Part shown: positions 1-64,000 of the stretch, in pieces
How the letters are laid out: each line of letters starts with the position of its first letter
Position numbering within the stretch: the first letter of the stretch is position 1
Assembly (NCBI RefSeq): GCF_003967015.1
Contig: NZ_AP017560.1
Coordinates: 4,028,048 to 4,092,047 of the forward strand
Length of the DNA: 64,000 nucleotides
Origin: Pseudanabaena sp. ABRG5-3
GTDB lineage: Bacteria > Cyanobacteriota > Cyanobacteriia > Pseudanabaenales > Pseudanabaenaceae
Reading direction: 5' to 3'
Translations under genes and position numbers: made by a program
Notes under the pieces: model-generated
What the model saw: the letters and a program-made list of their open reading frames with translations, nothing else
Databases searched by the model: none
Told to the model about the DNA's origin: nothing

Positions 1-1098
1 ATTGCCCACCTCTAGCTCAAACCATTGCGAATCATCACGCATCGTAAAATCAACTTTCGCAGGCAAACCATTGGTATAGGTTTTAACACAATTACCTGCA
101 TCATCATAGATAGAGCCACTTTCAGCAATGATCTGATTTTCATTAACTACTTCCGCAAAAATCTGGGTGAGATTATGCATTTCACTAGCAATTTTGTAAT
201 CCCAGAGATCAATATCTAATCCCGTATCAAAATCATCTAATTCTTGCAATTGATAGCGATCAACATCATTACCAATTCCGATCAAAATCAATTTCAAATA
301 ATTGCGCTTACCAACTGCAATCTCTAAAGCTAATTCTTTTGTATACAGCTTGACCTTTTCTAAATCATCAATCCTGCCATCGGTCAAAAAGATATACATC
401 CCTCGCTGTGCTTCGCGATATTGATCGACAAAATAAGCGATCGCAGGTAAAAGCTTAGTGGTCTTACCAAGCTTAAAACTAGCGGGACCTGTAATTGCTA
501 GCGCCTGACAACTATCCGCATCAAACTCACCCAAAACTTGGATCTCGTCACCCTTACCACAGCCCCAATAAATCAACGAAGTCTTACCAGTCCCATCCAA
601 ACTGCCTGCTAGGTAAGCCGTAAAATCCTGTACCAAGGGCTGCAAAATATTTTCTGTATAGTTAATCTCATAGCCACGCTCTTGAATTTCGGCAAAGGCT
701 TCACGCTGAATCTTCCGTGTAGGTTCGCCATCTTCCATATAGGCGCGTAGCCGACCTTGCTTGATATAGTCCGTTAAAAGCTCAGGATCGACCCGCGCCT
801 CTACCTTACGTCCATAAGCCCGCTTCATCGAAGCACTCGCATCTAAAGCCAAGCCCGTCCGCCACCCTTCAGCAAATCTTCCCTGAGGCTCCATCGCGAT
901 CGTCAATGCTACCTGACATTCCGCCAATTCTGAATTAGATGCTAACTCTCCTCTCAAAACATTCACTTCGCCGAATTCTGCTGCCACCAGATGTGTGGGC
1001 ATTTGAAAACTCTTCGCTCTATGACTGAGTTGAGTAATTACTTCGCCATTGACTTCACGTTCTAATTCATTAGTCGCGGAATTATTTTCCTGTAGCAT
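1..1098 (-). CDS. VWA domain protein, 3' end cut off by window edge
   Basis: The frame is open from an ATG at 1098 down to base 1, so the C-terminus lies outside the window (366 codons visible). The protein has a von Willebrand factor A fold. A MIDAS-type metal site, DASAS, follows the conserved TGLAL strand, and later blocks read IFLTDGRIDDL and LKLILIGIGNDVD. It is clearly paralogous to the next gene upstream (1214-2221), which has DGSAS and LLLIGVGKEID at the matching places. VWA proteins bind protein ligands through a metal ion. No membrane segment or signal peptide is seen, so it is probably cytoplasmic. The two genes are likely co-transcribed, although a terminator-like hairpin lies between them at 1169-1197. 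The exact role is unknown. Confidence 0.8.
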   Translation of the reverse strand, partial: MLQENNSATNELEREVNGEVITQLSHRAKSFQMPTHLVAAEFGEVNVLRGELASNSELAECQVALTIAMEPQGRFAEGWRTGLALDASASMKRAYGRKVEARVDPELLTDYIKQGRLRAYMEDGEPTRKIQREAFAEIQERGYEINYTENILQPLVQDFTAYLAGSLDGTGKTSLIYWGCGKGDEIQVLGEFDADSCQALAITGPASFKLGKTTKLLPAIAYFVDQYREAQRGMYIFLTDGRIDDLEKVKLYTKELALEIAVGKRNYLKLILIGIGNDVDRYQLQELDDFDTGLDIDLWDYKIASEMHNLTQIFAEVVNENQIIAESGSIYDDAGNCVKTYTNGLPAKVDFTMRDDSQWFELEVGN

Positions 1099-1168
1099 GG
1101 CAATCTATTTCTCTTGCTTCTTTAGATGACTAATTTATAATGCTTGATGCTATATTCAAGTTGGGAGA

Positions 1169-1197
1169 TATAAAACCTTGCAATGCAAGGTTTTATA
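1169..1197 (-). terminator. Hairpin between the two VWA genes
   Basis: ATAAAACCTTGCA is followed by its inverse TGCAAGGTTTTATAT. The stem is perfect, with AT-rich ends that could act as a rho-independent terminator after the 1214-2221 gene or as an attenuator before the next VWA gene. Confidence 0.5.
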
Positions 1198-1213
1198 TTC
1201 TCGTTCTACTTAT

Positions 1214-2221
1214 TTACCCGAAATCTACAACATCTTGCCATTGTTCAGTTTGAGGAATGAGAGGAGATTCTAGATCTTTCGGCAAAGCTTCGGTAATATC
1301 TTGGGTGACATTACCACCAGAGAACTCTAGAGTAAAGGAAGTGGAACCCGCAGGTAACTTGAAACGCATAAGTGCAGGGACACCGAGGCTATACTCTTCA
1401 CAAACTGTACCGACTTGATTGAGAATTCGACCATAGTGAGTAACAATCGTTTCCGCAGATACAAATTCTTTAAAAATCTGTTCCAAAATCTGAATGTCAT
1501 CGGCAACTTGATAATCCCACAGATCAATGTCACGACCTGCGGCATCTTTGATAAAGCTTCCTTCAAACATATTATCGAGTTCTTCTAATTGCTTCTCATC
1601 AATCTCTTTGCCTACACCAATCAGCAATAGCTTGATAAATGGCTTTGTTTGATCCGCAATTTCGAGAGCATATTTAAAGCAGTACTCTTTGACCTCTTCG
1701 AGATCTTCAATAATGCCATCGGTGATAATTAGGCAGATTGCCGCAGGTTGCTTGACCCCGATCGCAGGAGCATCTTTATATTTGTTAATGAAATATCGTA
1801 AAGGTGGCAATAATTTTGTACCCGTACCCCAAGGGATTTTCGGTCCCTTGACAGGAAACTGTTCAATCTCTTCGCCCCCAAAGCTGCCTAAATCTTCGAT
1901 CAATTCACCAGCAGCACCACAAGCCCAGTTAATCAGGTCAACTCTACCCGTTGCGGCAAAATTAGCAAGGTACTTGACCATCACCCTTGTCACTGGCTCA
2001 ACGACATTTTGTGTAATGGCAGCACTGGCAAAAAAGCTGCTGACAACACCACTGATGCCATACATTTTTTTCATGGATGCAGACCCATCCAGAGCTAAGC
2101 CAACTCTTGCACCTTCAATGTCTGGAACCATCAGAATAGTTGCAACGATGTCAATTTCTCCATTGTTTTGTGGGTAGACATTGACTTCACCAAAGGGCTG
2201 AACGACACTTTTTAACTGCAT
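1214..2221 (-). CDS. VWA domain protein (tandem paralogue)
   Basis: A 335-aa protein. A beta-rich N-terminus (about residues 1-40) leads into a VWA domain whose MIDAS motif is DGSAS at about residue 46, then ICLIITDGIIEDL and LLLIGVGKEID near residues 165-210. A C-terminal beta segment (about 270-335) ends the protein. It lies 154 bases downstream of dnaK on the same strand, with a terminator between them, and 115 bases before its paralogue. Members of this type are metal-dependent protein-binding modules. No enzyme motif is seen. The linkage to dnaK may only be positional. Confidence 0.85.
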   Translation of the reverse strand: MQLKSVVQPFGEVNVYPQNNGEIDIVATILMVPDIEGARVGLALDGSASMKKMYGISGVVSSFFASAAITQNVVEPVTRVMVKYLANFAATGRVDLINWACGAAGELIEDLGSFGGEEIEQFPVKGPKIPWGTGTKLLPPLRYFINKYKDAPAIGVKQPAAICLIITDGIIEDLEEVKEYCFKYALEIADQTKPFIKLLLIGVGKEIDEKQLEELDNMFEGSFIKDAAGRDIDLWDYQVADDIQILEQIFKEFVSAETIVTHYGRILNQVGTVCEEYSLGVPALMRFKLPAGSTSFTLEFSGGNVTQDITEALPKDLESPLIPQTEQWQDVVDFG

Positions 2222-2306
2222 ACTCGGACTCTCTGAGATTTCACAACCAAATAGTAGCTTATATGACTTTAACTAGTATTGGATGCAAGCAAATTTATCA
2301 CCAAAA

Positions 2307-2338
2307 TAAAAAGGCAGCGCATTGCGCCGCCTTTTTAT
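2307..2338 (-). terminator. Rho-independent terminator of dnaK
   Basis: A GC-rich hairpin (AAAAAGGCAGCGC, loop ATTG, CGCCGCCTTTTT with one mismatch) flanked by A and T runs, just after the dnaK stop. A second weaker hairpin, AAACAGG/CCTGTTT, lies at 2342-2366. Confidence 0.75.
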
Positions 2339-2375
2339 AAAAAACAGGATCAGAAACTACCTGTTTGCTTAGTTA

Positions 2376-4277
2376 CTACTTAGATTCAGTGAAGTCAGCG
2401 TCAATGACATTGTCATCGCCACTTGCCGCATCACGAGTTCCATCTTCAGGAGCCGCACCAGTTGGAGCTTCCGCACCACCTTGTTGATAGACAGAGGAGC
2501 TAAGGGCATAGAGCGCTTGCTTCAACTCTTCAGCTTGAGCAGTGATCGCTTCGTGGTCATCCTTAGCAATGGATTCACGGAGAGTCTTGACCAAACCTTC
2601 GATCTTAGTCTTGTCAGCTTCAGGAACCTTATCGCCGAGATCCTTGATTTGCTTCTCAGCTTGGTAGGCAAGGGAGTCAGCTTGGTTCTTTGCCTCAATG
2701 CGATCGCGCTTTTCTTTATCAGCCGCAGAGTTACGTTCTGCTTCGTTAACCATGCGTTCCACTTCATCCTTAGGTAAGGTAGAAGCACCAGAGATCGAGA
2801 TGGTTTGAACCTTACCAGTTCCCTTATCCTTCGCAGTTACGGAGAGCAAACCGTTAGCATCGATGTCAAAGGTAACTTCGATTTGAGGTACGCCACGAGG
2901 AGCAGGAGGAATACCATCAAGACGGAAGGTTCCGAGGCTCTTGTTGTCGTTAGCCATTTCACGCTCACCTTGGAGAACGTGAATTTCCACATTGCTCTGT
3001 CCATCAACCGCAGTAGAGAAGACTTCGGACTTCTTGGTAGGAACAGTGGTGTTTCTAGGAATGATCTTGGTCATTACGCCACCCAAGGTTTCTACACCGA
3101 GGGAGAGAGGAGTAACGTCAAGCAAGAGAATGTCCTTAACTTCACCAGCGAGTACACCCGCTTGAACTGCTGCGCCGATCGCCACCACTTCATCGGGGTT
3201 AACGCTTTGGTTAGGGTCTTTGCCAAGAATCTTCTTAACAACTTCTTGCACCGCAGGAATACGGGTCGAACCACCAACGAGCACTACTTCATCGATCTTC
3301 GACTTGTCGATCTTGGCATCACGGATTGCTTGCTCAACGGGGATGCGGCAGCGATCGATTAGGTCAGAGCAAAGCTCTTCAAACTTAGCACGGGTCAAGG
3401 TGGTATCTAAGTGCTTAGGACCATCTTGAGTTGCGGTGATGAAGGGAAGGTTAATTTCAGTTTGAGTAACGCTAGAAAGCTCAATCTTTGCCTTTTCCGC
3501 AGCTTCAGTCAAACGTTGTAGAGCTTGCTTATCTTTGCGGAGGTCGATGCCTTCGGCGGACTGGAACTGATTGGCGAGAAAGTCTACGATCTTCTTGTCA
3601 AAGTCGTCACCACCGAGGTGAGTGTCGCCACTGGTGGACATTACTTCAAATACACCGTCGCCAACTTCGAGGATCGATACGTCGAATGTACCACCACCAA
3701 GGTCAAATACGAGGATGGTTTCGTTAGTTTTGCTATCTAGACCATAAGCCAATGCCGCAGCCGTAGGCTCGTTGATAATACGGAGAACTTCAACACCTGC
3801 AATCTTGCCAGCGTCCTTAGTTGCTTGACGCTGAGAGTCATTGAAATATGCAGGAACGGTGATAACTGCTTGGGTAACGGTTTCGCCTAAATATTTGCTA
3901 GCATCATCAACTAGCTTGCGTAGTACTTGAGCAGAAATTTCTTCTGGTGCAAATTGCTTGCTAGCGGCAGGTGCGTCGATTTTGACGTTTTCGCCAACCT
4001 TCATTACTTTGTAAGCGACTTGCTTAGATTCGCCGCTAACTTCGTCATAACGTCTGCCGATAAAGCGCTTTACTGAATAAAATGTGTTTTCAGTGTTCAT
4101 GACGGCTTGGCGCTTTGCAATTTGTCCAACCAAGCGATCGCCATTCTTTGCGTAAGCAACTACCGAGGGTGTGGTACGGAAGCCTTCGGCGTTTGCAATC
4201 ACCGTTGGCTTGCCCCCTTCCATGACGGCGACGACTGAGTTTGTCGTACCTAAGTCGATTCCAACTACTTTAGCCAT
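2376..4277 (-). CDS. dnaK: Hsp70 chaperone DnaK
   Basis: A 633-aa Hsp70, full length. The N-terminal ATPase domain (1-385) has the phosphate-1 motif GIDLGTTNS, the phosphate-2 block [14 protein letters not shown] and the adenosine motif [13 protein letters not shown]. The linker [14 protein letters not shown] leads to the substrate-binding beta domain and a helical lid, ending in an acidic tail ([13 protein letters not shown]). It folds client proteins in the cytoplasm with DnaJ and GrpE, using ATP. Length and tail fit the essential DnaK2 class of cyanobacteria. A J-domain gene lies 349 bases upstream on the same strand, but grpE and a classical dnaJ are not in the window. No CIRCE-type operator was seen upstream. 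Confidence 0.97.
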
Positions 4278-4439
4278 AAGGCTTCCAACTCCTAATCTTT
4301 ACTTCTTAAGTTAACTTTTGTGTTAATCCTTTAATCTCATACCAGATTAACTACTTTTCCCGATTAGCACATCAGGGGGACTCTACCTAAATCTGTAGGG
4401 TTTACCGTACTCTATAGCGCTTTGCGCTCAAGCCCAAAC

Positions 4440-4490
4440 CCAGAAGTTTTTTGAAAGTGTTGCTTCGCAACACTTTCAAAAAACTTCTGG
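4440..4490. repeat. Perfect palindrome, 24-bp arms, TTC loop
   Basis: The left arm begins CCAGAAGTTTTTTG and ends GTGTTGC. After the three-base loop TTC the exact inverse follows. It belongs to the palindrome family of this genome, whose core is GC-NNN-GC. Confidence 0.9.
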
Positions 4491-4548
4491 TGGTTCATTC
4501 AATTAAAAATTGCTGTAAGTAGGTGGGCGCAATTAAATATAAAACCCT

Positions 4549-4587
4549 AAAACCTGTGGCGCACGCGCAGCGTGCGCCACAGGTTTT
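4549..4587. repeat. Perfect palindrome, 18-bp arms, GCA loop
   Basis: The arm AAAACCTGTGGCGCACGC, loop GCA and exact inverse lie downstream of the J-domain gene. The same core (GCGCACGC-GCA-GCGTGCGC) occurs in the palindrome at 28111-28155, between unrelated genes. Confidence 0.9.
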
Positions 4588-4626
4588 GGCTCTGGTTTTT
4601 AATTATGCCTAGCTACTTAGCTGTAA

Positions 4627-5337
4627 TTAATTTGTTTGCAAATTCTGCATTGCCCTTTGTGCGTAGTAGCGCATCTCTTCAGCTCTACGCCATAGCTCCT
4701 GCCCTGTATGCAAATGCTGATCGTCAAAATTTAAGGTGAAATAATTTAACTCTTCGATGCCATCACTAATGGCATTGAGGCAATGATAGAGATAACTGGC
4801 AATTCCTGCGGCGGAAGCAGGATTGGGAACTGCCCTAAAGAAAATCTGTGCCTTAGCATAGGAACCACGACATTCATCGATGTAGTCCTCGAAGTCTTCC
4901 ATCAATCCATCATCGTAGGGATCATCAGCAAGAGCATCAATCTGTTCATCGAGACTATCGATGATACCCTCTAGCAAATCAATAATCGGCTCATAGACTT
5001 GTTTGCACCAGCGATCAATTTTTTGATCTTCATTTAGATGGGTTTCGCGCTTAGTGGGCGATCGCTTAACTCCTTGAGAGTTACTACTTGGACTATGCTT
5101 AATCCCTAAACTGCGATCGTAATGGGCGCGGGCTTGGGGATTGCTGAGGACTTCATAGGCGAGATTTATCGAGGCAATATCATCATGATTATCCAGATGG
5201 TGATTGCAATCGGGGTGAAATTCTTTGACTAGTCCACGATAGGCGCTTTTGACCTCAGCAGGATTCGCGTTATAGCTAATTCGCAGAGTTTTGTAGTGAT
5301 TTACCTGTTGGGTATTGCGATCGCTTGTCCTAGCCAT
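4627..5337 (-). CDS. J-domain (DnaJ-like) protein
   Basis: A 236-aa protein. Residues about 13-77 form a J domain with the diagnostic HPD tripeptide (EFHPDCN) that stimulates Hsp70 ATPase. The G/F-rich region, zinc fingers and C-terminal substrate domain of true DnaJ are absent, so it is a type III J protein that directs DnaK to particular clients. The C-terminal half (about 100-236) is acidic and helical, with no family that I recognise. It lies upstream of dnaK on the same strand, but 349 bases with palindromes separate them, so co-transcription is uncertain. The start ATG at 5337 is the first in frame. Confidence 0.88.
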   Translation of the reverse strand: MARTSDRNTQQVNHYKTLRISYNANPAEVKSAYRGLVKEFHPDCNHHLDNHDDIASINLAYEVLSNPQARAHYDRSLGIKHSPSSNSQGVKRSPTKRETHLNEDQKIDRWCKQVYEPIIDLLEGIIDSLDEQIDALADDPYDDGLMEDFEDYIDECRGSYAKAQIFFRAVPNPASAAGIASYLYHCLNAISDGIEELNYFTLNFDDQHLHTGQELWRRAEEMRYYAQRAMQNLQTN

Positions 5338-5419
5338 ATCCGTATCAATCTATGTGTGCGCTAACAATTTATGTTTTCATGCCAAATTTTTAGAATCTCG
5401 ATATAGAGTTTACCAGTCT

Positions 5420-5476
5420 AGTGAAGTACAGGTTTGTTTCGCCGCCTTCGGCGGCGAAACAAACCTGTACTTCACT
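5420..5476. repeat. Perfect palindrome, 27-bp arms, TTC loop
   Basis: The arm runs AGTGAAGTACAGG to TTTCGCCGCC, then loop TTC and the exact inverse. It is one of the longest uninterrupted stems in the window. Confidence 0.9.
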
Positions 5477-5585
5477 TTTCTAAGTAGCCAAAAACTTGTC
5501 TATTAAGCATTTTGTAGGGATATTCCATTAGCGTCAACCACTTGACAAGCAAAAACAAGGCTAATTTTAGGCAAGGCTCTCGCTT

Positions 5586-5630
5586 CCAGATAGTTGAGCC
5601 GCCTGCTACGCAGGCGGCTCAACTATCTGG
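5586..5630. repeat. Perfect palindrome, 21-bp arms, TAC loop
   Basis: The arm starts CCAGATAGTTGAGCC and ends GCCTGC; loop TAC; exact inverse. Same family as the other GC-NNN-GC palindromes. Confidence 0.9.
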
Positions 5631-5687
5631 GTTTTAAATATTGCTAAAGCGATCGCACTTCTGTTATTATGCTTTAGCGCTAAATTT

Positions 5688-5760
5688 GCTGGTGTAGCTC
5701 AGTTGGTAGAGCAACTGATTTGTAATCAGTAGGTCACGAGTTCGAGTCTCGTCCCCAGCT
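5688..5760 (+). tRNA. tRNA-Thr (anticodon TGT)
   Basis: A 73-base cloverleaf. The D arm has GCTCAGTTGGTAGAGC, the anticodon stem ACTGA/TCAGT encloses loop TTTGTAA (anticodon TGT, reads ACA), and the T arm is ACGAG-TTCGAGT-CTCGT. The acceptor stem GCTGGTG/CCCCAGC has one T-C mismatch at its sixth pair. CCA is not encoded. A terminator follows at once. Confidence 0.96.
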
Positions 5761-5769
5761 TAGGTTTCA

Positions 5770-5800
5770 TAAAAAAGCACTGCGATGCAGTGCTTTTTTA
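5770..5800 (+). terminator. Terminator between tRNA-Thr and the GH19 gene
   Basis: AAAAAAGCACTGC, GAT, GCAGTGCTTTTTT: a strong hairpin with A and T runs on both sides, so it can serve the tRNA on the plus strand and the 5809-6549 gene on the minus strand. Confidence 0.85.
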
Positions 5801-5808
5801 TGTGTTAA

Positions 5809-6549
5809 TTAGGCAAAAATGCCACAGGCTTTTTGATAGTAATGTTGGCGATCTTCTAAACCGTTATAGCCACCATTTACTCGCAATGTTACCTGCTCTA
5901 CGGTTGCGCCACTATCACATAGCGCATTCATCTGATTGTTGTCCCACCAGAATCCCGCACTAGTAAATGGATACTTAGCCGCCACATAGCTCACCCCATC
6001 CATGACTTTGGGATCAGCGATCGCCTTGCTAAAAGCTTGATAATTTGCCCGTCCCGTTAGCTGAATCACCCCAGCCCCCTTATACTTTGGTCCATCCCCA
6101 GCATTGACATTGCCCAAATCATCACGCCCTTCATAGTCAGAACCATCGGCAAGTTCTTCTGTATATTGCAAACCTCCCGACTCATGGGCAATTTGACTAA
6201 GGAAATGCCGTAATCTTGGTGCAGTAGTGATCTTGTAGCGAACTAAACAGGAATTCAGGTCTTGCAGTTGGGGATCAGTGATTGTATTCCCAAAAAGAGC
6301 TTCCGCTTGCTGCTTACTGACAATTTGAGCAGGAGTTAATCCATCCCAATGGGGAGGATATACATAGTAAACGCCACTATTAGCTGCCAATGTCACCTTC
6401 AGATGTCCATTATCCGCAGGTTCAAATTTATCAAATCCATAGGTTTTACCCACTGGAACATCAATAGTTTCGTTAGGTTTTGTGAGTTCTGAGGAATTTA
6501 CTGGACGCACTTTTAGTTTGGTTGCAACCTTAGCCTTCATCGTTCCCAT
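5809..6549 (-). CDS. GH19-type chitinase/lysozyme-like protein with SH3-like N-terminus
   Basis: A 246-aa protein. Residues about 5-70 look like a bacterial SH3-type beta domain. Residues about 75-246 match glycoside hydrolase family 19: [16 protein letters not shown] carries the general-acid glutamate, [12 protein letters not shown] the second acidic site, and [16 protein letters not shown] the typical substrate-cleft block. Family members cleave beta-1,4 links in chitin or peptidoglycan. With no chitin-binding domain and an SH3 module, peptidoglycan or endolysin-like activity is more likely. No signal peptide is seen, so export may be non-classical or lysis-dependent. A GAGG sequence about 11 bases before ATG 6549 supports this start; ATG 6540 is an alternative. 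Confidence 0.85.
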
Positions 6550-6692
6550 TGCATTTTCGCCTCAATGACTAGATGCAATAATTATCAGCTTTTAGCAATA
6601 TTTTTGTAAATAAACCCGCGTTATTCGTGATTTTTGGAAATATTTTGCCACCTTGATAACAACGTTAAAACCTCCTCTAACGTAAGTTAAAA

Positions 6693-6753
6693 CATACAAA
6701 ACCAGAAGAGAGTGGCGGCGCTTCGCGCCGCCACTCTCTTCTGGTTTTGTATG
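6693..6753. repeat. Perfect palindrome, 29-bp arms, TTC loop
   Basis: The arm runs CATACAAAACCAGAAG to GGCGGCGC; loop TTC; exact inverse. It lies in the 275-base divergent region (6550-6824) between the GH19 gene and purK, about 70 bases before the purK start. Confidence 0.9.
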
Positions 6754-6824
6754 CTAACAAGACTGGCGACAGCTTATAATAAGAGGCTATTTGGCAATTT
6801 ATAGATTGATTCAGGAATTTTGTA

Positions 6825-8006
6825 GTGGTTACTCGACAACAAATCGGGGTGATTGGTGGTGGTCAACTGGCTTGGATGATGGCGATCGCTGCCAAAGATC
6901 TAGGGCTAAATCTCGCAGTGCAGGCGGCTAGTCCTGACGAATCGGCAGTACCTGTAGCCGATCGCGTGATTTATGGCAAAGTTGCCGATGCGATCGCCAC
7001 TGCTCAGCTTGCGGAACATTGCCAAGTAATTACCTTTGAGAATGAATTCGTTGATCTCGTCGCTTTACAAGAATTGCTGGATCATCAAGGCGATCGCCAA
7101 TTATTATTTTTGCCAAAATTAGAAACCTTAGCGATTTCCGTCGATAAGCTGAACCAGCGCCAACATTTTCGCGATCATCATATTCCCACTCCTGAATTTT
7201 ATAGTGTAGAAACAGAAACGGAACTTTTAGCATCTGCTCAAAAATTAGGTTATCCCTTAGTACTCAAAGCGAGAAGACATGGTTATGACGGTAAAGGAAC
7301 TTGGGTAATTGCCAATGAATTAGAACTGCGCTCTGCTTGGGAAAGTATGCACAAAGCCCCTGCGATCGCCGAAAAATTCATTCCCTTTGAAAGTGAACTC
7401 GCAGTCATAGCTGCTCGCTCCGAATCTGGCGAAATTGCGATTTATCCTGTCGTTGAAACTCTGCAAACCAACCAAGTCTGTCGCCGTACGGTTGCACCTG
7501 CGCGGATTAAGTCAAGCATTCGTGAACAGGTAAAAACCATTGCTACCCAGATTGTGACAACTCTAGATGCGATCGGCGTATTTGGGATCGAGTTCTTTTT
7601 AACCGCAACAGGGCAAATCAGCGTAAACGAAATCGCTCCCCGCACGCACAATTCAGGACATTACACGATTGAAGGCTGTCACACTTCCCAATTTGAGCAA
7701 TTACTCCGTGTAGTTAGTGGGATGGATTTAGGCGATGTGGCGATGGTTGCCCCCGTTGCGGTGATGGTCAATCTCTTGGGATATGAAAAGGCAAATTGGA
7801 CAAATTCTGAGAAATCTATTGAGAATTCTCGCTATGCAGAGAAACTCAAAGCGATCGCTAATTTCCCCAAGACTCACATTCATTGGTACAACAAAACAAG
7901 TTCTTCGGTTGGGCGCAAACTCGGTCATGTCACAATTTTGGCAGAAAGTCATGCTCTTGCTATTGATCTTAGCGATCGCATTGAAAGCATCTGGTACAAC
8001 AATTAG
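6825..8006 (+). CDS. purK: N5-carboxyaminoimidazole ribonucleotide synthase PurK
   Basis: A 393-aa ATP-grasp enzyme of purine synthesis that converts AIR, bicarbonate and ATP to N5-CAIR. The N-terminal motif IGVIGGGQLAWMM is the family signature. The ATP-grasp core includes YPLVLKARRHGYDGKGTWV and the metal-binding block GVFGIEFFLTATGQISVNEIAPRTHNSGHYTIEGC. The C-terminal domain has the usual GKxxGHVT-like block (VGRKLGHVTIL). Start is GTG at 6825, the first codon that gives the conserved N-terminus. purE is not adjacent. A palindrome (8001-8033) begins within the last codons, and a classical terminator follows at 8156-8202. Confidence 0.95.
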   Translation: MVTRQQIGVIGGGQLAWMMAIAAKDLGLNLAVQAASPDESAVPVADRVIYGKVADAIATAQLAEHCQVITFENEFVDLVALQELLDHQGDRQLLFLPKLETLAISVDKLNQRQHFRDHHIPTPEFYSVETETELLASAQKLGYPLVLKARRHGYDGKGTWVIANELELRSAWESMHKAPAIAEKFIPFESELAVIAARSESGEIAIYPVVETLQTNQVCRRTVAPARIKSSIREQVKTIATQIVTTLDAIGVFGIEFFLTATGQISVNEIAPRTHNSGHYTIEGCHTSQFEQLLRVVSGMDLGDVAMVAPVAVMVNLLGYEKANWTNSEKSIENSRYAEKLKAIANFPKTHIHWYNKTSSSVGRKLGHVTILAESHALAIDLSDRIESIWYNN

Positions 8007-8033
8007 AAATATCGCTTTGCGATATTTCTAATT
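8001..8033. repeat. Perfect palindrome overlapping the purK stop
   Basis: AATTAGAAATATCGC, TTT, and the exact inverse. The left arm contains the purK stop codon (TAG at 8004-8006), so the palindrome supplies the end of the gene. Confidence 0.9.
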
Positions 8034-8155
8034 TGAGGGATCAAGCCAAAATGCTGATATAGAAAGCATTTCAAATAAGCGCTTTAGCTGATGAAAACCC
8101 TTTTCGCTTCGTGGGAACTTATAGATGCGTCTCAATTGTTTCATTGAACAAGAGT

Positions 8156-8202
8156 TAGCGGGAAATGGATTTACTGACGTTGCCATTACCCGCTATTTTT
8201 TT
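8156..8202 (+). terminator. Terminator after purK
   Basis: TAGCGGG pairs with CCCGCTA, with further pairing of AATGG and CCATT inside, followed by a run of seven T. This is a typical rho-independent structure, about 150 bases after the purK stop. Confidence 0.65.
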
Positions 8203-8232
8203 GTAAAACTGCTCCCGTAGGAAGCAGTTTTA

Positions 8233-8332
8233 TACCAATTCCCAAAAGTGTGCCAAAACTTTTGGGAATTAACCACCAAAACCATTAAGGATTTTCAAAA
8301 CTAAAAATGGCTAAGCCATTTTTAGTTTTGGG
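8233..8332. repeat. Two-hairpin dispersed repeat, copy 1
   Basis: The element begins TACCAATT. The first hairpin is AATTCCCAAAAGT/ACTTTTGGGAATT (8238-8270) and the second CAAAACTAAAAATGGCT/AGCCATTTTTAGTTTTG (8296-8330). A second copy of the whole element lies at 52462-52560 with changed but still paired stem bases. It ends one base before the lipA stop codon and may terminate lipA. Confidence 0.8.
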
Positions 8333-8333
8333 A

Positions 8334-9194
8334 TTACGAAGTTTGGCTAGCATGATAGGAACTCCGCACTAATGCTCCCGATCGCACATGGGTAAATCCA
8401 ATTTGCCGAGCGATCGCCCCTAGTTGATCAAACTCCTCAGGAGTCCAATATTTCTGGACAGGTAAATGCTCAAGGGATGGGCGCAAGTACTGACCAATGG
8501 TGAGCGAACTGCAGCCCACTGTATATAAATCCTGCATTGCCTCGGTTAGCTCCTCCACCGTTTCCCCATGCCCCACCATCAAGCCCGACTTGGTAATAAT
8601 GCGGGGATCAAGTTCTTTGACTATTTGTAAAACAGAAAGCGATCGCTCATATTTTGCACCCCGTCGTACTTTACCCTGCAAACGTCGCACTGTCTCGATA
8701 TTGTGGTTATAGCAAACAGGCTCCGCCGCAACCACAGTCTCAATGCAATGGCGATCGCCCCGAAAGTCTGGCGTTAATACTTCAATTTTCGCATTTGGAC
8801 GCGATCGGCGAATTGCCTGCATGGCTTCTACAAAGCAACTAGCTCCCTGATCCGCTAAATCATCCCGTGCCACTGAAGTCAGTACCACATAATCTAGACC
8901 TAATAATTCCACCGCTTCGGAAACCTTGTTAGCTTCCTCAGGATCAAGGGGCATGGGCTGATGTCCCTTATCAACTTGGCAAAAGCCACAGGCTCGGGTA
9001 CAGGTTGGCCCCATTAACAAAAAAGTTGCCGTCTTCTGGGAATAGCACTCCGCCCGATTGGGACAGCGCCCCTCCTCACAAATGGTATGAATCCCGCGTT
9101 GTTTAATAATTTTCTGGACTTCGGAGATTTCACTAGCATTACCGATTTTGGGGCGTAACCAACTAGGTAAACGTAATTCTTCTTGCGCGGGCAT
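8334..9194 (-). CDS. lipA: Lipoyl synthase
   Basis: A 286-aa radical-SAM enzyme that inserts two sulfur atoms into protein-bound octanoyl groups. Two iron-sulfur clusters are visible: the auxiliary-cluster motif [12 protein letters not shown] near residue 37 and the radical-SAM motif CTRACGFC near residue 64. The conserved [12 protein letters not shown] and the C-terminal [13 protein letters not shown] (auxiliary-cluster serine) are present. Length is normal. It lies alone, facing purK. lipB is not in the window. Cyanobacteria often carry two lipA genes, and I cannot tell which paralogue this is. Confidence 0.95.
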
Positions 9195-9353
9195 ATGGTT
9201 TGAGTTTTACAAAGTAGTCATAAATTTGGCAGAAAAAGTCAGATAAAACCTGATAAAGCCCTTTACAGATGTGACTCTATTGACTAGCATATTGCACTGA
9301 CACATTTTATCGTCAGTCCAGCACGAGGACTAGTAGAGAATTTTGGAGGGATC

Positions 9354-10685
9354 GTGTTCGATCTATTAACCAATATTCTAATTTGGATTATTGCAATCCC
9401 AGTTTTTCTAATTCTATTTAGAGCCATACCCAAAGATTGGTTTCGCATTTTTGGATTGGTTATATTTACAGCATTAGTTGTTATTATTTTTGCCAGTTTC
9501 AGATTTGTTGAAGATCCAGTTCCCAAAATTGTTGTTGAGTTTCTCTCCTTCCCTTTTACATTAACTGGAATCATCTTACTATTACTATTTTTCAATTTTT
9601 GGTTAAGGTTAAAAGATTTAAAAATCAAAAGTGGTGACAAGGTTGATAACAAAGGCGCAGCGGATAAGGTCGCTATTGTCACTAAGGAAATATTAATCGT
9701 TCTAATTCTATTTGCAGTATCCACAAATAACGCTACTTCAGAACTATTTACTTGTTACTTAGAGCAGCAAGGTGCTAATGCAGTCGAACAGTCTTATCGC
9801 CGTCCAGTTCGTAATTTATCGGAACAGGAACTCGCAGATTTTAAGCGTGGAGTTTACGATCTCATTGTGGTGCTTGCCGAAAATCCTCCCTATGAACCTC
9901 GCCTACAGGAAGCGATCAGACTATGGAATGCGGCTAATCCACAACAAAAGCCGTATATTCTGCTGAGTGGTGGTAGACATACAACTCGTCCTGCGACAAA
10001 AGGATATCCCTGCTTGACTGCACCAGAAGCTCTCCCCACCCGCACCAAAGAAAATGTCAGAAATGAGATTGCTAGTCGCGCAGGGACACCTAATATTGGA
10101 TTGCGCTATGACCCTCGCTACGAAGGTTATTTCACTAATACCGCTAACCCTAGTGATGGTATTCCTCAAGTTGATTTAACTGAAGCTGATCAAATGTGTG
10201 ATCTCCTGACGAATTTACCGAACTTCTCAGGAATTCGTCCTTTTATAATCATTGAGCCTTCGGGTGTGACTGTGCGTAGTAGTGGAGATGAAATATCTAA
10301 ACTCATCAAATCCTTAGAGAAAAATAAATTATTACGAGAAGACGCACGCAACAGTAGAAGAATCTTACTGATTACTTCTCCAATTGAGGCAACTCGAGCA
10401 TTTTTATCTTTTAGAAACCAAGATCTTAATGCTTCTCTAACCACTGCTGGCTATCCTTCCGATAGTCATACAGACTTAGCCAAGCAATGCCCCTGGCCAA
10501 TTGGCAAACAGTTTCAGATCCAGCATCGGTATTTCCTCTTTAATGCCACATCTTTTGTGCGATCAGAACGCGCATGGACAGAAATTAAAGAGTTAATCTT
10601 TTACACACTGCGATTTTGGTTACGCCCTCCCTTAACGGATGAAGCTCCCTACTATCCTAAGCCCGCCGAAACTACCCCTAAATAA
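9354..10685 (+). CDS. Membrane protein with YdcF/ElyC-like (DUF218) domain
   Basis: A 443-aa protein. Three or four hydrophobic segments (about residues 3-22, 32-50, 60-80, 105-120) are followed by a soluble domain. That domain reads VYDLIVVLAENPPYEPRLQEAIRLW, then YILLSGGRHT, and near residue 340 RILLITSPIEATRAFLSFR. This order (VVL, R..A..L, SGG, late ITS....RA) is the pattern of the DUF218 superfamily (SanA/YdcF/ElyC), membrane proteins linked to envelope integrity. The substrate is not known. The insert of about 100 residues between SGG and the last motif is longer than usual. Start is GTG at 9354, with GGAGG at 9345-9349 at ideal spacing. It faces the RRM gene across a shared terminator. 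Confidence 0.72.
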   Translation: MFDLLTNILIWIIAIPVFLILFRAIPKDWFRIFGLVIFTALVVIIFASFRFVEDPVPKIVVEFLSFPFTLTGIILLLLFFNFWLRLKDLKIKSGDKVDNKGAADKVAIVTKEILIVLILFAVSTNNATSELFTCYLEQQGANAVEQSYRRPVRNLSEQELADFKRGVYDLIVVLAENPPYEPRLQEAIRLWNAANPQQKPYILLSGGRHTTRPATKGYPCLTAPEALPTRTKENVRNEIASRAGTPNIGLRYDPRYEGYFTNTANPSDGIPQVDLTEADQMCDLLTNLPNFSGIRPFIIIEPSGVTVRSSGDEISKLIKSLEKNKLLREDARNSRRILLITSPIEATRAFLSFRNQDLNASLTTAGYPSDSHTDLAKQCPWPIGKQFQIQHRYFLFNATSFVRSERAWTEIKELIFYTLRFWLRPPLTDEAPYYPKPAETTPK

Positions 10686-10722
10686 AAAAGCCCTTGCTAA
10701 CGCAAGGGCTTTTTTATTTATT
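10683..10722. terminator. Bidirectional terminator
   Basis: AATAAAAAAGCCCTTGC, TAAC, GCAAGGGCTTTTTTATT: a perfect stem with T runs in both directions, between the convergent genes ending at 10685 and 10728. Confidence 0.9.
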
Positions 10723-10727
10723 TAATT

Positions 10728-11243
10728 TTATTTAGCTGCGCCTTGTGCTTCTAGAAGCTGTTGCTTGAGGCGCTCAAGATCTGAAGCCCAGCGTGGGTCA
10801 GGTTGATGTGCTTCGGTCGAACCACTAGAGGAGCTAGAAGATGAAGTTCCAGTAGTTTTCTTGTTGTTACTACGTTTTTTGCGTTTAGCGGCAGCCTTAA
10901 CTGGTGAAGCAACATTACTAGCCGAAGATTCACCCTCTGACTTTACAGAGTCATCAGTTCCTTCCTCGTCAGAACCGTCTTCTCCCTTACCTTTAGTGCG
11001 AGGAAGAGCTTTTTCCAGTTTTAACACAGCACCGTTGAAGTCGTAACCATTAAATTTTTCAATGACTGTATCGGCAACTTCATCAGACCCGACTGTCACA
11101 AACCCAAAACCACGGCATTTGCCAGTTTTGCGATCAGTTATAACTTTCAAAGATACTGAATCACCTGATTCATTGAAAATTTTTTCTAGAGCTTGGCGAT
11201 CTAATTCTGCTGGCAGGTTGCCAACATAAAGGCGGATGGACAT
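10728..11243 (-). CDS. RRM-type RNA-binding protein with Ser-rich tail
   Basis: A 171-aa protein. Residues 1-80 form one RNA recognition motif with RNP2 (IRLYVGNLP) and RNP1 (KCRGFGFVTV). The remaining half is low complexity: an acidic Glu/Asp/Ser stretch, a Lys/Arg patch (AAKRKKRSNNKK) and a poly-Ser run. Cyanobacterial Rbp proteins of this type bind RNA in the cytoplasm, and several are cold- or stress-induced. The tail is longer than in the usual Rbp of about 100 residues. A 368-base non-coding region lies upstream, which fits a long 5' leader, though I see no defined element in it. Confidence 0.9.
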   Translation of the reverse strand: MSIRLYVGNLPAELDRQALEKIFNESGDSVSLKVITDRKTGKCRGFGFVTVGSDEVADTVIEKFNGYDFNGAVLKLEKALPRTKGKGEDGSDEEGTDDSVKSEGESSASNVASPVKAAAKRKKRSNNKKTTGTSSSSSSSGSTEAHQPDPRWASDLERLKQQLLEAQGAAK

Positions 11244-11611
11244 GATAATAGAAAACCTCTACGCTATGAAATCTTCAGCAGGTGACTAGAGCAGCCGCTA
11301 CAAAAAACTTGTTTAAAAAACTTGTTTGCTACTTGCTAGCTTAAATTGGAGCTATTGATTACGTGCTACCTGCGATCAATTTAATGTTGAACATGGCACT
11401 CTTGCGCCATGTAACAACATAACATACAAAATGCTCATCTTCCAAACGAAATGTAATGAAAGTATCAAAACTTGATCAACTTCAACTTTGACTTTGCCTA
11501 TGTTCGGCACACCTTTTTTCTAGATATAAGCCAGCCTATAGGCGCTAGAATTGAAAACGAACAAATTGCTGTATTGCTTGCCTGATATCTAATTGAGGCT
11601 AGTGAAAAGAA
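11244..11611. other. Long leader/intergenic region upstream of the RRM gene
   Basis: No open frame is supported. A short direct repeat (AAAACTTGTTT twice near 11301-11330) and a small hairpin CATGGC/GCCATG (about 11393-11412) are visible. The region probably contains the promoter and a long 5' UTR of the RRM gene and the 3' end of nothing else. Confidence 0.5.
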
Positions 11612-12238
11612 TTAAAGGCGTAACTCTTTACGTCCATTTTGAACAATTTTGATCATGTCAATTAGTTGAGATTCAAGATTGCCTAGGACGCGATCGCTAT
11701 ATTCATCTGCCCCACGCTGCATGTCTTGGACTTCACTAGTCACACGCTGATGGAGGCTATCGAGGTCTTTTTGGGCTTGACGACGCATTTGGTTAACCTC
11801 ATTGAGGGTTTGCGATCGCATTTGCTCGCATTCCTCTTGGATTTCGCGGCGGATTTGATTTGCCTCTTGCTCAGCTTGGCGAATAATCAATGATTCTTCG
11901 AGGAGTTGACTAGCGCGTAACTCAGCAGACTTGATCAAATCTTCGGCATATTGTTGTGCTTCAGCGATTAAATCTTGTTTGTAGAGAAGGATCTCTTCTG
12001 CCTTAGCGATCGACTCAGGGACTGATAATCTGACGCGATCAATCTGCTGACATAACTTTTCTTCATCGATAACCGTATGACCCATCACACGGGGACCGCT
12101 TTCTAGCACCATTTCTTCAAGATGGTCTAACTCTTTGTGCAAACTCATATAGTAATCAGCTCTCTGTACAGGTGCGATCGAGCCGTTGTAATTACCATTA
12201 TTAGATTTGGTACTAGCAGTTGAATTTTCTGTCAGCAT
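11612..12238 (-). CDS. DivIVA/Cdv3-like coiled-coil protein
   Basis: A 208-aa protein, almost entirely helical from residue 35 on. A short N-terminal block (MSLHKELDHLEEMVLESGPRVMGHTVIDEEKL) is followed by a coiled coil of about 150 residues rich in Glu, Gln and Arg (IRREIQEECEQMRSQTLNEVNQMRRQAQKDL). Cyanobacterial proteins of this build are annotated as DivIVA-like; Cdv3 of Synechococcus is needed for normal cell division. They are sometimes mislabelled as ATP synthase subunit b, but no membrane anchor is present here. A role in septum placement or cell shape is an inference from similarity of layout. It stands alone upstream of the RRM gene. Confidence 0.65.
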   Translation of the reverse strand: MLTENSTASTKSNNGNYNGSIAPVQRADYYMSLHKELDHLEEMVLESGPRVMGHTVIDEEKLCQQIDRVRLSVPESIAKAEEILLYKQDLIAEAQQYAEDLIKSAELRASQLLEESLIIRQAEQEANQIRREIQEECEQMRSQTLNEVNQMRRQAQKDLDSLHQRVTSEVQDMQRGADEYSDRVLGNLESQLIDMIKIVQNGRKELRL

Positions 12239-12381
12239 CGGATTTAGTTAAGGGAAAGTTCAATGCTTCGACATTCTAAGGATATAAATCAATCTAGCGT
12301 GGTTCGCTAGCAGACAAACTTAGAAAGTTTAATGAACATTGTAAATGAATTTTTGTGAAAGCCGCCACTGAATGCAGTTTT

Positions 12382-12414
12382 TTTAATGAGATGGGCAACG
12401 CCCATCTCATTAAA
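12382..12414 (-). terminator. Palindromic terminator of hemL
   Basis: TTTAATGAGATGGGC, AAC, and the exact inverse, seven bases after the hemL stop. It has the GC-NNN-GC core of the palindrome family. Confidence 0.75.
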
Positions 12415-12420
12415 TCAAGT

Positions 12421-13731
12421 CTAGGCAGGGATTTGTGATAATACAGCACGAGCTGCGGCTAGGGTTGCCTCAATATCAGCATCAGTATGGGCAAGGGATG
12501 TAAAACCAGCCTCAAACTGTGATGGAGCGAGGTAAACACCATGCTCTAACATGGCGCGATGGAATTTAGCAAACTTGGCAGTATCGCTAGTTTTGGCATC
12601 TTCGTAGCTATATACCTTTTGATTGGTAAAGAACATACAGAACATCGCACCAACAATGTTACCCGTAGCAGCATGTCCAGTTTCATGGGCGATCGCTAAC
12701 ATGCCATCGGCAAGCTTTTTCGTGATCTGCTCAAGGTATTCGTAGGAGCCAGCACGCTTGAGGATTTCCATAGTCTTGATACCTGCGGTCATCGCCAAGG
12801 GATTTCCCGATAATGTACCTGCCTGATACATGGGACCCGCAGGAGCAACTAGGGACATAATCTCTTTGCGACCACCATATGCGCCTACAGGTAAGCCGCC
12901 GCCAATGACTTTGCCCATTGTGGTCAAGTCGGGCGTAATGCCAAAACGAGCCTGTGCACCGCCATAGGACAGACGGAAACCTGTCATTACTTCATCAAAT
13001 ACTAACAATGCCCCATTGGCATGACAGAGATCCTTTAAGCCTTGTAAGAAACCATCCTTAGGGACGATACATCCCGCATTACCGACTACTGGCTCGATGA
13101 TCACACCAGAAATTTGATCGGGATTTTCGGCAAATAACTGCTTGACGGCTTCGAGGTCGTTATAAGGAGCCGTGAGAGTATTCGCAGTTGTAGACTTGGG
13201 TACACCGGGGGAATCGGGTAAGCCGAGGGTCGCGACACCTGAACCTGCCTTAACGAGGAACATATCAGCGTGACCGTGATAGCAGCCTTCAAACTTGATG
13301 ATTTTGTCACGCCCTGTAAAGGCTCTCATCAAGCGCAATACGGACATACAGGCTTCAGTACCAGAGTTGACAAAGCGTACCATTTCCACACTAGGTACAG
13401 CTTCGATTACCATTTCGGCGAGGGTATTTTCGAGGACGCAGGGCGCACCAAAGCTTGTGCCTTTTTCTAATGCTTTATGTAGGGCTTCAATGACTTCGGG
13501 GTGTGAATGTCCAACGATCGCAGGGCCCCATGAGCCAACGTAGTCAATATACTTATTGCCGTCGATGTCCCATGCGTATGCACCATTGACGCGATCGAAG
13601 ACGATGGGTTCACCACCAACGGATTTAAAGGCTCGGACGGGGGAACTCACACCACCAGGCATTAGTTCTTTAGCTTTGGCAAAAATTTCTTGAGATGCCG
13701 TTGTTTTAAAAGTAGATAAATTCGCAGTCAT
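12421..13731 (-). CDS. hemL: Glutamate-1-semialdehyde 2,1-aminomutase
   Basis: A 436-aa PLP enzyme that makes 5-aminolevulinate from glutamate-1-semialdehyde, the first committed metabolite of heme and chlorophyll synthesis. The N-terminus [23 protein letters not shown] is typical. The PLP pocket has [33 protein letters not shown] and the Schiff-base lysine in [18 protein letters not shown] near residue 272. Length matches the family. It is monocistronic here, with its own palindromic terminator. Confidence 0.97.
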
Positions 13732-14102
13732 TTTTTAACGAAGATTTTTTTAGATTTTGTAACTCTTTCCAACCTCAATTTAACTTAGCAACGATGCAAG
13801 CGTCACGCAAATAGCACATAAAGTTGCAACTGTTTTTGCGTAGTGGGAAATCACTCAGAATGATATTTAAACGAAAAAATAGTAATTTATGGGCGAATTC
13901 AAATGTATAGTTCGCAACAATACTTAAAATTTTTGCATTTCTGAAAAAGCATTCAACGTTTCGTATATGATACGAATAGATAGGGGTGAATCGTGTTAAC
14001 GAGATTTATAAAGTTCATATTCTTCATAAACCTGCAAAGGTATCCGTTAACATATAAATAAGCACCTATCGAAGCTTAAATTACTAAGAATTGTTCGATC
14101 CA
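13732..14102. other. Divergent promoter region, hemL / response regulator
   Basis: About 370 bases without a gene. It has a small inverted repeat, TTCGTATATGATACGAA (about 13961-13977), and two GTTAAC sites (about 13994 and 14047) that could be regulator-binding sites for the response-regulator gene. These are only candidates. Confidence 0.4.
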
Positions 14103-14780
14103 ATGAGAATTCTCCTTGTAGAAGATGATGCTAATTTAGCTGACACTTTAGCCGAAGTGTTAACAGGTCAGCATTGTGTTGTGGATATTGCTAGAGATGG
14201 GGAAGAAGGCTGGGAGAAATCTCAAGCTGATGATTACAACCTCATCTTGCTAGATGTCATGTTGCCAAAACTAGATGGCATTAACCTATGTCGTCGTTTA
14301 CGGGCTCATGGCAATAATGTGCCGATTTTGATGGTCACAGCTCTTGATATGAGTTCTGACAAAGTTCAGGGTCTGGATGCTGGTGCTGACGACTATCTCG
14401 TTAAGCCCATTGATCCACCTGAGTTGATGGCTCGTATCCGGGCCTTGTCGCGCCGCGCTCAGATTGCAGAACCCACTGTTTTGCGTTGGGGGGAACTACA
14501 ACTCGATCCTGGTATGCACGAGGTTTCCTACACAGGACAATCTGTGCATTTGACTCCCAAGGAGTACAACATCCTTGAGTTGTTGCTCCACCACGGTCGT
14601 CAGGTATTGAAGCGGATTACCATTGTCGAGCATGTTTGGTCGCTAACTGATCCACCTAGAGAAGATACGATCAACGCTACGATTAAGAGTCTGCGGAATA
14701 AGTTGAAGGGTGCAGGTGCGCCTCACAACTTGATCGAGACAATTCATGGTGTTGGCTATCGCTTAAGTCAACTTTCATAA
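14103..14780 (+). CDS. OmpR/PhoB-family response regulator
   Basis: About 225 aa. The receiver domain starts RILLVEDDANLADTL (acidic pocket), has the phosphoacceptor Asp in LILLDVMLPKLDG near residue 51 and the conserved Lys in DDYLVKPI. Residues 130-225 are a winged-helix DNA-binding domain (LTPKEYNILELLLHHGRQV, then TINATIKSLRNKLKGAG and GVGYRLS). ATG 14103 begins MRILLVEDD and is preferred over an in-frame TTG at 14091, although no strong ribosome site was found for either. No histidine kinase is adjacent. The target genes are unknown. It resembles the RppA-type regulators of cyanobacteria, but I do not assign a name. Confidence 0.92.
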   Translation: MRILLVEDDANLADTLAEVLTGQHCVVDIARDGEEGWEKSQADDYNLILLDVMLPKLDGINLCRRLRAHGNNVPILMVTALDMSSDKVQGLDAGADDYLVKPIDPPELMARIRALSRRAQIAEPTVLRWGELQLDPGMHEVSYTGQSVHLTPKEYNILELLLHHGRQVLKRITIVEHVWSLTDPPREDTINATIKSLRNKLKGAGAPHNLIETIHGVGYRLSQLS

Positions 14781-14820
14781 AAAAAGGGAGTGCAATGCAC
14801 TCCCTTTTTTTATGAAAGTT
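14770..14820. terminator. Long palindromic terminator
   Basis: AACTTTCATAAAAAAAGGG to GTGCA and its exact inverse around a single A. The left arm includes the end of the response-regulator gene. It would act in both directions. Confidence 0.85.
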
Positions 14821-14851
14821 TGATACGAGAAGCATGCTTCTCGTATCAAAC
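14818..14851. repeat. Perfect 34-bp palindrome without loop
   Basis: GTTTGATACGAGAAGCA/TGCTTCTCGTATCAAAC. It overlaps the preceding terminator by three bases and the 3' end of the NarM-like gene. Confidence 0.85.
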
Positions 14852-15298
14852 TAAGTCAAATTCTTTTAATGCAGGTAAAAAATTACTGTTTTCGTGATCG
14901 GAGGTGCTGAGCTTAATCAGGGCAAATCTTTGTAGGGGCGTGAGTTTTTGCCATTGCGATAGGGCGATCGCTACTTTTAATTCCTCTGCGTGGTGCAAAA
15001 CGCTACTCGGAATAAATTCACTTTGCGACCATGCAGGATTTTCTTCAATAGGTAAATCGCTAGGATATATCTGGAAATATTGACAAACTAGTGATCGCAA
15101 ATTGTCACGATAGTTTTGAATTTCTGCTTGGGTGTTGCAGGGAAGATCAATTAGTTTTTGGCGATCACCTGTTGAAAAACTGAGCCAATGCTGAAGTTTT
15201 AGTTTGATGCCACAGGTATCGAGTTTATAGCGTACTTGCATCGGGATACATCGCAAGGAGTCTACAAATTCGGCTTCAAACTGAAAAAATTGGAGCAT
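14846..15298 (-). CDS. narM: Nitrate reductase-associated protein (NarM type)
   Basis: A 150-aa soluble protein beginning LQFFQFEAEFVDSLRCIPMQVRYKLDTCGIKLKL, which is the hallmark N-terminal block of the cyanobacterial nitrate reductase-associated family (Nitr_red_assoc). The later LIDLPC and the tryptophan-containing segment ENPAWSQ also fit. In cyanobacteria such proteins are needed for activity of the ferredoxin-dependent nitrate reductase NarB, perhaps in cofactor assembly or electron transfer. narB and nitrate transport genes are not in this window, so it stands alone. Its stop codon lies inside the 34-bp palindrome at 14818-14851. Confidence 0.78.
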   Translation of the reverse strand: MLQFFQFEAEFVDSLRCIPMQVRYKLDTCGIKLKLQHWLSFSTGDRQKLIDLPCNTQAEIQNYRDNLRSLVCQYFQIYPSDLPIEENPAWSQSEFIPSSVLHHAEELKVAIALSQWQKLTPLQRFALIKLSTSDHENSNFLPALKEFDLV

Positions 15299-15323
15299 AG
15301 GTTAGATATATTGATCTAATTGG

Positions 15324-15352
15324 TTCTCCATATTGTCGCAATTCTTGGGCAA
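15324..15352 (-). pseudogene. Short TPR-gene remnant
   Basis: Read on the minus strand it encodes IAQELRQYGE, matching the VAQELREYGE core of the TPR repeats at 19381-19800, with nearly identical DNA. It forms part of an inverted repeat TTGGTTCTCCATATTG/CAATATGGAGAACCAA (15320-15365). It is too short to be functional. Confidence 0.55.
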
Positions 15353-15481
15353 TATGGAGAACCAAAGATGGTTACAGCTATTACAGCGTATGGGCTATTG
15401 GTAGCTGAGGTAGCGAGATGACACCAGCTACCAGTAGAAGCTTGCCCCTTACGCCTTCACCAACCATTTAGAATTGCCATA

Positions 15482-15823
15482 TCACTTGTCAGCATGAACA
15501 CCCAATAGCAACGTTTTGGGATCACCCTTAGCTTTGTAGGTGGCATAAAGTATATAGGGGCATCCAAACATAAAGCCCAAAGACGTAAACATCAAACCGA
15601 ATAAAAATCCTTTAGCCGTAAATCCCTCACGCCATATCACCCAAATCAAGAATAGGCACAGAGCAATTAAAAGATCTGTATTGAACTGCGATCGCCAGTC
15701 AAGCTTTAGGAGATCGCCAAAGTAGACGGCTGGCCAGTTGATTCCCATTGTGACGATGACATAAATTGATACAGCATAAATAAGCAATGTAGAAATAGAT
15801 AGAAAGCTTCGTAGGAATGTCAT
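15482..15823 (-). CDS. Small integral membrane protein, unknown function
   Basis: About 113 aa from ATG 15823 (MTFLRSFLS). The frame is open further upstream, but the extra residues look non-coding and would overlap the divergent regulator's leader. Three hydrophobic segments are visible (about residues 5-25, 42-62, 66-90), with a conserved-looking loop NTDLLIALCLFLIWVIWREG between the first and third. This resembles small DUF1475/DUF2834-like membrane proteins, but I cannot assign a family with certainty. It is transcribed divergently from an XRE/MmyB regulator 126 bases away, which may control it. Confidence 0.7.
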   Translation of the reverse strand: MTFLRSFLSISTLLIYAVSIYVIVTMGINWPAVYFGDLLKLDWRSQFNTDLLIALCLFLIWVIWREGFTAKGFLFGLMFTSLGFMFGCPYILYATYKAKGDPKTLLLGVHADK

Positions 15824-15949
15824 GTTACTGCTCCTGTGAGCCAAATGGAAGAATGGCTTCACGTGGTGATTGCCAGTATCATGCCAAAGGGAGATAATCA
15901 AAGCAATTACCTCACAGGTAATCAAACTCATTTTCTTGAGGGTTTTGTC

Positions 15950-16777
15950 ATGCAGCAACAGCATCTTAAGCAACAGCCAACAACCTTTGGCGCACTCCTA
16001 AAACAATGGCGTGATCGCCGTAGCTTCAGTCAGCTTGAACTAGCTCTAAACAGTCAAGTCTCCCAACGTCACATCAGTTTTCTAGAATCGGGACGTGCAA
16101 AACCTAGTCAGGAGATGATTTTGCAATTAGCAACCGTTTTAGAAATTCCTTTTAGAGACCAGAATTTAATGCTGAGTGCGGCGGGATTTGCCCCTATTCA
16201 TACCGAAACCGATCTGTCAGATCCTGAAATGGCATCGGTTTGTAAGGCGATCAACTTTATGCTGAGCCAGCAAGAACCCTATCCAGCGATCGTCATCGAT
16301 CGCTACTGGAATTTACTCTTAGCAAATCAAGGGGCTAACCGCTTCCTGAACATATTCATCGATCCTGAGAAGTTGCAAAATTTATTTTGCATTAATGGGA
16401 AAATCAATTTGATGCGATTTACATTCGATCCACAAGGGCTACGTCCATTTATAGTGAATTGGGAGGAGTTGGCTGGACATTTACTGCAACGAGTATATCG
16501 TGAGGCGAATTCATCAATTGAGAGTGAACAATCGGCTCTGTTGTTTGATGAGCTAATGCGTTATCCTGATGCTGCCGAACTTTGGAAAACTTCAACTAAA
16601 TCGCCACAAAACGACTTGATTTTGACAACTCACTTCAAGCGAAATGAGTTGGATCTGCGCTTTTTCTCAACGATCGCAACGCTCGGCACTCCCTATGACA
16701 TCACGCTTCAGGAGATCAGGGTTGAGTGTCTATTCCCCGCCGATGATGAGACTGAACACAACTGGAGTCTTGTCTAA
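15950..16777 (+). CDS. XRE-family regulator with MmyB-like ligand domain
   Basis: About 275 aa from ATG 15950 (MQQQHLKQQ). An N-terminal helix-turn-helix (residues about 12-70: LLKQWRDRRSFSQLELALNSQVSQRHISFLESGRAKPS) is followed by a domain that starts YPAIVIDRYWNLLLANQGANRFL. This is the pattern of the MmyB-like ligand-binding domain, a PAS-like fold that in related proteins may bind fatty acids. It is a DNA-binding transcription factor. The divergent small membrane protein at 15482-15823 is a likely target. The upstream in-frame extension to 15836 is less likely, since it would leave almost no promoter space. Confidence 0.88.
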   Translation: MQQQHLKQQPTTFGALLKQWRDRRSFSQLELALNSQVSQRHISFLESGRAKPSQEMILQLATVLEIPFRDQNLMLSAAGFAPIHTETDLSDPEMASVCKAINFMLSQQEPYPAIVIDRYWNLLLANQGANRFLNIFIDPEKLQNLFCINGKINLMRFTFDPQGLRPFIVNWEELAGHLLQRVYREANSSIESEQSALLFDELMRYPDAAELWKTSTKSPQNDLILTTHFKRNELDLRFFSTIATLGTPYDITLQEIRVECLFPADDETEHNWSLV

Positions 16778-16782
16778 ATTGA

Positions 16783-16837
16783 TTGCCAAATTCGATATAG
16801 ATTGCGATCGCCTGTCGATAGTTTTGCCACCCTTCTC
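16783..16837 (-). pseudogene. TPR-gene remnant
   Basis: On the minus strand this reads EGWQNYRQAIAIYIEFGN, a clear match to the TPR unit EARQNYQQALAIKIEFGD of 19135-19800. No start or stop belongs to it. It lies immediately after the XRE gene stop and just beyond the DUF5615 pseudogene. Confidence 0.65.
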
Positions 16838-16856
16838 GAAAATTACATAAAGATAG

Positions 16857-17449
<593 letters not shown>

Positions 17450-17473
17450 TTACTCGGTTTTACAAGGTTTGTT

Positions 17474-17618
17474 GATCTAGTTTTGGCTTAGTGCTGTGTT
17501 GGGATCGATCGATCGCTTGACGAGGTTAATTTTAGATTCTCGAAAGGTTTTTTGTGTCATGTCTATGAGCAGCTAAACACTTGAATTTATTATATTTCAG
17601 CTAAATCACATCAAAAAG
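17474..17618 (-). repeat. Duplicated promoter/leader segment, copy 1
   Basis: Nearly identical to 18565-18709, with a constant offset of 1091 bases and no gaps. On the minus strand it holds TATAAT (about 17590-17595), then an ATG at 17560 opening a frame MTQKTFRESKINLVK that ends with TAG (17477-17479) after 27 codons. It ends about 30 bases before the DUF433 start at 17443. The four base differences inside the reading frame are all non-synonymous, which favours a regulatory rather than a coding role. Confidence 0.85.
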
Positions 17619-17668
17619 GATCGTAATTGTGTAGGGTTTAGCGAGATCGCAATGTTCGCTGTCGTAGT

Positions 17669-17869
17669 TTATTTCGCTCCATTAGTAAAAGCAAATACGG
17701 CTCTGAGTGAATTTTGGTTTAGGGTGGGATAGTTCTCAAATATTTGTTGTTCTGTCCAACCTGCGGACAATAAGCCCAAAATAAATTCGACGGAAAGCCT
17801 TGTGCCTTTGATGACTGGCTTGCCGACTAATATATCGGGATCGGAGTGGATATAGGTTTCCCAGTTCAT
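17669..17869 (-). CDS. Second DUF433 protein, orphan
   Basis: A 66-aa DUF433 protein: YIHSDPDILVGKPVIKGTRLSVEFILGLLSAGWTEQQIFENYPTLNQNSLRAVFAF. GGGAG lies 5-10 bases before the ATG at 17869. The place where a DUF5615 toxin would start (overlapping the stop) encodes only about 14 codons, so the partner is missing and the duplicated leader segment begins soon after. It could be a solitary antitoxin or regulator that neutralises related toxins encoded elsewhere. That is inference. Confidence 0.82.
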   Translation of the reverse strand: MNWETYIHSDPDILVGKPVIKGTRLSVEFILGLLSAGWTEQQIFENYPTLNQNSLRAVFAFTNGAK

Positions 17870-17975
17870 GTAATCGCTCCCTAAGTGCTAATTTGATTCT
17901 AACGCTTGTATGTTCGGGCTTGGGAGTGGAGATCGTTAATCTCTCCAGAAAAATCGCGATCTAAAAACTTTTTAA

Positions 17976-18224
17976 CTAACTTGCTAGGGCAAGAGTACGC
18001 ACGCTAAAGATTTGGTTAGATTGTAATGGAATAACCCAAGACTTAGGAATAGCCACAACATGAATGGACTCACCCAATGCGTTGAATACTTCCAAAATAC
18101 AACCTTCTTCTTGATTGTGAGGATGCGGTACAAAGTCGATTAGTGTGGCGATATCGCCTTTTTTTAGTTGATATTCTGGCAGATCGTGGTTTAGATAAAC
18201 TTGTTGATATAGTTCGAGATTCAT
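17976..18224 (-). CDS. DUF4926 domain protein
   Basis: An 82-aa protein from ATG 18222-18224, overlapping the stop of the DUF6883 gene by four bases (ATGA). The sequence LYQQVYLNHDLPEYQLKKGDIATLIDFVPHPHNQEEGCILEVFNALGESIHVVAIP fits DUF4926, a small SH3-like beta protein. In cyanobacteria this family sits next to DUF6883, and the two look like a two-gene module. A longer in-frame extension to 18293 would lie inside the preceding gene and is rejected. The biochemical role is unknown; a toxin-antitoxin function is plausible but unproven. Confidence 0.82.
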   Translation of the reverse strand: MNLELYQQVYLNHDLPEYQLKKGDIATLIDFVPHPHNQEEGCILEVFNALGESIHVVAIPKSWVIPLQSNQIFSVRTLALAS

Positions 18225-18556
18225 GATTTTCTCTCCTTGTATGGTTTCAGGGTAATAAATTGAAACTTCTGATCGATCGCTCTTTGCAGCCAAACTGTAG
18301 TTACAGCCAGTTGGCGATTGTCCAGTCCAGTGATTTCGCCAATAACTAGAAAAAATAGCCCATATTCATTCTGTATATCTGGGATTGCTTCAACAGAATT
18401 AGCTAATTCTCTAATTGCTGCCTTTAGTAAGTCTGGATTGTCTTGAGTAAATCCTGCTTGAGCTAAGTATTGTGATTTGTCATCTTTTGCTTTTAGTACC
18501 AGCAGGTAATGAGTAATTTTGCCATCAGGGATAACTGCATCATCAGGAATTTTCAC
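18221..18556 (-). CDS. DUF6883 domain protein
   Basis: A 111-aa protein: MKIPDDAVIPDGKITHYLLVLKAKDDKSQYLAQAGFTQDNPDLLKAAI, a pattern I associate with DUF6883. The fold looks alpha/beta with no catalytic motif I recognise. Start is GTG at 18554-18556, which overlaps the ATGTGA end of a 32-codon leader frame, so translation may be coupled to that leader. The stop overlaps the DUF4926 start. The arrangement leader, DUF6883, DUF4926 forms a tight operon under the duplicated promoter segment 18565-18709. Confidence 0.8.
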   Translation of the reverse strand: MKIPDDAVIPDGKITHYLLVLKAKDDKSQYLAQAGFTQDNPDLLKAAIRELANSVEAIPDIQNEYGLFFLVIGEITGLDNRQLAVTTVWLQRAIDQKFQFITLKPYKERKS

Positions 18557-18651
18557 ATCTTTAAGATCCAGTTTTGGCTTAGTGCTGTGTTGCGATCGAT
18601 CGCTCGCTTGACGAGGTTAATTTTAGATTCTGGAAAGGTTTTTTGTGTCAT
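18553..18651 (-). CDS. Possible 32-codon leader peptide
   Basis: The frame MTQKTFPESKINLVKRAIDR..WILKM begins at ATG 18651 and ends ATG-TGA, sharing bases with the GTG start of DUF6883. A sister frame lies at 17477-17560. Position and coupling suggest a translated leader. Against this, the differences between the two copies all change amino acids and one copy is shortened by a stop. Confidence 0.4.
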   Translation of the reverse strand: MTQKTFPESKINLVKRAIDRNTALSQNWILKM

Positions 18652-18709
18652 GTTTTTGGACAGCTAAACACTTGAATTTATTATACTTCAGCCAAATCAC
18701 CTGAAAATG
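18565..18709 (-). repeat. Duplicated promoter/leader segment, copy 2
   Basis: The partner of 17474-17618. On the minus strand it contains TATAAT (about 18681-18686) about 30 bases before ATG 18651. It lies upstream of DUF6883-DUF4926, just as copy 1 lies upstream of DUF433-DUF5615. Confidence 0.85.
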
Positions 18710-18722
18710 CCTCTTATGGCAT

Positions 18723-18779
18723 TTAGCCAAGATATTCTCTAACTTGGGCTAGAAAGTCTTTTACATTATTGAACTTGAC
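18723..18779 (-). pseudogene. Possible HEPN toxin remnant
   Basis: Directly after the nucleotidyltransferase stop, the minus strand reads VKFNNVKDFLAQVREYLG then stop. HEPN proteins, the usual partners of MNT nucleotidyltransferases, often end in a helix of this kind (FL..v..yL). With no start and only 18 codons, this may be the tail of a deleted HEPN gene. A hairpin AAATGCC/GGCATTT overlaps its end. Confidence 0.3.
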
Positions 18780-19115
18780 TCATAAAGCGATTCCTTCTCT
18801 ACGGATGTTGTTTAAGAGGGGGGTGGATTTGTTCCTGAAGTCTTCTTCTGAGATAGGAATTACGGATAGGAGTTCGTCGTATTGAAGGCTGAGTCTAGAT
18901 TTGATTGCGCCCATGTGAAAAATCTCTGTGGGAGGGAAGATGGGAGATTTGAGGATGACTGCAACATCAATGTCTGAGTCAGTTGTGGCTTGATTTCGCG
19001 CCTGTGAGCCATATAAAACGATTTGCAAGAATTTACTGCCATACAGGTGTTGCAGTTCTTCTCGAAATTCTGTTAGTAGGCTATTTAACTTTGGCGCTAA
19101 TTTTGACTGATTCAT
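18780..19115 (-). CDS. MNT-type nucleotidyltransferase (antitoxin-like)
   Basis: A 111-aa protein with the minimal nucleotidyltransferase signature IVLYGSQARNQATTDSDIDVAVIL: GS...R plus the DxD metal pair. In HEPN-MNT modules the MNT protein silences the HEPN RNase by AMP transfer. Here no intact HEPN gene is adjacent; only a possible remnant follows. AAGGAAAA precedes the ATG at 19115. It begins 20 bases after the TPR fragment, so it may be read with it. Confidence 0.85.
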   Translation of the reverse strand: MNQSKLAPKLNSLLTEFREELQHLYGSKFLQIVLYGSQARNQATTDSDIDVAVILKSPIFPPTEIFHMGAIKSRLSLQYDELLSVIPISEEDFRNKSTPLLNNIRREGIAL

Positions 19116-19134
19116 AATTTTTCCTTTTTCTTGT

Positions 19135-19806
19135 TTAATTTTGCCTTGATAAGATTTCTTCGACAGTTATGCCTAAAACCTTTGCCATTGCTTCTAATAG
19201 GTTTTGGTCTTGGGTGGCTTGATAGATGCGAAAGAGATTTTGTGACACAAATGCTAATCGGTTTTGATCTTGAAACTCCTTAGAAATTTGTAAGTCTTGC
19301 AAATGGTTTAATTTTGCCTCTTCTAAATCGCCTAAATCTTCAGCTAGTAAACCAAGTTGAGAATATGTCATGTCTTGGGAGTAGCGATCTCCAAATTCGA
19401 TTTTGATCGCGAGAGCCTGTTGATAGTTTTGCCGCGCTTCTCCATATTCTCGCAATTCTTGGGCTACTGCTCCCAAACAATGGTAGGTACAGGCTTGGGA
19501 GTAGCGATCACCAAATTCGATTTTGATCGCGAGAGCCTGTTGATAGTTTTGCCGTGCTTCTCCATATTCTCGCAATTCTTGGGCTACGATTCCCAACTGG
19601 TGGTATGTGCTGGCTTGGGAGTAGCGATCGCCAAATTCGATTTTGATCGCGAGAGCCTGTTGATAGTTTTGCCGCGCTTCTCCATATTCTCGCAATGCTT
19701 GGGCTACGATTCCCAACTGGTGGTATGTGCTAGCTTGGGAGTAGCGATCGCCAAATTCGATACAGATCGCGAGAGCCTGTTGATAGTTTTGTTAGTCTTC
19801 TCCATA
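19135..19806 (-). pseudogene. 5'-truncated TPR gene
   Basis: The open part gives about 193 residues of TPR repeats (SQASTYHQLGIVAQELREYG) and a natural C-terminus, ITVEEILSRQN. There is no good start: the only candidate is TTG 19716 inside a repeat. Upstream the same frame continues with TPR sequence broken by TAA (19792-19794) and TGA (19810-19812). The C-terminus resembles that of the next gene upstream (VTVEELKQALKST). I read it as a partial tandem duplication of that TPR gene that has lost its 5' end. Confidence 0.75.
19381..19800. repeat. 120-bp tandem repeats encoding TPR units
   Basis: Units start at 19381, 19501, 19621 and 19741, each beginning GTAGCGATC on the plus strand. The first three differ by only a few bases; the fourth decays after about 50 bases. 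Each unit encodes 40 residues, as in kinesin-light-chain-type TPRs. Such near-identity points to recent expansion. Confidence 0.9.
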
Positions 19807-19826
19807 TTCTCACACTTCATCAAATT

Positions 19827-20618
19827 TCAAGTAGATTTTAGCGCTTGTTTGAGTTCTTCAACAGTTACGTCTAAAACCTTTGCTATTGTTTCTAATATGC
19901 TCTGGTCTTGGGTGGCTTGATAGAGATGAAGTAGACTAGGACAGGAAAAAGTTTGGATGTTGTATTCATCCTTAAATTCATACCAAATATTCAAAGCTTG
20001 AAAAAAATTGTTTTTTGCTTCTTGAAACTCTTCTAAATCTGCCGCAACACTTCCTAACCAATGGTATATGCTGGCTTGGGCGTGAAGATCGCCAAATTCG
20101 ATATTGATCGCCAGAGCCTGTTGTAAGTATTGACGCGCTTTATCGTGTTCTTTCAATTGTAGTGAGATCGAACCAAGACTAGTAAAAGTACTAGCTTGAG
20201 ATTTACGATCCCCAAATTCAATTTTGAGCTTCAGTGCTTCTTGTAAATTGAGCCAAGCCTCTTCATAATCTCCTGATTTTAAAGCAGCCCCTCCTAAATT
20301 ATTATAAGTACTAGCTTGAGATTTGCGATCTCCAAATTCAATTTTGAGCTTCAGTGCTTCGCGATAGTTACGTTTAGCTTCCTCATATTCACTCATTTGC
20401 AGTGCCAAATTGCCTAGCTCATGGTAAGTGAATGCAAGGGAATGATTATCTTCTAATTCGATTTTAAGTGATATAGCTTGTTGAAGATTATATTTTGCAT
20501 CCGCAAAATTCCCTAGTTGATTAGAAATAATTCCCAACTGATGATATGCATTAGCGAGATGGTATTTTGTTAGTGACACGTTTGAGTTCATAGATGATTT
20601 ATCTTGGCTTAAATGCAA
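19827..20618 (-). CDS. TPR protein (probable detached C-terminus of CHAT protein)
   Basis: 263 aa from a TTG start at 20618, with about six TPR units of 40 residues (AYHQLGIISNQLGNFADAKYNLQQAISLKIELED and so on) and the end VTVEELKQALKST. The frame remains open upstream through AVNNLENARNSYEKIL to a TAG near 20660, and that stretch is also TPR-like. The upstream gene ends in a few residues unlike its family. The most natural reading is that this was the C-terminal repeat region of the CHAT/NB-ARC protein at 20675-23476. TPRs there would serve to recognise a partner or trigger. As a separate gene its translation start is poor. Confidence 0.7.
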   Translation of the reverse strand: MHLSQDKSSMNSNVSLTKYHLANAYHQLGIISNQLGNFADAKYNLQQAISLKIELEDNHSLAFTYHELGNLALQMSEYEEAKRNYREALKLKIEFGDRKSQASTYNNLGGAALKSGDYEEAWLNLQEALKLKIEFGDRKSQASTFTSLGSISLQLKEHDKARQYLQQALAINIEFGDLHAQASIYHWLGSVAADLEEFQEAKNNFFQALNIWYEFKDEYNIQTFSCPSLLHLYQATQDQSILETIAKVLDVTVEELKQALKST

Positions 20619-20656
20619 GATTTTTTCGTAACTATTTCTTGCATTTTCTAAGTTGT

Positions 20657-20755
20657 TTACAGCCTATTGAGGGATTAAGGGATACACATATTGAAACGCA
20701 AACATGGCGAGAGCAAGCCCCAGCCTGTATTACTTATAACCTCAACAGGCTGTAA
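20657..20755. mobile_element. Putative 99-bp MITE at the CHAT/TPR junction
   Basis: It begins TTACAGCCTATTGAGG and ends with the inverse of TTACAGCCTGTTGAGG, a 16-bp terminal repeat with one mismatch. It carries the stop codon of the CHAT gene (20675) and shifts the reading frame relative to the TPR gene. No transposase is present. A target duplication is not clear. Confidence 0.5.
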
Positions 20756-23476
20756 TTGCCAATGTGAGTAGGCTATTCTATCAATTACTCGAAGCATTTC
20801 ATCAAGTACTCTATCTGATCGATTTTCTGGTAAATATAATTCCTGAACTTCAAAGACAAATTTTGATATCTCCAATGCCTTCTGAATATTGCTATTTTCT
20901 TTCAAAAATTCATACAAGCAGAAAAAAATGCCAATCTGTTCTCGATTAGCTAGACAAGTTTGCAGCGCATTGTAGAGATTTTCGTATTCCAATCGACATA
21001 AAAATATTCCTAACTGACGTTCTTGCGGATCTTTGGATCTCATAAAATGAATGCAGGAGTCTGCGAAATCTTGATAGTGATTCTTAAAACCCTCTTGCAA
21101 AGACTTTCTTGTATTTTCATCCAAACTCGCTAACTTAGTTTTTAGGAAATAGGGAAAAATCGGTTGAATCGTCAGCAGTCGATTTGCCTCATCCATTCCT
21201 TCCAACAAGCCCCAATTAATCGCCTCCTGAATCGCCGCATCAAAATTCGCAAAATCGTAATCTTGAAATGGTTCTAGCTTTTGTAATTCATTTGCATAAT
21301 TGGGAATAAGATCGCGATGAATAAACCCCGTAAACGGAGCCAGACAAATCAATAACCTTTGAGCATCGGGCGACAAATTACTGTGGGAATATTCCACACA
21401 CTTCAAAATACTCTTGGTTTTATCCTCACTCCCACTATCCAAATCAAAATCCGCCGCCTGCAAGGCATCCAAAACCTGCGAAGGTGATTGACTTTTCAGA
21501 TTTGGCAACACCACCTCCAGCGCCAATGGATACCCCGCCAACACCTTCATTAATCTTGTAAACTCTGGATCGGCTTCGATCGCTTTTACCCTCTGCGGCA
21601 CATGACGCGCCAAAATCCTTTGCGCCAACAGCGTCCTCGCCTCTTGGTCTAGCCCCCGCAACCCATACACATTTTGCTGAAAAGTCGCCGACTTTAACCA
21701 ATCCTCACCACAGCGCGACCCAAAAATTACCCGCGTCTTGCCCCCCGACAACTTCTTCAGAAAATCTCGCAACTTCACCTGTTCAGCTTGCGGCAAAGTA
21801 TTCGGAATCGCCAAAGGTTCCCCCGTCACCGACTCCAAATTATCCAAGATCAACACATGACCCGCCCCCCGCAACAACGCCACCAACTTCGGCACTTGCG
21901 CCGCCTGACTCATCGCCTGAAACCTACCCATCTCAAAGCGGTCATAGAGCCTCTGTCCCAACTCAAACAAAATCTGCTCAAGCGTCCAAGCCCTCTCATC
22001 GTAACCAAAATAGAAAATCTGCTCCCCTTTCTCACCATCCGCAAAATGCGTCTTCTCCCACCATTCCCGCAAAAAATTTAACAGCGTCGTCTTACCCGTA
22101 CCGCCCATCCCCTGCAACAGCAGCATATTGTGCCGCGCCAACGCCTTCTCAATCCTGAGAATATCCAAATCCCGCCCCACAAACTCATACTCAGGCTGCA
22201 CAAACTCAAACGCCCGACCCAACGACTCAAAATAAGCCTCCTCTTCTCGCGCCGTAAACTCCCGCAAATTCAAATTCACCTGCTGAGAGCCATACACAAC
22301 AGGCAACAACCAATCCTCCAACGGAATCAGATAATCGTAATAAGCTTGCCGTTCCTTTTGGTTAAACAACTCGCGCCGCCCCAACCGTACCGCATCTTCT
22401 AATAGCTTCTTATTGAAAATCTGCTCATACACCGCCGCCATCATCACCTTCGCCGCCGTCACCGTGACACTATAGCCCATCGCCACCACCATCTGCATAC
22501 CCGCCGCCATCAACCGACTACCCAGACTCGTCTCGCGATAGTCCGCCCCCTGATCCGCCGCCGCCTCCGATCCCAACTGTTTCCCCGACTGACAAGCATT
22601 CAGCATACAGACAGGAATCCGCTTCCCCGTCAGCAACGCCGCCAACTCCGTCGCCTCCACCAAATCCTCTTCCCCATCCACATCACTTTCCAACACCACA
22701 AACGCCTTTACCCCCTGATAGGGCGAAAGCGGATTTCTGCCATAACGTTGCTTAAAGGTCAAATTCCCACCTAGCATCACCTTCTCACAGGTTGCATAGG
22801 GCAGCAAAGCCCCATGACAATCAAAATGAATCATGTGATAATGCCCCGCCCCCTTCTCCTCCAAATGCTTCGACAGAGACTCAAAGGTAGCAGGACGCAA
22901 TAAATCAATCTTCACGGGCAATTGACTATTGGCGATCGCCTCAATCAAAGGACGCGACACCACCCGATAAGCCACATCCTCCTTAAAAGGTCGCGCCGTC
23001 ACCATCAACAAATTCAAAGTGGTTGAAGGATTTACCCCAGCCATCACAGGTGTTGGTTGCGTACTTTTCCTTACCATCACACAGTCCACCGCCAAGGGTC
23101 GCGGCAAATCGCGATCGCGCAACGCCTCCCAATGCAAAGCCTGAAACTCTGGATTGCTCCCCTCAATCTCAAACCGCAACGTCCCCAAATCATCCCGCAA
23201 TCGTGAATAGTCCGCAAAGGCACGGCGATCGCTAAATACTTGGTCAAACAAACTCTCCCCATAATCCCTGATACTAGCCGCCACCTGCTCCGCCCTAGTC
23301 GTATCCAGCATCGGATATTGCAACCACTGCTCAAAATACCACTCCCACTTCGCCTCATCCGATGCCGATATTAAAGGAGTCTTGATAGCGATCGCATAGT
23401 TACGCCCCTCAATACTCAGAGTCGCCCCAAAGCCCGAATCCGTTTGTTGTCCTTCGCGAATCGTAATTACAGGCAT
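20675..23476 (-). CDS. CHAT protease / NB-ARC ATPase, TPR part cut off
   Basis: A 933-aa protein. Residues about 150-400 form a CHAT (caspase HetF-associated with TPRs) domain with the catalytic pair HFDCHG (His221) and LNACQSG (Cys295). Residues about 430-700 form an NB-ARC/STAND ATPase with P-loop GMGGTGKTT (456-464), Walker B-like HVLILDNLES and a winged-helix region. A helical segment follows. The usual C-terminal TPR sensor is not in frame: the last residues (LLSPCLRFNMCIP) come from the 99-bp inserted element. CHAT-STAND-TPR proteins are candidate signalling proteases, and some act in anti-phage defence. It starts 24 bases after the mutS2 stop, on the same strand, and its DNA is GC-richer than its surroundings. 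Confidence 0.85.
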   Translation of the reverse strand: MPVITIREGQQTDSGFGATLSIEGRNYAIAIKTPLISASDEAKWEWYFEQWLQYPMLDTTRAEQVAASIRDYGESLFDQVFSDRRAFADYSRLRDDLGTLRFEIEGSNPEFQALHWEALRDRDLPRPLAVDCVMVRKSTQPTPVMAGVNPSTTLNLLMVTARPFKEDVAYRVVSRPLIEAIANSQLPVKIDLLRPATFESLSKHLEEKGAGHYHMIHFDCHGALLPYATCEKVMLGGNLTFKQRYGRNPLSPYQGVKAFVVLESDVDGEEDLVEATELAALLTGKRIPVCMLNACQSGKQLGSEAAADQGADYRETSLGSRLMAAGMQMVVAMGYSVTVTAAKVMMAAVYEQIFNKKLLEDAVRLGRRELFNQKERQAYYDYLIPLEDWLLPVVYGSQQVNLNLREFTAREEEAYFESLGRAFEFVQPEYEFVGRDLDILRIEKALARHNMLLLQGMGGTGKTTLLNFLREWWEKTHFADGEKGEQIFYFGYDERAWTLEQILFELGQRLYDRFEMGRFQAMSQAAQVPKLVALLRGAGHVLILDNLESVTGEPLAIPNTLPQAEQVKLRDFLKKLSGGKTRVIFGSRCGEDWLKSATFQQNVYGLRGLDQEARTLLAQRILARHVPQRVKAIEADPEFTRLMKVLAGYPLALEVVLPNLKSQSPSQVLDALQAADFDLDSGSEDKTKSILKCVEYSHSNLSPDAQRLLICLAPFTGFIHRDLIPNYANELQKLEPFQDYDFANFDAAIQEAINWGLLEGMDEANRLLTIQPIFPYFLKTKLASLDENTRKSLQEGFKNHYQDFADSCIHFMRSKDPQERQLGIFLCRLEYENLYNALQTCLANREQIGIFFCLYEFLKENSNIQKALEISKFVFEVQELYLPENRSDRVLDEMLRVIDRIAYSHWQLQPVEVISNTGWGLLSPCLRFNMCIP

Positions 23477-23500
23477 AAAAATTCTAAGGATGGGAAAGAA

Positions 23501-25549
23501 TTAAATTAGCTCGATATCTGTTAAATTTATCGATAATTTCATTGTACCTAACCGCACCGAAAATTCACCAGAGCTATTGGGGGCAGTGAGTACCTGAGCG
23601 ATTTTGCCAAATTTGGGAATCCGAACGCGATCGCCGACTTTGACCTTGACTTCAATTTTCTCTTCATGGATCACGGGCATATGACGCTTTGTTAGTTCCT
23701 CAATTCTTTGTTCAGTGCGTTGGACATCCGCCGCCACTTGTTCGCCTAGTTGCTCACCTTTTTGTAATTTACGGATCACGCGCCCCACTTCTTTCTGGGC
23801 TTGAGCGATCGCCGCCGTTACTTCCTTTTCTTGACGTTCGCGCAATTCTTTTTCCTGCGATCGCATTTTTTCGGCACGTTCCAAAATCTCTCGATGCAAA
23901 CGTTCCGTTTCTGCGAGTAATTGGGCGGCGGACTGCGTTTTTTGAGTTTGTTCGCGACGCTGGGCTTCGAGTTCAGCGATCACCTCATTCATTTCTGCTG
24001 AACCAATTCCTACACGCACTTGAGCCGCTTCGAGAATATCCTGTGGTAAACCTAATCGCCCTGCGATCGCCAGAGCATTCGAGCGTCCGGGAATACCCCA
24101 TAGCAAATGATAGGTCGGTGCAAGGGAGGCATCATCAAATTCCACAGAAGCATTCTCAAATTTGGGATTTTGATATTTCAGGGCTTTGAGTTCGCCAAAG
24201 TGAGTTGTCGCAATACTGAGGCGCGTATGTTCTCCCAGATATTCCAATAGTGCTGTAGCGATCGCACTGCCTTCGGAGGGGTCAGTTCCTGCACCAACTT
24301 CATCGAGTAGCACTAGTGATTGGGGAGAAATAGCATCAAGAATGCGACCAATGCGGCGAATATGTCCCGAAAAAGTCGAGAGATTCTGTTGGAGTGATTG
24401 CTCATCACCAATATCCGCAAGGACAAGATCAAACCAAGGCAGTTCCACAGGCTCCTTGGCAGGAATATACATTCCCGCCTTTGCCATTAATGCGGCTAAG
24501 CCAAAGGTTTTTAGAGTCGCCGTTTTCCCCCCTGTATTTGGTCCCGTAATCACGACTACGGAAATTTGCGGGGACACCAACACATCGACAGGTACAACTT
24601 CGCGTCCTTCTTCGTTGCGTTGTTGCCAAACTAATAGAGGATGTCGTAACTGACGGAGCACGATCGCTTCATGGTCGGCAAAGTGGGGTGGATTTGCACC
24701 TAACCAATAGGCATACCTTGCCCTTGCTACTGCCAAATCAATCTTGGTGACGATGATCAGTAGTTTCTGCAGATCCTCAGCGATCACCGTCACCTTGGCA
24801 CTCAGATTCTCCAAAATAATTTCGATTTGCGCTTGCTCCATTTTCAGGAGTTGCCGCAGGCGATTATTAGACTGCACGACGGAATTAGGCTCAACAAATA
24901 ATGTCATGCCTGTACTAGAAGTATCGTGAATCACCCCCGGAATGCGATCGCGTTGAGGTGATTTAACCGATAAAACATAGCGATCGTTGCGTTGAGTAAT
25001 GATCTGCTCCTGCAAAGAGCTAGCATTGCGCTGCATGATATTTTGCAGCTTGGTCAAAATTTGATCGCGCACCGAGGTTAACTCATCGCGGATTTCCCCC
25101 AAGCGTACCGAAGCCCGATCTAAAACATTGCCCCCTTCATCAATACAGCGATAAATTTCCTGCTCAACATCAGGATAAGTCCGCAACTCGCTGGCTAAAA
25201 TCTGTAAATTCGGACAGTAATCGGCATTATCTAACTGACGGCGTAGATTTCTTGCCCCTGCCAAAGTTGTGGCGATCGCCCATAGCTCACCTGCGGACAA
25301 AATCCCCTGTTTCTCCGCTCGCAATACTGCCTCAGTAATATTCTGAATCCCATCTAAAGATACCCCTGCATTTCTTTCTTCAAGGGAATATGCCTCTTTA
25401 GTTTGGGTAAGTAATTCTAATGTCTGATCATAGCGATCGGGTATCGGCAAATGTACCGCCGCGATCGCCCCCAGCTTCGTCGTTGTAAATGTTGATAAAT
25501 GCTGACATAGCCGATTCCACTCCAACAGTTCTAACGTCTCAGCCTGCAT
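23501..25549 (-). CDS. mutS2: MutS2, lacking the Smr domain
   Basis: A 682-aa MutS family ATPase. The lever/clamp helices (1-300) are followed by the ATPase with P-loop ITGPNTGGKTATLKTFGLAALMAKAG (about 334), Walker B LVLLDEVGAGTDPSEGSA and ATTHFGELKAL. A long coiled coil (510-625) and a KOW-like beta segment (VKVGDRVRIPKFGKIAQVL) end the protein. Bacterial MutS2 is normally 780-820 aa with a C-terminal Smr nuclease domain; this protein stops before it. MutS2 acts on branched DNA or stalled ribosomes. Without Smr, nicking or mRNA cleavage would be lost. The CHAT gene starts 24 bases after the stop, so the missing 3' end may have been replaced. Confidence 0.93.
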   Translation of the reverse strand: MQAETLELLEWNRLCQHLSTFTTTKLGAIAAVHLPIPDRYDQTLELLTQTKEAYSLEERNAGVSLDGIQNITEAVLRAEKQGILSAGELWAIATTLAGARNLRRQLDNADYCPNLQILASELRTYPDVEQEIYRCIDEGGNVLDRASVRLGEIRDELTSVRDQILTKLQNIMQRNASSLQEQIITQRNDRYVLSVKSPQRDRIPGVIHDTSSTGMTLFVEPNSVVQSNNRLRQLLKMEQAQIEIILENLSAKVTVIAEDLQKLLIIVTKIDLAVARARYAYWLGANPPHFADHEAIVLRQLRHPLLVWQQRNEEGREVVPVDVLVSPQISVVVITGPNTGGKTATLKTFGLAALMAKAGMYIPAKEPVELPWFDLVLADIGDEQSLQQNLSTFSGHIRRIGRILDAISPQSLVLLDEVGAGTDPSEGSAIATALLEYLGEHTRLSIATTHFGELKALKYQNPKFENASVEFDDASLAPTYHLLWGIPGRSNALAIAGRLGLPQDILEAAQVRVGIGSAEMNEVIAELEAQRREQTQKTQSAAQLLAETERLHREILERAEKMRSQEKELRERQEKEVTAAIAQAQKEVGRVIRKLQKGEQLGEQVAADVQRTEQRIEELTKRHMPVIHEEKIEVKVKVGDRVRIPKFGKIAQVLTAPNSSGEFSVRLGTMKLSINLTDIELI

Positions 25550-25575
25550 GACACCTCAAAATAGTCTTTTTATTC

Positions 25576-25610
25576 ATCAAAGGGAGTCAGCTTTGCTGAC
25601 TCCCTTTGAT
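25576..25610. repeat. Perfect palindrome, 16-bp arms, TTT loop
   Basis: ATCAAAGGGAGTCAGC, TTT, exact inverse. It lies just upstream of mutS2. A further palindrome, CAAGGGGCTTAAGCCCCTTG, lies at 25644-25663. The same CAAGGGGCTTAAGCCCCTTG core is inside the mobile element at 53976-54075. Confidence 0.85.
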
Positions 25611-25668
25611 CTTACTTTTCTATTGTGCCAAAAAAACTATGAACAAGGGGCTTAAGCCCCTTGCCTAT

Positions 25669-25702
25669 CAAAAAAAAGAGGTGCTTCGCACCTCTTTTTT
25701 TT
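25669..25702 (-). terminator. Terminator of the small gene 25708-25902
   Basis: AAAAAAAAGAGGTGC, TTC, GCACCTCTTTTTTTTT: a strong hairpin with long T runs, a few bases after the stop. Confidence 0.88.
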
Positions 25703-25707
25703 TGCGA

Positions 25708-25902
25708 CTATAGGCGAGAAGCCAATCTCTCAAAGTCCGCTTGAGTACTCGATAGCATTCTGCTACGGCTATCTTGAGTGCGATCGCTACTCAAATTCGG
25801 GACGAGGTTACGGGCTTGCAAAGCCATATGTAATTGCAAATGTGCGACGTATTCGCTGAGATCACCTTGTTGCAGTTCTACAGATTTGTTGCTAGTCACC
25901 AC
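25708..25902 (-). CDS. Small conserved-looking protein of unknown function
   Basis: About 64 aa. The likely start is one of two adjacent GTG codons (25902 or 25899), because GAGAGG lies 5-8 bases before them; an in-frame ATG at 25914 lies within that ribosome site and would leave none. The sequence (VELQQGDLSEYVAHLQLHMALQARNLVPNLSSDRTQDSRSRMLSSTQADFERLASRL) is helical and soluble. I do not recognise the family. The strong terminator right after it supports a real gene. Confidence 0.6.
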   Translation of the reverse strand: MVTSNKSVELQQGDLSEYVAHLQLHMALQARNLVPNLSSDRTQDSRSRMLSSTQADFERLASRL

Positions 25903-25914
25903 GTTACCTCTCAT

Positions 25915-26318
25915 AAATATGTGAATGTAAACTAAATTTAAACTTTTAAGACGATTTAAAGTTTTACGTAAATTAAATCAAGTCTTTTCTATGACTTTCG
26001 ATATAGAACTTATCATACTAGCGTTATTGACTTGGATGGTTGGATATGAAGCGTAATCTTTTGATGTAATACTTTACAATGATTAAAAATACCTAGGTTT
26101 TTACGATAAAATCAGTAAACCCCAAGATGGGTTGGGCAGACTTGCTGAGATTATGCCTCTTTGCTTTAGAAGGCTATGCGTTACTGTATTCTAGATATGG
26201 ACTTGACATATCATACAAAGTAGTTATCAACAGGTTGATCCAACTATTTCTTTGATAAGAGTTTCAAATATTTTTTTCATCAAATTTTTGCTATTTATTT
26301 CATTAATCCTCTAAGATT
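25915..26318. other. Divergent promoter region, small gene / CyanoP-like gene
   Basis: About 400 bases, AT-rich, without a gene. TTGACA at 26203-26208 and TATCAA 16 bases later form a possible promoter for the plus-strand lipoprotein gene, with a leader of about 80 bases. Nothing else is supported. Confidence 0.4.
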
Positions 26319-26867
26319 ATGCTCAAACGTGCTGTCTCTACTTTGCTTGTGGTGTTTACCCTGTTGCTGACCAGTTGTGCTAGTACGCCTACAAGTGGCT
26401 TAGTCCCATTTGCAGATAGTAAAGACGGCTACCGCTTTTTATATCCCAACGGTTGGACAGAAACTAAAGGCAACTCAGCGATCGATATTTTGTTCCATGA
26501 CATTATCGAGCCTTCAGAAAATGTATCCGTAGCAATTAGTAAACTAGAAACAGTGAAATCTCTAGAAGATATTGGAGATCCTGAAGCAATTGGTTTGCGT
26601 TTACAGCAGAGAGTCGTTGCGCCAGAGGGGTCAGGTCGGCAAGCTCAGTTAATTAATGCTGAGCAAAGAGCATCAGGCGATCGCAACTACTACACTTTTG
26701 AGTATGCAGTTAAGCGCTTGCAAGGCGAACCACGCCATGACCTAGTTACGGTATCGACTAATCGCGGCAATCTTTATACCTTAAGTATTTCTAGTTCAGA
26801 AAGACGTTGGGACAAGGTTAAGGATCTATTTTCCAGAGTTGCCAAGTCCTTTGCTATTGATGAATAG
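26319..26867 (+). CDS. CyanoP-like PsbP lipoprotein
   Basis: A 182-aa protein. The N-terminus MLKRAVSTLLVVFTLLLTSCAS is a lipoprotein signal with lipobox LTSC, which places it on the lumenal face of the thylakoid membrane. The rest is a PsbP fold: DSKDGYRFLYPNGWTETKG near residue 33, then FHDIIEPSENVSVAISKLE, YYTFEYAVKR and the closing LYTLSISSSERRWDKVKDLFSRVAKSF. CyanoP associates with photosystem II and helps its early assembly. Length (about 180-190) is right for the family. A hairpin at 26889-26926 may terminate it before the next gene. Confidence 0.9.
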   Translation: MLKRAVSTLLVVFTLLLTSCASTPTSGLVPFADSKDGYRFLYPNGWTETKGNSAIDILFHDIIEPSENVSVAISKLETVKSLEDIGDPEAIGLRLQQRVVAPEGSGRQAQLINAEQRASGDRNYYTFEYAVKRLQGEPRHDLVTVSTNRGNLYTLSISSSERRWDKVKDLFSRVAKSFAIDE

Positions 26868-26948
26868 CAGTAATCATTAAATTTTTATGCGATTAAATTA
26901 TTGGGATGACTCAATGATTTAATCGCTTTGTAAACCAGACACATCAAT

Positions 26949-28103
26949 ATGCCTCAAATTCTCATCATTGATGACGATCCCACGATTAGACTAACTCTTC
27001 AGAAATTTCTGAAGAGTCAGGGCTATGAAGTAGCTCTTGCCAAGGATGGTGAGGAGGGTTTGGCTAAGGCAAAAGAACTCCATCCTTCTTTAATTATTTG
27101 TGATTGGATGATGCCAATTATGGATGGCTTAGAGGTATGCCATCGGATCAAGAGCAATATCGAACTGGCAAGTATTTATCTGATTTTGTTAACGGCTCGT
27201 GATCAAGAAGGGGACTTGGTTCGAGGCTTGGAGATGGGGGCAGATGACTTTTTAAGTAAGCCGCCACGGATTAATGAGTTACGGGCAAGGGTAAGGGCAG
27301 GCTTACGCCTGTACCAAGCAACTCAAGAACTGCAAAGACAAAAACAAGTTATCGAACAAGAATTATTTCAAGCTTCACAATATGTGCGATCGCTTTTACC
27401 TGAGCCAATTGAAGGTGACATCTCAATTCAATCTAGTTTTTTACCGTCAACGCAGCTTGGGGGTGATAGTTTCGATTATTTCTGGTTAGATAGCGATCAC
27501 CTAGCATTTTATTTACTAGATGTCTCAGGACATGGCGTTGGCTCGGCTTTACTATCGGTTTCTGTCTTAAACCTAATGCGTACTCGTAGTTTAAGGCATA
27601 GCCGCACAGCTCAAAATACTACGAATTTCTATAGTCCTAGCGAAGTGTTATGTGACCTCAATAATACCTTCCAGATGTCTGTGCATAACGATATGTATTT
27701 CACTATTTGGTATGGTGTCTACGATAAGCAAACCCACCAACTGGTGTATTCCAGTGCTGGTCATCCACCATCGGTGCTAATTTCTAATGAAGAAATACCA
27801 AAAATTAAACTTTTAAAAACCTCTGGCTTACCGATTGGAATGATGCCTGATATCAGTTATCAAGAACAGGCTTGTGATATTGATACTAACAGCAGATTAT
27901 ATTTATTTAGTGATGGTGTTTATGAAGTTCCACAGGAAGATGAAACCATCTGGGGCTTTAATGCTTTAATTGACACTTTTATTAGAATTCCTAGCGATCG
28001 CCTATCTAGAATTGAATACATATTATCCTGCGTTAAAGAAGCCGCTAATAATCGTCCCTTTGAAGATGATTTATCCCTATTAGAAGTTGAGTTTCATATC
28101 TAA
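26949..28103 (+). CDS. Receiver-PP2C (RsbU/SpoIIE-like) phosphatase
   Basis: A 384-aa protein. Residues 1-120 are a receiver domain (ILIIDDDPTIRLTLQKFL; Asp in LIICDWMMPIMDG near residue 52; Lys in FLSKPP). A coiled linker (about 122-145) leads to a PP2C-type serine phosphatase: FLPSTQLGGDSFDYFWLD, YLLDVSGHGVGSALLS, VYSSAGHPPSVL and LFSDGVYE carry the metal-binding aspartates. Such proteins convert a two-component signal into dephosphorylation of an anti-sigma-factor antagonist (STAS) protein. The kinase and STAS partner are not in the window. Confidence 0.92.
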   Translation: MPQILIIDDDPTIRLTLQKFLKSQGYEVALAKDGEEGLAKAKELHPSLIICDWMMPIMDGLEVCHRIKSNIELASIYLILLTARDQEGDLVRGLEMGADDFLSKPPRINELRARVRAGLRLYQATQELQRQKQVIEQELFQASQYVRSLLPEPIEGDISIQSSFLPSTQLGGDSFDYFWLDSDHLAFYLLDVSGHGVGSALLSVSVLNLMRTRSLRHSRTAQNTTNFYSPSEVLCDLNNTFQMSVHNDMYFTIWYGVYDKQTHQLVYSSAGHPPSVLISNEEIPKIKLLKTSGLPIGMMPDISYQEQACDIDTNSRLYLFSDGVYEVPQEDETIWGFNALIDTFIRIPSDRLSRIEYILSCVKEAANNRPFEDDLSLLEVEFHI

Positions 28104-28110
28104 ATAGCCT

Positions 28111-28155
28111 CATTAAAAATGTAGCGCACGCGCAGCGTGCGCTACATTTTTAATG
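28111..28155. repeat. Perfect palindrome, 21-bp arms, GCA loop
   Basis: CATTAAAAATGTAGCGCACGC, GCA and exact inverse, between convergent genes. It shares its central 19 bases with the palindrome at 4549-4587 apart from one stem pair. Confidence 0.88.
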
Positions 28156-28164
28156 ACTAGTAGG

Positions 28165-28674
28165 CTAGTCACATTCTAGAGATCCTCTAGTACTAACCCC
28201 TGTTTTAGAATTAGTTCCCTTTGCTTTAGTACATAGCCACTTGCGCTGTGCACCATCCATAATTGCGTCGGTGAAATCTGCACCATCAATATTGACAAAA
28301 TCAAAGGTGCTGCGTAGGAGGATCGTCTCAGCTAACACAGCATCACTCAGATCCGCCTTAGCAAAATCCGCCTGATCCAATAGTCCTCCTGAAAAATCTG
28401 CCCCACGCAAATTTGCCTTGCGCAAAATTGAGGCACTAAATACGGCTCCACGCACATCCGCATTTTCAAAATTTGCCCCCTCCATATTGGCATTGGCAAA
28501 GCCTGAGCCCGCTAGTACTCTGCCTGAGAAATCACGTCCTTTTAACTGAGCATGACTAAAGGAGAGGGTTTCAGCTTGAGCATCTTTAACATTAATAGGG
28601 GATAGGAATAAACAAGCGATCGCCAATAAGGTCGTGATCGCTAGGCGTAGATATGACATAGATGTAAAAAACAA
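28165..28674 (-). CDS. Exported pentapeptide-repeat protein
   Basis: 169 aa (or 164 from the second Met). The N-terminus YLRLAITTLLAIACLFLSPINVKDAQAE is a Sec-type signal peptide with an AQA-type cleavage site near residue 34. The mature part is a right-handed beta-helix of A(D/N)LXX-type repeats (GANFENADVRGAVFSASILRKANLRGADFSGG). Two cysteines near the C-terminus (WLCTKA, SLECD) could form a disulfide. Related proteins occur in the thylakoid lumen (TL17/TL20 type); their function is not well defined. Confidence 0.88.
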   Translation of the reverse strand: MFFTSMSYLRLAITTLLAIACLFLSPINVKDAQAETLSFSHAQLKGRDFSGRVLAGSGFANANMEGANFENADVRGAVFSASILRKANLRGADFSGGLLDQADFAKADLSDAVLAETILLRSTFDFVNIDGADFTDAIMDGAQRKWLCTKAKGTNSKTGVSTRGSLECD

Positions 28675-28717
28675 TAATGTCCCTATCTTAACTCTTCACA
28701 AAATTAACCTTGTAGCA

Positions 28718-28777
28718 AAAAGGAGAGTCGGCACAAAGTACCAACTCTCCTTTTCACCCTAAGGCGATCGCCTTAGG
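28718..28777 (-). terminator. Terminator of psaL-psaI
   Basis: AAAAGGAGAGT pairs with ACTCTCCTTTT (28718-28754). Next to it is CCTAAGGCGATCGCCTTAGG (28758-28777), a perfect palindrome around a HIP1 octamer. Confidence 0.7.
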
Positions 28778-28836
28778 AAGATTTAATGAAAAATAAATTA
28801 CAGAGGACAGGTTAAAAAGTTGGCATCAAGGATGCT

Positions 28837-28947
28837 TTAGTTTTCAACATAGTTAAACAGCAAGCCCATCGCAGCGATAGGGAGGATTACTCCAAATAGG
28901 GGTACGAAAATGTAAGAAACGTAGAAGTGAGCGTAGTATCCAGTCAT
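28837..28947 (-). CDS. psaI: Photosystem I subunit VIII PsaI
   Basis: A 36-residue protein: a short N-terminus (MTGYYAHFYVSY), one membrane helix (IFVPLFGVILPIAAMGLLF) and NYVEN. The motif MGLLFxYxE is the PsaI signature. PsaI is a single-span thylakoid protein that supports PsaL binding and trimer formation in photosystem I. It lies 95 bases downstream of psaL on the same strand, the common cyanobacterial order. GGAACC before the ATG is a weak ribosome site. Confidence 0.92.
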   Translation of the reverse strand: MTGYYAHFYVSYIFVPLFGVILPIAAMGLLFNYVEN

Positions 28948-29042
28948 GGTTATGAGGTTCCTTGAATAAGTATGAATTATTTCAGAATTTAACTTGGGAT
29001 GAAATGAATCTCGGTGCTGAAGTTAGCAACACCTAAGATGTC

Positions 29043-29516
29043 TTAGGACCAAATTAAAGGAATAAACTTTTGGAATGGCTCTAGGTTGCTTAGGAAGTAA
29101 GCAAAAGCCACACCACCAGCACCACCAACCAAGAAGCTGCTAGCAAATTCGCTCCAACCAGCAGTTGTACCCAAGTCAGCAGGTGCTTCAACCGCAGAGC
29201 TAGACTGGAGAGGGGTTACAGTTTGACCATGTAAGGACAAACCAAGGGTCAAGAGTACAACTAGAGCGGCGGCGGCAAACAAACCAGCAAGACCGCCAAG
29301 CTCAGTGTCTCTAAGAGGACCAAAATAGGCAAAAGGTCCATAGATAAAGTAACCATGAGCCATACCAACTTCTAGACCACGACGGCTAGCGGACAAGCCT
29401 GCACGGTAAGCAGGAAGGCTACCGATAAAAGCTCTTACAATTGCTGAGTCGCTGATAGGAGTAGACAAATTCCCTAGTTGGGGATCATTTTTGAATGGTT
29501 GTACAAAATCTGTCAT
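29043..29516 (-). CDS. psaL: Photosystem I reaction centre subunit XI PsaL
   Basis: A 157-aa membrane protein. NDPQLGNLSTPISDSAIVRAFIGSLPAYRAGLSASRRGLEVGMAHGYFIYGPFAYFGPLRDTE is the conserved N-terminal half with chlorophyll-binding residues. Two or three helices follow (LAGLFAAAALVVLLTLGLSL and the C-terminal segment). PsaL forms the trimer interface of photosystem I in the thylakoid. It leads a two-gene psaL-psaI operon. No HLR1-type tandem repeat was seen in its upstream region. Confidence 0.97.
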   Translation of the reverse strand: MTDFVQPFKNDPQLGNLSTPISDSAIVRAFIGSLPAYRAGLSASRRGLEVGMAHGYFIYGPFAYFGPLRDTELGGLAGLFAAAALVVLLTLGLSLHGQTVTPLQSSSAVEAPADLGTTAGWSEFASSFLVGGAGGVAFAYFLSNLEPFQKFIPLIWS

Positions 29517-29652
29517 AAGTCTTTATTAAGTAAAGATTGCAGGGAGAATTTTGTCTTCATTTTAGGGAATAAGCGCAGATGTCACTGCATAAAGAGTGAG
29601 TATCTTTAGAAAACTTCACAACATCTAATAAAAAATTGGCATAGTCAATTTT

Positions 29653-30309
29653 TTACTTTACAGAAGCAGATGGGCATAAATCGGCAAGTTCACAGCGATC
29701 GCACGCAGGTTTACGGGCATTACAAACCGCCCGTCCGTGATAAATAATCCTGATTGACCAATTTTCCCAATCCCGTTGGGGCAGTAGTGACATGAGATCG
29801 CGTTCGACCTTGATCGGTTCCTCAAATTTGGTTAGTCCCAATTTCTTTGTAAGGCGCTTTACATGGGTGTCAACGGTCACGCCTGCATTGATCCCATAAG
29901 CATGGGCTAAGACCACATTGGCAGTTTTGCGAGCTACCCCTGGCAGTTTGAGTAGCTTTTCCATGGTGTTGGGGACTCGACCATCAAAGTCCCTCATAAT
30001 CATTTCGCAAGCACCACGAATATTTTTAGCTTTGTTGCGATAAAAACCTGTGGAATGGACTAATTCCATGAGTTCATCAAGATCAGCATTGGCTAGGGCG
30101 ATCGCATCGGGAAAACGGGCAAATAATTTGGGTGTCACCATATTCACCCGCTCATCGGTGCATTGAGCCGAGAGAATTACCGCTACTAAAAGCTGCACAG
30201 GGGTTTCATAATCTAGGGAACAGGTGGCATCGGGATATAACCGTTTCAGGCGAATGAGGATCTCGTTAGCTCGAACTTTTTTAGATGAACGTTTGGTAAT
30301 AATTCCCAT
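29653..30309 (-). CDS. nth: Endonuclease III
   Basis: A 218-aa DNA glycosylase/AP lyase for oxidised pyrimidines. The helix-hairpin-helix LPGVARKTANVVLAHAYG contains the catalytic lysine, and GVTVDTHVKRL the catalytic aspartate. The C-terminal CNARKPACDRCELADLC supplies the 4Fe-4S cluster. Length is typical. It lies 68 bases after lpxA on the same strand, separated by a hairpin (30344-30372), so it may be partly co-transcribed. Confidence 0.96.
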   Translation of the reverse strand: MGIITKRSSKKVRANEILIRLKRLYPDATCSLDYETPVQLLVAVILSAQCTDERVNMVTPKLFARFPDAIALANADLDELMELVHSTGFYRNKAKNIRGACEMIMRDFDGRVPNTMEKLLKLPGVARKTANVVLAHAYGINAGVTVDTHVKRLTKKLGLTKFEEPIKVERDLMSLLPQRDWENWSIRIIYHGRAVCNARKPACDRCELADLCPSASVK

Positions 30310-30343
30310 GATTAGCAGCGCATTTTGGCAATTCTGAAACTGT

Positions 30344-30372
30344 GAAAGTCATACCGAGGGTATGGCTTTCAT
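30344..30372 (-). terminator. Hairpin between lpxA and nth
   Basis: TGAAAGTCATACC, GAG, GGTATGGCTTTCA: a 13-bp stem with one wobble pair, six bases after the lpxA stop. It lacks a clear T run. Confidence 0.45.
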
Positions 30373-30377
30373 CGGTC

Positions 30378-31202
30378 TTAATCTTCTTCGACGCGACTTG
30401 CACCTCGCTCGTAATGTTTGCAAATACCACGACGGCTAGATTTAATAAAATCGCAAAATAATTGAATATCAGGATTATCCGCAAATTCGAGATCTGACTC
30501 GAGGAATTCGATCGCTTGAGTACGATTGCGATCAGATTTGTAAATCACATCATAGGCTGAGAGGATCGCTCGGCGGCGCTCGTGACTAAAACCATTGCGG
30601 CGCAGACCAAGGCGATTGAGTCCCAACACCATATTTGTATCAACTGCCATGCAGTAGGGGGGAACATCCATACCAAGGCGAGTTTGTCCACGAATCATCG
30701 CATAGGAGCCAATGCGCGTAAACTGATGCACTACGGAATCCCCACCCATAAAAGCATTGTTATGCACCTCTACATAACCTGCTAGCAAGACGTTATTTAC
30801 TAAAATTACGCGATCGCTGATTGTGCAGTTGTGGGCAACATGTGCGCCTGTAAATAGCAAATTATCATTACCGATTTTGGTAGCCGAGCCTTCCTTTGTA
30901 CCACGGTTGACGGTGACATATTCTCGCAATACATTGCGATCGCCAATTTCCACAAAACTAATTGCGCCTTTGTAGGAGGTATCCTGAGGCTCTGAGCCAA
31001 CTATTGCCCCATAGCCAATCTGATTATCATTGCCGAGCTTCGTATGCCCCGTCACGATTGCCCTAGCTCTAATCTCGCAGCGATCGCCGATCTCCACAAA
31101 CTCGTCAACAATGGCATCAGCTCCGATGGATGTCCCTTCACCAATTTTGGCATTAGGGTGGACGATGGCGCGGGGATGAATCGTAATATTAGTATTTGGC
31201 AT
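30378..31202 (-). CDS. lpxA: UDP-N-acetylglucosamine acyltransferase
   Basis: A 274-aa left-handed beta-helix protein made of hexapeptide repeats (IHPRAIVHPNAKIGEGTSIGADAIVDEFVEIGDRC). The catalytic histidine lies in GAHVAHNCTISDRV near residue 122, and GGDSVVHQFTRIGSYAMIRG follows. The helical C-terminus (GLNRLGLRRNGFSHERRRAIL) is the LpxA type. It performs the first step of lipid A synthesis in the cytoplasm. fabZ and lpxC, often adjacent in cyanobacteria, are not here. Confidence 0.95.
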   Translation of the reverse strand: MPNTNITIHPRAIVHPNAKIGEGTSIGADAIVDEFVEIGDRCEIRARAIVTGHTKLGNDNQIGYGAIVGSEPQDTSYKGAISFVEIGDRNVLREYVTVNRGTKEGSATKIGNDNLLFTGAHVAHNCTISDRVILVNNVLLAGYVEVHNNAFMGGDSVVHQFTRIGSYAMIRGQTRLGMDVPPYCMAVDTNMVLGLNRLGLRRNGFSHERRRAILSAYDVIYKSDRNRTQAIEFLESDLEFADNPDIQLFCDFIKSSRRGICKHYERGASRVEED

Positions 31203-31315
31203 TGAAATGGCGGTCTAGAGTCTGGAGCGCAAGAAAATAAGCAATAGTTTATTGCAATAGTGTAGCAATCATTCATTTAGTGTGAGTGGCGCTTTAAACT
31301 GTAATTTTTTTAGTG

Positions 31316-31350
31316 TGGTGATGTCCCACTCTCTGAGTGGGACATCACCA
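31316..31350. repeat. Perfect palindrome, 16-bp arms, TCT loop
   Basis: TGGTGATGTCCCACTC, TCT, exact inverse, between lpxA and the 31479-34394 kinase. Confidence 0.88.
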
Positions 31351-31352
31351 CC

Positions 31353-31445
31353 TATAGCAATAAAAGGGTTGCTTAGGACATAAAAACCAAAATACAAGTG
31401 GTGCTTTGCACCACTTGTATTTTGGTTTTTATTTTGTATTGCTAT
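31353..31445. repeat. TATAGC/AGGACA repeat family, copy 1
   Basis: Head TATAGCAAT at 31353 and AGGACA at 31375 (22 bases apart), then a perfect palindrome TAAAAACCAAAATACAAG to GTGGTGC, loop TTT, inverse (31381-31431), and a tail TTGTATTGCTAT that is the inverse of the head. Confidence 0.85.
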
Positions 31446-31478
31446 GGGTGCTGAGAATCGCCCAAAAATCTAAAAAAT

Positions 31479-34394
31479 CTAATTTTTAGTCAAGATGCCA
31501 AATTTATAAAGGCGTTGCACAATTTCTTCCAGTAACTGCACATAGCTAAAGTTTGTCTTTTGGAGGATTTTCTGGACAGAACCACTCAACCGTACATAAT
31601 CTTCGTTAGTCAGATCCTTAGCGGTAATGATGATAATGGGAATGGAAGGAAGATCTTGCCGCAACCTAAGTAAATGAATGAACTCAAACCCGTCGATATT
31701 TGGCATCATCAGATCCAGCAAAATTAATTGGGGAGTCTGTTTAACCAGTACCGCCAACGCCTCATGTCCATCCTGTGCCTCCATAACAAGGCAATTCTCC
31801 TTTTCTAACATGCGCCGTAGCATTGAGCGGATATTGATATCATCTTCGATAATCAAGATTGATAACTGAGCCTTAGGCGTATGGCGATGTTTATCAATTG
31901 AGAGAATCAAGCGATCGCGATCGATGGGCTTAAATAAGTAATCATGTGCGCCAATCTCATAACTCTCATGGTAGTCATTATTAATTGTCAGCAAGATAAT
32001 CGGGATTCCTGAAGTCAATGGTTGCGACTTTAAGTCCTTCAGAACTTCCCAACCATTCATTGACGGCATCTGCACATCTAAAATAATGGCATTAGGCAAA
32101 ATTTTATGGGCTAAATCCAGACCATCTTCACCATTGAAGGCGGAATAAATAAACACTCCAAGATGGCTCAAATAGGATTTTGTATATTCATGAACATTAG
32201 GATCGTCATCAATCACTAAAATCGATGGATAAATTGGTTTCTCTAATTTGTTATCTAAATTTGATTGATTGGCGATCAATGGCTGTTTCGGTGATACTGA
32301 TAATTTGTGCTTGTTATTCTGTTTCGTGATTTCACTATTAATTGGCAAATAGATTGTGAAGGTTGATCCTTGCCCCAATACACTCTGGACAGTAATTTCA
32401 CCGCCCATCATCTGACAAAGACGATGGCTAATGGCAAGTCCTAAACCTGTACCTCCATACTGACGAGTCGTAGAGCTATCAGCTTGATTAAAAGGTTGAA
32501 ACAGCTTTTGAATATTTTCAGGGCTAATGCCAATTCCCGTATCGCTAATCGTAAAGCAAAAATACTCGCCTTGTTCAAAATTCTGACGACAGACTTTGAC
32601 TTGAATTTCCCCTGACTTAGTGAATTTACAAGCGTTACTTAAGACATTCAATAGGACTTGCCGTAAACGGGTCATATCTGTATGAATGCCGCCAAGCCGA
32701 GGATCGCAATCAACAATTAAGTGATTATTATTTTTGATGAGTAATGGTTGAATTGATGTGGTGGTATTTCTAATCAGAATAGGAACATCAAAATCATCGT
32801 AATGGATTTCTAATTTACCTGCCTCAATTTTGGTCATGTCCAAAATATCGTTAATCAAATCCAGTAAATGCTTTCCCGATTGATAAATTTTTTGGAGATC
32901 TTGAACAAAATCCTGTAAGCCAAGTTCATCTGCGTCCTCTTGCAACATTTCGCTATAACCGATGATGGCATTGAGGGGTGTGCGTAACTCATGGCTCATA
33001 TTTGCCACAAAGGTGCTTTTTGTGCGATTGGCTTCCAAGGCGCGATCGCGGGCTAAGGCAAGTTCTTCATTCATCAATCGTAGTGCTTCCTCATCCCGTT
33101 TACGCAACATTAATGCTCCTAACTGCATAGCGATCGCCCCGATTAAACCCACCAATTGTTGATCACCATCATTAGGACATCTGGTAAAAAAAGCCATGAT
33201 CGCCACAACCTGAGTATTGGCACTCACAGGAATTGCCAAGCCTGATCGCAACCCACATTCCATCGCAGGATATTTGCGGAGAAAACTGGCTTCAGGTTCA
33301 AGGGAAATATCCCAAATCCATTCTGGACGCTGATGTCCCCAGACTCTGCCCGGAAAGCCAAGTCCTGAAGAGAAGGAAATCTTTTCACTATAGTGGCGAA
33401 ATTCCTGCAATCCTTCAATGCTGCTATACCATGCGGGACTACATACCAAAACTTTGCTATCAGAGGATGGTATCCATGCTTCACCATAGTCCCATCCCGT
33501 AAATTGACAAATTTTGCTGAGAGTAATTTCTAATGCGGATTGGAAGTCATTGGCAGCACTAATTTCTAAGGTCAGGCGTTGCAATAACTGGGATTCTTCT
33601 TCGGCTCGCTTGCGTTGAGTAATATCCTGAACCGTACCTTCAAAACCAACTAGAGTTCCCTCTTCATCTCGAACTGCCCGCACATTTTCTGAAATCCAGA
33701 TTTTTGTGCGATCCCGTCGATAGACCTGCGACTCAAAGTTAGTCACAGTTTCGTGGGAAAGCAAAATATCAATAAATTCTTGGCGACGTGATGGATTTAC
33801 ATAAAGCTGATTCGCAATATTGGTAACATTATTAATCAGTGATGACGCGGAAGGATATCCATAAATTTTTGCCAACATTGGGTTGGCAATTAAATAACGC
33901 CCATCGATCGTTGTCCGAAAAATCCCCTCGATCGCATTCTCAAAGATACTTTTATATTTAGCTTCGGCACTTTCTAGTTCATTACGCAGTTTAGAAGTTC
34001 TGGACTTTAGCAACTTATGGATTTCAGTTGCCTGTTGGATCACTTGAATCAATTCTTCGACACGATAGGGTTTGGTGATATATTTAAAAACCTTTGATTG
34101 ATTAATAGCTTCAACCAAATCATGAACGTCAGTATGAGCCGTTAAGATAATACGTAAAGTGTCAGGATAAATCTCAGCGACTTGACTCAATAGCTCTGTA
34201 CCCGACATCATCGGCATTCTTTGATCGGAAATGATCACACCGATATCTGGCTCACTTTCTAAAATCGCTAAAGCTTCAAATCCATTTTTAGCTCGTAGAA
34301 TCTGATAACTATGATGAAAAATGCGATATAGCAGATCTAAGTTATCCACTTCATCGTCAACGATTAGCAACTTGTTTTTTGGTGAGCTATCCAT
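31479..34394 (-). CDS. Hybrid histidine kinase REC-PAS-GAF-HK-REC-REC
   Basis: A 971-aa cytoplasmic kinase with no membrane segment. Order: receiver (1-125, Asp57 in IISDQRMPMMSG), PAS (about 140-262), GAF (about 275-430), HisKA with NMSHELRTPLNA (His468), HATPase (about 565-690, DTGIGIS and GGTGLGLAI), then two more receivers (about 725-845 with ILDVQMPSMNG, and 850-965 with LLDLMMPNIDG). The three receivers suggest integration of other phosphorelay inputs and an internal relay to output proteins elsewhere. The GAF lacks the cysteine motif of cyanobacteriochromes. It is flanked by a palindrome-rich region and a divergent epimerase gene. Confidence 0.93.
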   Translation of the reverse strand: MDSSPKNKLLIVDDEVDNLDLLYRIFHHSYQILRAKNGFEALAILESEPDIGVIISDQRMPMMSGTELLSQVAEIYPDTLRIILTAHTDVHDLVEAINQSKVFKYITKPYRVEELIQVIQQATEIHKLLKSRTSKLRNELESAEAKYKSIFENAIEGIFRTTIDGRYLIANPMLAKIYGYPSASSLINNVTNIANQLYVNPSRRQEFIDILLSHETVTNFESQVYRRDRTKIWISENVRAVRDEEGTLVGFEGTVQDITQRKRAEEESQLLQRLTLEISAANDFQSALEITLSKICQFTGWDYGEAWIPSSDSKVLVCSPAWYSSIEGLQEFRHYSEKISFSSGLGFPGRVWGHQRPEWIWDISLEPEASFLRKYPAMECGLRSGLAIPVSANTQVVAIMAFFTRCPNDGDQQLVGLIGAIAMQLGALMLRKRDEEALRLMNEELALARDRALEANRTKSTFVANMSHELRTPLNAIIGYSEMLQEDADELGLQDFVQDLQKIYQSGKHLLDLINDILDMTKIEAGKLEIHYDDFDVPILIRNTTTSIQPLLIKNNNHLIVDCDPRLGGIHTDMTRLRQVLLNVLSNACKFTKSGEIQVKVCRQNFEQGEYFCFTISDTGIGISPENIQKLFQPFNQADSSTTRQYGGTGLGLAISHRLCQMMGGEITVQSVLGQGSTFTIYLPINSEITKQNNKHKLSVSPKQPLIANQSNLDNKLEKPIYPSILVIDDDPNVHEYTKSYLSHLGVFIYSAFNGEDGLDLAHKILPNAIILDVQMPSMNGWEVLKDLKSQPLTSGIPIILLTINNDYHESYEIGAHDYLFKPIDRDRLILSIDKHRHTPKAQLSILIIEDDINIRSMLRRMLEKENCLVMEAQDGHEALAVLVKQTPQLILLDLMMPNIDGFEFIHLLRLRQDLPSIPIIIITAKDLTNEDYVRLSGSVQKILQKTNFSYVQLLEEIVQRLYKFGILTKN

Positions 34395-34615
34395 GAGTAT
34401 TTGTACAAATGAGTTTTCGCCCTAAGAAAATTAACTGATTGGAGACGGATACCCCTAAGATTTAGATAAAACATTCCTACTACAGCGCTTGATGCGGTAG
34501 TAATAAACAATATTTTGGTTGTAAATAGTACAAATCAGCACTGTTACCCCCAATATTGTGATTTGTTTAATCGTAGAGTGCTGTAGTTCAAAAACAATTT
34601 AAGCAAAAATACATT

Positions 34616-35536
34616 ATGAAAATTGTAGTGACAGGTGCTACGGGATTTGTCGGAACCAAATTAGTTGAGCAATTACATGCTTTGGGCGATCACATTGTGG
34701 TCTTGGCTCGTAATTCCCAAAAAGCCAGTAGTCTATTTCCCCAGTCATCTTTTCCCAATGTGGAAGTAGTTGGCTACAACCCATTTAAATTGGGAGATTG
34801 GGCAGGGGTGATTTCTGGTAGTGATGCCGTCATTAACCTTGCGGGTGAACCTCTTGCAGGTGTGCGATGGACTGATAAACGTAAGCAGGAGATCCGCGAT
34901 AGTCGCATTTTAACTACTAAAGTATTGGTTGAAGCGATCGCCCAAGCCGAAGTGAGACCTCAAGTTTTAATCAGTGGCTCAGCGATCGGCTATTACGGAA
35001 CCAGCCTCGATAAGACCTTTGATGAATATAGCGCCGCAGGCGATGACTTTTTGGCAAATGTTTGTAAATACTGGGAAGATGCTGCTGATGCCGTTACTGG
35101 TTTGGGGGTACGCCTAGTAAAGCTCAGAACAGGTATTGTTTTGGGTATGGGTGGGGCGATCGCCAAGATGCTACCGATTTTCCAAGTTGGTGGTGGCGGT
35201 AAACTGGGAACAGGTAAGCAATGGTTTTCATGGATTCATCGCGATGATCTCATCAAGCTAATCATCTATGCGCTGAAAAATTCGGAAGTGACGGGTGCAA
35301 TCAATGCCACAGCTCCTCAACCTGTGACCAATGAAGATTTCACGATTGCCCTATCCAAAGCCATCAAGCGTCCCGCTTTTTTACCAGCACCTGCGGCGGC
35401 TTTAATCTTGGTATTTGGTGAAGGCGCAACAGTATTGTTAGATGGTCAGCGTGTGATTCCCCACAAAGCCACAATCCATAAATTCGCTTTTAAATATCCC
35501 GATATTGATTCAGCATTGACCCAAATTTTGGCTTAA
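34616..35536 (+). CDS. TIGR01777-family NAD(P)-binding epimerase
   Basis: A 306-aa atypical short-chain dehydrogenase (SDR39U1/YfcH type). The N-terminal nucleotide motif is VTGATGFVGTKLVEQL. AVINLAGEPLAGVRWTDKRKQEIRDSRI and LISGSAIGYYGT are hallmarks of the family, followed by LRTGIVLGMGGAIAKMLPIFQVGGGGKLGTGKQWFSWIHRDDL. The C-terminal DUF1731-like part ends near residue 305. The physiological substrate is not known; in plants a relative (GIANT CHLOROPLAST 1) affects plastid division. It is monocistronic. Confidence 0.92.
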   Translation: MKIVVTGATGFVGTKLVEQLHALGDHIVVLARNSQKASSLFPQSSFPNVEVVGYNPFKLGDWAGVISGSDAVINLAGEPLAGVRWTDKRKQEIRDSRILTTKVLVEAIAQAEVRPQVLISGSAIGYYGTSLDKTFDEYSAAGDDFLANVCKYWEDAADAVTGLGVRLVKLRTGIVLGMGGAIAKMLPIFQVGGGGKLGTGKQWFSWIHRDDLIKLIIYALKNSEVTGAINATAPQPVTNEDFTIALSKAIKRPAFLPAPAAALILVFGEGATVLLDGQRVIPHKATIHKFAFKYPDIDSALTQILA

Positions 35537-35549
35537 TTCCCACTTTTGT

Positions 35550-35701
35550 TTAACGTCAGTTCGGGTTAAGTTAGCAAATTTTCAAAGACCAAAAGTAAAA
35601 GCCTTGCTACGCAAGGCTTTTACTTTTGGTCTTTGAGAGAGGCTTTGCTACGCAAAGCCTCTCTCAAAGACCGTTTCAAATTATTCCGAACTCGCGTTAA
35701 T
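35550..35701. repeat. Nested palindromes within a MITE-like unit
   Basis: Outer inverted repeats TTAACGTCAGTTCGG (35550) and the inverse of TTAACGCGAGTTCGG (ends 35701) match at 13 of 15. Inside are two perfect palindromes that share six bases: 35582-35636 (26-bp arms, TAC loop) and 35631-35669 (18-bp arms, TAC loop). Confidence 0.7.
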
Positions 35702-35727
35702 TCACTTTGCAAATTAACCAAAATAAA

Positions 35728-35752
35728 AAACCTCGCTTAGCGAGGTTTTTTA
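35728..35752 (-). terminator. Terminator of tRNA-Tyr
   Basis: AAAACCTCGC, TTA, GCGAGGTTTT directly after the tRNA on the minus strand, with flanking A and T runs. Confidence 0.8.
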
Positions 35753-35757
35753 TTAGA

Positions 35758-35839
35758 TGGGCCGAGCTGGATTTGAACCAGCGTAGGCGTAGCCAGCGGA
35801 TTTACAGTCCGCCCCCATTAACCACTCGGGCATCGACCC
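35758..35839 (-). tRNA. tRNA-Tyr (anticodon GTA)
   Basis: An 82-base class II tRNA with a long variable arm. The anticodon stem GCGGA/TCCGC encloses CTGTAAA (anticodon GTA). T arm GCTGG-TTCAAAT-CCAGC. The acceptor stem GGGTCGA/TCGGCCC has one T-G pair. CCA is not encoded. Confidence 0.95.
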
Positions 35840-35940
35840 TTTGCTCAGATGTCTTCCAAGCGAATCTAATCATATACACTTATTGCACCACTGGCAAGAG
35901 GTATTTCAAAAAAAATAAAAATGCTCTTTGACCTCTGAGA

Positions 35941-36819
35941 TTAAGCTTGTTTTTTTGGGGAATATCGAAACCCGATCGCGATCGCACTTAAAAAAATGAT
36001 CCCCATCAAACCTGCTAGGGGATTGCCATTCAGTCCTGTTACCCACTCAGGTACAGCCCCTGTCGGTTTGAGCAAATGGGTTGTATTGACGATGTAATAA
36101 CACCACACTAGTCCCCCATGTAAGCCGATCGCCACACCTAAACGACCATCACACCGCCATCTCGCCAGTACTAGCGCCATACTGAGAATGACCAACCCGA
36201 CAAATTGACTCCATGTCGCCAGAATGACATTTAGGGGTTTAATAAAATGCAAGACTGCAAAAAAGAGACTGGCGGAGATCAGCGCCGTCCTTTTAGAGTA
36301 GTCACGCTCAAGTTCTGACAAAATCCAACCACGAAACAGCATTTCCTCCGCAAAGCCTACACCAATCGAAGTCAATAGCCCCGGAGCAATCGCACCTTGC
36401 CAATCTACAAAATAGACTCCGATCGCTGGTAATAATCTGGTTGGTAGGGGATCATGCCAATGCACCGTTTGCAAGGCTAGCCAACCTAAGCTCGCTTGTA
36501 AACCCATGAAGATAAAGAGGGTGGCACTCCCTAAACTCAAACCAAATAAAAAATCACGCCCATTTTGACTAGTAAAAGATAGCCCGTAATAGCGAAAGGG
36601 ATGGGCATATTGAGAAATTTTGCGCCCCCACCACCAAATTAAGCCCAAAAATTCGCAATACAACAAAATTGTGAGTGCAATCCCCACTGGTTCGCCAAAA
36701 ATCAAATACATCGGTGCTGAGATCGGTAGCCAGATGGCTAGTAATGTCAGCAAAAATAGAATGATGCGGATTGGAGCCTGATAGGAGTTTAATCGAGAAA
36801 TTAAGCGATCGAAGTTCAC
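35941..36819 (-). CDS. CPBP-family intramembrane metalloprotease
   Basis: A 292-aa polytopic membrane protein with about eight hydrophobic segments. The CPBP/Abi motif is visible: GFAEEMLFRGWILSEL (paired glutamates and Arg) near residue 155, FFAVLHFI (His) near residue 187, and a third block (GLHGGLVWCYYIVN) near residue 230. Such proteins are glutamic-type intramembrane proteases related to Rce1. In cyanobacteria many copies exist with unknown substrates. It is downstream of clpS with hairpins between. Confidence 0.88.
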   Translation of the reverse strand: MNFDRLISRLNSYQAPIRIILFLLTLLAIWLPISAPMYLIFGEPVGIALTILLYCEFLGLIWWWGRKISQYAHPFRYYGLSFTSQNGRDFLFGLSLGSATLFIFMGLQASLGWLALQTVHWHDPLPTRLLPAIGVYFVDWQGAIAPGLLTSIGVGFAEEMLFRGWILSELERDYSKRTALISASLFFAVLHFIKPLNVILATWSQFVGLVILSMALVLARWRCDGRLGVAIGLHGGLVWCYYIVNTTHLLKPTGAVPEWVTGLNGNPLAGLMGIIFLSAIAIGFRYSPKKQA

Positions 36820-36822
36820 AAC

Positions 36823-36949
36823 AAAAAGGTAGGACTATTACTAAGAACAATCCTACCTTTTCTCTATTGCATAAGAAGCAAGGCTTTGCCTTGCTTTTAT
36901 CCCAATTCTTTGTCAATCCTCAAAATAGCTTTGCCATTTTGAGGATTGA
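36823..36949 (-). terminator. Three hairpins between clpS and the CPBP gene
   Basis: AAAGGTAGGA/TCCTACCTTT (36823-36861), AAGCAAGGC-TTT-GCCTTGCTT (36877-36898) and CAATCCTCAAAAT/ATTTTGAGGATTG (36915-36949). The last lies six bases after the clpS stop and is its likely terminator. Confidence 0.6.
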
Positions 36950-36955
36950 AATTAC

Positions 36956-37237
36956 TTATTCTTCTGGTTCGATGGTGCTAGTTAAACCTTTACTTTGTAA
37001 CCCTTCACAATAAAACTCAGCATGTTCCTGTACACAGGTAATCACTAGAGCGCAGCCACTAGCATGGGCCGCCATCATAATATCCACAGCTTGAGGCTGG
37101 GTTAGCCCATTAACAACCTGCATTAAAGTTTGGACTACATATTCCATCGAGTTGTAGTCGTCGTTATGCAATAAAACTCGATATCTTGGTGCAATTTTGC
37201 GTATGGTTGTAGGACGAGTAATAGTTTCAGTAGACAT
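36956..37237 (-). CDS. clpS: ClpS adaptor protein
   Basis: A 93-aa adaptor that passes N-degron substrates to ClpAP/ClpCP. The core PRYRVLLHNDDYNSMEYVVQTLMQVVNGLTQPQAVDIMMAAHASGCALVITCVQEHAEFYCEGLQSKGLTSTIEPEE has the signature LLHNDDYNSMEYV (Asn-Asp pocket for N-terminal residues) and the H of MAAH. Cyanobacteria often have two ClpS proteins; this sequence has the standard ClpS1-like pocket. It is probably monocistronic. Confidence 0.95.
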   Translation of the reverse strand: MSTETITRPTTIRKIAPRYRVLLHNDDYNSMEYVVQTLMQVVNGLTQPQAVDIMMAAHASGCALVITCVQEHAEFYCEGLQSKGLTSTIEPEE

Positions 37238-37454
37238 ATATTTCTGTTGCCTCCAGTAAGGATGAATTTATGGGGATAGTTATAGGATTAAAGTTTGGTG
37301 CATTAAGAGGGATTAGAGTGTTTGCATAAATGCGATGTGGATAACACAATTCAATCTCATGTTTGCATAGTAGCCCTGAAAGCTGAGACGGTAATAATAC
37401 TTAATACATACCCATACATTATAAGTACGAATCCCAAAAATGTGAAGCATGGAT

Positions 37455-37495
37455 CAAAAGAGATTGGCGGCGCTTCGCGCTGCCAATCTCTTTTG
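37455..37495 (-). terminator. Palindrome at the EcfT 3' end
   Basis: CAAAAGAGATTGGCGGCGC, TTC, and its inverse with one wobble pair, only four bases from the stop of the 37499-38347 gene. Confidence 0.75.
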
Positions 37496-37498
37496 GCT

Positions 37499-38347
37499 TT
37501 AGGGATAAATTAACCAACCAAACTTACCAATTCCGAAGCCAAAATATAAAGCGATCGCGACAATAAACAGCACAACTGAACCAATCATTAGTACATAATC
37601 AGGAATAGTGAGTGACGACTCATGGAGATAGGTACGATTGGAACTGCCAGAAAAAGCTTTTGACTGTAAAACAATCTCTAATTTTTGGGATTTAGAAAGG
37701 GAATTTAAAATTAAAGGCACGGCAACCTTGGCATAAACCTGTGCTTTCTGGAAAACCCCCATCTTCTCAAAATTCAGTCCTCGTAAGCGCTGAGACTCGA
37801 TAATTGATTGTACTTCCTCTAATAGCAATGGCACAAATCGCAAGGTAGATGAGAAGATAAATACCACTTTGTAGGGAATCTTAGCCCTTACCATACCTAC
37901 AGTCATTTGATTAACATCAGTTGTAAAAATTGCTAAGGGAATTACTAAAATCATCGTTAGGGTTTTAAAGACTATATTTAATCCATACAATGTTCCTTCC
38001 CAACTCATTTTTGCGCCGCCAATCAGCCACCATGGTTGCGGAAAGCTAAATATAGTCGTTAACTCTGATTTGTGAGCGAGAAGTTTTACTTGCTCCACAT
38101 TAAAAAATCCCATACTCACTATCAGGAAAAGATAAAAGGGAATCATTACTTTTAAAATTGTTCCTAAGTAGTTCAGTCTCACTCCTGCGAGAATGCAAGC
38201 TAAAATCACGCTCAGCATTAAGACACCGCCAGCAATCGGGCTTTCCCAAACAAAGGCAAGGATCGTAATGGAAAGTATGGTTACTAACTTAGATCGAAAA
38301 TCTAAGCGCGTGAATAGAGAATCATATTTAACGGTTTGGATTTTCAT
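37499..38347 (-). CDS. ECF transporter transmembrane (T) component
   Basis: A 282-aa membrane protein with about six helices, of the CbiQ/EcfT family. The coupling motif is visible in SQRLRGLNFEK (Arg-containing helix, near residue 190), which docks into the ATPases. FIFSSTLRFVPLLLEEVQSII precedes it. It scaffolds the energy-coupling-factor importer for vitamins or metal ions. It starts 75 bases after the fused ATPase gene, and the two form an operon. No S (substrate-binding) component is seen nearby, so this is probably a group II, shared-module system. Confidence 0.9.
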   Translation of the reverse strand: MKIQTVKYDSLFTRLDFRSKLVTILSITILAFVWESPIAGGVLMLSVILACILAGVRLNYLGTILKVMIPFYLFLIVSMGFFNVEQVKLLAHKSELTTIFSFPQPWWLIGGAKMSWEGTLYGLNIVFKTLTMILVIPLAIFTTDVNQMTVGMVRAKIPYKVVFIFSSTLRFVPLLLEEVQSIIESQRLRGLNFEKMGVFQKAQVYAKVAVPLILNSLSKSQKLEIVLQSKAFSGSSNRTYLHESSLTIPDYVLMIGSVVLFIVAIALYFGFGIGKFGWLIYP

Positions 38348-38386
38348 AGGACTTCATGACTAATTTGCGTTAAGTAGTTCAACCAG

Positions 38387-38421
38387 ATCTCGTACCGACC
38401 ACTACGCGAGCGGTACGAGAT
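38387..38421 (-). terminator. Hairpin between the EcfA and EcfT genes
   Basis: ATCTCGTACCG and CGGTACGAGAT enclose 13 bases, just after the ATPase stop. It may act as an intercistronic attenuator or stabiliser. Confidence 0.5.
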
Positions 38422-38422
38422 T

Positions 38423-40165
38423 TTAGGTTTTAAGTTTACCTAGGCTTAGCTGCTGAAAACAATTGGCAAACTCTTGGGGAGTAACAAGTGGATAGTCCCG
38501 ATCGCAGATTTTACTGAGGTGCTGTGATAGCACTACAGACTGTGGTGGGGTGAGATAGGTGGACTCTAGTAAATCAGTTTGATGATAGGCTTGGCGCAAG
38601 GGGGCATCTAGTAAAACTGTGCCTTTGCCCATGACGATCGCGCGATCGGCGTAATCGGGCATTAAATATAGATGGTGCGTAATCACAATTACAGTCTTGC
38701 CCATTTGATGCAGTTGCCGACTCACTTCTAGAATAGAATTTGCACCTTGATAATCCTGTCCTGTAGTTGGTTCGTCAAAAATGATGATATCGGGATTCAT
38801 GGCTAATAGAGCCGCAATTACGATCCTACCGCGTTCGCCTTTCGGTAAAGATAAGGGATGGGCGTTGCGATGTTCCCATAGCTGCATGGCTTTGAGACTG
38901 CGCGTTGTTTCTTGGTTGACCGCTTCAGGTTTATAGCCGAGGAAGGGCAATGCGAAGGAGACTTCTTTCTCAACACTAGTATTGAAGATTTGATTGTCGG
39001 GGTTTTGGGCGAGATAACCAATGGATTGAGCAAGTTCGCTAACGGATAGTTGACTCGTATCGCGATCGCGTACTAATACTTTACCACTAGTGGGTTTGAG
39101 GAGATTCAGGAAATGTTTAACTAAGGTGCTTTTACCTGCTCCATTCTGTCCAACGATGAGGACATATTCTCCTTCATGGATATCGATGGAGATATCTTTT
39201 AATGCTTCAGTGCCATCATCGTAGATATGTTGGAGATTTTGCACTGAGAGAACAGGGGATTTGTTGAGGTTGATAGAATTTGGTGTTGAGAAATCTGGCG
39301 GGGCAATGATTTGACTTTGCGATCGCAAAATCTCTAAAGCTTTAATTCCAGACTCTAAAGTAACGGGAATCCGATCAAGATGAATACCTTTTTGCTGGAT
39401 TTTATGAAATGCTTGGGCAACTTCGGGAGGACGTAATTTATTTTGTTGTAATAAATCCACCTGTCCATAAATTTCCGCAGGTGTGCCAAGGGCTTGCAAT
39501 TTGCCCTCTGACAGCAAGGCAATGCGATCGCAAAACTCTGCCATTTCTTCGGCAGCATGGGACACCATGACAATGGCGACACCGAGTTTTTCTTTGAGTT
39601 CTCTAACGGTGGCAAATACTTCCTGTGAGCCAATGGGATCGAGCTGTGAAGTTGGCTCATCAAGGATCAGTAAATCAGGCTGAAGGGCAAGGGCGGCGGC
39701 GATCGCTAATCTTTGTTTTTGACCACCTGACAATTCTTGAGGATTCTTCTGCTCAAAACCTTCAAGGCGCACAGATTTTAAAACAATGGGAATGCGGCGT
39801 AGAATTTCTTCGCGAGGGACGCAGAGATTTTCTAAGGCAAAGGCGATTTCATTTTCGACAGATGTGGCGGTGATTTGGACTTCAGGATCTTCAAAGACGA
39901 TGCCCACATGTCGCGCTAGCTCACTTACGGGATGTTCAAGGCTGTCTAAGCCTGCGATCGCAATTTTGCCAAAAAATCTACCGCCATAAAACTGGGGGAC
40001 AATGCCTGTGAGGGCTAGGCATAGTGTAGTTTTCCCTGCCCCCGTCGCACCAATAATGCCTAAAAATTCCCCTTTATTAATCGTTAAGGAAATATCCTTT
40101 AATACTGTCTCCTTGGAGTTGGGATAGATATAAGAAACTTTGTCTAAGACGGCGATCGCTTGCAT
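38423..40165 (-). CDS. Fused ECF ATPase (two ABC domains)
   Basis: About 580 aa from ATG 40165 (MQAIAVLDKVSYIYPNS); the extension to 40207 looks non-coding. Domain 1 (about 1-240) has Walker A GATGAGKTTL, signature LSGGQKQRLAIA and Walker B LLILDEPTSQLD. Domain 2 (about 310-545) has Walker A GQNGAGKSTL, a degenerate signature LSLPKGERGRIVIA and Walker B IIIFDEPTTGQD. It corresponds to EcfA1 and EcfA2 joined in one chain and energises uptake through the T protein encoded downstream. The altered second signature suggests that the two ATP sites are not equal. Confidence 0.93.
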   Translation of the reverse strand: MQAIAVLDKVSYIYPNSKETVLKDISLTINKGEFLGIIGATGAGKTTLCLALTGIVPQFYGGRFFGKIAIAGLDSLEHPVSELARHVGIVFEDPEVQITATSVENEIAFALENLCVPREEILRRIPIVLKSVRLEGFEQKNPQELSGGQKQRLAIAAALALQPDLLILDEPTSQLDPIGSQEVFATVRELKEKLGVAIVMVSHAAEEMAEFCDRIALLSEGKLQALGTPAEIYGQVDLLQQNKLRPPEVAQAFHKIQQKGIHLDRIPVTLESGIKALEILRSQSQIIAPPDFSTPNSINLNKSPVLSVQNLQHIYDDGTEALKDISIDIHEGEYVLIVGQNGAGKSTLVKHFLNLLKPTSGKVLVRDRDTSQLSVSELAQSIGYLAQNPDNQIFNTSVEKEVSFALPFLGYKPEAVNQETTRSLKAMQLWEHRNAHPLSLPKGERGRIVIAALLAMNPDIIIFDEPTTGQDYQGANSILEVSRQLHQMGKTVIVITHHLYLMPDYADRAIVMGKGTVLLDAPLRQAYHQTDLLESTYLTPPQSVVLSQHLSKICDRDYPLVTPQEFANCFQQLSLGKLKT

Positions 40166-40243
40166 AGATGTGTAAGTACCAGCATGATTATTATCGCAGT
40201 TTTCCAAGTCTCTATCTTAGAAACCATTTAAGAATTCACTAGA

Positions 40244-40318
40244 TCCCCCCCAGCCCCCCTTAAAAAAGGGGGAGAATTAAATTCTTCCCCCTTTTTAAGG
40301 GGGATTGAGGGGGATCTC
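40244..40318. repeat. GATCCCCC-type cyanobacterial inverted repeat
   Basis: AGATCCCCCCCAGCCCCCCTTAAAAAAGGGGG is followed by AGAATTAAATTCTT and the matching CCCCCTTTTTAAGGGGGATTGAGGGGGATCT. Sequences of this kind (blocks of CCCCC and GGGGG) are widespread in cyanobacterial intergenic DNA. Confidence 0.8.
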
Positions 40319-40390
40319 TTAGAGTTTTTGACCTCAGAAAGTAATTCTTAAATGATTTCTTAGGATAGGCAAGGCTTTATGTTGGCTATC

Positions 40391-43300
40391 CTAATTCTTC
40401 AAAAGCAGTTGCATAGTACTAGCTAGTTGCTTCAGTTTAACTGGTTTCGCAATGTATTCATTGGCTCCTACAGCTAGACACCTTTCGCGATCGCCTATCA
40501 TTGCTAGAGCAGTCAGGGCAATAATCGGAACATCTAGTAAATGAGGATCAAGCCGAATCTGTCTAATTGCTTCAAGTCCATCAATAACTGGCATTTGGAT
40601 ATCCATTAAAATTAAGTCGGGATGCTGGGCTTTAGCGATCGCAATCGCCTCTTGACCATTTTGCGCGAGGAGCAACCGATATCCCTTTGCCTCTAAGTAA
40701 CAGACGATCGTACTAGTATTTGCTTCATTATCATCGGCTAGTAAAATCAGAGGTGAGGTGGTTGATTCTGAATGAATTGCGGAAGAAATCACATCTGCAT
40801 TAGTTACCAATTCGGAAGAAGATGGCAGAGAACGTATTGAGGAATTCTTGGACGGTAGATCGATCATAAAGTGACTCCCGACTCCCACTTCGCTGGTGAG
40901 TCCGACCTTACCACCATGTAGCTCGACGATGCGTTTTACTAAGGCAAGTCCCAAACCTGTACCTACATATTGCCTATTTAAAGCACTATCAATTTGGATA
41001 AATGGTTGAAATAATTTCTGTATATTCTTTGCGGAGATGCCAATACCCGTATCGATCACAGCAATTCTCAGATAAACATCCTCAGCATTGTTTTTCTCTG
41101 AACTGGCTATGTCTGAATTAGCTATGTAGGAGGAAACTTCGAGGGTGATCGTCCCTCCCTCAGGGGTAAATTTCACGGCATTGTTCAGCAGGTTAATTAA
41201 TACTTGACGGATGCGGCGTTCATCGAGCATTAATTCGGGCAAATATGGGGGGATTTTGTCGATGACTTGGATCTTTTTGGCTGAGGCTTGTTGTTTAATG
41301 AAGGCGATGCTCGATTGACATAAATTGGTGATGGACACATTGGTTAGCTCTAGAGTGACTTGCCCAGACTCAATTTTGGCAACATCGAGAATATCGTTAA
41401 TCAGTTCCAATAGATGTGTGCCACTGCTATAAACAGTTTGTAGAGCTTTAATCTGGCGATCGCCCACTATACCAAAGACCCCTTCCTTGAGTCCTTCAGT
41501 CATTCCTAAAATGGCATTAAGAGGGGTACGGAGTTCATGGCTCATATTGGCAAGAAACTCATCTTTCATTCTGGTTGCGCGAATGAGTTCCTCATTAGAA
41601 ATGGCAAGTTGTTGATTGCTCTCAGTTAGTTGTGCCTCAGCTTGTTGGCGGACAGAGAGTTCCTGTTGAAGCTGCTCAAATAAACTCGTCTGCTGAACCG
41701 CGATCGCTAGTTGGCTAGCTACTTGCTTGAGTAGGTCAATTTCCCAATCTTGCCACTGACGGGGGCGATCGCATTGGTGGGCAATCAGCAAGCCCCACAA
41801 TTTTTGTTGCTGGATAATAGGGACTACGAGTTTGGCTCTAACATGTATTTCAGCAAGAAAATTGGCTAAATTGGGTGAAATAAATTGTTGAGGATCTTCG
41901 CGATCGCTAAGTGTATATATTCTTCCCTGCACATAGCGCTCATAGCTTTGTTCTGGGAATACTTCTTCAGGAAAGACAATATCTAAAATTTTGGGCCAGT
42001 TTGGTGATACTGATTCAGCAATAGCGGCTCCTGTTCCTCCTGAAAAGACCCGATAAACTAACACGCGATCCAACTCTAATATTTGATGGATTTCCCCAAC
42101 GGCTGCATTCAAAATCTCGTCTAGATCCAGAGATAAACGCATTCTTTTGGTGATAGAACTGAGCAAATGTTCTTGAGTTGACTGTTGTTTTAACTTCAGT
42201 TCTGCCTGTTTGCGATCGGTAATATCTTGGAGCAGTGCAAGCAGATAGGATTTACCATCATCACTGGATAGAACCGATCGCGACATCGCTATGGTCAGCT
42301 TTCGCCCATCTTTATGCTGAATCTCCCATTCCTCATGGATAGGATGCTCGGCTGGCGATGACATATTTAGATGATTGCTTTCCTGTGATTGCCTCTGGGA
42401 TACAGGGTTCAAACTTTGCTCCCACCCAAATTGGTTGATTTCGGCTAAGGAATAACCTGTGATCAACTGCATTTGCTGGTTCCAGACCGTAAAATGGAGA
42501 AAAGGGAATTCCTCAATTTCATAACAAACACACAGACCTTCTGCCATATTTTCCATAATTTGTTGACGGAAAATATTTTCCTGTTGCAAATTGGCTTGAG
42601 CTAGTTTACGGGCAGTGATATCGTAGCGAATCGCTAAATATTGAAATGGTCGTCCTTGAGGATCAACAAAAGGGACAATCGTACTCTCCACCCAATAGAG
42701 ACTACCATTCTTGTGTCGATTGCAGATTTCACCGCGCCAAATCTCCCCCCTAGAGATAGTGAGCCACATATCTTGAAAAAAGCTGTGGGGATGATAGCCA
42801 GATTTGATAATACGATGGGTTTGACCGACTAGTTCCTCACGGGAATAGCCAGAAATTCTACAGAAATAATCATTGACATAGGTGATCACGCCTCTAGCAT
42901 CGGTGTTAGCAATGATTGCGGTCTGATCTAAGGCAAGTTTAAAGGCCGATAATTCTTGCAATAGCTGCCGCTTCTGTAACTCCGCTTGTTTGCGATCGCT
43001 AATATCCATCGCAATTCCAAATACGCGAATTACCTGATCTGACTCATCCTTAATAACTTCAAGCTTCACGAAAATATAACCAGAGGAACCATCATCACGA
43101 ATAATCTGGAGATCGGTTTCATCATTTGTCCCCTCGGTAATGGCTCGATCTATAAGTTGGATAAAGCGATCGCGATCGTCCATTACCAAATAATTGAGCA
43201 TTTGCCCATAGCTTGGTTCTGGGAGATCGGAATCTAAGCCAAAAATCCTAAATACTTCCGCAGACCAACTAAATTTTCGGGACTGGACATCTAACTCCCA

Positions 43301-44212
43301 ACTACCAAGATGGGCAATCTGTTGTGCTTCCCTTAAGCTAGCTTCACTCTGTTTTAACTGAATAGTACGACTCTTGACACGATCTTCGAGGGTCTCATTA
43401 AGTTTTAGCAGCATTTCTACGTTCTGCTTGCGCCCTGTAATGTCCATGTGCGTACCAATCATTCGCACTGGATTGCCAGAGTCATCCCATTCCATTACCT
43501 TACCCTTGCATAGCACCCAAACCCAAGCCCCTAACTTGTGGCGCATTCGCAGTTCACATTCATAGGTCTCGGTCTCCCGTCGAAAGTGCTTCTCTAGACC
43601 TAGATTTGCCCTTGGTAAATCTTCAGGATGGAGGTTATTTAACCAAGTTGCAATAGAGATTGGTTGCAATTCGTCAGGGGTATAGCCGAGAATCTCTGCC
43701 CAGCGATCATCTAAGGTTACGGCTCCCGTTTGTATCCACCAATCCCATAGCCCAAGCCCTGAGTTCTCAATGGCAAGTTGGAGGCGTTCTTGGGTTCGCT
43801 CCAATTCAAGTCTTGACCGCAGGCGCTCTCTACGGATCTCTGACTCCCTCATTTCACGGCGTATTGCCTCTGCTAAGCGAACTAAACTTCCCTTCATTAA
43901 GTAGTCATTAGCCCCTTGACGCATCATTTCCACTGCCGCAGTTTCACCAATGGTTCCTGATACCACGATAAATGGGAGATCAGGCTGACTTTGTTTAACA
44001 ATTTCTAAAGCCGTGGGAGCATTCAATGTGGGTAAGTGATAATCAGAAATAATGACATCCCAAGTTTGATGCTGTAAGGCAGTGCGTAGAGCTTCTGAGG
44101 TTTCCACCCGTTCCCAAACCAACTGAAATCCACCATGACGTAGCTCTCGGAGCAATAAGAGAGCGTCATCCTCGGAGTCTTCAATGATCAGGAGATTGAG
44201 TGGTTCAGCCAT
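40391..44212 (-). CDS. Hybrid histidine kinase REC-4xPAS-GAF-HK-REC
   Basis: 1273 aa, soluble. The Rcp1-like N-terminal receiver (1-120) starts LLIIEDSEDDALLLLREL and has Asp57 (VIISDYHLP). Four PAS domains follow (about 140-262, 295-405, 422-535, 545-668), several with PAC ends DI(S/T)DRKQAE. The GAF (about 680-840) resembles the cyanobacteriochrome type but has EEVF and SPNLAN where photoactive members have DXCF and C-H, so it probably does not bind a bilin. HisKA has NMSHELRTPLNA (His892); HATPase and a C-terminal receiver (LILMDIQMPVIDG) follow. It starts 11 bases after the 44224-49209 kinase stop, so the two are surely co-transcribed. Confidence 0.94.
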   Translation of the reverse strand: MAEPLNLLIIEDSEDDALLLLRELRHGGFQLVWERVETSEALRTALQHQTWDVIISDYHLPTLNAPTALEIVKQSQPDLPFIVVSGTIGETAAVEMMRQGANDYLMKGSLVRLAEAIRREMRESEIRRERLRSRLELERTQERLQLAIENSGLGLWDWWIQTGAVTLDDRWAEILGYTPDELQPISIATWLNNLHPEDLPRANLGLEKHFRRETETYECELRMRHKLGAWVWVLCKGKVMEWDDSGNPVRMIGTHMDITGRKQNVEMLLKLNETLEDRVKSRTIQLKQSEASLREAQQIAHLGSWELDVQSRKFSWSAEVFRIFGLDSDLPEPSYGQMLNYLVMDDRDRFIQLIDRAITEGTNDETDLQIIRDDGSSGYIFVKLEVIKDESDQVIRVFGIAMDISDRKQAELQKRQLLQELSAFKLALDQTAIIANTDARGVITYVNDYFCRISGYSREELVGQTHRIIKSGYHPHSFFQDMWLTISRGEIWRGEICNRHKNGSLYWVESTIVPFVDPQGRPFQYLAIRYDITARKLAQANLQQENIFRQQIMENMAEGLCVCYEIEEFPFLHFTVWNQQMQLITGYSLAEINQFGWEQSLNPVSQRQSQESNHLNMSSPAEHPIHEEWEIQHKDGRKLTIAMSRSVLSSDDGKSYLLALLQDITDRKQAELKLKQQSTQEHLLSSITKRMRLSLDLDEILNAAVGEIHQILELDRVLVYRVFSGGTGAAIAESVSPNWPKILDIVFPEEVFPEQSYERYVQGRIYTLSDREDPQQFISPNLANFLAEIHVRAKLVVPIIQQQKLWGLLIAHQCDRPRQWQDWEIDLLKQVASQLAIAVQQTSLFEQLQQELSVRQQAEAQLTESNQQLAISNEELIRATRMKDEFLANMSHELRTPLNAILGMTEGLKEGVFGIVGDRQIKALQTVYSSGTHLLELINDILDVAKIESGQVTLELTNVSITNLCQSSIAFIKQQASAKKIQVIDKIPPYLPELMLDERRIRQVLINLLNNAVKFTPEGGTITLEVSSYIANSDIASSEKNNAEDVYLRIAVIDTGIGISAKNIQKLFQPFIQIDSALNRQYVGTGLGLALVKRIVELHGGKVGLTSEVGVGSHFMIDLPSKNSSIRSLPSSSELVTNADVISSAIHSESTTSPLILLADDNEANTSTIVCYLEAKGYRLLLAQNGQEAIAIAKAQHPDLILMDIQMPVIDGLEAIRQIRLDPHLLDVPIIALTALAMIGDRERCLAVGANEYIAKPVKLKQLASTMQLLLKN

Positions 44213-44223
44213 ACAAACAATGG

Positions 44224-47200
44224 TTATATTTTGACGGGGATATTTGGCACTGTAAAGTAAATTGTCGCACCTTTTTCGACTTCGCCTTCAGCCCAAACTT
44301 TACCACCATGACGATGAACGACCCTTTGCACTGTGGCTAAACCGATACCAGTACCAGGAAATTCGTTGGTATTATGTAGCCGTTGGAAAACGCCAAAGAG
44401 CATTTTAGTGTAATTCATATCAAAGCCTGCACCATCATCGCGAACAAAATAAACAAGCTGTCCTTCTTGGTGGATTACACCAAATTCAATGCGAGCCGTG
44501 GCATGATGGCTGGTAAATTTCCAAGCATTTTGGATTAAGTTGCTGATGATCACTCGCATCAGGGTGGCATCAGCGGTAACACATAGATCTGGTGAGACCA
44601 CCACTTCAACTTGTCTTTGCGGATCTGACTCTCGCAATTCATGGATTTGTTCTTGGACTAGAGCGCTAAGGTTAACATTGCTATACTGCATTTCCGATCG
44701 CGATACGCGCGAGAGTCTGAGCAGATCGTCAATGAGCATTCCCATACGTTGGATATTACGGCGAATGCGCTCGAAGTAGTCTCGACCATCTTCGTCAAAT
44801 TTATCAGCATAGTCCTCCATTAAGGCATTACTAAAGCCATCAATCGCCCTTAATGGCGCACGTAAATCGTGAGATACCGAGTAGGCAAAGGCTTCTAGCT
44901 CTCGGTTGGAGGCTTCTAACTGCGCGGCAGTTTGCTGGATCGTGATTTCTGCTCGTTTGCGATCGCTAATGTCAAGGTTAATGCCGACCATCCTGAGGGG
45001 TTCTCCTTGTTCATTGCGCTGTACTAGAGAATATGCCTTAATGAAGCGGATAGTTCCATCGGGAAGAAGCACTCGAAATTCAGGATCATATTCTTTTTCC
45101 CCTCGCAGAGACTGTTGAATTGCATTTTCAGTATTTAAGCGATCCTCTGGATATAAGGTACTTGCCCAAGCATCATAGGCATTGGCAAACTGTTCTGGTT
45201 TGAGTCCATATAGCTCATACATGCGATCATCCCAACGGAGAATGTTGTGCGGAATGTCCCAATCCCAGATGCCGAGCGACCCAGATTTAACGGCTAGGGT
45301 CAAGCGATCGGAGAGATTGCGGAGGGATGCTTCGGCTTGTTTGCGATCGCTAATATCCTGTGCTGTCCCGATGGTCTGCTTGGGCTGACCATGCTCATCC
45401 CGACTAAATACGGAGTCACGGCTATAGAGCCATCGATATTCACCATTAACATGACGCATCCGATATTCAATCTCAAAGATATCACCATCCTGAGCCGCTG
45501 CGATTTGCTGGTAATAGTGAGGCATTTTGGCGAGATCATCGGGGTGCATCAAATTACTAAACAAATCCGCGCCCATCGCCTGAATCTCTGCTGAAGTATA
45601 GCCCAGCACAGAGGCAACTTCACGATTACAGTAAACATTACGATGTTCTTGAATATCGTAGAGATAGAGAATATTAGGGGAGGCATCGGCAATTTTTTGA
45701 ATAAATCGCTGCTTTTCTAAAATCTCCTCTTCGGCATATTTGCGATTAGTAATATCACGGGCAGCAGCATAGACAGAATTACCATAGGGACGGGAATACC
45801 ACTCAATATAGCGATAGGTTCCATCCTTACATCGATAGCGATTGACAAAGGCGATGACTGCATCCTGTGCACCTAGAGTTTCCATACTTTCTAAAGTCGC
45901 TGCCACATCATCGGGATGCACAAAGTCTAAATATTTTTGTCCTTCGAGTTCAGCAATGGTATATCCCAAGGTCGTTTCCCAAGCTCGGTTGAGGCGGCAG
46001 AAATAGCCTTCTGTATCAGCAATACATAATAAGTCTAGAGCTACACTAAAGAAACGCTCTAATTCGGCTTTGGACTCCTGTAGTTGGGCTTCCGCCTGTT
46101 TGCGATCGCTAATATCAATACAAGATCCGATATATCCTAAAAATTCACCATCAGCGTCAAAGCGAGGAATACCCGTAGACAGCAACCAGCGATATTCACC
46201 ATCAAATCTTCTATAACGATATTCCACGGAGAAACTTTGACGGGTCTCAAAGATATCCTCATAGCTATCTATGTAAAATTGACGATCTTCAGGATGAATC
46301 AATTCTTCCCAGCCATATTCTACTTCTTCCTCTATAGTTCTTCCTGTAAACTCTAGCCAAGGTCTATTGAAGTGGAAATAAAGTTTATCTAAACCTGACA
46401 TCCAAATCATTACAGGAGCATAGTCGGCAAGATAACGGAATCTGGATTCACTTTCTTGAATTGCAACTTCGGCTTGTTTAAGGTTGGTAATATCTCTAAG
46501 ACTAACGATTATGCCTGCAATATTCTTGTTGATATCTAAATAGGGAGTATAAGTCACGCTCAAAAACTGGGGAACTACATTAGGGTAGTCAAACCATTTT
46601 TCATATTGCACAGTCTGTCCTGCTAGACATTGATCGAGTCGTTGTTTAACATAATTGTCAAACAACTCCGCTCCCAGAATATCTCTTACAGATGCTCCGA
46701 TGACTTCATCAAAGGATTTATTACACCAGTTCAGATAGGCTTGATTAACTATTTGATAAGTATAGTTATGATCTAGCAGCGCAATCCCATCTTTTGTGGA
46801 AGATACAATATTCTCATACCGTTTTAGACTCACTTCCGCCCGTTTGCGATCGCTAATATCTTTGGCAATACCTAAGAAACCCGTAATTCTCTGTTTAAAA
46901 TCCCTTAAAGCAGTAACAGACAGTAACACAGGCAATCGTGATCCATCCTTGCGAATATAAGTCCATTCTTCTTCACTGACTAGTCCGAGACGTGCTTTGG
47001 CAACAAAAACCTCAAAGCCCACAGGGATATCACGATTTAATTCCACCGAGAGTGAAGCGGCCCGATTAACTACCTCTTGAGGATCATGCAGAATAGCAGG
47101 TGTCACTTTACCAATTACTTCATAGGCGTTATAGCCTAACATCCTCTCTGCCGCAGCATTAAATGTCTGGATGACACCATCAGGATCAGTAGAAATAAAT

Positions 47201-49209
47201 GAATAATCAGCACTATCAAGGATTGCCCTTTGCATACTGTTGACTTGCCAAAGTTCTTGAGTGCGCTCGATCACCTTGGCTTCTAGTTCTTGATTTAGTT
47301 GGAGTAAAGCCGCTTCAGCTTGTTTGCGATCGCTAATATCCCTAGCAATTGTCGAAAATTGCTCGACATTGTTGTCAGATCCTCGATGACAGACGATCAT
47401 CTGCAAAACAGGAAAAGTACTACCATCACGGCGGCGGAGTAAAGTCTCCCCTGACCAAAAGCCCTTTTGGACGCATTGGGGTAGTGCTTCATGCAAAATC
47501 ATTTCGGCAATCTCTGGTGGATGGTAGTCAGGAATCTGTGTATGGGCAAGATCCTCGTCGGGGTCAATACCTAAGAGCGATCGCCCTGCTTGATTGAGGT
47601 AGAGGACATAGCCATTAACATCTACAGAAGCAATAACATCGCGAGCCGCTTCAAGGATCACTAACCGACGTTGAGCCTGTTCTTCTGCTTGTTTACGATC
47701 ATGAATATCCGTATGGGTTCCGAGCATTCTTAAGGGATTACCTGCTTCATCCCATTCCACAATTTTCCCCAAAGAGAGAATCCATTTCCATTCACCACTA
47801 TGGGTAAGCTGCCGAAATTCCACTTTGTATTCGGGCAAATTACCAGCTATGTATTCCTGATATACCTTTGCTACTGCCTCGCGATCATCAGGATGGAGTC
47901 GCTCAATCCATTTAGCGTTACTTTCCTCAAAGGTGGCATGGTCATAGCCCAGCATAGTCGCATATTCAGTGCTGACTAATGCATATCCTGTTTGCAAATT
48001 TAGGTCATACAAGCCTTGGTTAGCAGCATTTAGCGCTAGTCGTAGGCGCTCTTCGCTCTCATAGGTTTTATGCTCATCTTGAGAACGAGCTTGGGCATTG
48101 ATAATAGTCTGTCCTAGCACTTGCAACAGCCGCACAGTCTTTTCATCTAACACCAGAGGCTGACTAAAGGAGGAAAATCCAATTGATCCCGTAGTAACAG
48201 ATTTTTGTACTAAGGGAATCATCAAAATCGAAGTTAAGTTTAACTGTTGCCAATTAGCTTGATCGATCGCCGCTTCAGCAGGTAAATCGTTAACATCGCG
48301 GATATAGACAATATCTCTCTGCATCAAAATTTGGCTACTCCAAGGAAACAAAGTCCAACAAGGAATATTCTGAGCTAGCGCTATTTGACTAGGGATGCCC
48401 TTGTTAGTCCATTCATAGGTCATGCTCGTAGTCAAATTGACATCGTCATAGTGAAAAATATAGCTAGTATCAACCTGTGTAATTTCCCCAATCAGTTGCA
48501 GACTATGGCTGATCTCTGCATCAAGCTCGTTAGGGTGAACATCAACAAACCGACTCGTAATCTCGGCAATCAATTGATTAAAGTCAATTTGGACTTTCAA
48601 CGCCGCTTCAGTACGTTGACGCTCGAACAGCGCAGTACGAGCTTGTCGGTAAAAGGAGGCAGCAATTTTTGCAGAAACTTGGGCATTGATCTGTTCATTC
48701 TCGACTTTAGTAGAGAGTTCGCTAGTCTGTTGGACTGATGGCGGATAAACAGGTTGCATCAATTTCCACAGGCTTTCATGGGTGACTATTCCTAACAGCC
48801 GATCGCAATGGTCTACAACTGGGATATGGCGAATATGGTATTGCTGAAATAAATTCACTGCCACAAACAAATCCGTAAAATCAGCTTCTCTCAAGGTGAC
48901 TACTGGCGCTACCATAACCTCACGCACGGTCAAATTATCTAGCGATCGCTGTTGAGCGCTGAGCATTACCACATCCCGCTCAGTGATGATGCCAACTATG
49001 CAATCTGCCTCCATGACTAAGACACAACTAGATCTTGCCTCCAGATACAGGGGATCCTGATGTTCTTCAGCATTTGAGACACAGAGCGTTGTGTTACTCA
49101 TTTGGGCGATCGCCTCCATCATCAGCGTATCGGCTGTTACGACCAGAGGATTACGGATAATCGCCGCCTGTAAATCAGTTATAGATAGAGAGCTTGCGAG
49201 GTTAGACAT
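44224..49209 (-). CDS. Giant sensor kinase CBS-CBS-GAF-8xPAS-HK
   Basis: 1661 aa with no membrane segment. A CBS pair (about 15-165: VGIITERDVVMLSAQ, IRHIPVVDHCDRLLGIVTHESL) suggests adenine-nucleotide sensing. A GAF (about 215-385) and about eight PAS domains follow, many ending ISDRKQAE. The kinase core is of the phytochrome-associated type: FAYSVSHDLRAPLRAIDGF (His1447), then NLIQNAWKFT, DDGAGFD and GTGIGLATV. It has no receiver. Its natural acceptor is likely the Rcp1-like receiver that opens the next gene downstream. The CBS-PAS layout resembles the 57306-62408 kinase, from which it differs by the GAF and the different kinase core. Confidence 0.94.
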   Translation of the reverse strand: MSNLASSLSITDLQAAIIRNPLVVTADTLMMEAIAQMSNTTLCVSNAEEHQDPLYLEARSSCVLVMEADCIVGIITERDVVMLSAQQRSLDNLTVREVMVAPVVTLREADFTDLFVAVNLFQQYHIRHIPVVDHCDRLLGIVTHESLWKLMQPVYPPSVQQTSELSTKVENEQINAQVSAKIAASFYRQARTALFERQRTEAALKVQIDFNQLIAEITSRFVDVHPNELDAEISHSLQLIGEITQVDTSYIFHYDDVNLTTSMTYEWTNKGIPSQIALAQNIPCWTLFPWSSQILMQRDIVYIRDVNDLPAEAAIDQANWQQLNLTSILMIPLVQKSVTTGSIGFSSFSQPLVLDEKTVRLLQVLGQTIINAQARSQDEHKTYESEERLRLALNAANQGLYDLNLQTGYALVSTEYATMLGYDHATFEESNAKWIERLHPDDREAVAKVYQEYIAGNLPEYKVEFRQLTHSGEWKWILSLGKIVEWDEAGNPLRMLGTHTDIHDRKQAEEQAQRRLVILEAARDVIASVDVNGYVLYLNQAGRSLLGIDPDEDLAHTQIPDYHPPEIAEMILHEALPQCVQKGFWSGETLLRRRDGSTFPVLQMIVCHRGSDNNVEQFSTIARDISDRKQAEAALLQLNQELEAKVIERTQELWQVNSMQRAILDSADYSFISTDPDGVIQTFNAAAERMLGYNAYEVIGKVTPAILHDPQEVVNRAASLSVELNRDIPVGFEVFVAKARLGLVSEEEWTYIRKDGSRLPVLLSVTALRDFKQRITGFLGIAKDISDRKRAEVSLKRYENIVSSTKDGIALLDHNYTYQIVNQAYLNWCNKSFDEVIGASVRDILGAELFDNYVKQRLDQCLAGQTVQYEKWFDYPNVVPQFLSVTYTPYLDINKNIAGIIVSLRDITNLKQAEVAIQESESRFRYLADYAPVMIWMSGLDKLYFHFNRPWLEFTGRTIEEEVEYGWEELIHPEDRQFYIDSYEDIFETRQSFSVEYRYRRFDGEYRWLLSTGIPRFDADGEFLGYIGSCIDISDRKQAEAQLQESKAELERFFSVALDLLCIADTEGYFCRLNRAWETTLGYTIAELEGQKYLDFVHPDDVAATLESMETLGAQDAVIAFVNRYRCKDGTYRYIEWYSRPYGNSVYAAARDITNRKYAEEEILEKQRFIQKIADASPNILYLYDIQEHRNVYCNREVASVLGYTSAEIQAMGADLFSNLMHPDDLAKMPHYYQQIAAAQDGDIFEIEYRMRHVNGEYRWLYSRDSVFSRDEHGQPKQTIGTAQDISDRKQAEASLRNLSDRLTLAVKSGSLGIWDWDIPHNILRWDDRMYELYGLKPEQFANAYDAWASTLYPEDRLNTENAIQQSLRGEKEYDPEFRVLLPDGTIRFIKAYSLVQRNEQGEPLRMVGINLDISDRKRAEITIQQTAAQLEASNRELEAFAYSVSHDLRAPLRAIDGFSNALMEDYADKFDEDGRDYFERIRRNIQRMGMLIDDLLRLSRVSRSEMQYSNVNLSALVQEQIHELRESDPQRQVEVVVSPDLCVTADATLMRVIISNLIQNAWKFTSHHATARIEFGVIHQEGQLVYFVRDDGAGFDMNYTKMLFGVFQRLHNTNEFPGTGIGLATVQRVVHRHGGKVWAEGEVEKGATIYFTVPNIPVKI

Positions 49210-49268
49210 ACGAGGTAGTTACTCCATGATGGAACTAAGGAACTCGATTTGGGAAACGATCTTAGGAT

Positions 49269-49386
49269 ATATAGCCATGAAAGACTTAATTAGGACATAA
49301 AACCCAAAAGATGAGTTGCGGCGCTTCGCGCCGCAACTCGTCTTTTGGGTTTTGATTTGTCCTAGCTATCTCTTTCATGGCTATAT
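49269..49386. repeat. TATAGC/AGGACA repeat family, copy 2 (118-bp palindrome)
   Basis: Head TATAGCCAT at 49270 and AGGACA at 49292 (22 bases apart). The core AAAACCCAAAAGATGAGTTG to CGGCGC, loop TTC, and inverse has one wobble pair. The tail TGTCCTA to GGCTATAT inverts the head. Almost the whole space between two kinase genes is palindromic. Confidence 0.85.
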
Positions 49387-49400
49387 GATGGAGCAAGATT

Positions 49401-52400
49401 TTAATTTTTTGACTCGATTCTAGAATTTAAAAGCTTTTGAATAGTTTGTGCGAGTTGTTTCAGTTTAACGGGCTTAGTCAGATATTCATTTGCACCTGCA
49501 TCTAGACATTTTTCGCGATCGCCTACCATCACAAGAGCCGTTAAAGCAATGATTGGAATATCGATCAATTCAGGATCGAGACGAATTTGCTTAGCGGCTT
49601 CTAGTCCATCCAGCACTGGCATTTGAATATCCATCAAAATTACATCAGGCTTCTTCGCTTTTGCAAGATCAACCAACTCTTTACCATTTTTAGCAAGGAT
49701 AATCCGATAGCCCTTGACTTCGAGGTAGCTAGAAAATGTACCGATATTAGCTTCATTATCCTCTGCAAGCAAAACTACTGGTGGTACTGTTGATTCTGAT
49801 TGATTTGAATTTACGATTGACTCTGTGGGTTCAAGTTTTGGAGAGCCTAGCTCATGCTCAGACTTGTTGAAGGGGATTTCAACGCTAAAGCAACTGCCTA
49901 CGCCAACTTCGCTAGTTAGCCCAACCTTGCCACCATGCAGCTCGACAATGCGTTTTACTAAAGCAAGTCCTAAACCTGTGCCTACATATTGCCGATTCAA
50001 GGCACTATCGATTTGGATAAAGGGTTGAAATAGTTTTTGAATATTCTCCGCAGAGATCCCGATCCCTGTATCAATCACGGCAAATCGAAGATAACTAGTT
50101 TCGGTGGTAGTTTCAACATGGGATACATCTAGGGTGATCGTGCCACCCTCAGGAGTAAATTTAACGGCATTATTGAGTAGATTGATTAATACTTGACGGA
50201 TACGGCGCTCATCTAGCATCAGTTCTGGCAAATAGTCAGGAATCTGATTAATTACTTGAATTCGCTTGGTTAGAGCCTGTTGCTTGATAAATGCCAAACT
50301 TGATTTACATAGATTTTCGATCGATGTCGCCGTTAAATCTAGGGTGACTTGTCCAGACTCAATTTTAGAAACATCAAGAATGTCATTAATCAATGCCAAT
50401 AAATGGGTAGCGCTGTTCTCAACAGTTTGCAATGCCTTGATTTGGCGCTCATTGAGCGTTCCAAAGATTTGTTCCTGTAGGGCTTCATTCATACCTAAAA
50501 TCGAATTAAGCGGTGTCCGCAACTCATGACTCATATTGGCAAGAAATTCATCCTTCATTCTTGTGGCGCGAAGGAGTTCATCATTAGAAATCTCCAGTTT
50601 TTGATTAGTTTCAGTTAGCTTGTTTTCTGTTAGTTGACGTTCAGCTAATTCCTGTTGTAAAAGTTCAAATAGACTTGCCTGCTGGACAGCGATCGCTAAT
50701 TGGTTGGCAATTTGTTTGACCAGATTAATCTCCACTTCTTGCCAAACACGAGGATTCGCGCATTGATGAATACATAGCAAGCCCCATAATTTATCTGACT
50801 TGAGCAGAGGTACAACTAAATTGGCCCGTACTTGAAATTGCGATAGAACCTGAATATGGCAATCGGTAAGCCCAGCGCTATGAATATCGTTGACTGCCTG
50901 AATTCGTCCTTCATGATAGGCTTCGGCATATTTTTCACCGAAGCAATGATCATGGATTTTGATCGCGATCGCTGAGGTAAAACTGGGTAAGACCGACTCG
51001 GCAACAAACTCACCATCATTAAATTGGGAATCAGGATAGAACTGAAAGATTCCTACTCGATCCGCATTCAGAAAATTTCTAATTTCCTTAACCGCAGTCT
51101 CAAAAACGGTTGGGAGATCGAGGGTTTGTCTAATTTTTTGCGTGATTTCACGCAAAATAAATTCGCGTTCTGTTTGCTGATGAATGATGATTTCTGCTTG
51201 TTTGCGTTCAGCAATATCTGTAATTGTGCCGATCGCTCTTAAGACATTACCACTATCGTCTTGGACTGCTTGCCCCCGTGACAAAAACCAATGGGGCATA
51301 CCATGCACATCAAGCAGTCGATGTTCACAGGAAAATTCAGTGGTTTTGCCTTCTAAATGATTCTCTAACGAAGACTGAAATAAATCGCGATCGCTACTGT
51401 AAATATAGTCTAGCCAGAGTTTAAAGCGACAGTAACTAGGAATCTCAGGATTATCATAGCCTAGCCAATCCTGAATCCCCAACTCGATCACAAATGTATC
51501 GGTCTGGATATCCCAATCCCATACCCATACTTTCGCGGCTTGGGTGGCTAATTCATAACGTTGGGCAACTTCAGCATATTTGCTCTCTGCAATCGCCAAC
51601 TCCATTTGTTTATAGTCTTTGAGCTGATCAAATACTGATGCAAAGGTGGAGCCTAAAAATCCAATTTCATTAGCAGGTAAATCGGGTAAGCAAAATTCTT
51701 CCTGTTGTTCACTATTAGTGACAGATAGCTGCATTTTTTGCAAAGGTAGGAGAACTAGTTTACGGATCAGCCAGCCCATAAATGCCAACATCAGCCCAGT
51801 ACTAACTGTGATCACCAAAATCGATGACAGGGTATTTTGGAGTAAATCCTGCTCCATTTTTTGGAGATCCATAACGGCGATCGCCACACCACGATATTGA
51901 TTATTCTCTGAAGATTTATTTTCTACTTTTTGAAACAACGTACTGCTAAAAGGCAAAAACTGAACGATGACTGGTTTACCATGCAGATCTGTCCGAATAT
52001 TTACTTTCTTGCCATTCTGAGATGCTTGTTTAAAATATGGGACAAGCGTGGGATAAATATCTGCATAGGTACTAGCTTGATTACTATCAATAACATGGCT
52101 GTGGGCAAGCACAATCCCATCAGGACCAACGATTGATATTTCGATTACTGTGGGCAGGGTCGCATAGTTTTGGACAATCCGATCTAAGAGAAACTTTTCT
52201 TTATCCTCAATCAATCCCTCCGAAGCAAATTCTAAGCCTTGTGTAATTGCTGTTGCCCTTTGATGTACTTGCTCCTCCAAATTGGCTCTTAAAGAAGTAT
52301 AGATAATCGATAGCGCTGTAACTCCTATTACTACAAGGGAAGTTCCAAACCCAATTAACAACTGGTTAGAAAGTTTATGTTTAGGAAATTGCATCAGCTT

Positions 52401-52406
52401 TTTCAT
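49401..52406 (-). CDS. Membrane hybrid kinase with DXCF cyanobacteriochrome GAF
   Basis: 1001 aa. Transmembrane helices at about 17-38 and 194-217 enclose a periplasmic Cache-like domain. A HAMP-like linker (218-265) leads to one PAS (about 285-400) and a GAF (about 412-570). That GAF has D486-H-C488-F and D515-C516-H517 exactly 28 residues apart, then VRANLVVPLL and LWGLLCIHQCANPRVW. These are the two cysteine sites of DXCF cyanobacteriochromes such as TePixJ, which bind phycoviolobilin or phycocyanobilin and sense violet/blue versus green light. HisKA (His627 in NMSHELRTPLNS), HATPase and a C-terminal receiver (VILMDIQMPVLDG) follow. Bilin binding is inference; the motifs are visible. Confidence 0.93.
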   Translation of the reverse strand: MKKLMQFPKHKLSNQLLIGFGTSLVVIGVTALSIIYTSLRANLEEQVHQRATAITQGLEFASEGLIEDKEKFLLDRIVQNYATLPTVIEISIVGPDGIVLAHSHVIDSNQASTYADIYPTLVPYFKQASQNGKKVNIRTDLHGKPVIVQFLPFSSTLFQKVENKSSENNQYRGVAIAVMDLQKMEQDLLQNTLSSILVITVSTGLMLAFMGWLIRKLVLLPLQKMQLSVTNSEQQEEFCLPDLPANEIGFLGSTFASVFDQLKDYKQMELAIAESKYAEVAQRYELATQAAKVWVWDWDIQTDTFVIELGIQDWLGYDNPEIPSYCRFKLWLDYIYSSDRDLFQSSLENHLEGKTTEFSCEHRLLDVHGMPHWFLSRGQAVQDDSGNVLRAIGTITDIAERKQAEIIIHQQTEREFILREITQKIRQTLDLPTVFETAVKEIRNFLNADRVGIFQFYPDSQFNDGEFVAESVLPSFTSAIAIKIHDHCFGEKYAEAYHEGRIQAVNDIHSAGLTDCHIQVLSQFQVRANLVVPLLKSDKLWGLLCIHQCANPRVWQEVEINLVKQIANQLAIAVQQASLFELLQQELAERQLTENKLTETNQKLEISNDELLRATRMKDEFLANMSHELRTPLNSILGMNEALQEQIFGTLNERQIKALQTVENSATHLLALINDILDVSKIESGQVTLDLTATSIENLCKSSLAFIKQQALTKRIQVINQIPDYLPELMLDERRIRQVLINLLNNAVKFTPEGGTITLDVSHVETTTETSYLRFAVIDTGIGISAENIQKLFQPFIQIDSALNRQYVGTGLGLALVKRIVELHGGKVGLTSEVGVGSCFSVEIPFNKSEHELGSPKLEPTESIVNSNQSESTVPPVVLLAEDNEANIGTFSSYLEVKGYRIILAKNGKELVDLAKAKKPDVILMDIQMPVLDGLEAAKQIRLDPELIDIPIIALTALVMVGDREKCLDAGANEYLTKPVKLKQLAQTIQKLLNSRIESKN

Positions 52407-52461
52407 ACTTACTCATAATTATAAAGTAGGAGTTGGCAAGGGCAGATTTACAACTCTCTAA

Positions 52462-52560
52462 TACCAATTCACGAAAGTATGACAACAATTTTGTGAATTA
52501 GACATCAAAACCAGTAAGGGTTTTCCAAACTAAAAATGGCGAAGCCATTTTTAGTTTGGG
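52462..52560. repeat. Two-hairpin dispersed repeat, copy 2
   Basis: The partner of 8233-8332. It begins TACCAATTCACG, with the first stem AATTCACGAAA/TTTTGTGAATT and the second CAAACTAAAAATGGC/GCCATTTTTAGTTTG. As in copy 1, it lies 3' of a minus-strand gene (the binding protein) in the same relative orientation. Confidence 0.8.
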
Positions 52561-52637
52561 TATAACTTTAAGGAAATTGATTTTGGGTTTACGCATCAAT
52601 TGCATCTGATTTAGCTAATGGGTAAACTTTTACGTTG

Positions 52638-53636
52638 CTATTGCCAGTTTTTACTGGCTTTAGTAACTGCACTAGCATTAATTTCGACATCTTCTCGAAT
52701 ATTGCGCCCATGACGGGGATCGGCCAGTAGTAATTGCCGAGTCTGTTGGTAGGCTTCTTTCAACCGTCCACCCTCAAACATGCGGCGATTCATCGCAAGG
52801 TCGCCTTTTTTCAGCCCTTTGTAATCTATAGCAAAAGCTTCGGTGGTCATTTTAAGTTGTTTAGCAACAGAGGCAAAAACTTCTTGGGGTTTAGTTTCGA
52901 CAGCTTTCATCACTTCAAACCAAGTCTCGATAAAGCTAACTAGCTCATCTTGTTTGGTAGTAACAATGCTAGAACGAGTTGCCACTCCATCAATGACTAC
53001 GCTATCTACATCCGCAGTCGTATGAATTACCTTACCTCCAACATTTTTAGCTGCATCTGTCATGAGAGGTTCCCATAGAGTCGATGCACTAATCTCACCT
53101 TTTTTGAGCATATTTGCGCCACGCTCGTTGATGACATCTACAATTTCGACATCCTCTGGCTTTAATTGATTTGCCTTAAGAGCTTCGAGGAGCACCAAGT
53201 GCGAAACCGTGCTGAGTTTTGCACTGACTTTCTTACCTTTTAAATCTTTCACAGATTTAATTTTAGGAGCGGCGGCAATGCCATCGGAACCAGCAGAAAT
53301 ATCGACAACCATTACAAACACAGGCTTTTCTTCAGCAGAATCCACCTGCATCACTTCTGGTAAGGGAACAAAACTCACATCCTGTGCCCCCCTCATTGTG
53401 GCGCGAATATTGTCTTGTTGATTGATAAAACGGATAAACTCTACATCTAAGCCATGCTTACGAAACAATCCTGCTTCTTTGGCATACAAGGCAATTTGAT
53501 AACCTGGCCAGCTATTGAGACCGACCTTAAATGGTTTTAGTGTACTTTCATTACTGAAGCTACAAGCTTTGATAGCGATCGCAGTTAAGCAAGTACATAA
53601 AATTAGTGCAAAAACCTTTAAAAATTTAGACTTCAT
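52638..53636 (-). CDS. Orphan NMT1/SsuA-type substrate-binding protein
   Basis: About 332 aa from ATG 53636 (MKSKFLKVFALIL). The signal peptide ends near AIKACS, a lipobox-like site, so it is probably anchored in the periplasm. The mature protein has the pattern of nitrate/sulfonate/taurine/thiamine-precursor binding proteins: FKVGLNSWPGYQIALYAKEAGLFRKHGLDVEFIRF, SVKDLKGKKVSAKLSTVSHLVLLEAL and EISASTLWEP. No permease or ATPase gene is next to it. It lies between two sensor-kinase genes on the same strand, each with a periplasmic domain, so it might present a ligand to one of them. The ligand is unknown. Confidence 0.88.
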   Translation of the reverse strand: MKSKFLKVFALILCTCLTAIAIKACSFSNESTLKPFKVGLNSWPGYQIALYAKEAGLFRKHGLDVEFIRFINQQDNIRATMRGAQDVSFVPLPEVMQVDSAEEKPVFVMVVDISAGSDGIAAAPKIKSVKDLKGKKVSAKLSTVSHLVLLEALKANQLKPEDVEIVDVINERGANMLKKGEISASTLWEPLMTDAAKNVGGKVIHTTADVDSVVIDGVATRSSIVTTKQDELVSFIETWFEVMKAVETKPQEVFASVAKQLKMTTEAFAIDYKGLKKGDLAMNRRMFEGGRLKEAYQQTRQLLLADPRHGRNIREDVEINASAVTKASKNWQ

Positions 53637-53923
53637 AGGACTGTGATCATAGTGAATGAAATAACAAATATCGATCAAATGTCAGTTTAAAAATAGCGCT
53701 AATATTTATAAATTTGTCGTTTTTTAACAAGATATAATTAATTTTGAAAATATGCCCCGTCACATTTTCAAAATTACTGTCATCGTCAGTGAGAGATGGA
53801 TAGACCTAAACATTACCTTCTTTGCAATGAAAGATCCATTTTTAGTTTCTCCTAAAATGCAGTAAATCTTTCCGCTAAATTAGAAGAACTTAAATATATC
53901 TTTAGCATTGGTTATTTCTATTG

Positions 53924-54180
53924 TATAGCAATGTAAGAGATAGCTAGGACAAATCAAAACCCAAATAAATGAAGGGGGAGCATCTCACTTTGGCGTAGTC
54001 CAAATTTTCCTAAGCCTAGAACAAGGGGCTTAAGCCCCTTGTCTTTGCCAAATGTTCCAAAGTGAGATGCTCCCAATGAAGGCGGCACTTCGTGCCGCCT
54101 TCATTTATTTAGAACAAATCACAAACCCAGAAGCGAGTGACGGCACTTCTGGGTTTGTGAAATTGTAAGATTGGCGACAG
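53924..54180. repeat. TATAGC/AGGACA repeat family, copy 3 (interrupted)
   Basis: Head TATAGCAAT at 53924 and AGGACA at 53946 (22 bases apart). Its palindrome, AAATAAATGAAGGCGGCAC-TTC-inverse, is split by the element at 53976-54075 and becomes perfect when that element and one copy of the target repeat are removed. Confidence 0.85.
53976..54075. mobile_element. 100-bp MITE-like element with 8-bp target duplication
   Basis: The ends are perfect 18-bp inverted repeats, GGGAGCATCTCACTTTGG. It is flanked on both sides by AATGAAGG (53968-53975 and 54076-54083). Inside is a palindrome CAAGGGGCTTAAGCCCCTTG. It codes for nothing and must have been moved by a transposase encoded elsewhere. Confidence 0.9.
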
Positions 54181-57100
54181 CTATATGTCTAACAATGCTT
54201 GAATTTTTTGGGACAAAACTTTGAGGCGCACAGGCTTAGCTAGATATTCATTAGCACCTGCCTCTAGACATTTCTCGCGATCGCCTGTCATCGCTAAAGC
54301 CGTCATCGCAATGATCGGAATATTCTCTAAATTTGGATTGTTGCGAATTTGCTTAGTTGCCTCAAGTCCATCTAGTTCAGGCATTTGAATATCCATCAAA
54401 ATCAAATCAGGCTGATGGGTTTGCGATAGGGCGATCGCCTCCAATCCATTTTTAGCGATGAGTACCCGATAGCCATCGGCTTCTAAGTAGTTAGATACAC
54501 TATAGATATTAGCTTCATTGTCCTCCGCCAATAAAACAAGAGGAACTTGATCGATATCATGGGGTGTAGCGGTATTAACTAAGGCAGTTTCAGAGATGGA
54601 TGGCTCTCTTACTATAGGAGGAGTACGGAAATAAGTCACACAGGGTAACTCAATGGCGACACAACTACCTACACCAAGTTCGCTAGTGATCTCGACCTTG
54701 CCTCCATGAAGTTCGACAATTCGCTTGACTAAAACCAGTCCCAATCCTGTGCCTTCATAGCGACGATTTAAAGCGCTATCAATTTGCACAAAGGGTTGAA
54801 ATAGCCTATTGATATTTTCTGGCGAAATGCCGATACCTGTATCCATCACAGCAATTTGGATGAATGTTTGGGGGATACGATCACTAGAATCTGGAACGAG
54901 ATCGATGCGTTGAGCTTTGAGGGTGATGGAACCTCCCTCTGGTGTAAATTTGACCGCATTGTTGAGTAAGTTAATTAAAACTTGTCGAACGCGCCGTTCA
55001 TCAACGAAGAGTTCGGGTAGGTGTAGTGGTAGTTGGATCTCTAACTGGATATTCTTTTTTGCAGCCTGTTGCTTGATAAAAAGCAAACTGGATTGGACAA
55101 GATTTTTGATCGTAACTGGGGCGCAATTCAGTTCGATCTGCCCTGCTTCAATTTTGGCTAAATCCAGAACTTCGTTGATTAACTCAAGTAAATGCAATCC
55201 ACTCCGTTCAATAGTCTGTAAAGCCTTGATTTGACGCTCATTAACCATGCCATAGGTATGTTCCTGTAGCCCTTCTGCCATGCCGAGAATGGCATTGAGA
55301 GGAGTACGCAGTTCATGGCTCATATTGGCAAGAAATTCATCCTTAAGGCGCGTGGCGCGAAGGAGTTCTTCATTGGTTTGCTGCAATGCGGCAGTGCGTT
55401 CCTCCACCTTGGCTTCTAGCTCTTGGTTGAGCTGTTGTTGTTGTTGCTCAGCGCGCTTGCGATCAGTGATATCCCGAATAATAATTAGGACTTCCTGTTG
55501 ATTGAGAGGAGCGATACGCACTTCTTCATGGAGCAGTTGCCCATCAAAATCAAAGCCCTGCTCGTAGATCTGCAAACTATTGCTAGCGATCGCTTTTCTT
55601 GCATAATCAAGACGCTGTTCCGCCATCTCAGGCGACAAAATGCTGTAGACTTCAGGTTGATCAGGTGTGCGACATGGCTCTTTAACCTGCACATTCTTGC
55701 CTCCTGACATCTGAAGATAATGCCCTTGCAAGTCCATTTTGATCAATAGATCAGGCATTGTCTCTACAATGACCCGATTCGTTAATTCACTTTGCTGAAG
55801 GGCGATTTCTGCCTGCTTGCGATCGCTAATGTCACGAACCATAAATAGGACTTCATCTTCACCACTTTTGACGACCCTGACCTCCTCATATTGCAGGCGA
55901 TCGCCGACTTGTAATTGTTGTTCGTAAATTTGTAAGTTACCTGTGTCTAGGGCTTGGTGCAAATAGTAAAGCTGGCGATCGGCAAGATCGGCAGGTAAAA
56001 CGCTAGCCATCGACAAACCTGTAATGTCAATATCCTGTGCAAGCATCGCAAAATCACGGGCTGGCGCAAAAAACTCACGATAAATTCCATCAGCCCCCAC
56101 GCGAAACATGAGATCAGGAATAGCCGATAATACAGCTCGACTTTGGGATTCGCTCTCAGCTAATGCAAGTTCTGCCTTTTGTCGTTCATAGAGAGCGGCT
56201 TTCTGGTCGCTAATGTTTCGTACCAGTGCCACAACCTCATTCTTTCCATAGGGAACAATGCGAACCTCCTCAATTTGGGCTTTACCATCAATAGATAGAT
56301 TCTGCTCATAAATCTGGATAGAATTTGTTTCTAGTGCTAGTTGGATAAATTCCATTCGTTTTTGGGCTGCGCTAGCTGGCAGAGTCTCAGACACGTAGGT
56401 TCCCACAATTTTATCTAAATTCCCAATCACAGGAAAATTGGGACTGGCAACAAATTCAAGGTAAACACCATCCCGATTGATCCGCATAATTAAGTCAGGA
56501 ATGGCATCAATTAGAGCGCGATAATGGGCTTCACTTTTTTGTAAGGCTATCTCTGATTTCTCTAGCTGCAATAATTGATCTTGCAGTTTTTGGTAATTAA
56601 TTGCTTGCTCAAGGGCGATCGCATGACTGATATATCTGGTAAATAATGCCGCGATCATAATTGATAGGAGCAAACTCACGATCACTATTTGAATACGGAG
56701 TACCTTCGCTTGGGATAATGCAAGATCAACCTCTATTTCCTGCTGTTCTAAAACTTCTGTATAGGGAACTAGGCGCTCAGAGAAATTAATAAATTCGGCA
56801 AAATTCTCATTTTCAAATATTTGTTCTAAACGCGATTCAGCTATTACTACAGTGTTGGATGATTTAGCAAGCGATTCTAATTGTCCAATGCGCTTTATTG
56901 TATCTTGCTGAAACTTTCTAACTAATCCCTCATACTCATTTAAGAGAGGATTGAGTCCTACTATTCTTGAACTTTTTCCTGAAGAGTGATAACTTTCCAA
57001 AAGCGTAAGCACTTTTTGAATATGCTCCAATAATTTGCTGCTTTCTTGATGGAATCCCTCTAGACTATTGATTTTTAGTGATGCTTTTTGCGTGGGGCGA

Positions 57101-57288
57101 TTATTTAAAATACTGATTTTGAGTGCATCAATAAACCGCCGTTCTTGTGACGTGGCTTGACTTTTTTGTAGTGCTTCTTGATGATAATAATTTCCCAGCA
57201 AAAAACCACTCGTCGAACCTAAGAAAGTCATACTTAGGGCGATCGCATATCCATAAACTATTTTTTTGCTTATATACATAATGAGCAA
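54181..57288 (-). CDS. Membrane hybrid kinase with three tandem PAS
   Basis: 1035 aa. A transmembrane helix at about 12-30, a helical periplasmic domain of about 165 residues, and a second helix at about 200-220. Three PAS domains follow (about 250-365, 380-490, 500-610). They are unusually alike: each starts AIPDL or TMPDL and carries IYEQ and EEVR, so they are an internal triplication. HisKA (His658 in NMSHELRTPLNA), HATPase (DTGIGIS, GTGLGLVLV) and a receiver (Asp966 in LILMDIQMPELDG) complete it. It is 17 bases downstream of the 1700-aa kinase, so they form an operon. Confidence 0.93.
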   Translation of the reverse strand: MLIMYISKKIVYGYAIALSMTFLGSTSGFLLGNYYHQEALQKSQATSQERRFIDALKISILNNRPTQKASLKINSLEGFHQESSKLLEHIQKVLTLLESYHSSGKSSRIVGLNPLLNEYEGLVRKFQQDTIKRIGQLESLAKSSNTVVIAESRLEQIFENENFAEFINFSERLVPYTEVLEQQEIEVDLALSQAKVLRIQIVIVSLLLSIMIAALFTRYISHAIALEQAINYQKLQDQLLQLEKSEIALQKSEAHYRALIDAIPDLIMRINRDGVYLEFVASPNFPVIGNLDKIVGTYVSETLPASAAQKRMEFIQLALETNSIQIYEQNLSIDGKAQIEEVRIVPYGKNEVVALVRNISDQKAALYERQKAELALAESESQSRAVLSAIPDLMFRVGADGIYREFFAPARDFAMLAQDIDITGLSMASVLPADLADRQLYYLHQALDTGNLQIYEQQLQVGDRLQYEEVRVVKSGEDEVLFMVRDISDRKQAEIALQQSELTNRVIVETMPDLLIKMDLQGHYLQMSGGKNVQVKEPCRTPDQPEVYSILSPEMAEQRLDYARKAIASNSLQIYEQGFDFDGQLLHEEVRIAPLNQQEVLIIIRDITDRKRAEQQQQQLNQELEAKVEERTAALQQTNEELLRATRLKDEFLANMSHELRTPLNAILGMAEGLQEHTYGMVNERQIKALQTIERSGLHLLELINEVLDLAKIEAGQIELNCAPVTIKNLVQSSLLFIKQQAAKKNIQLEIQLPLHLPELFVDERRVRQVLINLLNNAVKFTPEGGSITLKAQRIDLVPDSSDRIPQTFIQIAVMDTGIGISPENINRLFQPFVQIDSALNRRYEGTGLGLVLVKRIVELHGGKVEITSELGVGSCVAIELPCVTYFRTPPIVREPSISETALVNTATPHDIDQVPLVLLAEDNEANIYSVSNYLEADGYRVLIAKNGLEAIALSQTHQPDLILMDIQMPELDGLEATKQIRNNPNLENIPIIAMTALAMTGDREKCLEAGANEYLAKPVRLKVLSQKIQALLDI

Positions 57289-57305
57289 AGCCTATTCATC
57301 TAAGC

Positions 57306-60300
57306 TTACGCTAATAGTTGCTGAATTAATGTGTGCAACTGTTTTAATTTTACTGGTTTTGTAATGTAATCATTGGCTCCTGCTTCTAGACATTTTTCGC
57401 GATCGCCCGACATAGCTAGAGCTGTCAGGGCAATAATCGGAATATTTGCCAAATTAGGATCTCGGCGAATTTGCTTAGTTGCTTCTAACCCATCCATCAC
57501 TGGCATTTGAATATCCATCAAAATTAAGTTGGGATGATGGTTTGTGGTCATAGTGATCGCTTCTAGCCCATCTCTAGCTAACAGTAAATGATAACCCTTA
57601 GCTTCAAGATAATTAGAAATAGTATTGATATTAGCCTCATTATCCTCTACTACTAAAATTAATGGTGCTAATTTAGGTGTTATTTCCACAATACCTAAAT
57701 CAGCTTGAGGATATACTTCGGCTATAGACTCTAATTGGGGTTTATTATAGGGAATGACAAAGTCAAAGCAACTACCCCGATCCACTTCACTAGTTAGCTG
57801 CATCCTACCTCCATGAAGTTCTACGATTCGCTTAGCTAGGGCAAGCCCTAAGCCTGTTCCTGCATATTTACGGTTGAGAGCGCTGTCAACTTGGACAAAG
57901 GGTTGAAACAGTTTAGAAATTTTTTCAGGGGAAATGCCAATACCCGTATCAGTTATGGAAAACTGAACCCAAGCATCTAGCTCAGCACTTACTTGATCTT
58001 CCTGTGTATTTACTTCCAAGGTAACTTTTCCACCTTGGGGAGTAAATTTCACTGCATTATTAAGTAAGTTGATTAACACTTGGCGAATTCGTCGTTCATC
58101 AACTAGGATCTTAGAAGATAGCGGAGGGATTGAAACTTCTATCTGAATCCGTTTTTGGATAGCTTGCTGTCTAATAAAAGCCAAACTGGAATGACAAAGA
58201 TCGCTAATTACAACTGGGGTATATTTCAGTTCAATCTGTCCTACTTCAATTTTAGCGACATCGAGAATATCGTTAATTAATTCCAGCAGATGATTACCAC
58301 TACTTTCAACAGTCTGTAATGCTTGGATCTGCTGGTCATTCATTGAGCCAAATACTTGTTCTTGCAAACTTTCCGTCATTCCCAAAATTGCATTTAGGGG
58401 AGTGCGGAGTTCATGGCTCATCGTGGCTAAAAATTCATCTTTAAGCTGAGTAGCCCGAAGTAGTTCGGCATTAGTTTTCTCTAGTTTCTGCTCATATTCT
58501 TTTTGAACACGCATATCACGCATAATCGTAGAGAAAAACTCCACCTCACCTTGGGGCGATTTATGGGCAATCAGTAACTGAGACACAGGAATTTCTCTGC
58601 CCTCAGTATCTAGCAATGCTGTTTCTCCCATCCAGCTACCTTGGGCGATCGCTGTAGGTACAGCTTGCTGATCTAGTAAATCAACTACCCACTGAGGATG
58701 ATAATCCATTGGCATTTGTTGAGTTAATTGGTCATCACAAAGTTCTCGAAGCTTTTTGAGCGCCGTGTTAATCCAAATGGTTTTACCTGATAAGTCAGCA
58801 ATGAGAATGTAATCTGTTGAGGCTTCTAGCATGACCCGCAAGCGATTTTGCGACTGTTCTAGTTGTTTGCGGTCTGTAATATCCTGAGCCGTACCAATAG
58901 TTTGTTTGACTTTACCCTCAGCATCACGACTAAAGACCGAATCACGGCTATAGAGCCAACACCAATCACCATTAGCATGTCTCATGCGATATTCTGTGTC
59001 AATAATTTCGCCATCCTTAGCTGCTCTGATTTTTTCGTAGTAATTAGGTAAAGCAACTTGCAAATCGTCAGGATGCATTAATTCTAGGGTAAAGTTTACT
59101 CCCATCGCTTGTACTTCTTCGGGAGAATAGCCTAGAATCGAAAAAATTTCGCGATTGGTATAAACATTGCGTTGTTCTTGAATGTCATATAGATAAAGAA
59201 TATTCGGTGAGGCATCGGCAATTTGTTGAATAAAGCGCTGACTTTCCTTGAGAGCTAATTCTGCTTGTTTGCGATCGCGAATATCCACCATCGTTGTCCG
59301 ACCATACAAATAGTTACCATGCTCATCTTTAACGGCAGTTGCATTAATCATGACGGGGAGAATTGTTCCATCCTTGCAAATCATGTCAAGTTCCACATTT
59401 TTGATCGTTCCCTGTTCTAGGAAAACCTGATAATTCTTAAAGAAAGCTTGGCAACTATCTTCCGTCAAGAATTTAATCAGGGGTTGCCCAATCATTTCCT
59501 CGCGTTGATATCCTAACCACTGTAGCTCAGTCTCATTAACACGGACATATCGCCCGTTAGGATCAAGGGAATGGTAACCACAGGGCGCATTATTGTAGAG
59601 ATCTTCTACTTCAGCGGTATATTGCGCTAAGATTTTTTCCGCCTCTTTGCGATCGCTAATATCCATAACGATACAAATAGTTTGGTCTTCTATATCAGGA
59701 AGGAGAGCCGCACCTATTAGCACCGCAACGCGGCTACCATCCTTACGATAATATTCTTTTTCCCAAGGATTGATCACACCATGTTTTTTGAGATACTCCA
59801 TTACCAATAAATCATTAGAGGCATGTTCAACGGGAGTGAGATCGTCCCAATGAATTAGATCTGAGAGTAACTCCTCCCTCGTATAGCCGATCATCTCTAA
59901 GAAACGATCATTTGCTTCGATAATATGCCCCTGAAAATCAGCAAATAACATCCCCACTACGCTAGATTCAAATACGCGACGGAAGCGGAGTTCACTTTCT
60001 CGTAGCTTCATCTCTGCTTGTTTTCGTTTGGTAATATCATAATTGACACCAATCATGCGTAGAGGCTCATTTTGCTCATTGCGCTGAACGATCGCATGGG
60101 CTTTGAGAAAGCGAAGGCTAGCATCGGGTAAGACAACCCGAAATTCAGAATTATATTCTTTTTCACCAGCTAAGGCTTGCCGTGAATCTTCTAAAGCGAT
60201 TGGGATATCTTCAGGATACATACCATTGAGCCATGCCTCTGCACCTGAAAATTCCTCAGGATCAATCCCATATAGTTCGCACATGCGAGCATCCCAAACG

Positions 60301-62381
60301 AGATTATTATGGATGACATCCCATTCCCAAATCCCCATTTGCGCTGATTGAACTGCCAACTCCAAGCGAGCAGATAAATTTTGAAGTTGAATTTCTGTTT
60401 GCTTACGATTGCTAACATCCTGAATTTGAGCTACTAGGTAGAGAGGTTGTTCATGGGAATCTCTGACTATTGAGACACTGACTAAGCCCCAAACAATCTT
60501 TCCTTGCTTAGTGCAATATCGCTTTTCAAAGGACTCATTCTGGATTTCACCTCTAATTAGTTTCTTAGCAAGTTCTACACTTTGAGGCAGATCATCTGGA
60601 TGTGTTATCTCTTGAAATGACAATTGCAGAAGTTCAGCTTCGCTATAGCCCCAAAAATTACAGATTGCCGCATTGACCTTGATAAATCTGCCTTCGGGAC
60701 ATACTAATGACATCCCGATAGCCGTGTTGTTAAAGGCACTACGGAACATCTCTTCACTGACTCGAAGGGATTCCTCTGATTTTTTGCGATCGCTAATATC
60801 CGTCAAAATGCCTTGATATCCAATCACGCTTCCTTCAGGATTGAGAATGGATGTAGTGTTGACTTTTACCCATATATAGGAACCATTTTGATGCAGATGG
60901 CGAAATTCGGCTTTGGTTGATTTCTGACCAGCTTTAGCATTTTGGATATAATCACATAGTGATGGAAGATCATCCGAATGCACCAGCTCAATCATTGATT
61001 TTCCAATCCATTCACTAGGCTCCCAACCAAAGAGATCTTTGAACTGGGGCGATAGATAAGTAAATACGCCATCTTGATCCGCAGACCAAATTAAGTCATT
61101 AGCACCTTCCACTAAGCGACGAAACTTTTCTTCACTTGCTGCCAAATCTTCTTCAATACGTTTACGCACCCTAATATCCCTAAAAATTGCTTGAACTACT
61201 TGCTCATCCTCTAGTTCAATGATTTTAGCTGTGATATCGACAGGGATCAGGCTGCCATCTTTCCGAACTACCAAAGTTTCGAGATTAGTTGCTGATTCAT
61301 TTTGGACAATTTGCGTAAAATGTTCTCTTACGGATTCGAGAGATTCAGGTGGATGAATCAAGGACATATGTAGATTTTTGATTTCCTCTCGGCTGTAGCC
61401 TAAAAGAATCTCAGCCTGTTGATTGGCGGTAATGCCATAACCATGAATATCTGATAAAAAAATTGCATCACTAGCGCCATCCATCAGAGCACGGTAGCGT
61501 TGTTCACTTTTTTGGAGCGCAATTTCAGCCTGTTTGCACGATGTGATATCGGTTAATGTCCCAACATAGCCCACTACATTATTATCACTATCAATTTCCT
61601 GCACAACTTGCACATAAAACCAATTAGTACTGCCGTCTGGTCGTAGATGCCGCCCCTCACTATGCACAATTACACGATCCTTGAGATTAGCTTGAGCATA
61701 GTCTTGTCTCCATTGAGCAAGTAACTCATCACGATCATCAGGATGTAAAGAGTCCATCCATCCATGCCCCAAAGCGGATTCTTTAGGGCGACCAGTCATT
61801 TCACTCCAGCGATCGTTGACATAGGTACAGTGAAATATTTCGTCAAATTTAAAAATAGCAACTGGAGCAGCAGTAGCTAAGATTGAGGACTGGAGATCGC
61901 TTGCCTGTCTAGATGATTCTATCTTTCTAATCTCCCTATCCTCCAAAAAACGTTGGGATAGTACATCGGTGAGTCGTTTTTTGTATAATATCCCTACCAC
62001 GCGATCGCCATCTAACACAGGTAAATGCTGAATATGATGCTGCTGAAATAACAGGATCACAGCTTGCAGATCATCTAATCTCGCCTCTGAGATGGTAATA
62101 ACGGGTTGACTCATGACCGTCCGTACCGATATTTGATCCAAGGGAATAGACTGAAGACTGACGCGAATAATGTCTCGTTCGGTCACAATCCCCAGCAAGT
62201 CATGACTAGCGAGGTAGGGGCAATCTGGCTCACTACGCTGCACCACCAATACACAACTTTCCCCCGTTTCCCCCATCATGGCGATCGCAGATCTCACAGA
62301 CTGATCCGATGTAATCGTCAAAAAATTACGGGCGATCGCAGATTGTAAATCTTGGGGGATTAAGTGACTTACATTGCTCAT
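57306..62381 (-). CDS. Giant hybrid kinase CBS-CBS-9xPAS-HK-REC
   Basis: About 1691 aa from ATG 62381, with AAGGTG 8 bases before it; an in-frame TTG at 62408 would add nine residues. Residue numbers here count from that TTG. A CBS pair (about 20-160: LGIVTERDIIRVSLQ, IQHLPVLDGDRVVGILYKKRL) is followed by about nine PAS domains up to residue 1300, most ended by DI(S/T)DRK. HisKA has TMSHELRTPLNA (His1332), then HATPase (DTGIGIS, GTGLGLALA) and a receiver (Asp1632 in LILMDIQMPVMDG). There is no membrane helix. It probably integrates redox, light or metabolite signals through PAS cofactors and nucleotide charge through CBS. It leads the operon with the 54181-57288 kinase. Confidence 0.94.
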   Translation of the reverse strand: MSNVSHLIPQDLQSAIARNFLTITSDQSVRSAIAMMGETGESCVLVVQRSEPDCPYLASHDLLGIVTERDIIRVSLQSIPLDQISVRTVMSQPVITISEARLDDLQAVILLFQQHHIQHLPVLDGDRVVGILYKKRLTDVLSQRFLEDREIRKIESSRQASDLQSSILATAAPVAIFKFDEIFHCTYVNDRWSEMTGRPKESALGHGWMDSLHPDDRDELLAQWRQDYAQANLKDRVIVHSEGRHLRPDGSTNWFYVQVVQEIDSDNNVVGYVGTLTDITSCKQAEIALQKSEQRYRALMDGASDAIFLSDIHGYGITANQQAEILLGYSREEIKNLHMSLIHPPESLESVREHFTQIVQNESATNLETLVVRKDGSLIPVDITAKIIELEDEQVVQAIFRDIRVRKRIEEDLAASEEKFRRLVEGANDLIWSADQDGVFTYLSPQFKDLFGWEPSEWIGKSMIELVHSDDLPSLCDYIQNAKAGQKSTKAEFRHLHQNGSYIWVKVNTTSILNPEGSVIGYQGILTDISDRKKSEESLRVSEEMFRSAFNNTAIGMSLVCPEGRFIKVNAAICNFWGYSEAELLQLSFQEITHPDDLPQSVELAKKLIRGEIQNESFEKRYCTKQGKIVWGLVSVSIVRDSHEQPLYLVAQIQDVSNRKQTEIQLQNLSARLELAVQSAQMGIWEWDVIHNNLVWDARMCELYGIDPEEFSGAEAWLNGMYPEDIPIALEDSRQALAGEKEYNSEFRVVLPDASLRFLKAHAIVQRNEQNEPLRMIGVNYDITKRKQAEMKLRESELRFRRVFESSVVGMLFADFQGHIIEANDRFLEMIGYTREELLSDLIHWDDLTPVEHASNDLLVMEYLKKHGVINPWEKEYYRKDGSRVAVLIGAALLPDIEDQTICIVMDISDRKEAEKILAQYTAEVEDLYNNAPCGYHSLDPNGRYVRVNETELQWLGYQREEMIGQPLIKFLTEDSCQAFFKNYQVFLEQGTIKNVELDMICKDGTILPVMINATAVKDEHGNYLYGRTTMVDIRDRKQAELALKESQRFIQQIADASPNILYLYDIQEQRNVYTNREIFSILGYSPEEVQAMGVNFTLELMHPDDLQVALPNYYEKIRAAKDGEIIDTEYRMRHANGDWCWLYSRDSVFSRDAEGKVKQTIGTAQDITDRKQLEQSQNRLRVMLEASTDYILIADLSGKTIWINTALKKLRELCDDQLTQQMPMDYHPQWVVDLLDQQAVPTAIAQGSWMGETALLDTEGREIPVSQLLIAHKSPQGEVEFFSTIMRDMRVQKEYEQKLEKTNAELLRATQLKDEFLATMSHELRTPLNAILGMTESLQEQVFGSMNDQQIQALQTVESSGNHLLELINDILDVAKIEVGQIELKYTPVVISDLCHSSLAFIRQQAIQKRIQIEVSIPPLSSKILVDERRIRQVLINLLNNAVKFTPQGGKVTLEVNTQEDQVSAELDAWVQFSITDTGIGISPEKISKLFQPFVQVDSALNRKYAGTGLGLALAKRIVELHGGRMQLTSEVDRGSCFDFVIPYNKPQLESIAEVYPQADLGIVEITPKLAPLILVVEDNEANINTISNYLEAKGYHLLLARDGLEAITMTTNHHPNLILMDIQMPVMDGLEATKQIRRDPNLANIPIIALTALAMSGDREKCLEAGANDYITKPVKLKQLHTLIQQLLA

Positions 62382-62481
62382 AACAGACACCTTGCTCTGA
62401 TCTAACAATACTGGCGATCGCTATATCTATCGCAATTATCTCATTAACTTTAAATTCCAAATATCAAGAAAAGATTACACC

Positions 62482-62569
62482 TATAGCAATACAAATTTTG
62501 CTGAGGACACAAAACCCAAAAGATGAGTGGCAGCGCTTCGCGCTGCCACTCATCTTTTGGGTTTTGTGT
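62482..62569. repeat. TATAGC/AGGACA repeat family, copy 4
   Basis: Head TATAGCAAT at 62482 and AGGACA at 62504 (22 bases apart), then a perfect palindrome ACACAAAACCCAAAAGATG to GGCAGCGC, loop TTC, inverse (62507-62569). Confidence 0.85.
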
Positions 62570-62611
62570 TGTAACAACAAAGCCTTGCTTAGCAAGGCTT
62601 TGTTGTTACAA
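62569..62611. repeat. Perfect palindrome, 20-bp arms, TTA loop
   Basis: TTGTAACAACAAAGCCTTGC, TTA, exact inverse. It starts at the last base of the preceding palindrome. Confidence 0.88.
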
Positions 62612-62650
62612 GGATTGACATTTTGGGTGCTGCGACTTAGTAAAGAACTA

Positions 62651-62689
62651 GATTTTTAGTGGTGCTGCTTTGCCGCGCCACTAAAAATC
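62651..62689 (-). terminator. Hairpin after thiC
   Basis: GATTTTTAGTGG and CCACTAAAAATC enclose a GC-rich loop with some further pairing, six bases after the thiC stop. Confidence 0.6.
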
Positions 62690-62695
62690 GTTTCC

Positions 62696-64000
<1,305 letters not shown>

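What the first reader, a model, noticed from the sequence alone, without database searches (positions are those of the whole stretch)
53968..54083. 100-bp MITE-like insertion with perfect ends and target duplication, inside a palindrome
The element 53976-54075 has perfect 18-bp inverted ends (GGGAGCATCTCACTTTGG) and an 8-bp direct repeat AATGAAGG on each side. Removing it with one AATGAAGG restores a perfect host palindrome (AAATAAATGAAGGCGGCAC-TTC-inverse). This fixes both the exact boundaries and the order of events, and shows a recently active non-autonomous element.
Basis: seen in the sequence. Interest (0 to 1): 0.66.

Follow-up and report, generated by a model that had tools for sequence, protein, structure and literature searches.

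The report
Short non-autonomous transposon (ISKra4-type MITE)
A 99-base "hitch-hiking" transposon with no genes of its own, present in a dozen copies in this cyanobacterial genome, was very probably moved by the transposase of a known insertion-sequence family (ISKra4), of which only a fragment was found here; it is a clear but ordinary case.

Summary
The element is window 53976-54074 (99 bp, one base shorter than stated), with perfect 18-bp inverted ends and an 8-bp target duplication (AATGAAGG). Taking it out leaves a host palindrome with 19-bp perfect arms. The host genome holds 12 copies (87-100% identical) plus a fragment; 11 of 12 have perfect 8-9-bp duplications and one an 8-of-9 match. 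A sibling copy's site is unoccupied in related species. At the window's own locus two sister species lack the element, but also the palindrome.

The ends are those of the ISKra4 family (prokaryotic Mutator superfamily; ISMich2-like two-ORF layout). Full-length elements of 1162-1234 bp with such ends exist in congeners. In the host genome only a C-terminal transposase remnant with one end was found, so the MITE is probably stranded now.

The palindrome context is not special: about 17% of intergenic positions in the window lie in such palindromes. One oddity remains: the MITE's 22-bp core palindrome also sits in a second, unrelated MITE-like repeat and at 27 other listed sites.

The parts
53968..53975 (.). 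left copy of the 8-bp target-site duplication AATGAAGG
53976..54074 (.). 99-bp MITE with ISKra4-type ends; too short for a transposase gene
   Evidence: folds as one long hairpin, -50.5 kcal/mol, z = -8.69
53976..53993 (+). terminal inverted repeat GGGAGCATCTCACTTTGG
54057..54074 (-). terminal inverted repeat GGGAGCATCTCACTTTGG (reverse strand)
54021..54042 (.). 22-bp perfect palindrome ACAAGGGGCTTAAGCCCCTTGT at the MITE core; the same palindrome is dispersed elsewhere in the genome and sits in a second MITE-like repeat
54075..54082 (.). right copy of the target-site duplication AATGAAGG
53963..53975 (.). outer part of the left arm of the host palindrome, cut off by the insertion
   Evidence: (I3)
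54075..54110 (.). rest of the host palindrome; the duplicated AATGAAGG keeps a 14-bp stem (54075-54088 / 54092-54105) intact
   Evidence: (I5)

Best explanation
The element is a non-autonomous miniature transposon (MITE) of the ISKra4 family of the prokaryotic Mutator superfamily (p-MULT 4), whose congener ISs are closest in layout to the ISMich2 group. An ISKra4-type transposase acting in trans bound the two 18-bp ends and moved the 99-bp unit, probably through a circular copy as described for this superfamily (literature, not shown here). It joined the unit to staggered cuts 8-9 bp apart, which gave the target duplication. Shown here: ends, duplications, copies on three contigs, an unoccupied site for a sibling copy, and full-length ISs with matching ends in congeners. 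Inferred: transposition in trans, the circular intermediate, and loss of the transposase source from this genome. At this site it lies about 106 bp downstream of a hybrid histidine-kinase gene's 3' end and about 300 bp upstream of an ABC-transporter substrate-binding gene, inside a terminator-like palindrome. The target duplication rebuilt a 14-bp stem, so little functional effect is expected.
For: Twelve copies of 99-104 bp, ten on contig C1 and one each on C4 and C5, 87-100% identical. Eleven of 12 have perfect 8-9-bp duplications and one an 8-of-9 match. A 96% copy in another species sits in its own 8-bp duplication GTCCTATT. The site of copy L018 is unoccupied in G021, G002 and G014. The remnant in the own genome joins the C-terminus of an ISKra4 transposase to the end GGGAGCATGTCACTTTTT. 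Full-length ISs of 1162-1186 bp in congeners begin and end with GGGAGCAT(C/G)(T/C)CA and have 8-9-bp duplications where one was found. The three of their transposases scanned pass the NF033572 ISKra4 cut-off. The IS L157 (1234 bp) differs from the MITE end at 1 of 18 positions on one side and 2 of 18 on the other. The family description, inverted repeats of 18-39 bp and direct repeats of 8 or 9 bp, fits (PMC3942029 section 11, read).
Against: Beyond the 18-bp ends the MITE shares no significant sequence with the six congener ISs compared, so the exact parent is not identified. No intact ISKra4 transposase was found in the own genome. Six paired-end elements among the 40 congener regions fetched (L157, L160, L161, L164, L166, L194) gave no perfect duplication of 5 bp or more, L157 being the IS with the closest ends. 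No transposition was observed.
Confidence: 0.94

Rival explanations
1. A MITE of another family with duplications of similar size (IS66, IS1, IS256, ISLre2; sizes partly recalled) whose ends resemble ISKra4 ends by convergence.
For: The MITE interior is not IS-derived. An IS66-like transposase fragment lies next to the remnant end in the own genome.
Against: Congener IS ends match the MITE at up to 17 of 18 positions, and the full-length ISs with such ends that I examined carry ISKra4-family transposases. At the other two IS66-like loci fetched (L092, L093) the nearest matches to a 16-bp end have 5 mismatches.
Confidence: 0.04
2. Not a transposon copy but a fixed regulatory or terminator hairpin that spread by recombination or selection.
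For: Strong fold and a core palindrome that is dispersed on its own.
Against: Target duplications at 12 of 12 copies (one imperfect), different sites, three contigs, an unoccupied site in relatives.
Confidence: 0.01
3. The MITE is targeted to host palindromes or terminators, so its position in the palindrome is a mechanism rather than chance.
For: 4 of 12 copies lie in palindromes with stems of 17-23. Against window intergenic DNA, P for 4 or more of 12 is 0.04 at stems of 17 or more. 4 of 12 against 0 of 16 congener IS copies: Fisher P = 0.024, in different genomes.
Against: P = 0.20 at stems of 12 or more, 0.14 at 15 or more, and 0.09 at 19 or more, where only 3 of 12 qualify. 0 of 16 congener IS copies and 0 of 4 other MITE copies with a resolved duplication lie in palindromes with stems of 15 or more. 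Thresholds were chosen after seeing the data. Survival in harmless intergenic DNA explains the placement.
Confidence: 0.1

Closest known systems
ISKra4 family, ISMich2 group (p-MULT 4; PMC3942029)
   Same: Terminal inverted repeats like GGGAGCAT(C/G)TCA, 8-9-bp duplications, congener ISs with two ORFs in a -1 frame relation.
   Different: The element here has no transposase and its interior is unrelated to the six ISs compared. The frameshift itself was not shown.
Nezha and other cyanobacterial MITEs (Nezha recalled; seen as a citation in PMC10969869)
   Same: Short non-autonomous element with inverted ends and target duplications in a cyanobacterium (for Nezha, recalled).
   Different: I did not have Nezha's sequence; its relation is untested.
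183-185-bp MITEs of congeners G005, G013 and G023
   Same: The 18-bp ends are identical in the G005 and G013 copies; in G023 one of the two ends differs by one base. 8-9-bp duplications in L158, L159 and L190; none found in L160.
   Different: The G013 copy L158 keeps 37-38 bp of IS terminal sequence on each side (86-89% to L165), as expected of an internal-deletion derivative; the 99-bp family does not.
Small dispersed repeats (SDR) of cyanobacteria (Elhai 2008; content recalled, seen only as a citation in PMC3116915)
   Same: A palindromic unit of 20-odd bp dispersed alone and inside mini-transposons.
   Different: Not tested whether the 22-bp palindrome here is one of the described SDR families.

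Membership tests
MITE | short (under a few hundred bp), no transposase gene | tested here: met
   99 bp, too short to hold a transposase
MITE | terminal inverted repeats | tested here: met
   18 of 18 bp
MITE | target-site duplication at multiple independent insertions | tested here: met
   11 of 12 perfect, 1 of 12 at 8 of 9 bp
MITE | unoccupied site in relatives | tested here: met
   copy L018: G021 and G002 have one copy of a target-like stretch and no element; G014 has a shorter, diverged spacer and no element. Window copy: absent in G002 and G021, but the palindrome is absent too, so no clean empty site there. The other 10 copies were not tested
ISKra4 family (p-MULT 4) | inverted repeats of 18-39 bp and direct repeats of 8 or 9 bp | tested here: met
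   18-bp ends; 8 bp in 5 copies, 9 bp in 6 copies, 8 of 9 in one (criterion)
ISKra4 family (p-MULT 4) | same ends as full-length ISKra4 elements | tested here: met
   L157 (G013, 1234 bp) differs at 1 and 2 of 18; the other types compared match over 12-16 bp
ISKra4 family (p-MULT 4) | internal sequence derived from the parent IS (usual for MITEs, not a defining feature of the family's ends) | tested here: not met
   no significant match inside the ends to six congener ISs
ISMich2 group (congener ISs) | transposase in two ORFs joined by -1 frameshift | tested here: met
   6 of 6 ISs examined have a 75-90-aa ORF1 in frame 2 overlapping ORF2 in frame 1; frameshifting itself not tested, and no phylogeny was built
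ISKra4 family | mobilisation by ISKra4 transposase | not testable with these tools
   needs a transposition assay

The most novel reading that the evidence does not exclude
The 22-bp palindrome ACAAGGGGCTTAAGCCCCTTGT in the MITE core is itself a dispersing unit (an SDR- or REP-like micro-element) that has lodged in the middle of at least two unrelated MITE families, ISKra4-type and one with TATAGC ends, and uses them as vehicles. The 'MITE' would then be a nested composite of two mobile units.
Probability: 0.2. Interest if true: 0.55.

Novelty: new member of a known kind. Interest (0 to 1): 0.24.

Why it matters
It links a cyanobacterial MITE family to the ISKra4/ISMich2 transposons. It also gives a clean case of MITE amplification without a resident helper: the host has 12 MITEs and no intact ISKra4 element found, while its close relative G002 has two full-length ISs with such ends and no full-length hit to this MITE. 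The shared core palindrome raises a small, testable question about micro-repeats nested in MITEs.

Tried and rejected
IS66 as parent: the first lead, an IS66-like ORF next to the remnant end, was dropped when the end proved to follow an ISKra4 C-terminus and the other two IS66-like loci lacked a close match to the end.

Palindrome targeting: tested against window intergenic DNA and against congener ISs; suggestive at best. In one search the copies L019 and L020 had been joined without their duplications; one search repeated all 12 with the right ends, and the count of 4 of 12 stayed.

Promoter-upstream targeting as reported for some ISKra4 elements (PMC3942029 section 12): a crude scan of 12 copies found no site with more than 9 of 12 promoter matches and no common distance; no statistics were run.

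The one viral-contig hit to the 18-bp end lies inside an open frame and looks like a chance match. No match in plasmid records. No Rfam family in 53000-55000. Four plasmid regions with ISKra4 genes were fetched and not analysed further.

Dropped rows: of 40 congener regions fetched, 19 gave an element with a perfect duplication under my end pattern, 6 had paired ends but no perfect duplication (L157, L160, L161, L164, L166, L194), and 15 had no usable pair of ends (13 from G022, whose ISs have other ends, plus L193 and L195). One search used the 19 plus L059. No copy lacking the 22-bp palindrome was listed for the second MITE-like repeat (6 full copies, 1 partial) or for this MITE (listings capped), which speaks against the novel case.

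Full report
Observation. The element occupies 53976-54074 (99 bp). Its ends are a perfect 18-bp inverted repeat, seen nowhere else in the window even with 3 mismatches (0.04 expected). AATGAAGG flanks it on both sides at 53968-53975 and 54075-54082. Without the element and one AATGAAGG the host sequence is a palindrome with 19 perfect pairs and a TTC loop. In the present sequence the right-hand AATGAAGG rebuilds a 14-bp stem.

Copies. A BLAST of the 99 bp against the whole genome (5.66 Mb, 8 contigs, 99.81% complete) gives 12 long copies: ten on C1, one on C4 and one on C5. There is also one 54-bp fragment. Identity to the window copy is 87-100%; L010, L011 and L012 are identical to each other. 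With ends placed by hand for L019 (5-bp tandem insertion near one end) and L020 (the most diverged), 11 of 12 have perfect duplications, five of 8 bp and six of 9 bp, and L020 has 8 of 9. The unaided script had found 10 of 12. None of the 12 lies inside an open frame of 100 aa or more; L014 may interrupt a shorter one (by eye).

Relatives. The search examined 58 genomes, G000 included; 32 of 58 matched, mostly through the core palindrome only. One 96% full-length copy is in G012, which matches Phormidium tenue FACHB-1050, in its own 8-bp duplication. Partial or diverged copies at 76-90% are in G003, G006, G016, G021, G023 and G025. The flanks of copy L018, joined, find an uninterrupted stretch in G021 (89%), G002 (87%) and G014 (78%). 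G021 and G002 carry one copy of a target-like sequence, with a few differences; in G014 the spacer is shorter and lacks it. At the window's own locus G002 (97% protein identity for the neighbouring gene) and G021 have neither MITE nor palindrome. The insertion is therefore absent there, but this is not a clean empty site, and the palindrome too is a recent or variable feature. The sites of the other ten copies were not compared.

Source. The own genome has one ISKra4 match: a C-terminal remnant of about 40-66 aa followed by an end GGGAGCATGTCACTTTTT. In the genus 23 of 26 genomes match the ISKra4 model and 14 of 26 pass its cut-off. 24 of 26 have the 18-bp end with up to 2 mismatches, against 0 of 26 for the reversed control pattern. 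Of 40 congener regions fetched, 19 gave an element with a perfect duplication: 16 IS copies (15 of 1162 or 1186 bp and one 833-bp deleted copy; 9 bp in 14, 8 bp in 2) and 3 MITEs of 183-185 bp. Six more had paired ends without a perfect duplication, among them L157, the 1234-bp IS with the closest ends. Three transposases scanned score 248-285 bits on NF033572 (cut-off 205). Two overlapping ORFs in a -1 frame relation are present in 6 of 6 ISs examined, which PMC3942029 gives as the mark of the ISMich2 group (section 11 read). The same section states inverted repeats of 18-39 bp and direct repeats of 8 or 9 bp for the superfamily. The MITE interior has no significant match to six ISs, whereas the 185-bp MITE L158 keeps their terminal sequence.

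Context. The MITE lies between two genes on the minus strand: a hybrid histidine kinase (54181-57288) whose 3' end is about 106 bp away, and an SsuA-like substrate-binding protein (52638-53678; below the curated cut-offs). The one terminator-like site found by the scan of 53600-54300 is the neighbouring hairpin 54160-54119 on that strand, untouched by the insertion (0.7 expected from shuffles). Long palindromes are very common here: about 17% of intergenic positions in the window lie in stems of 15 or more with loops up to 12 and one mismatch allowed. Hence 4 of 12 MITE copies in palindromes is not clearly more than expected: P = 0.20 at stem 12, 0.14 at 15, 0.04 at 17, and 0.09 at 19 where 3 of 12 qualify. 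None of 16 congener IS copies and none of 4 other MITE copies lie in one.

Core palindrome. ACAAGGGGCTTAAGCCCCTTGT lies at 54021-54042; its 18-bp centre recurs in the window at 25645. Merging the places listed gives 47 distinct places with a match to it: 13 in this MITE (fragment included), 7 in a second 96-bp repeat with TATAGC...GCTATA ends (6 full), and 27 alone. Both searches scored only 40 of 75-78 candidates, so these are lower bounds, and not every place was checked for the exact 22 bp. Matches also occur in 6 genomes of other genera of the class. Whether it moves on its own is open; no palindrome-free version of either MITE was listed.

Literature. Searches were search listings. Passages of PMC10969869, PMC9208149 and PMC3116915, and passages plus sections 11 and 12 of PMC3942029, were read. 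None of what I saw describes an ISKra4 MITE in this genus; only a library of open papers was searched, so this is weak evidence of novelty.

Noticed in passing
window-wide, e.g. 4440-4490, 5420-5476, 6691-6755, 35580-35638 and 49299-49353: Unusually many long near-perfect palindromes (stems of 15-31 bp, short loops, often GCTTCGC-like centres) in intergenic DNA: 33 distinct ones listed in the 64-kb window with the MITE removed, one of them within a predicted ORF.
   Followed up: partly
54119-54160: A hairpin whose loop region holds GAGTGACGGCA, resembling one arm of the GAGTGGCGGC palindromes seen elsewhere in the window; looks like a nested palindrome that lost one arm (by eye).
   Followed up: no
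L242-L248 (G000:C1:4020941-4021036 and others): A second MITE-like 96-bp repeat with TATAGC...GCTATA ends shares the same 22-bp core palindrome as the ISKra4 MITE.
   Followed up: partly
L094 (G000:C1:3744000-3748500): An ISKra4 remnant beside an IS66-like transposase fragment, next to what looks like a duplicated piece of a nearby ORF.
   Followed up: no
L158, L159, L160 and L190 (G013, G005, G023): A family of 183-185-bp MITEs with the same 18-bp ends in congeners (one end of the G023 copy differs by one base); L158 looks like an internal-deletion derivative of the 1186-bp IS.
   Followed up: partly
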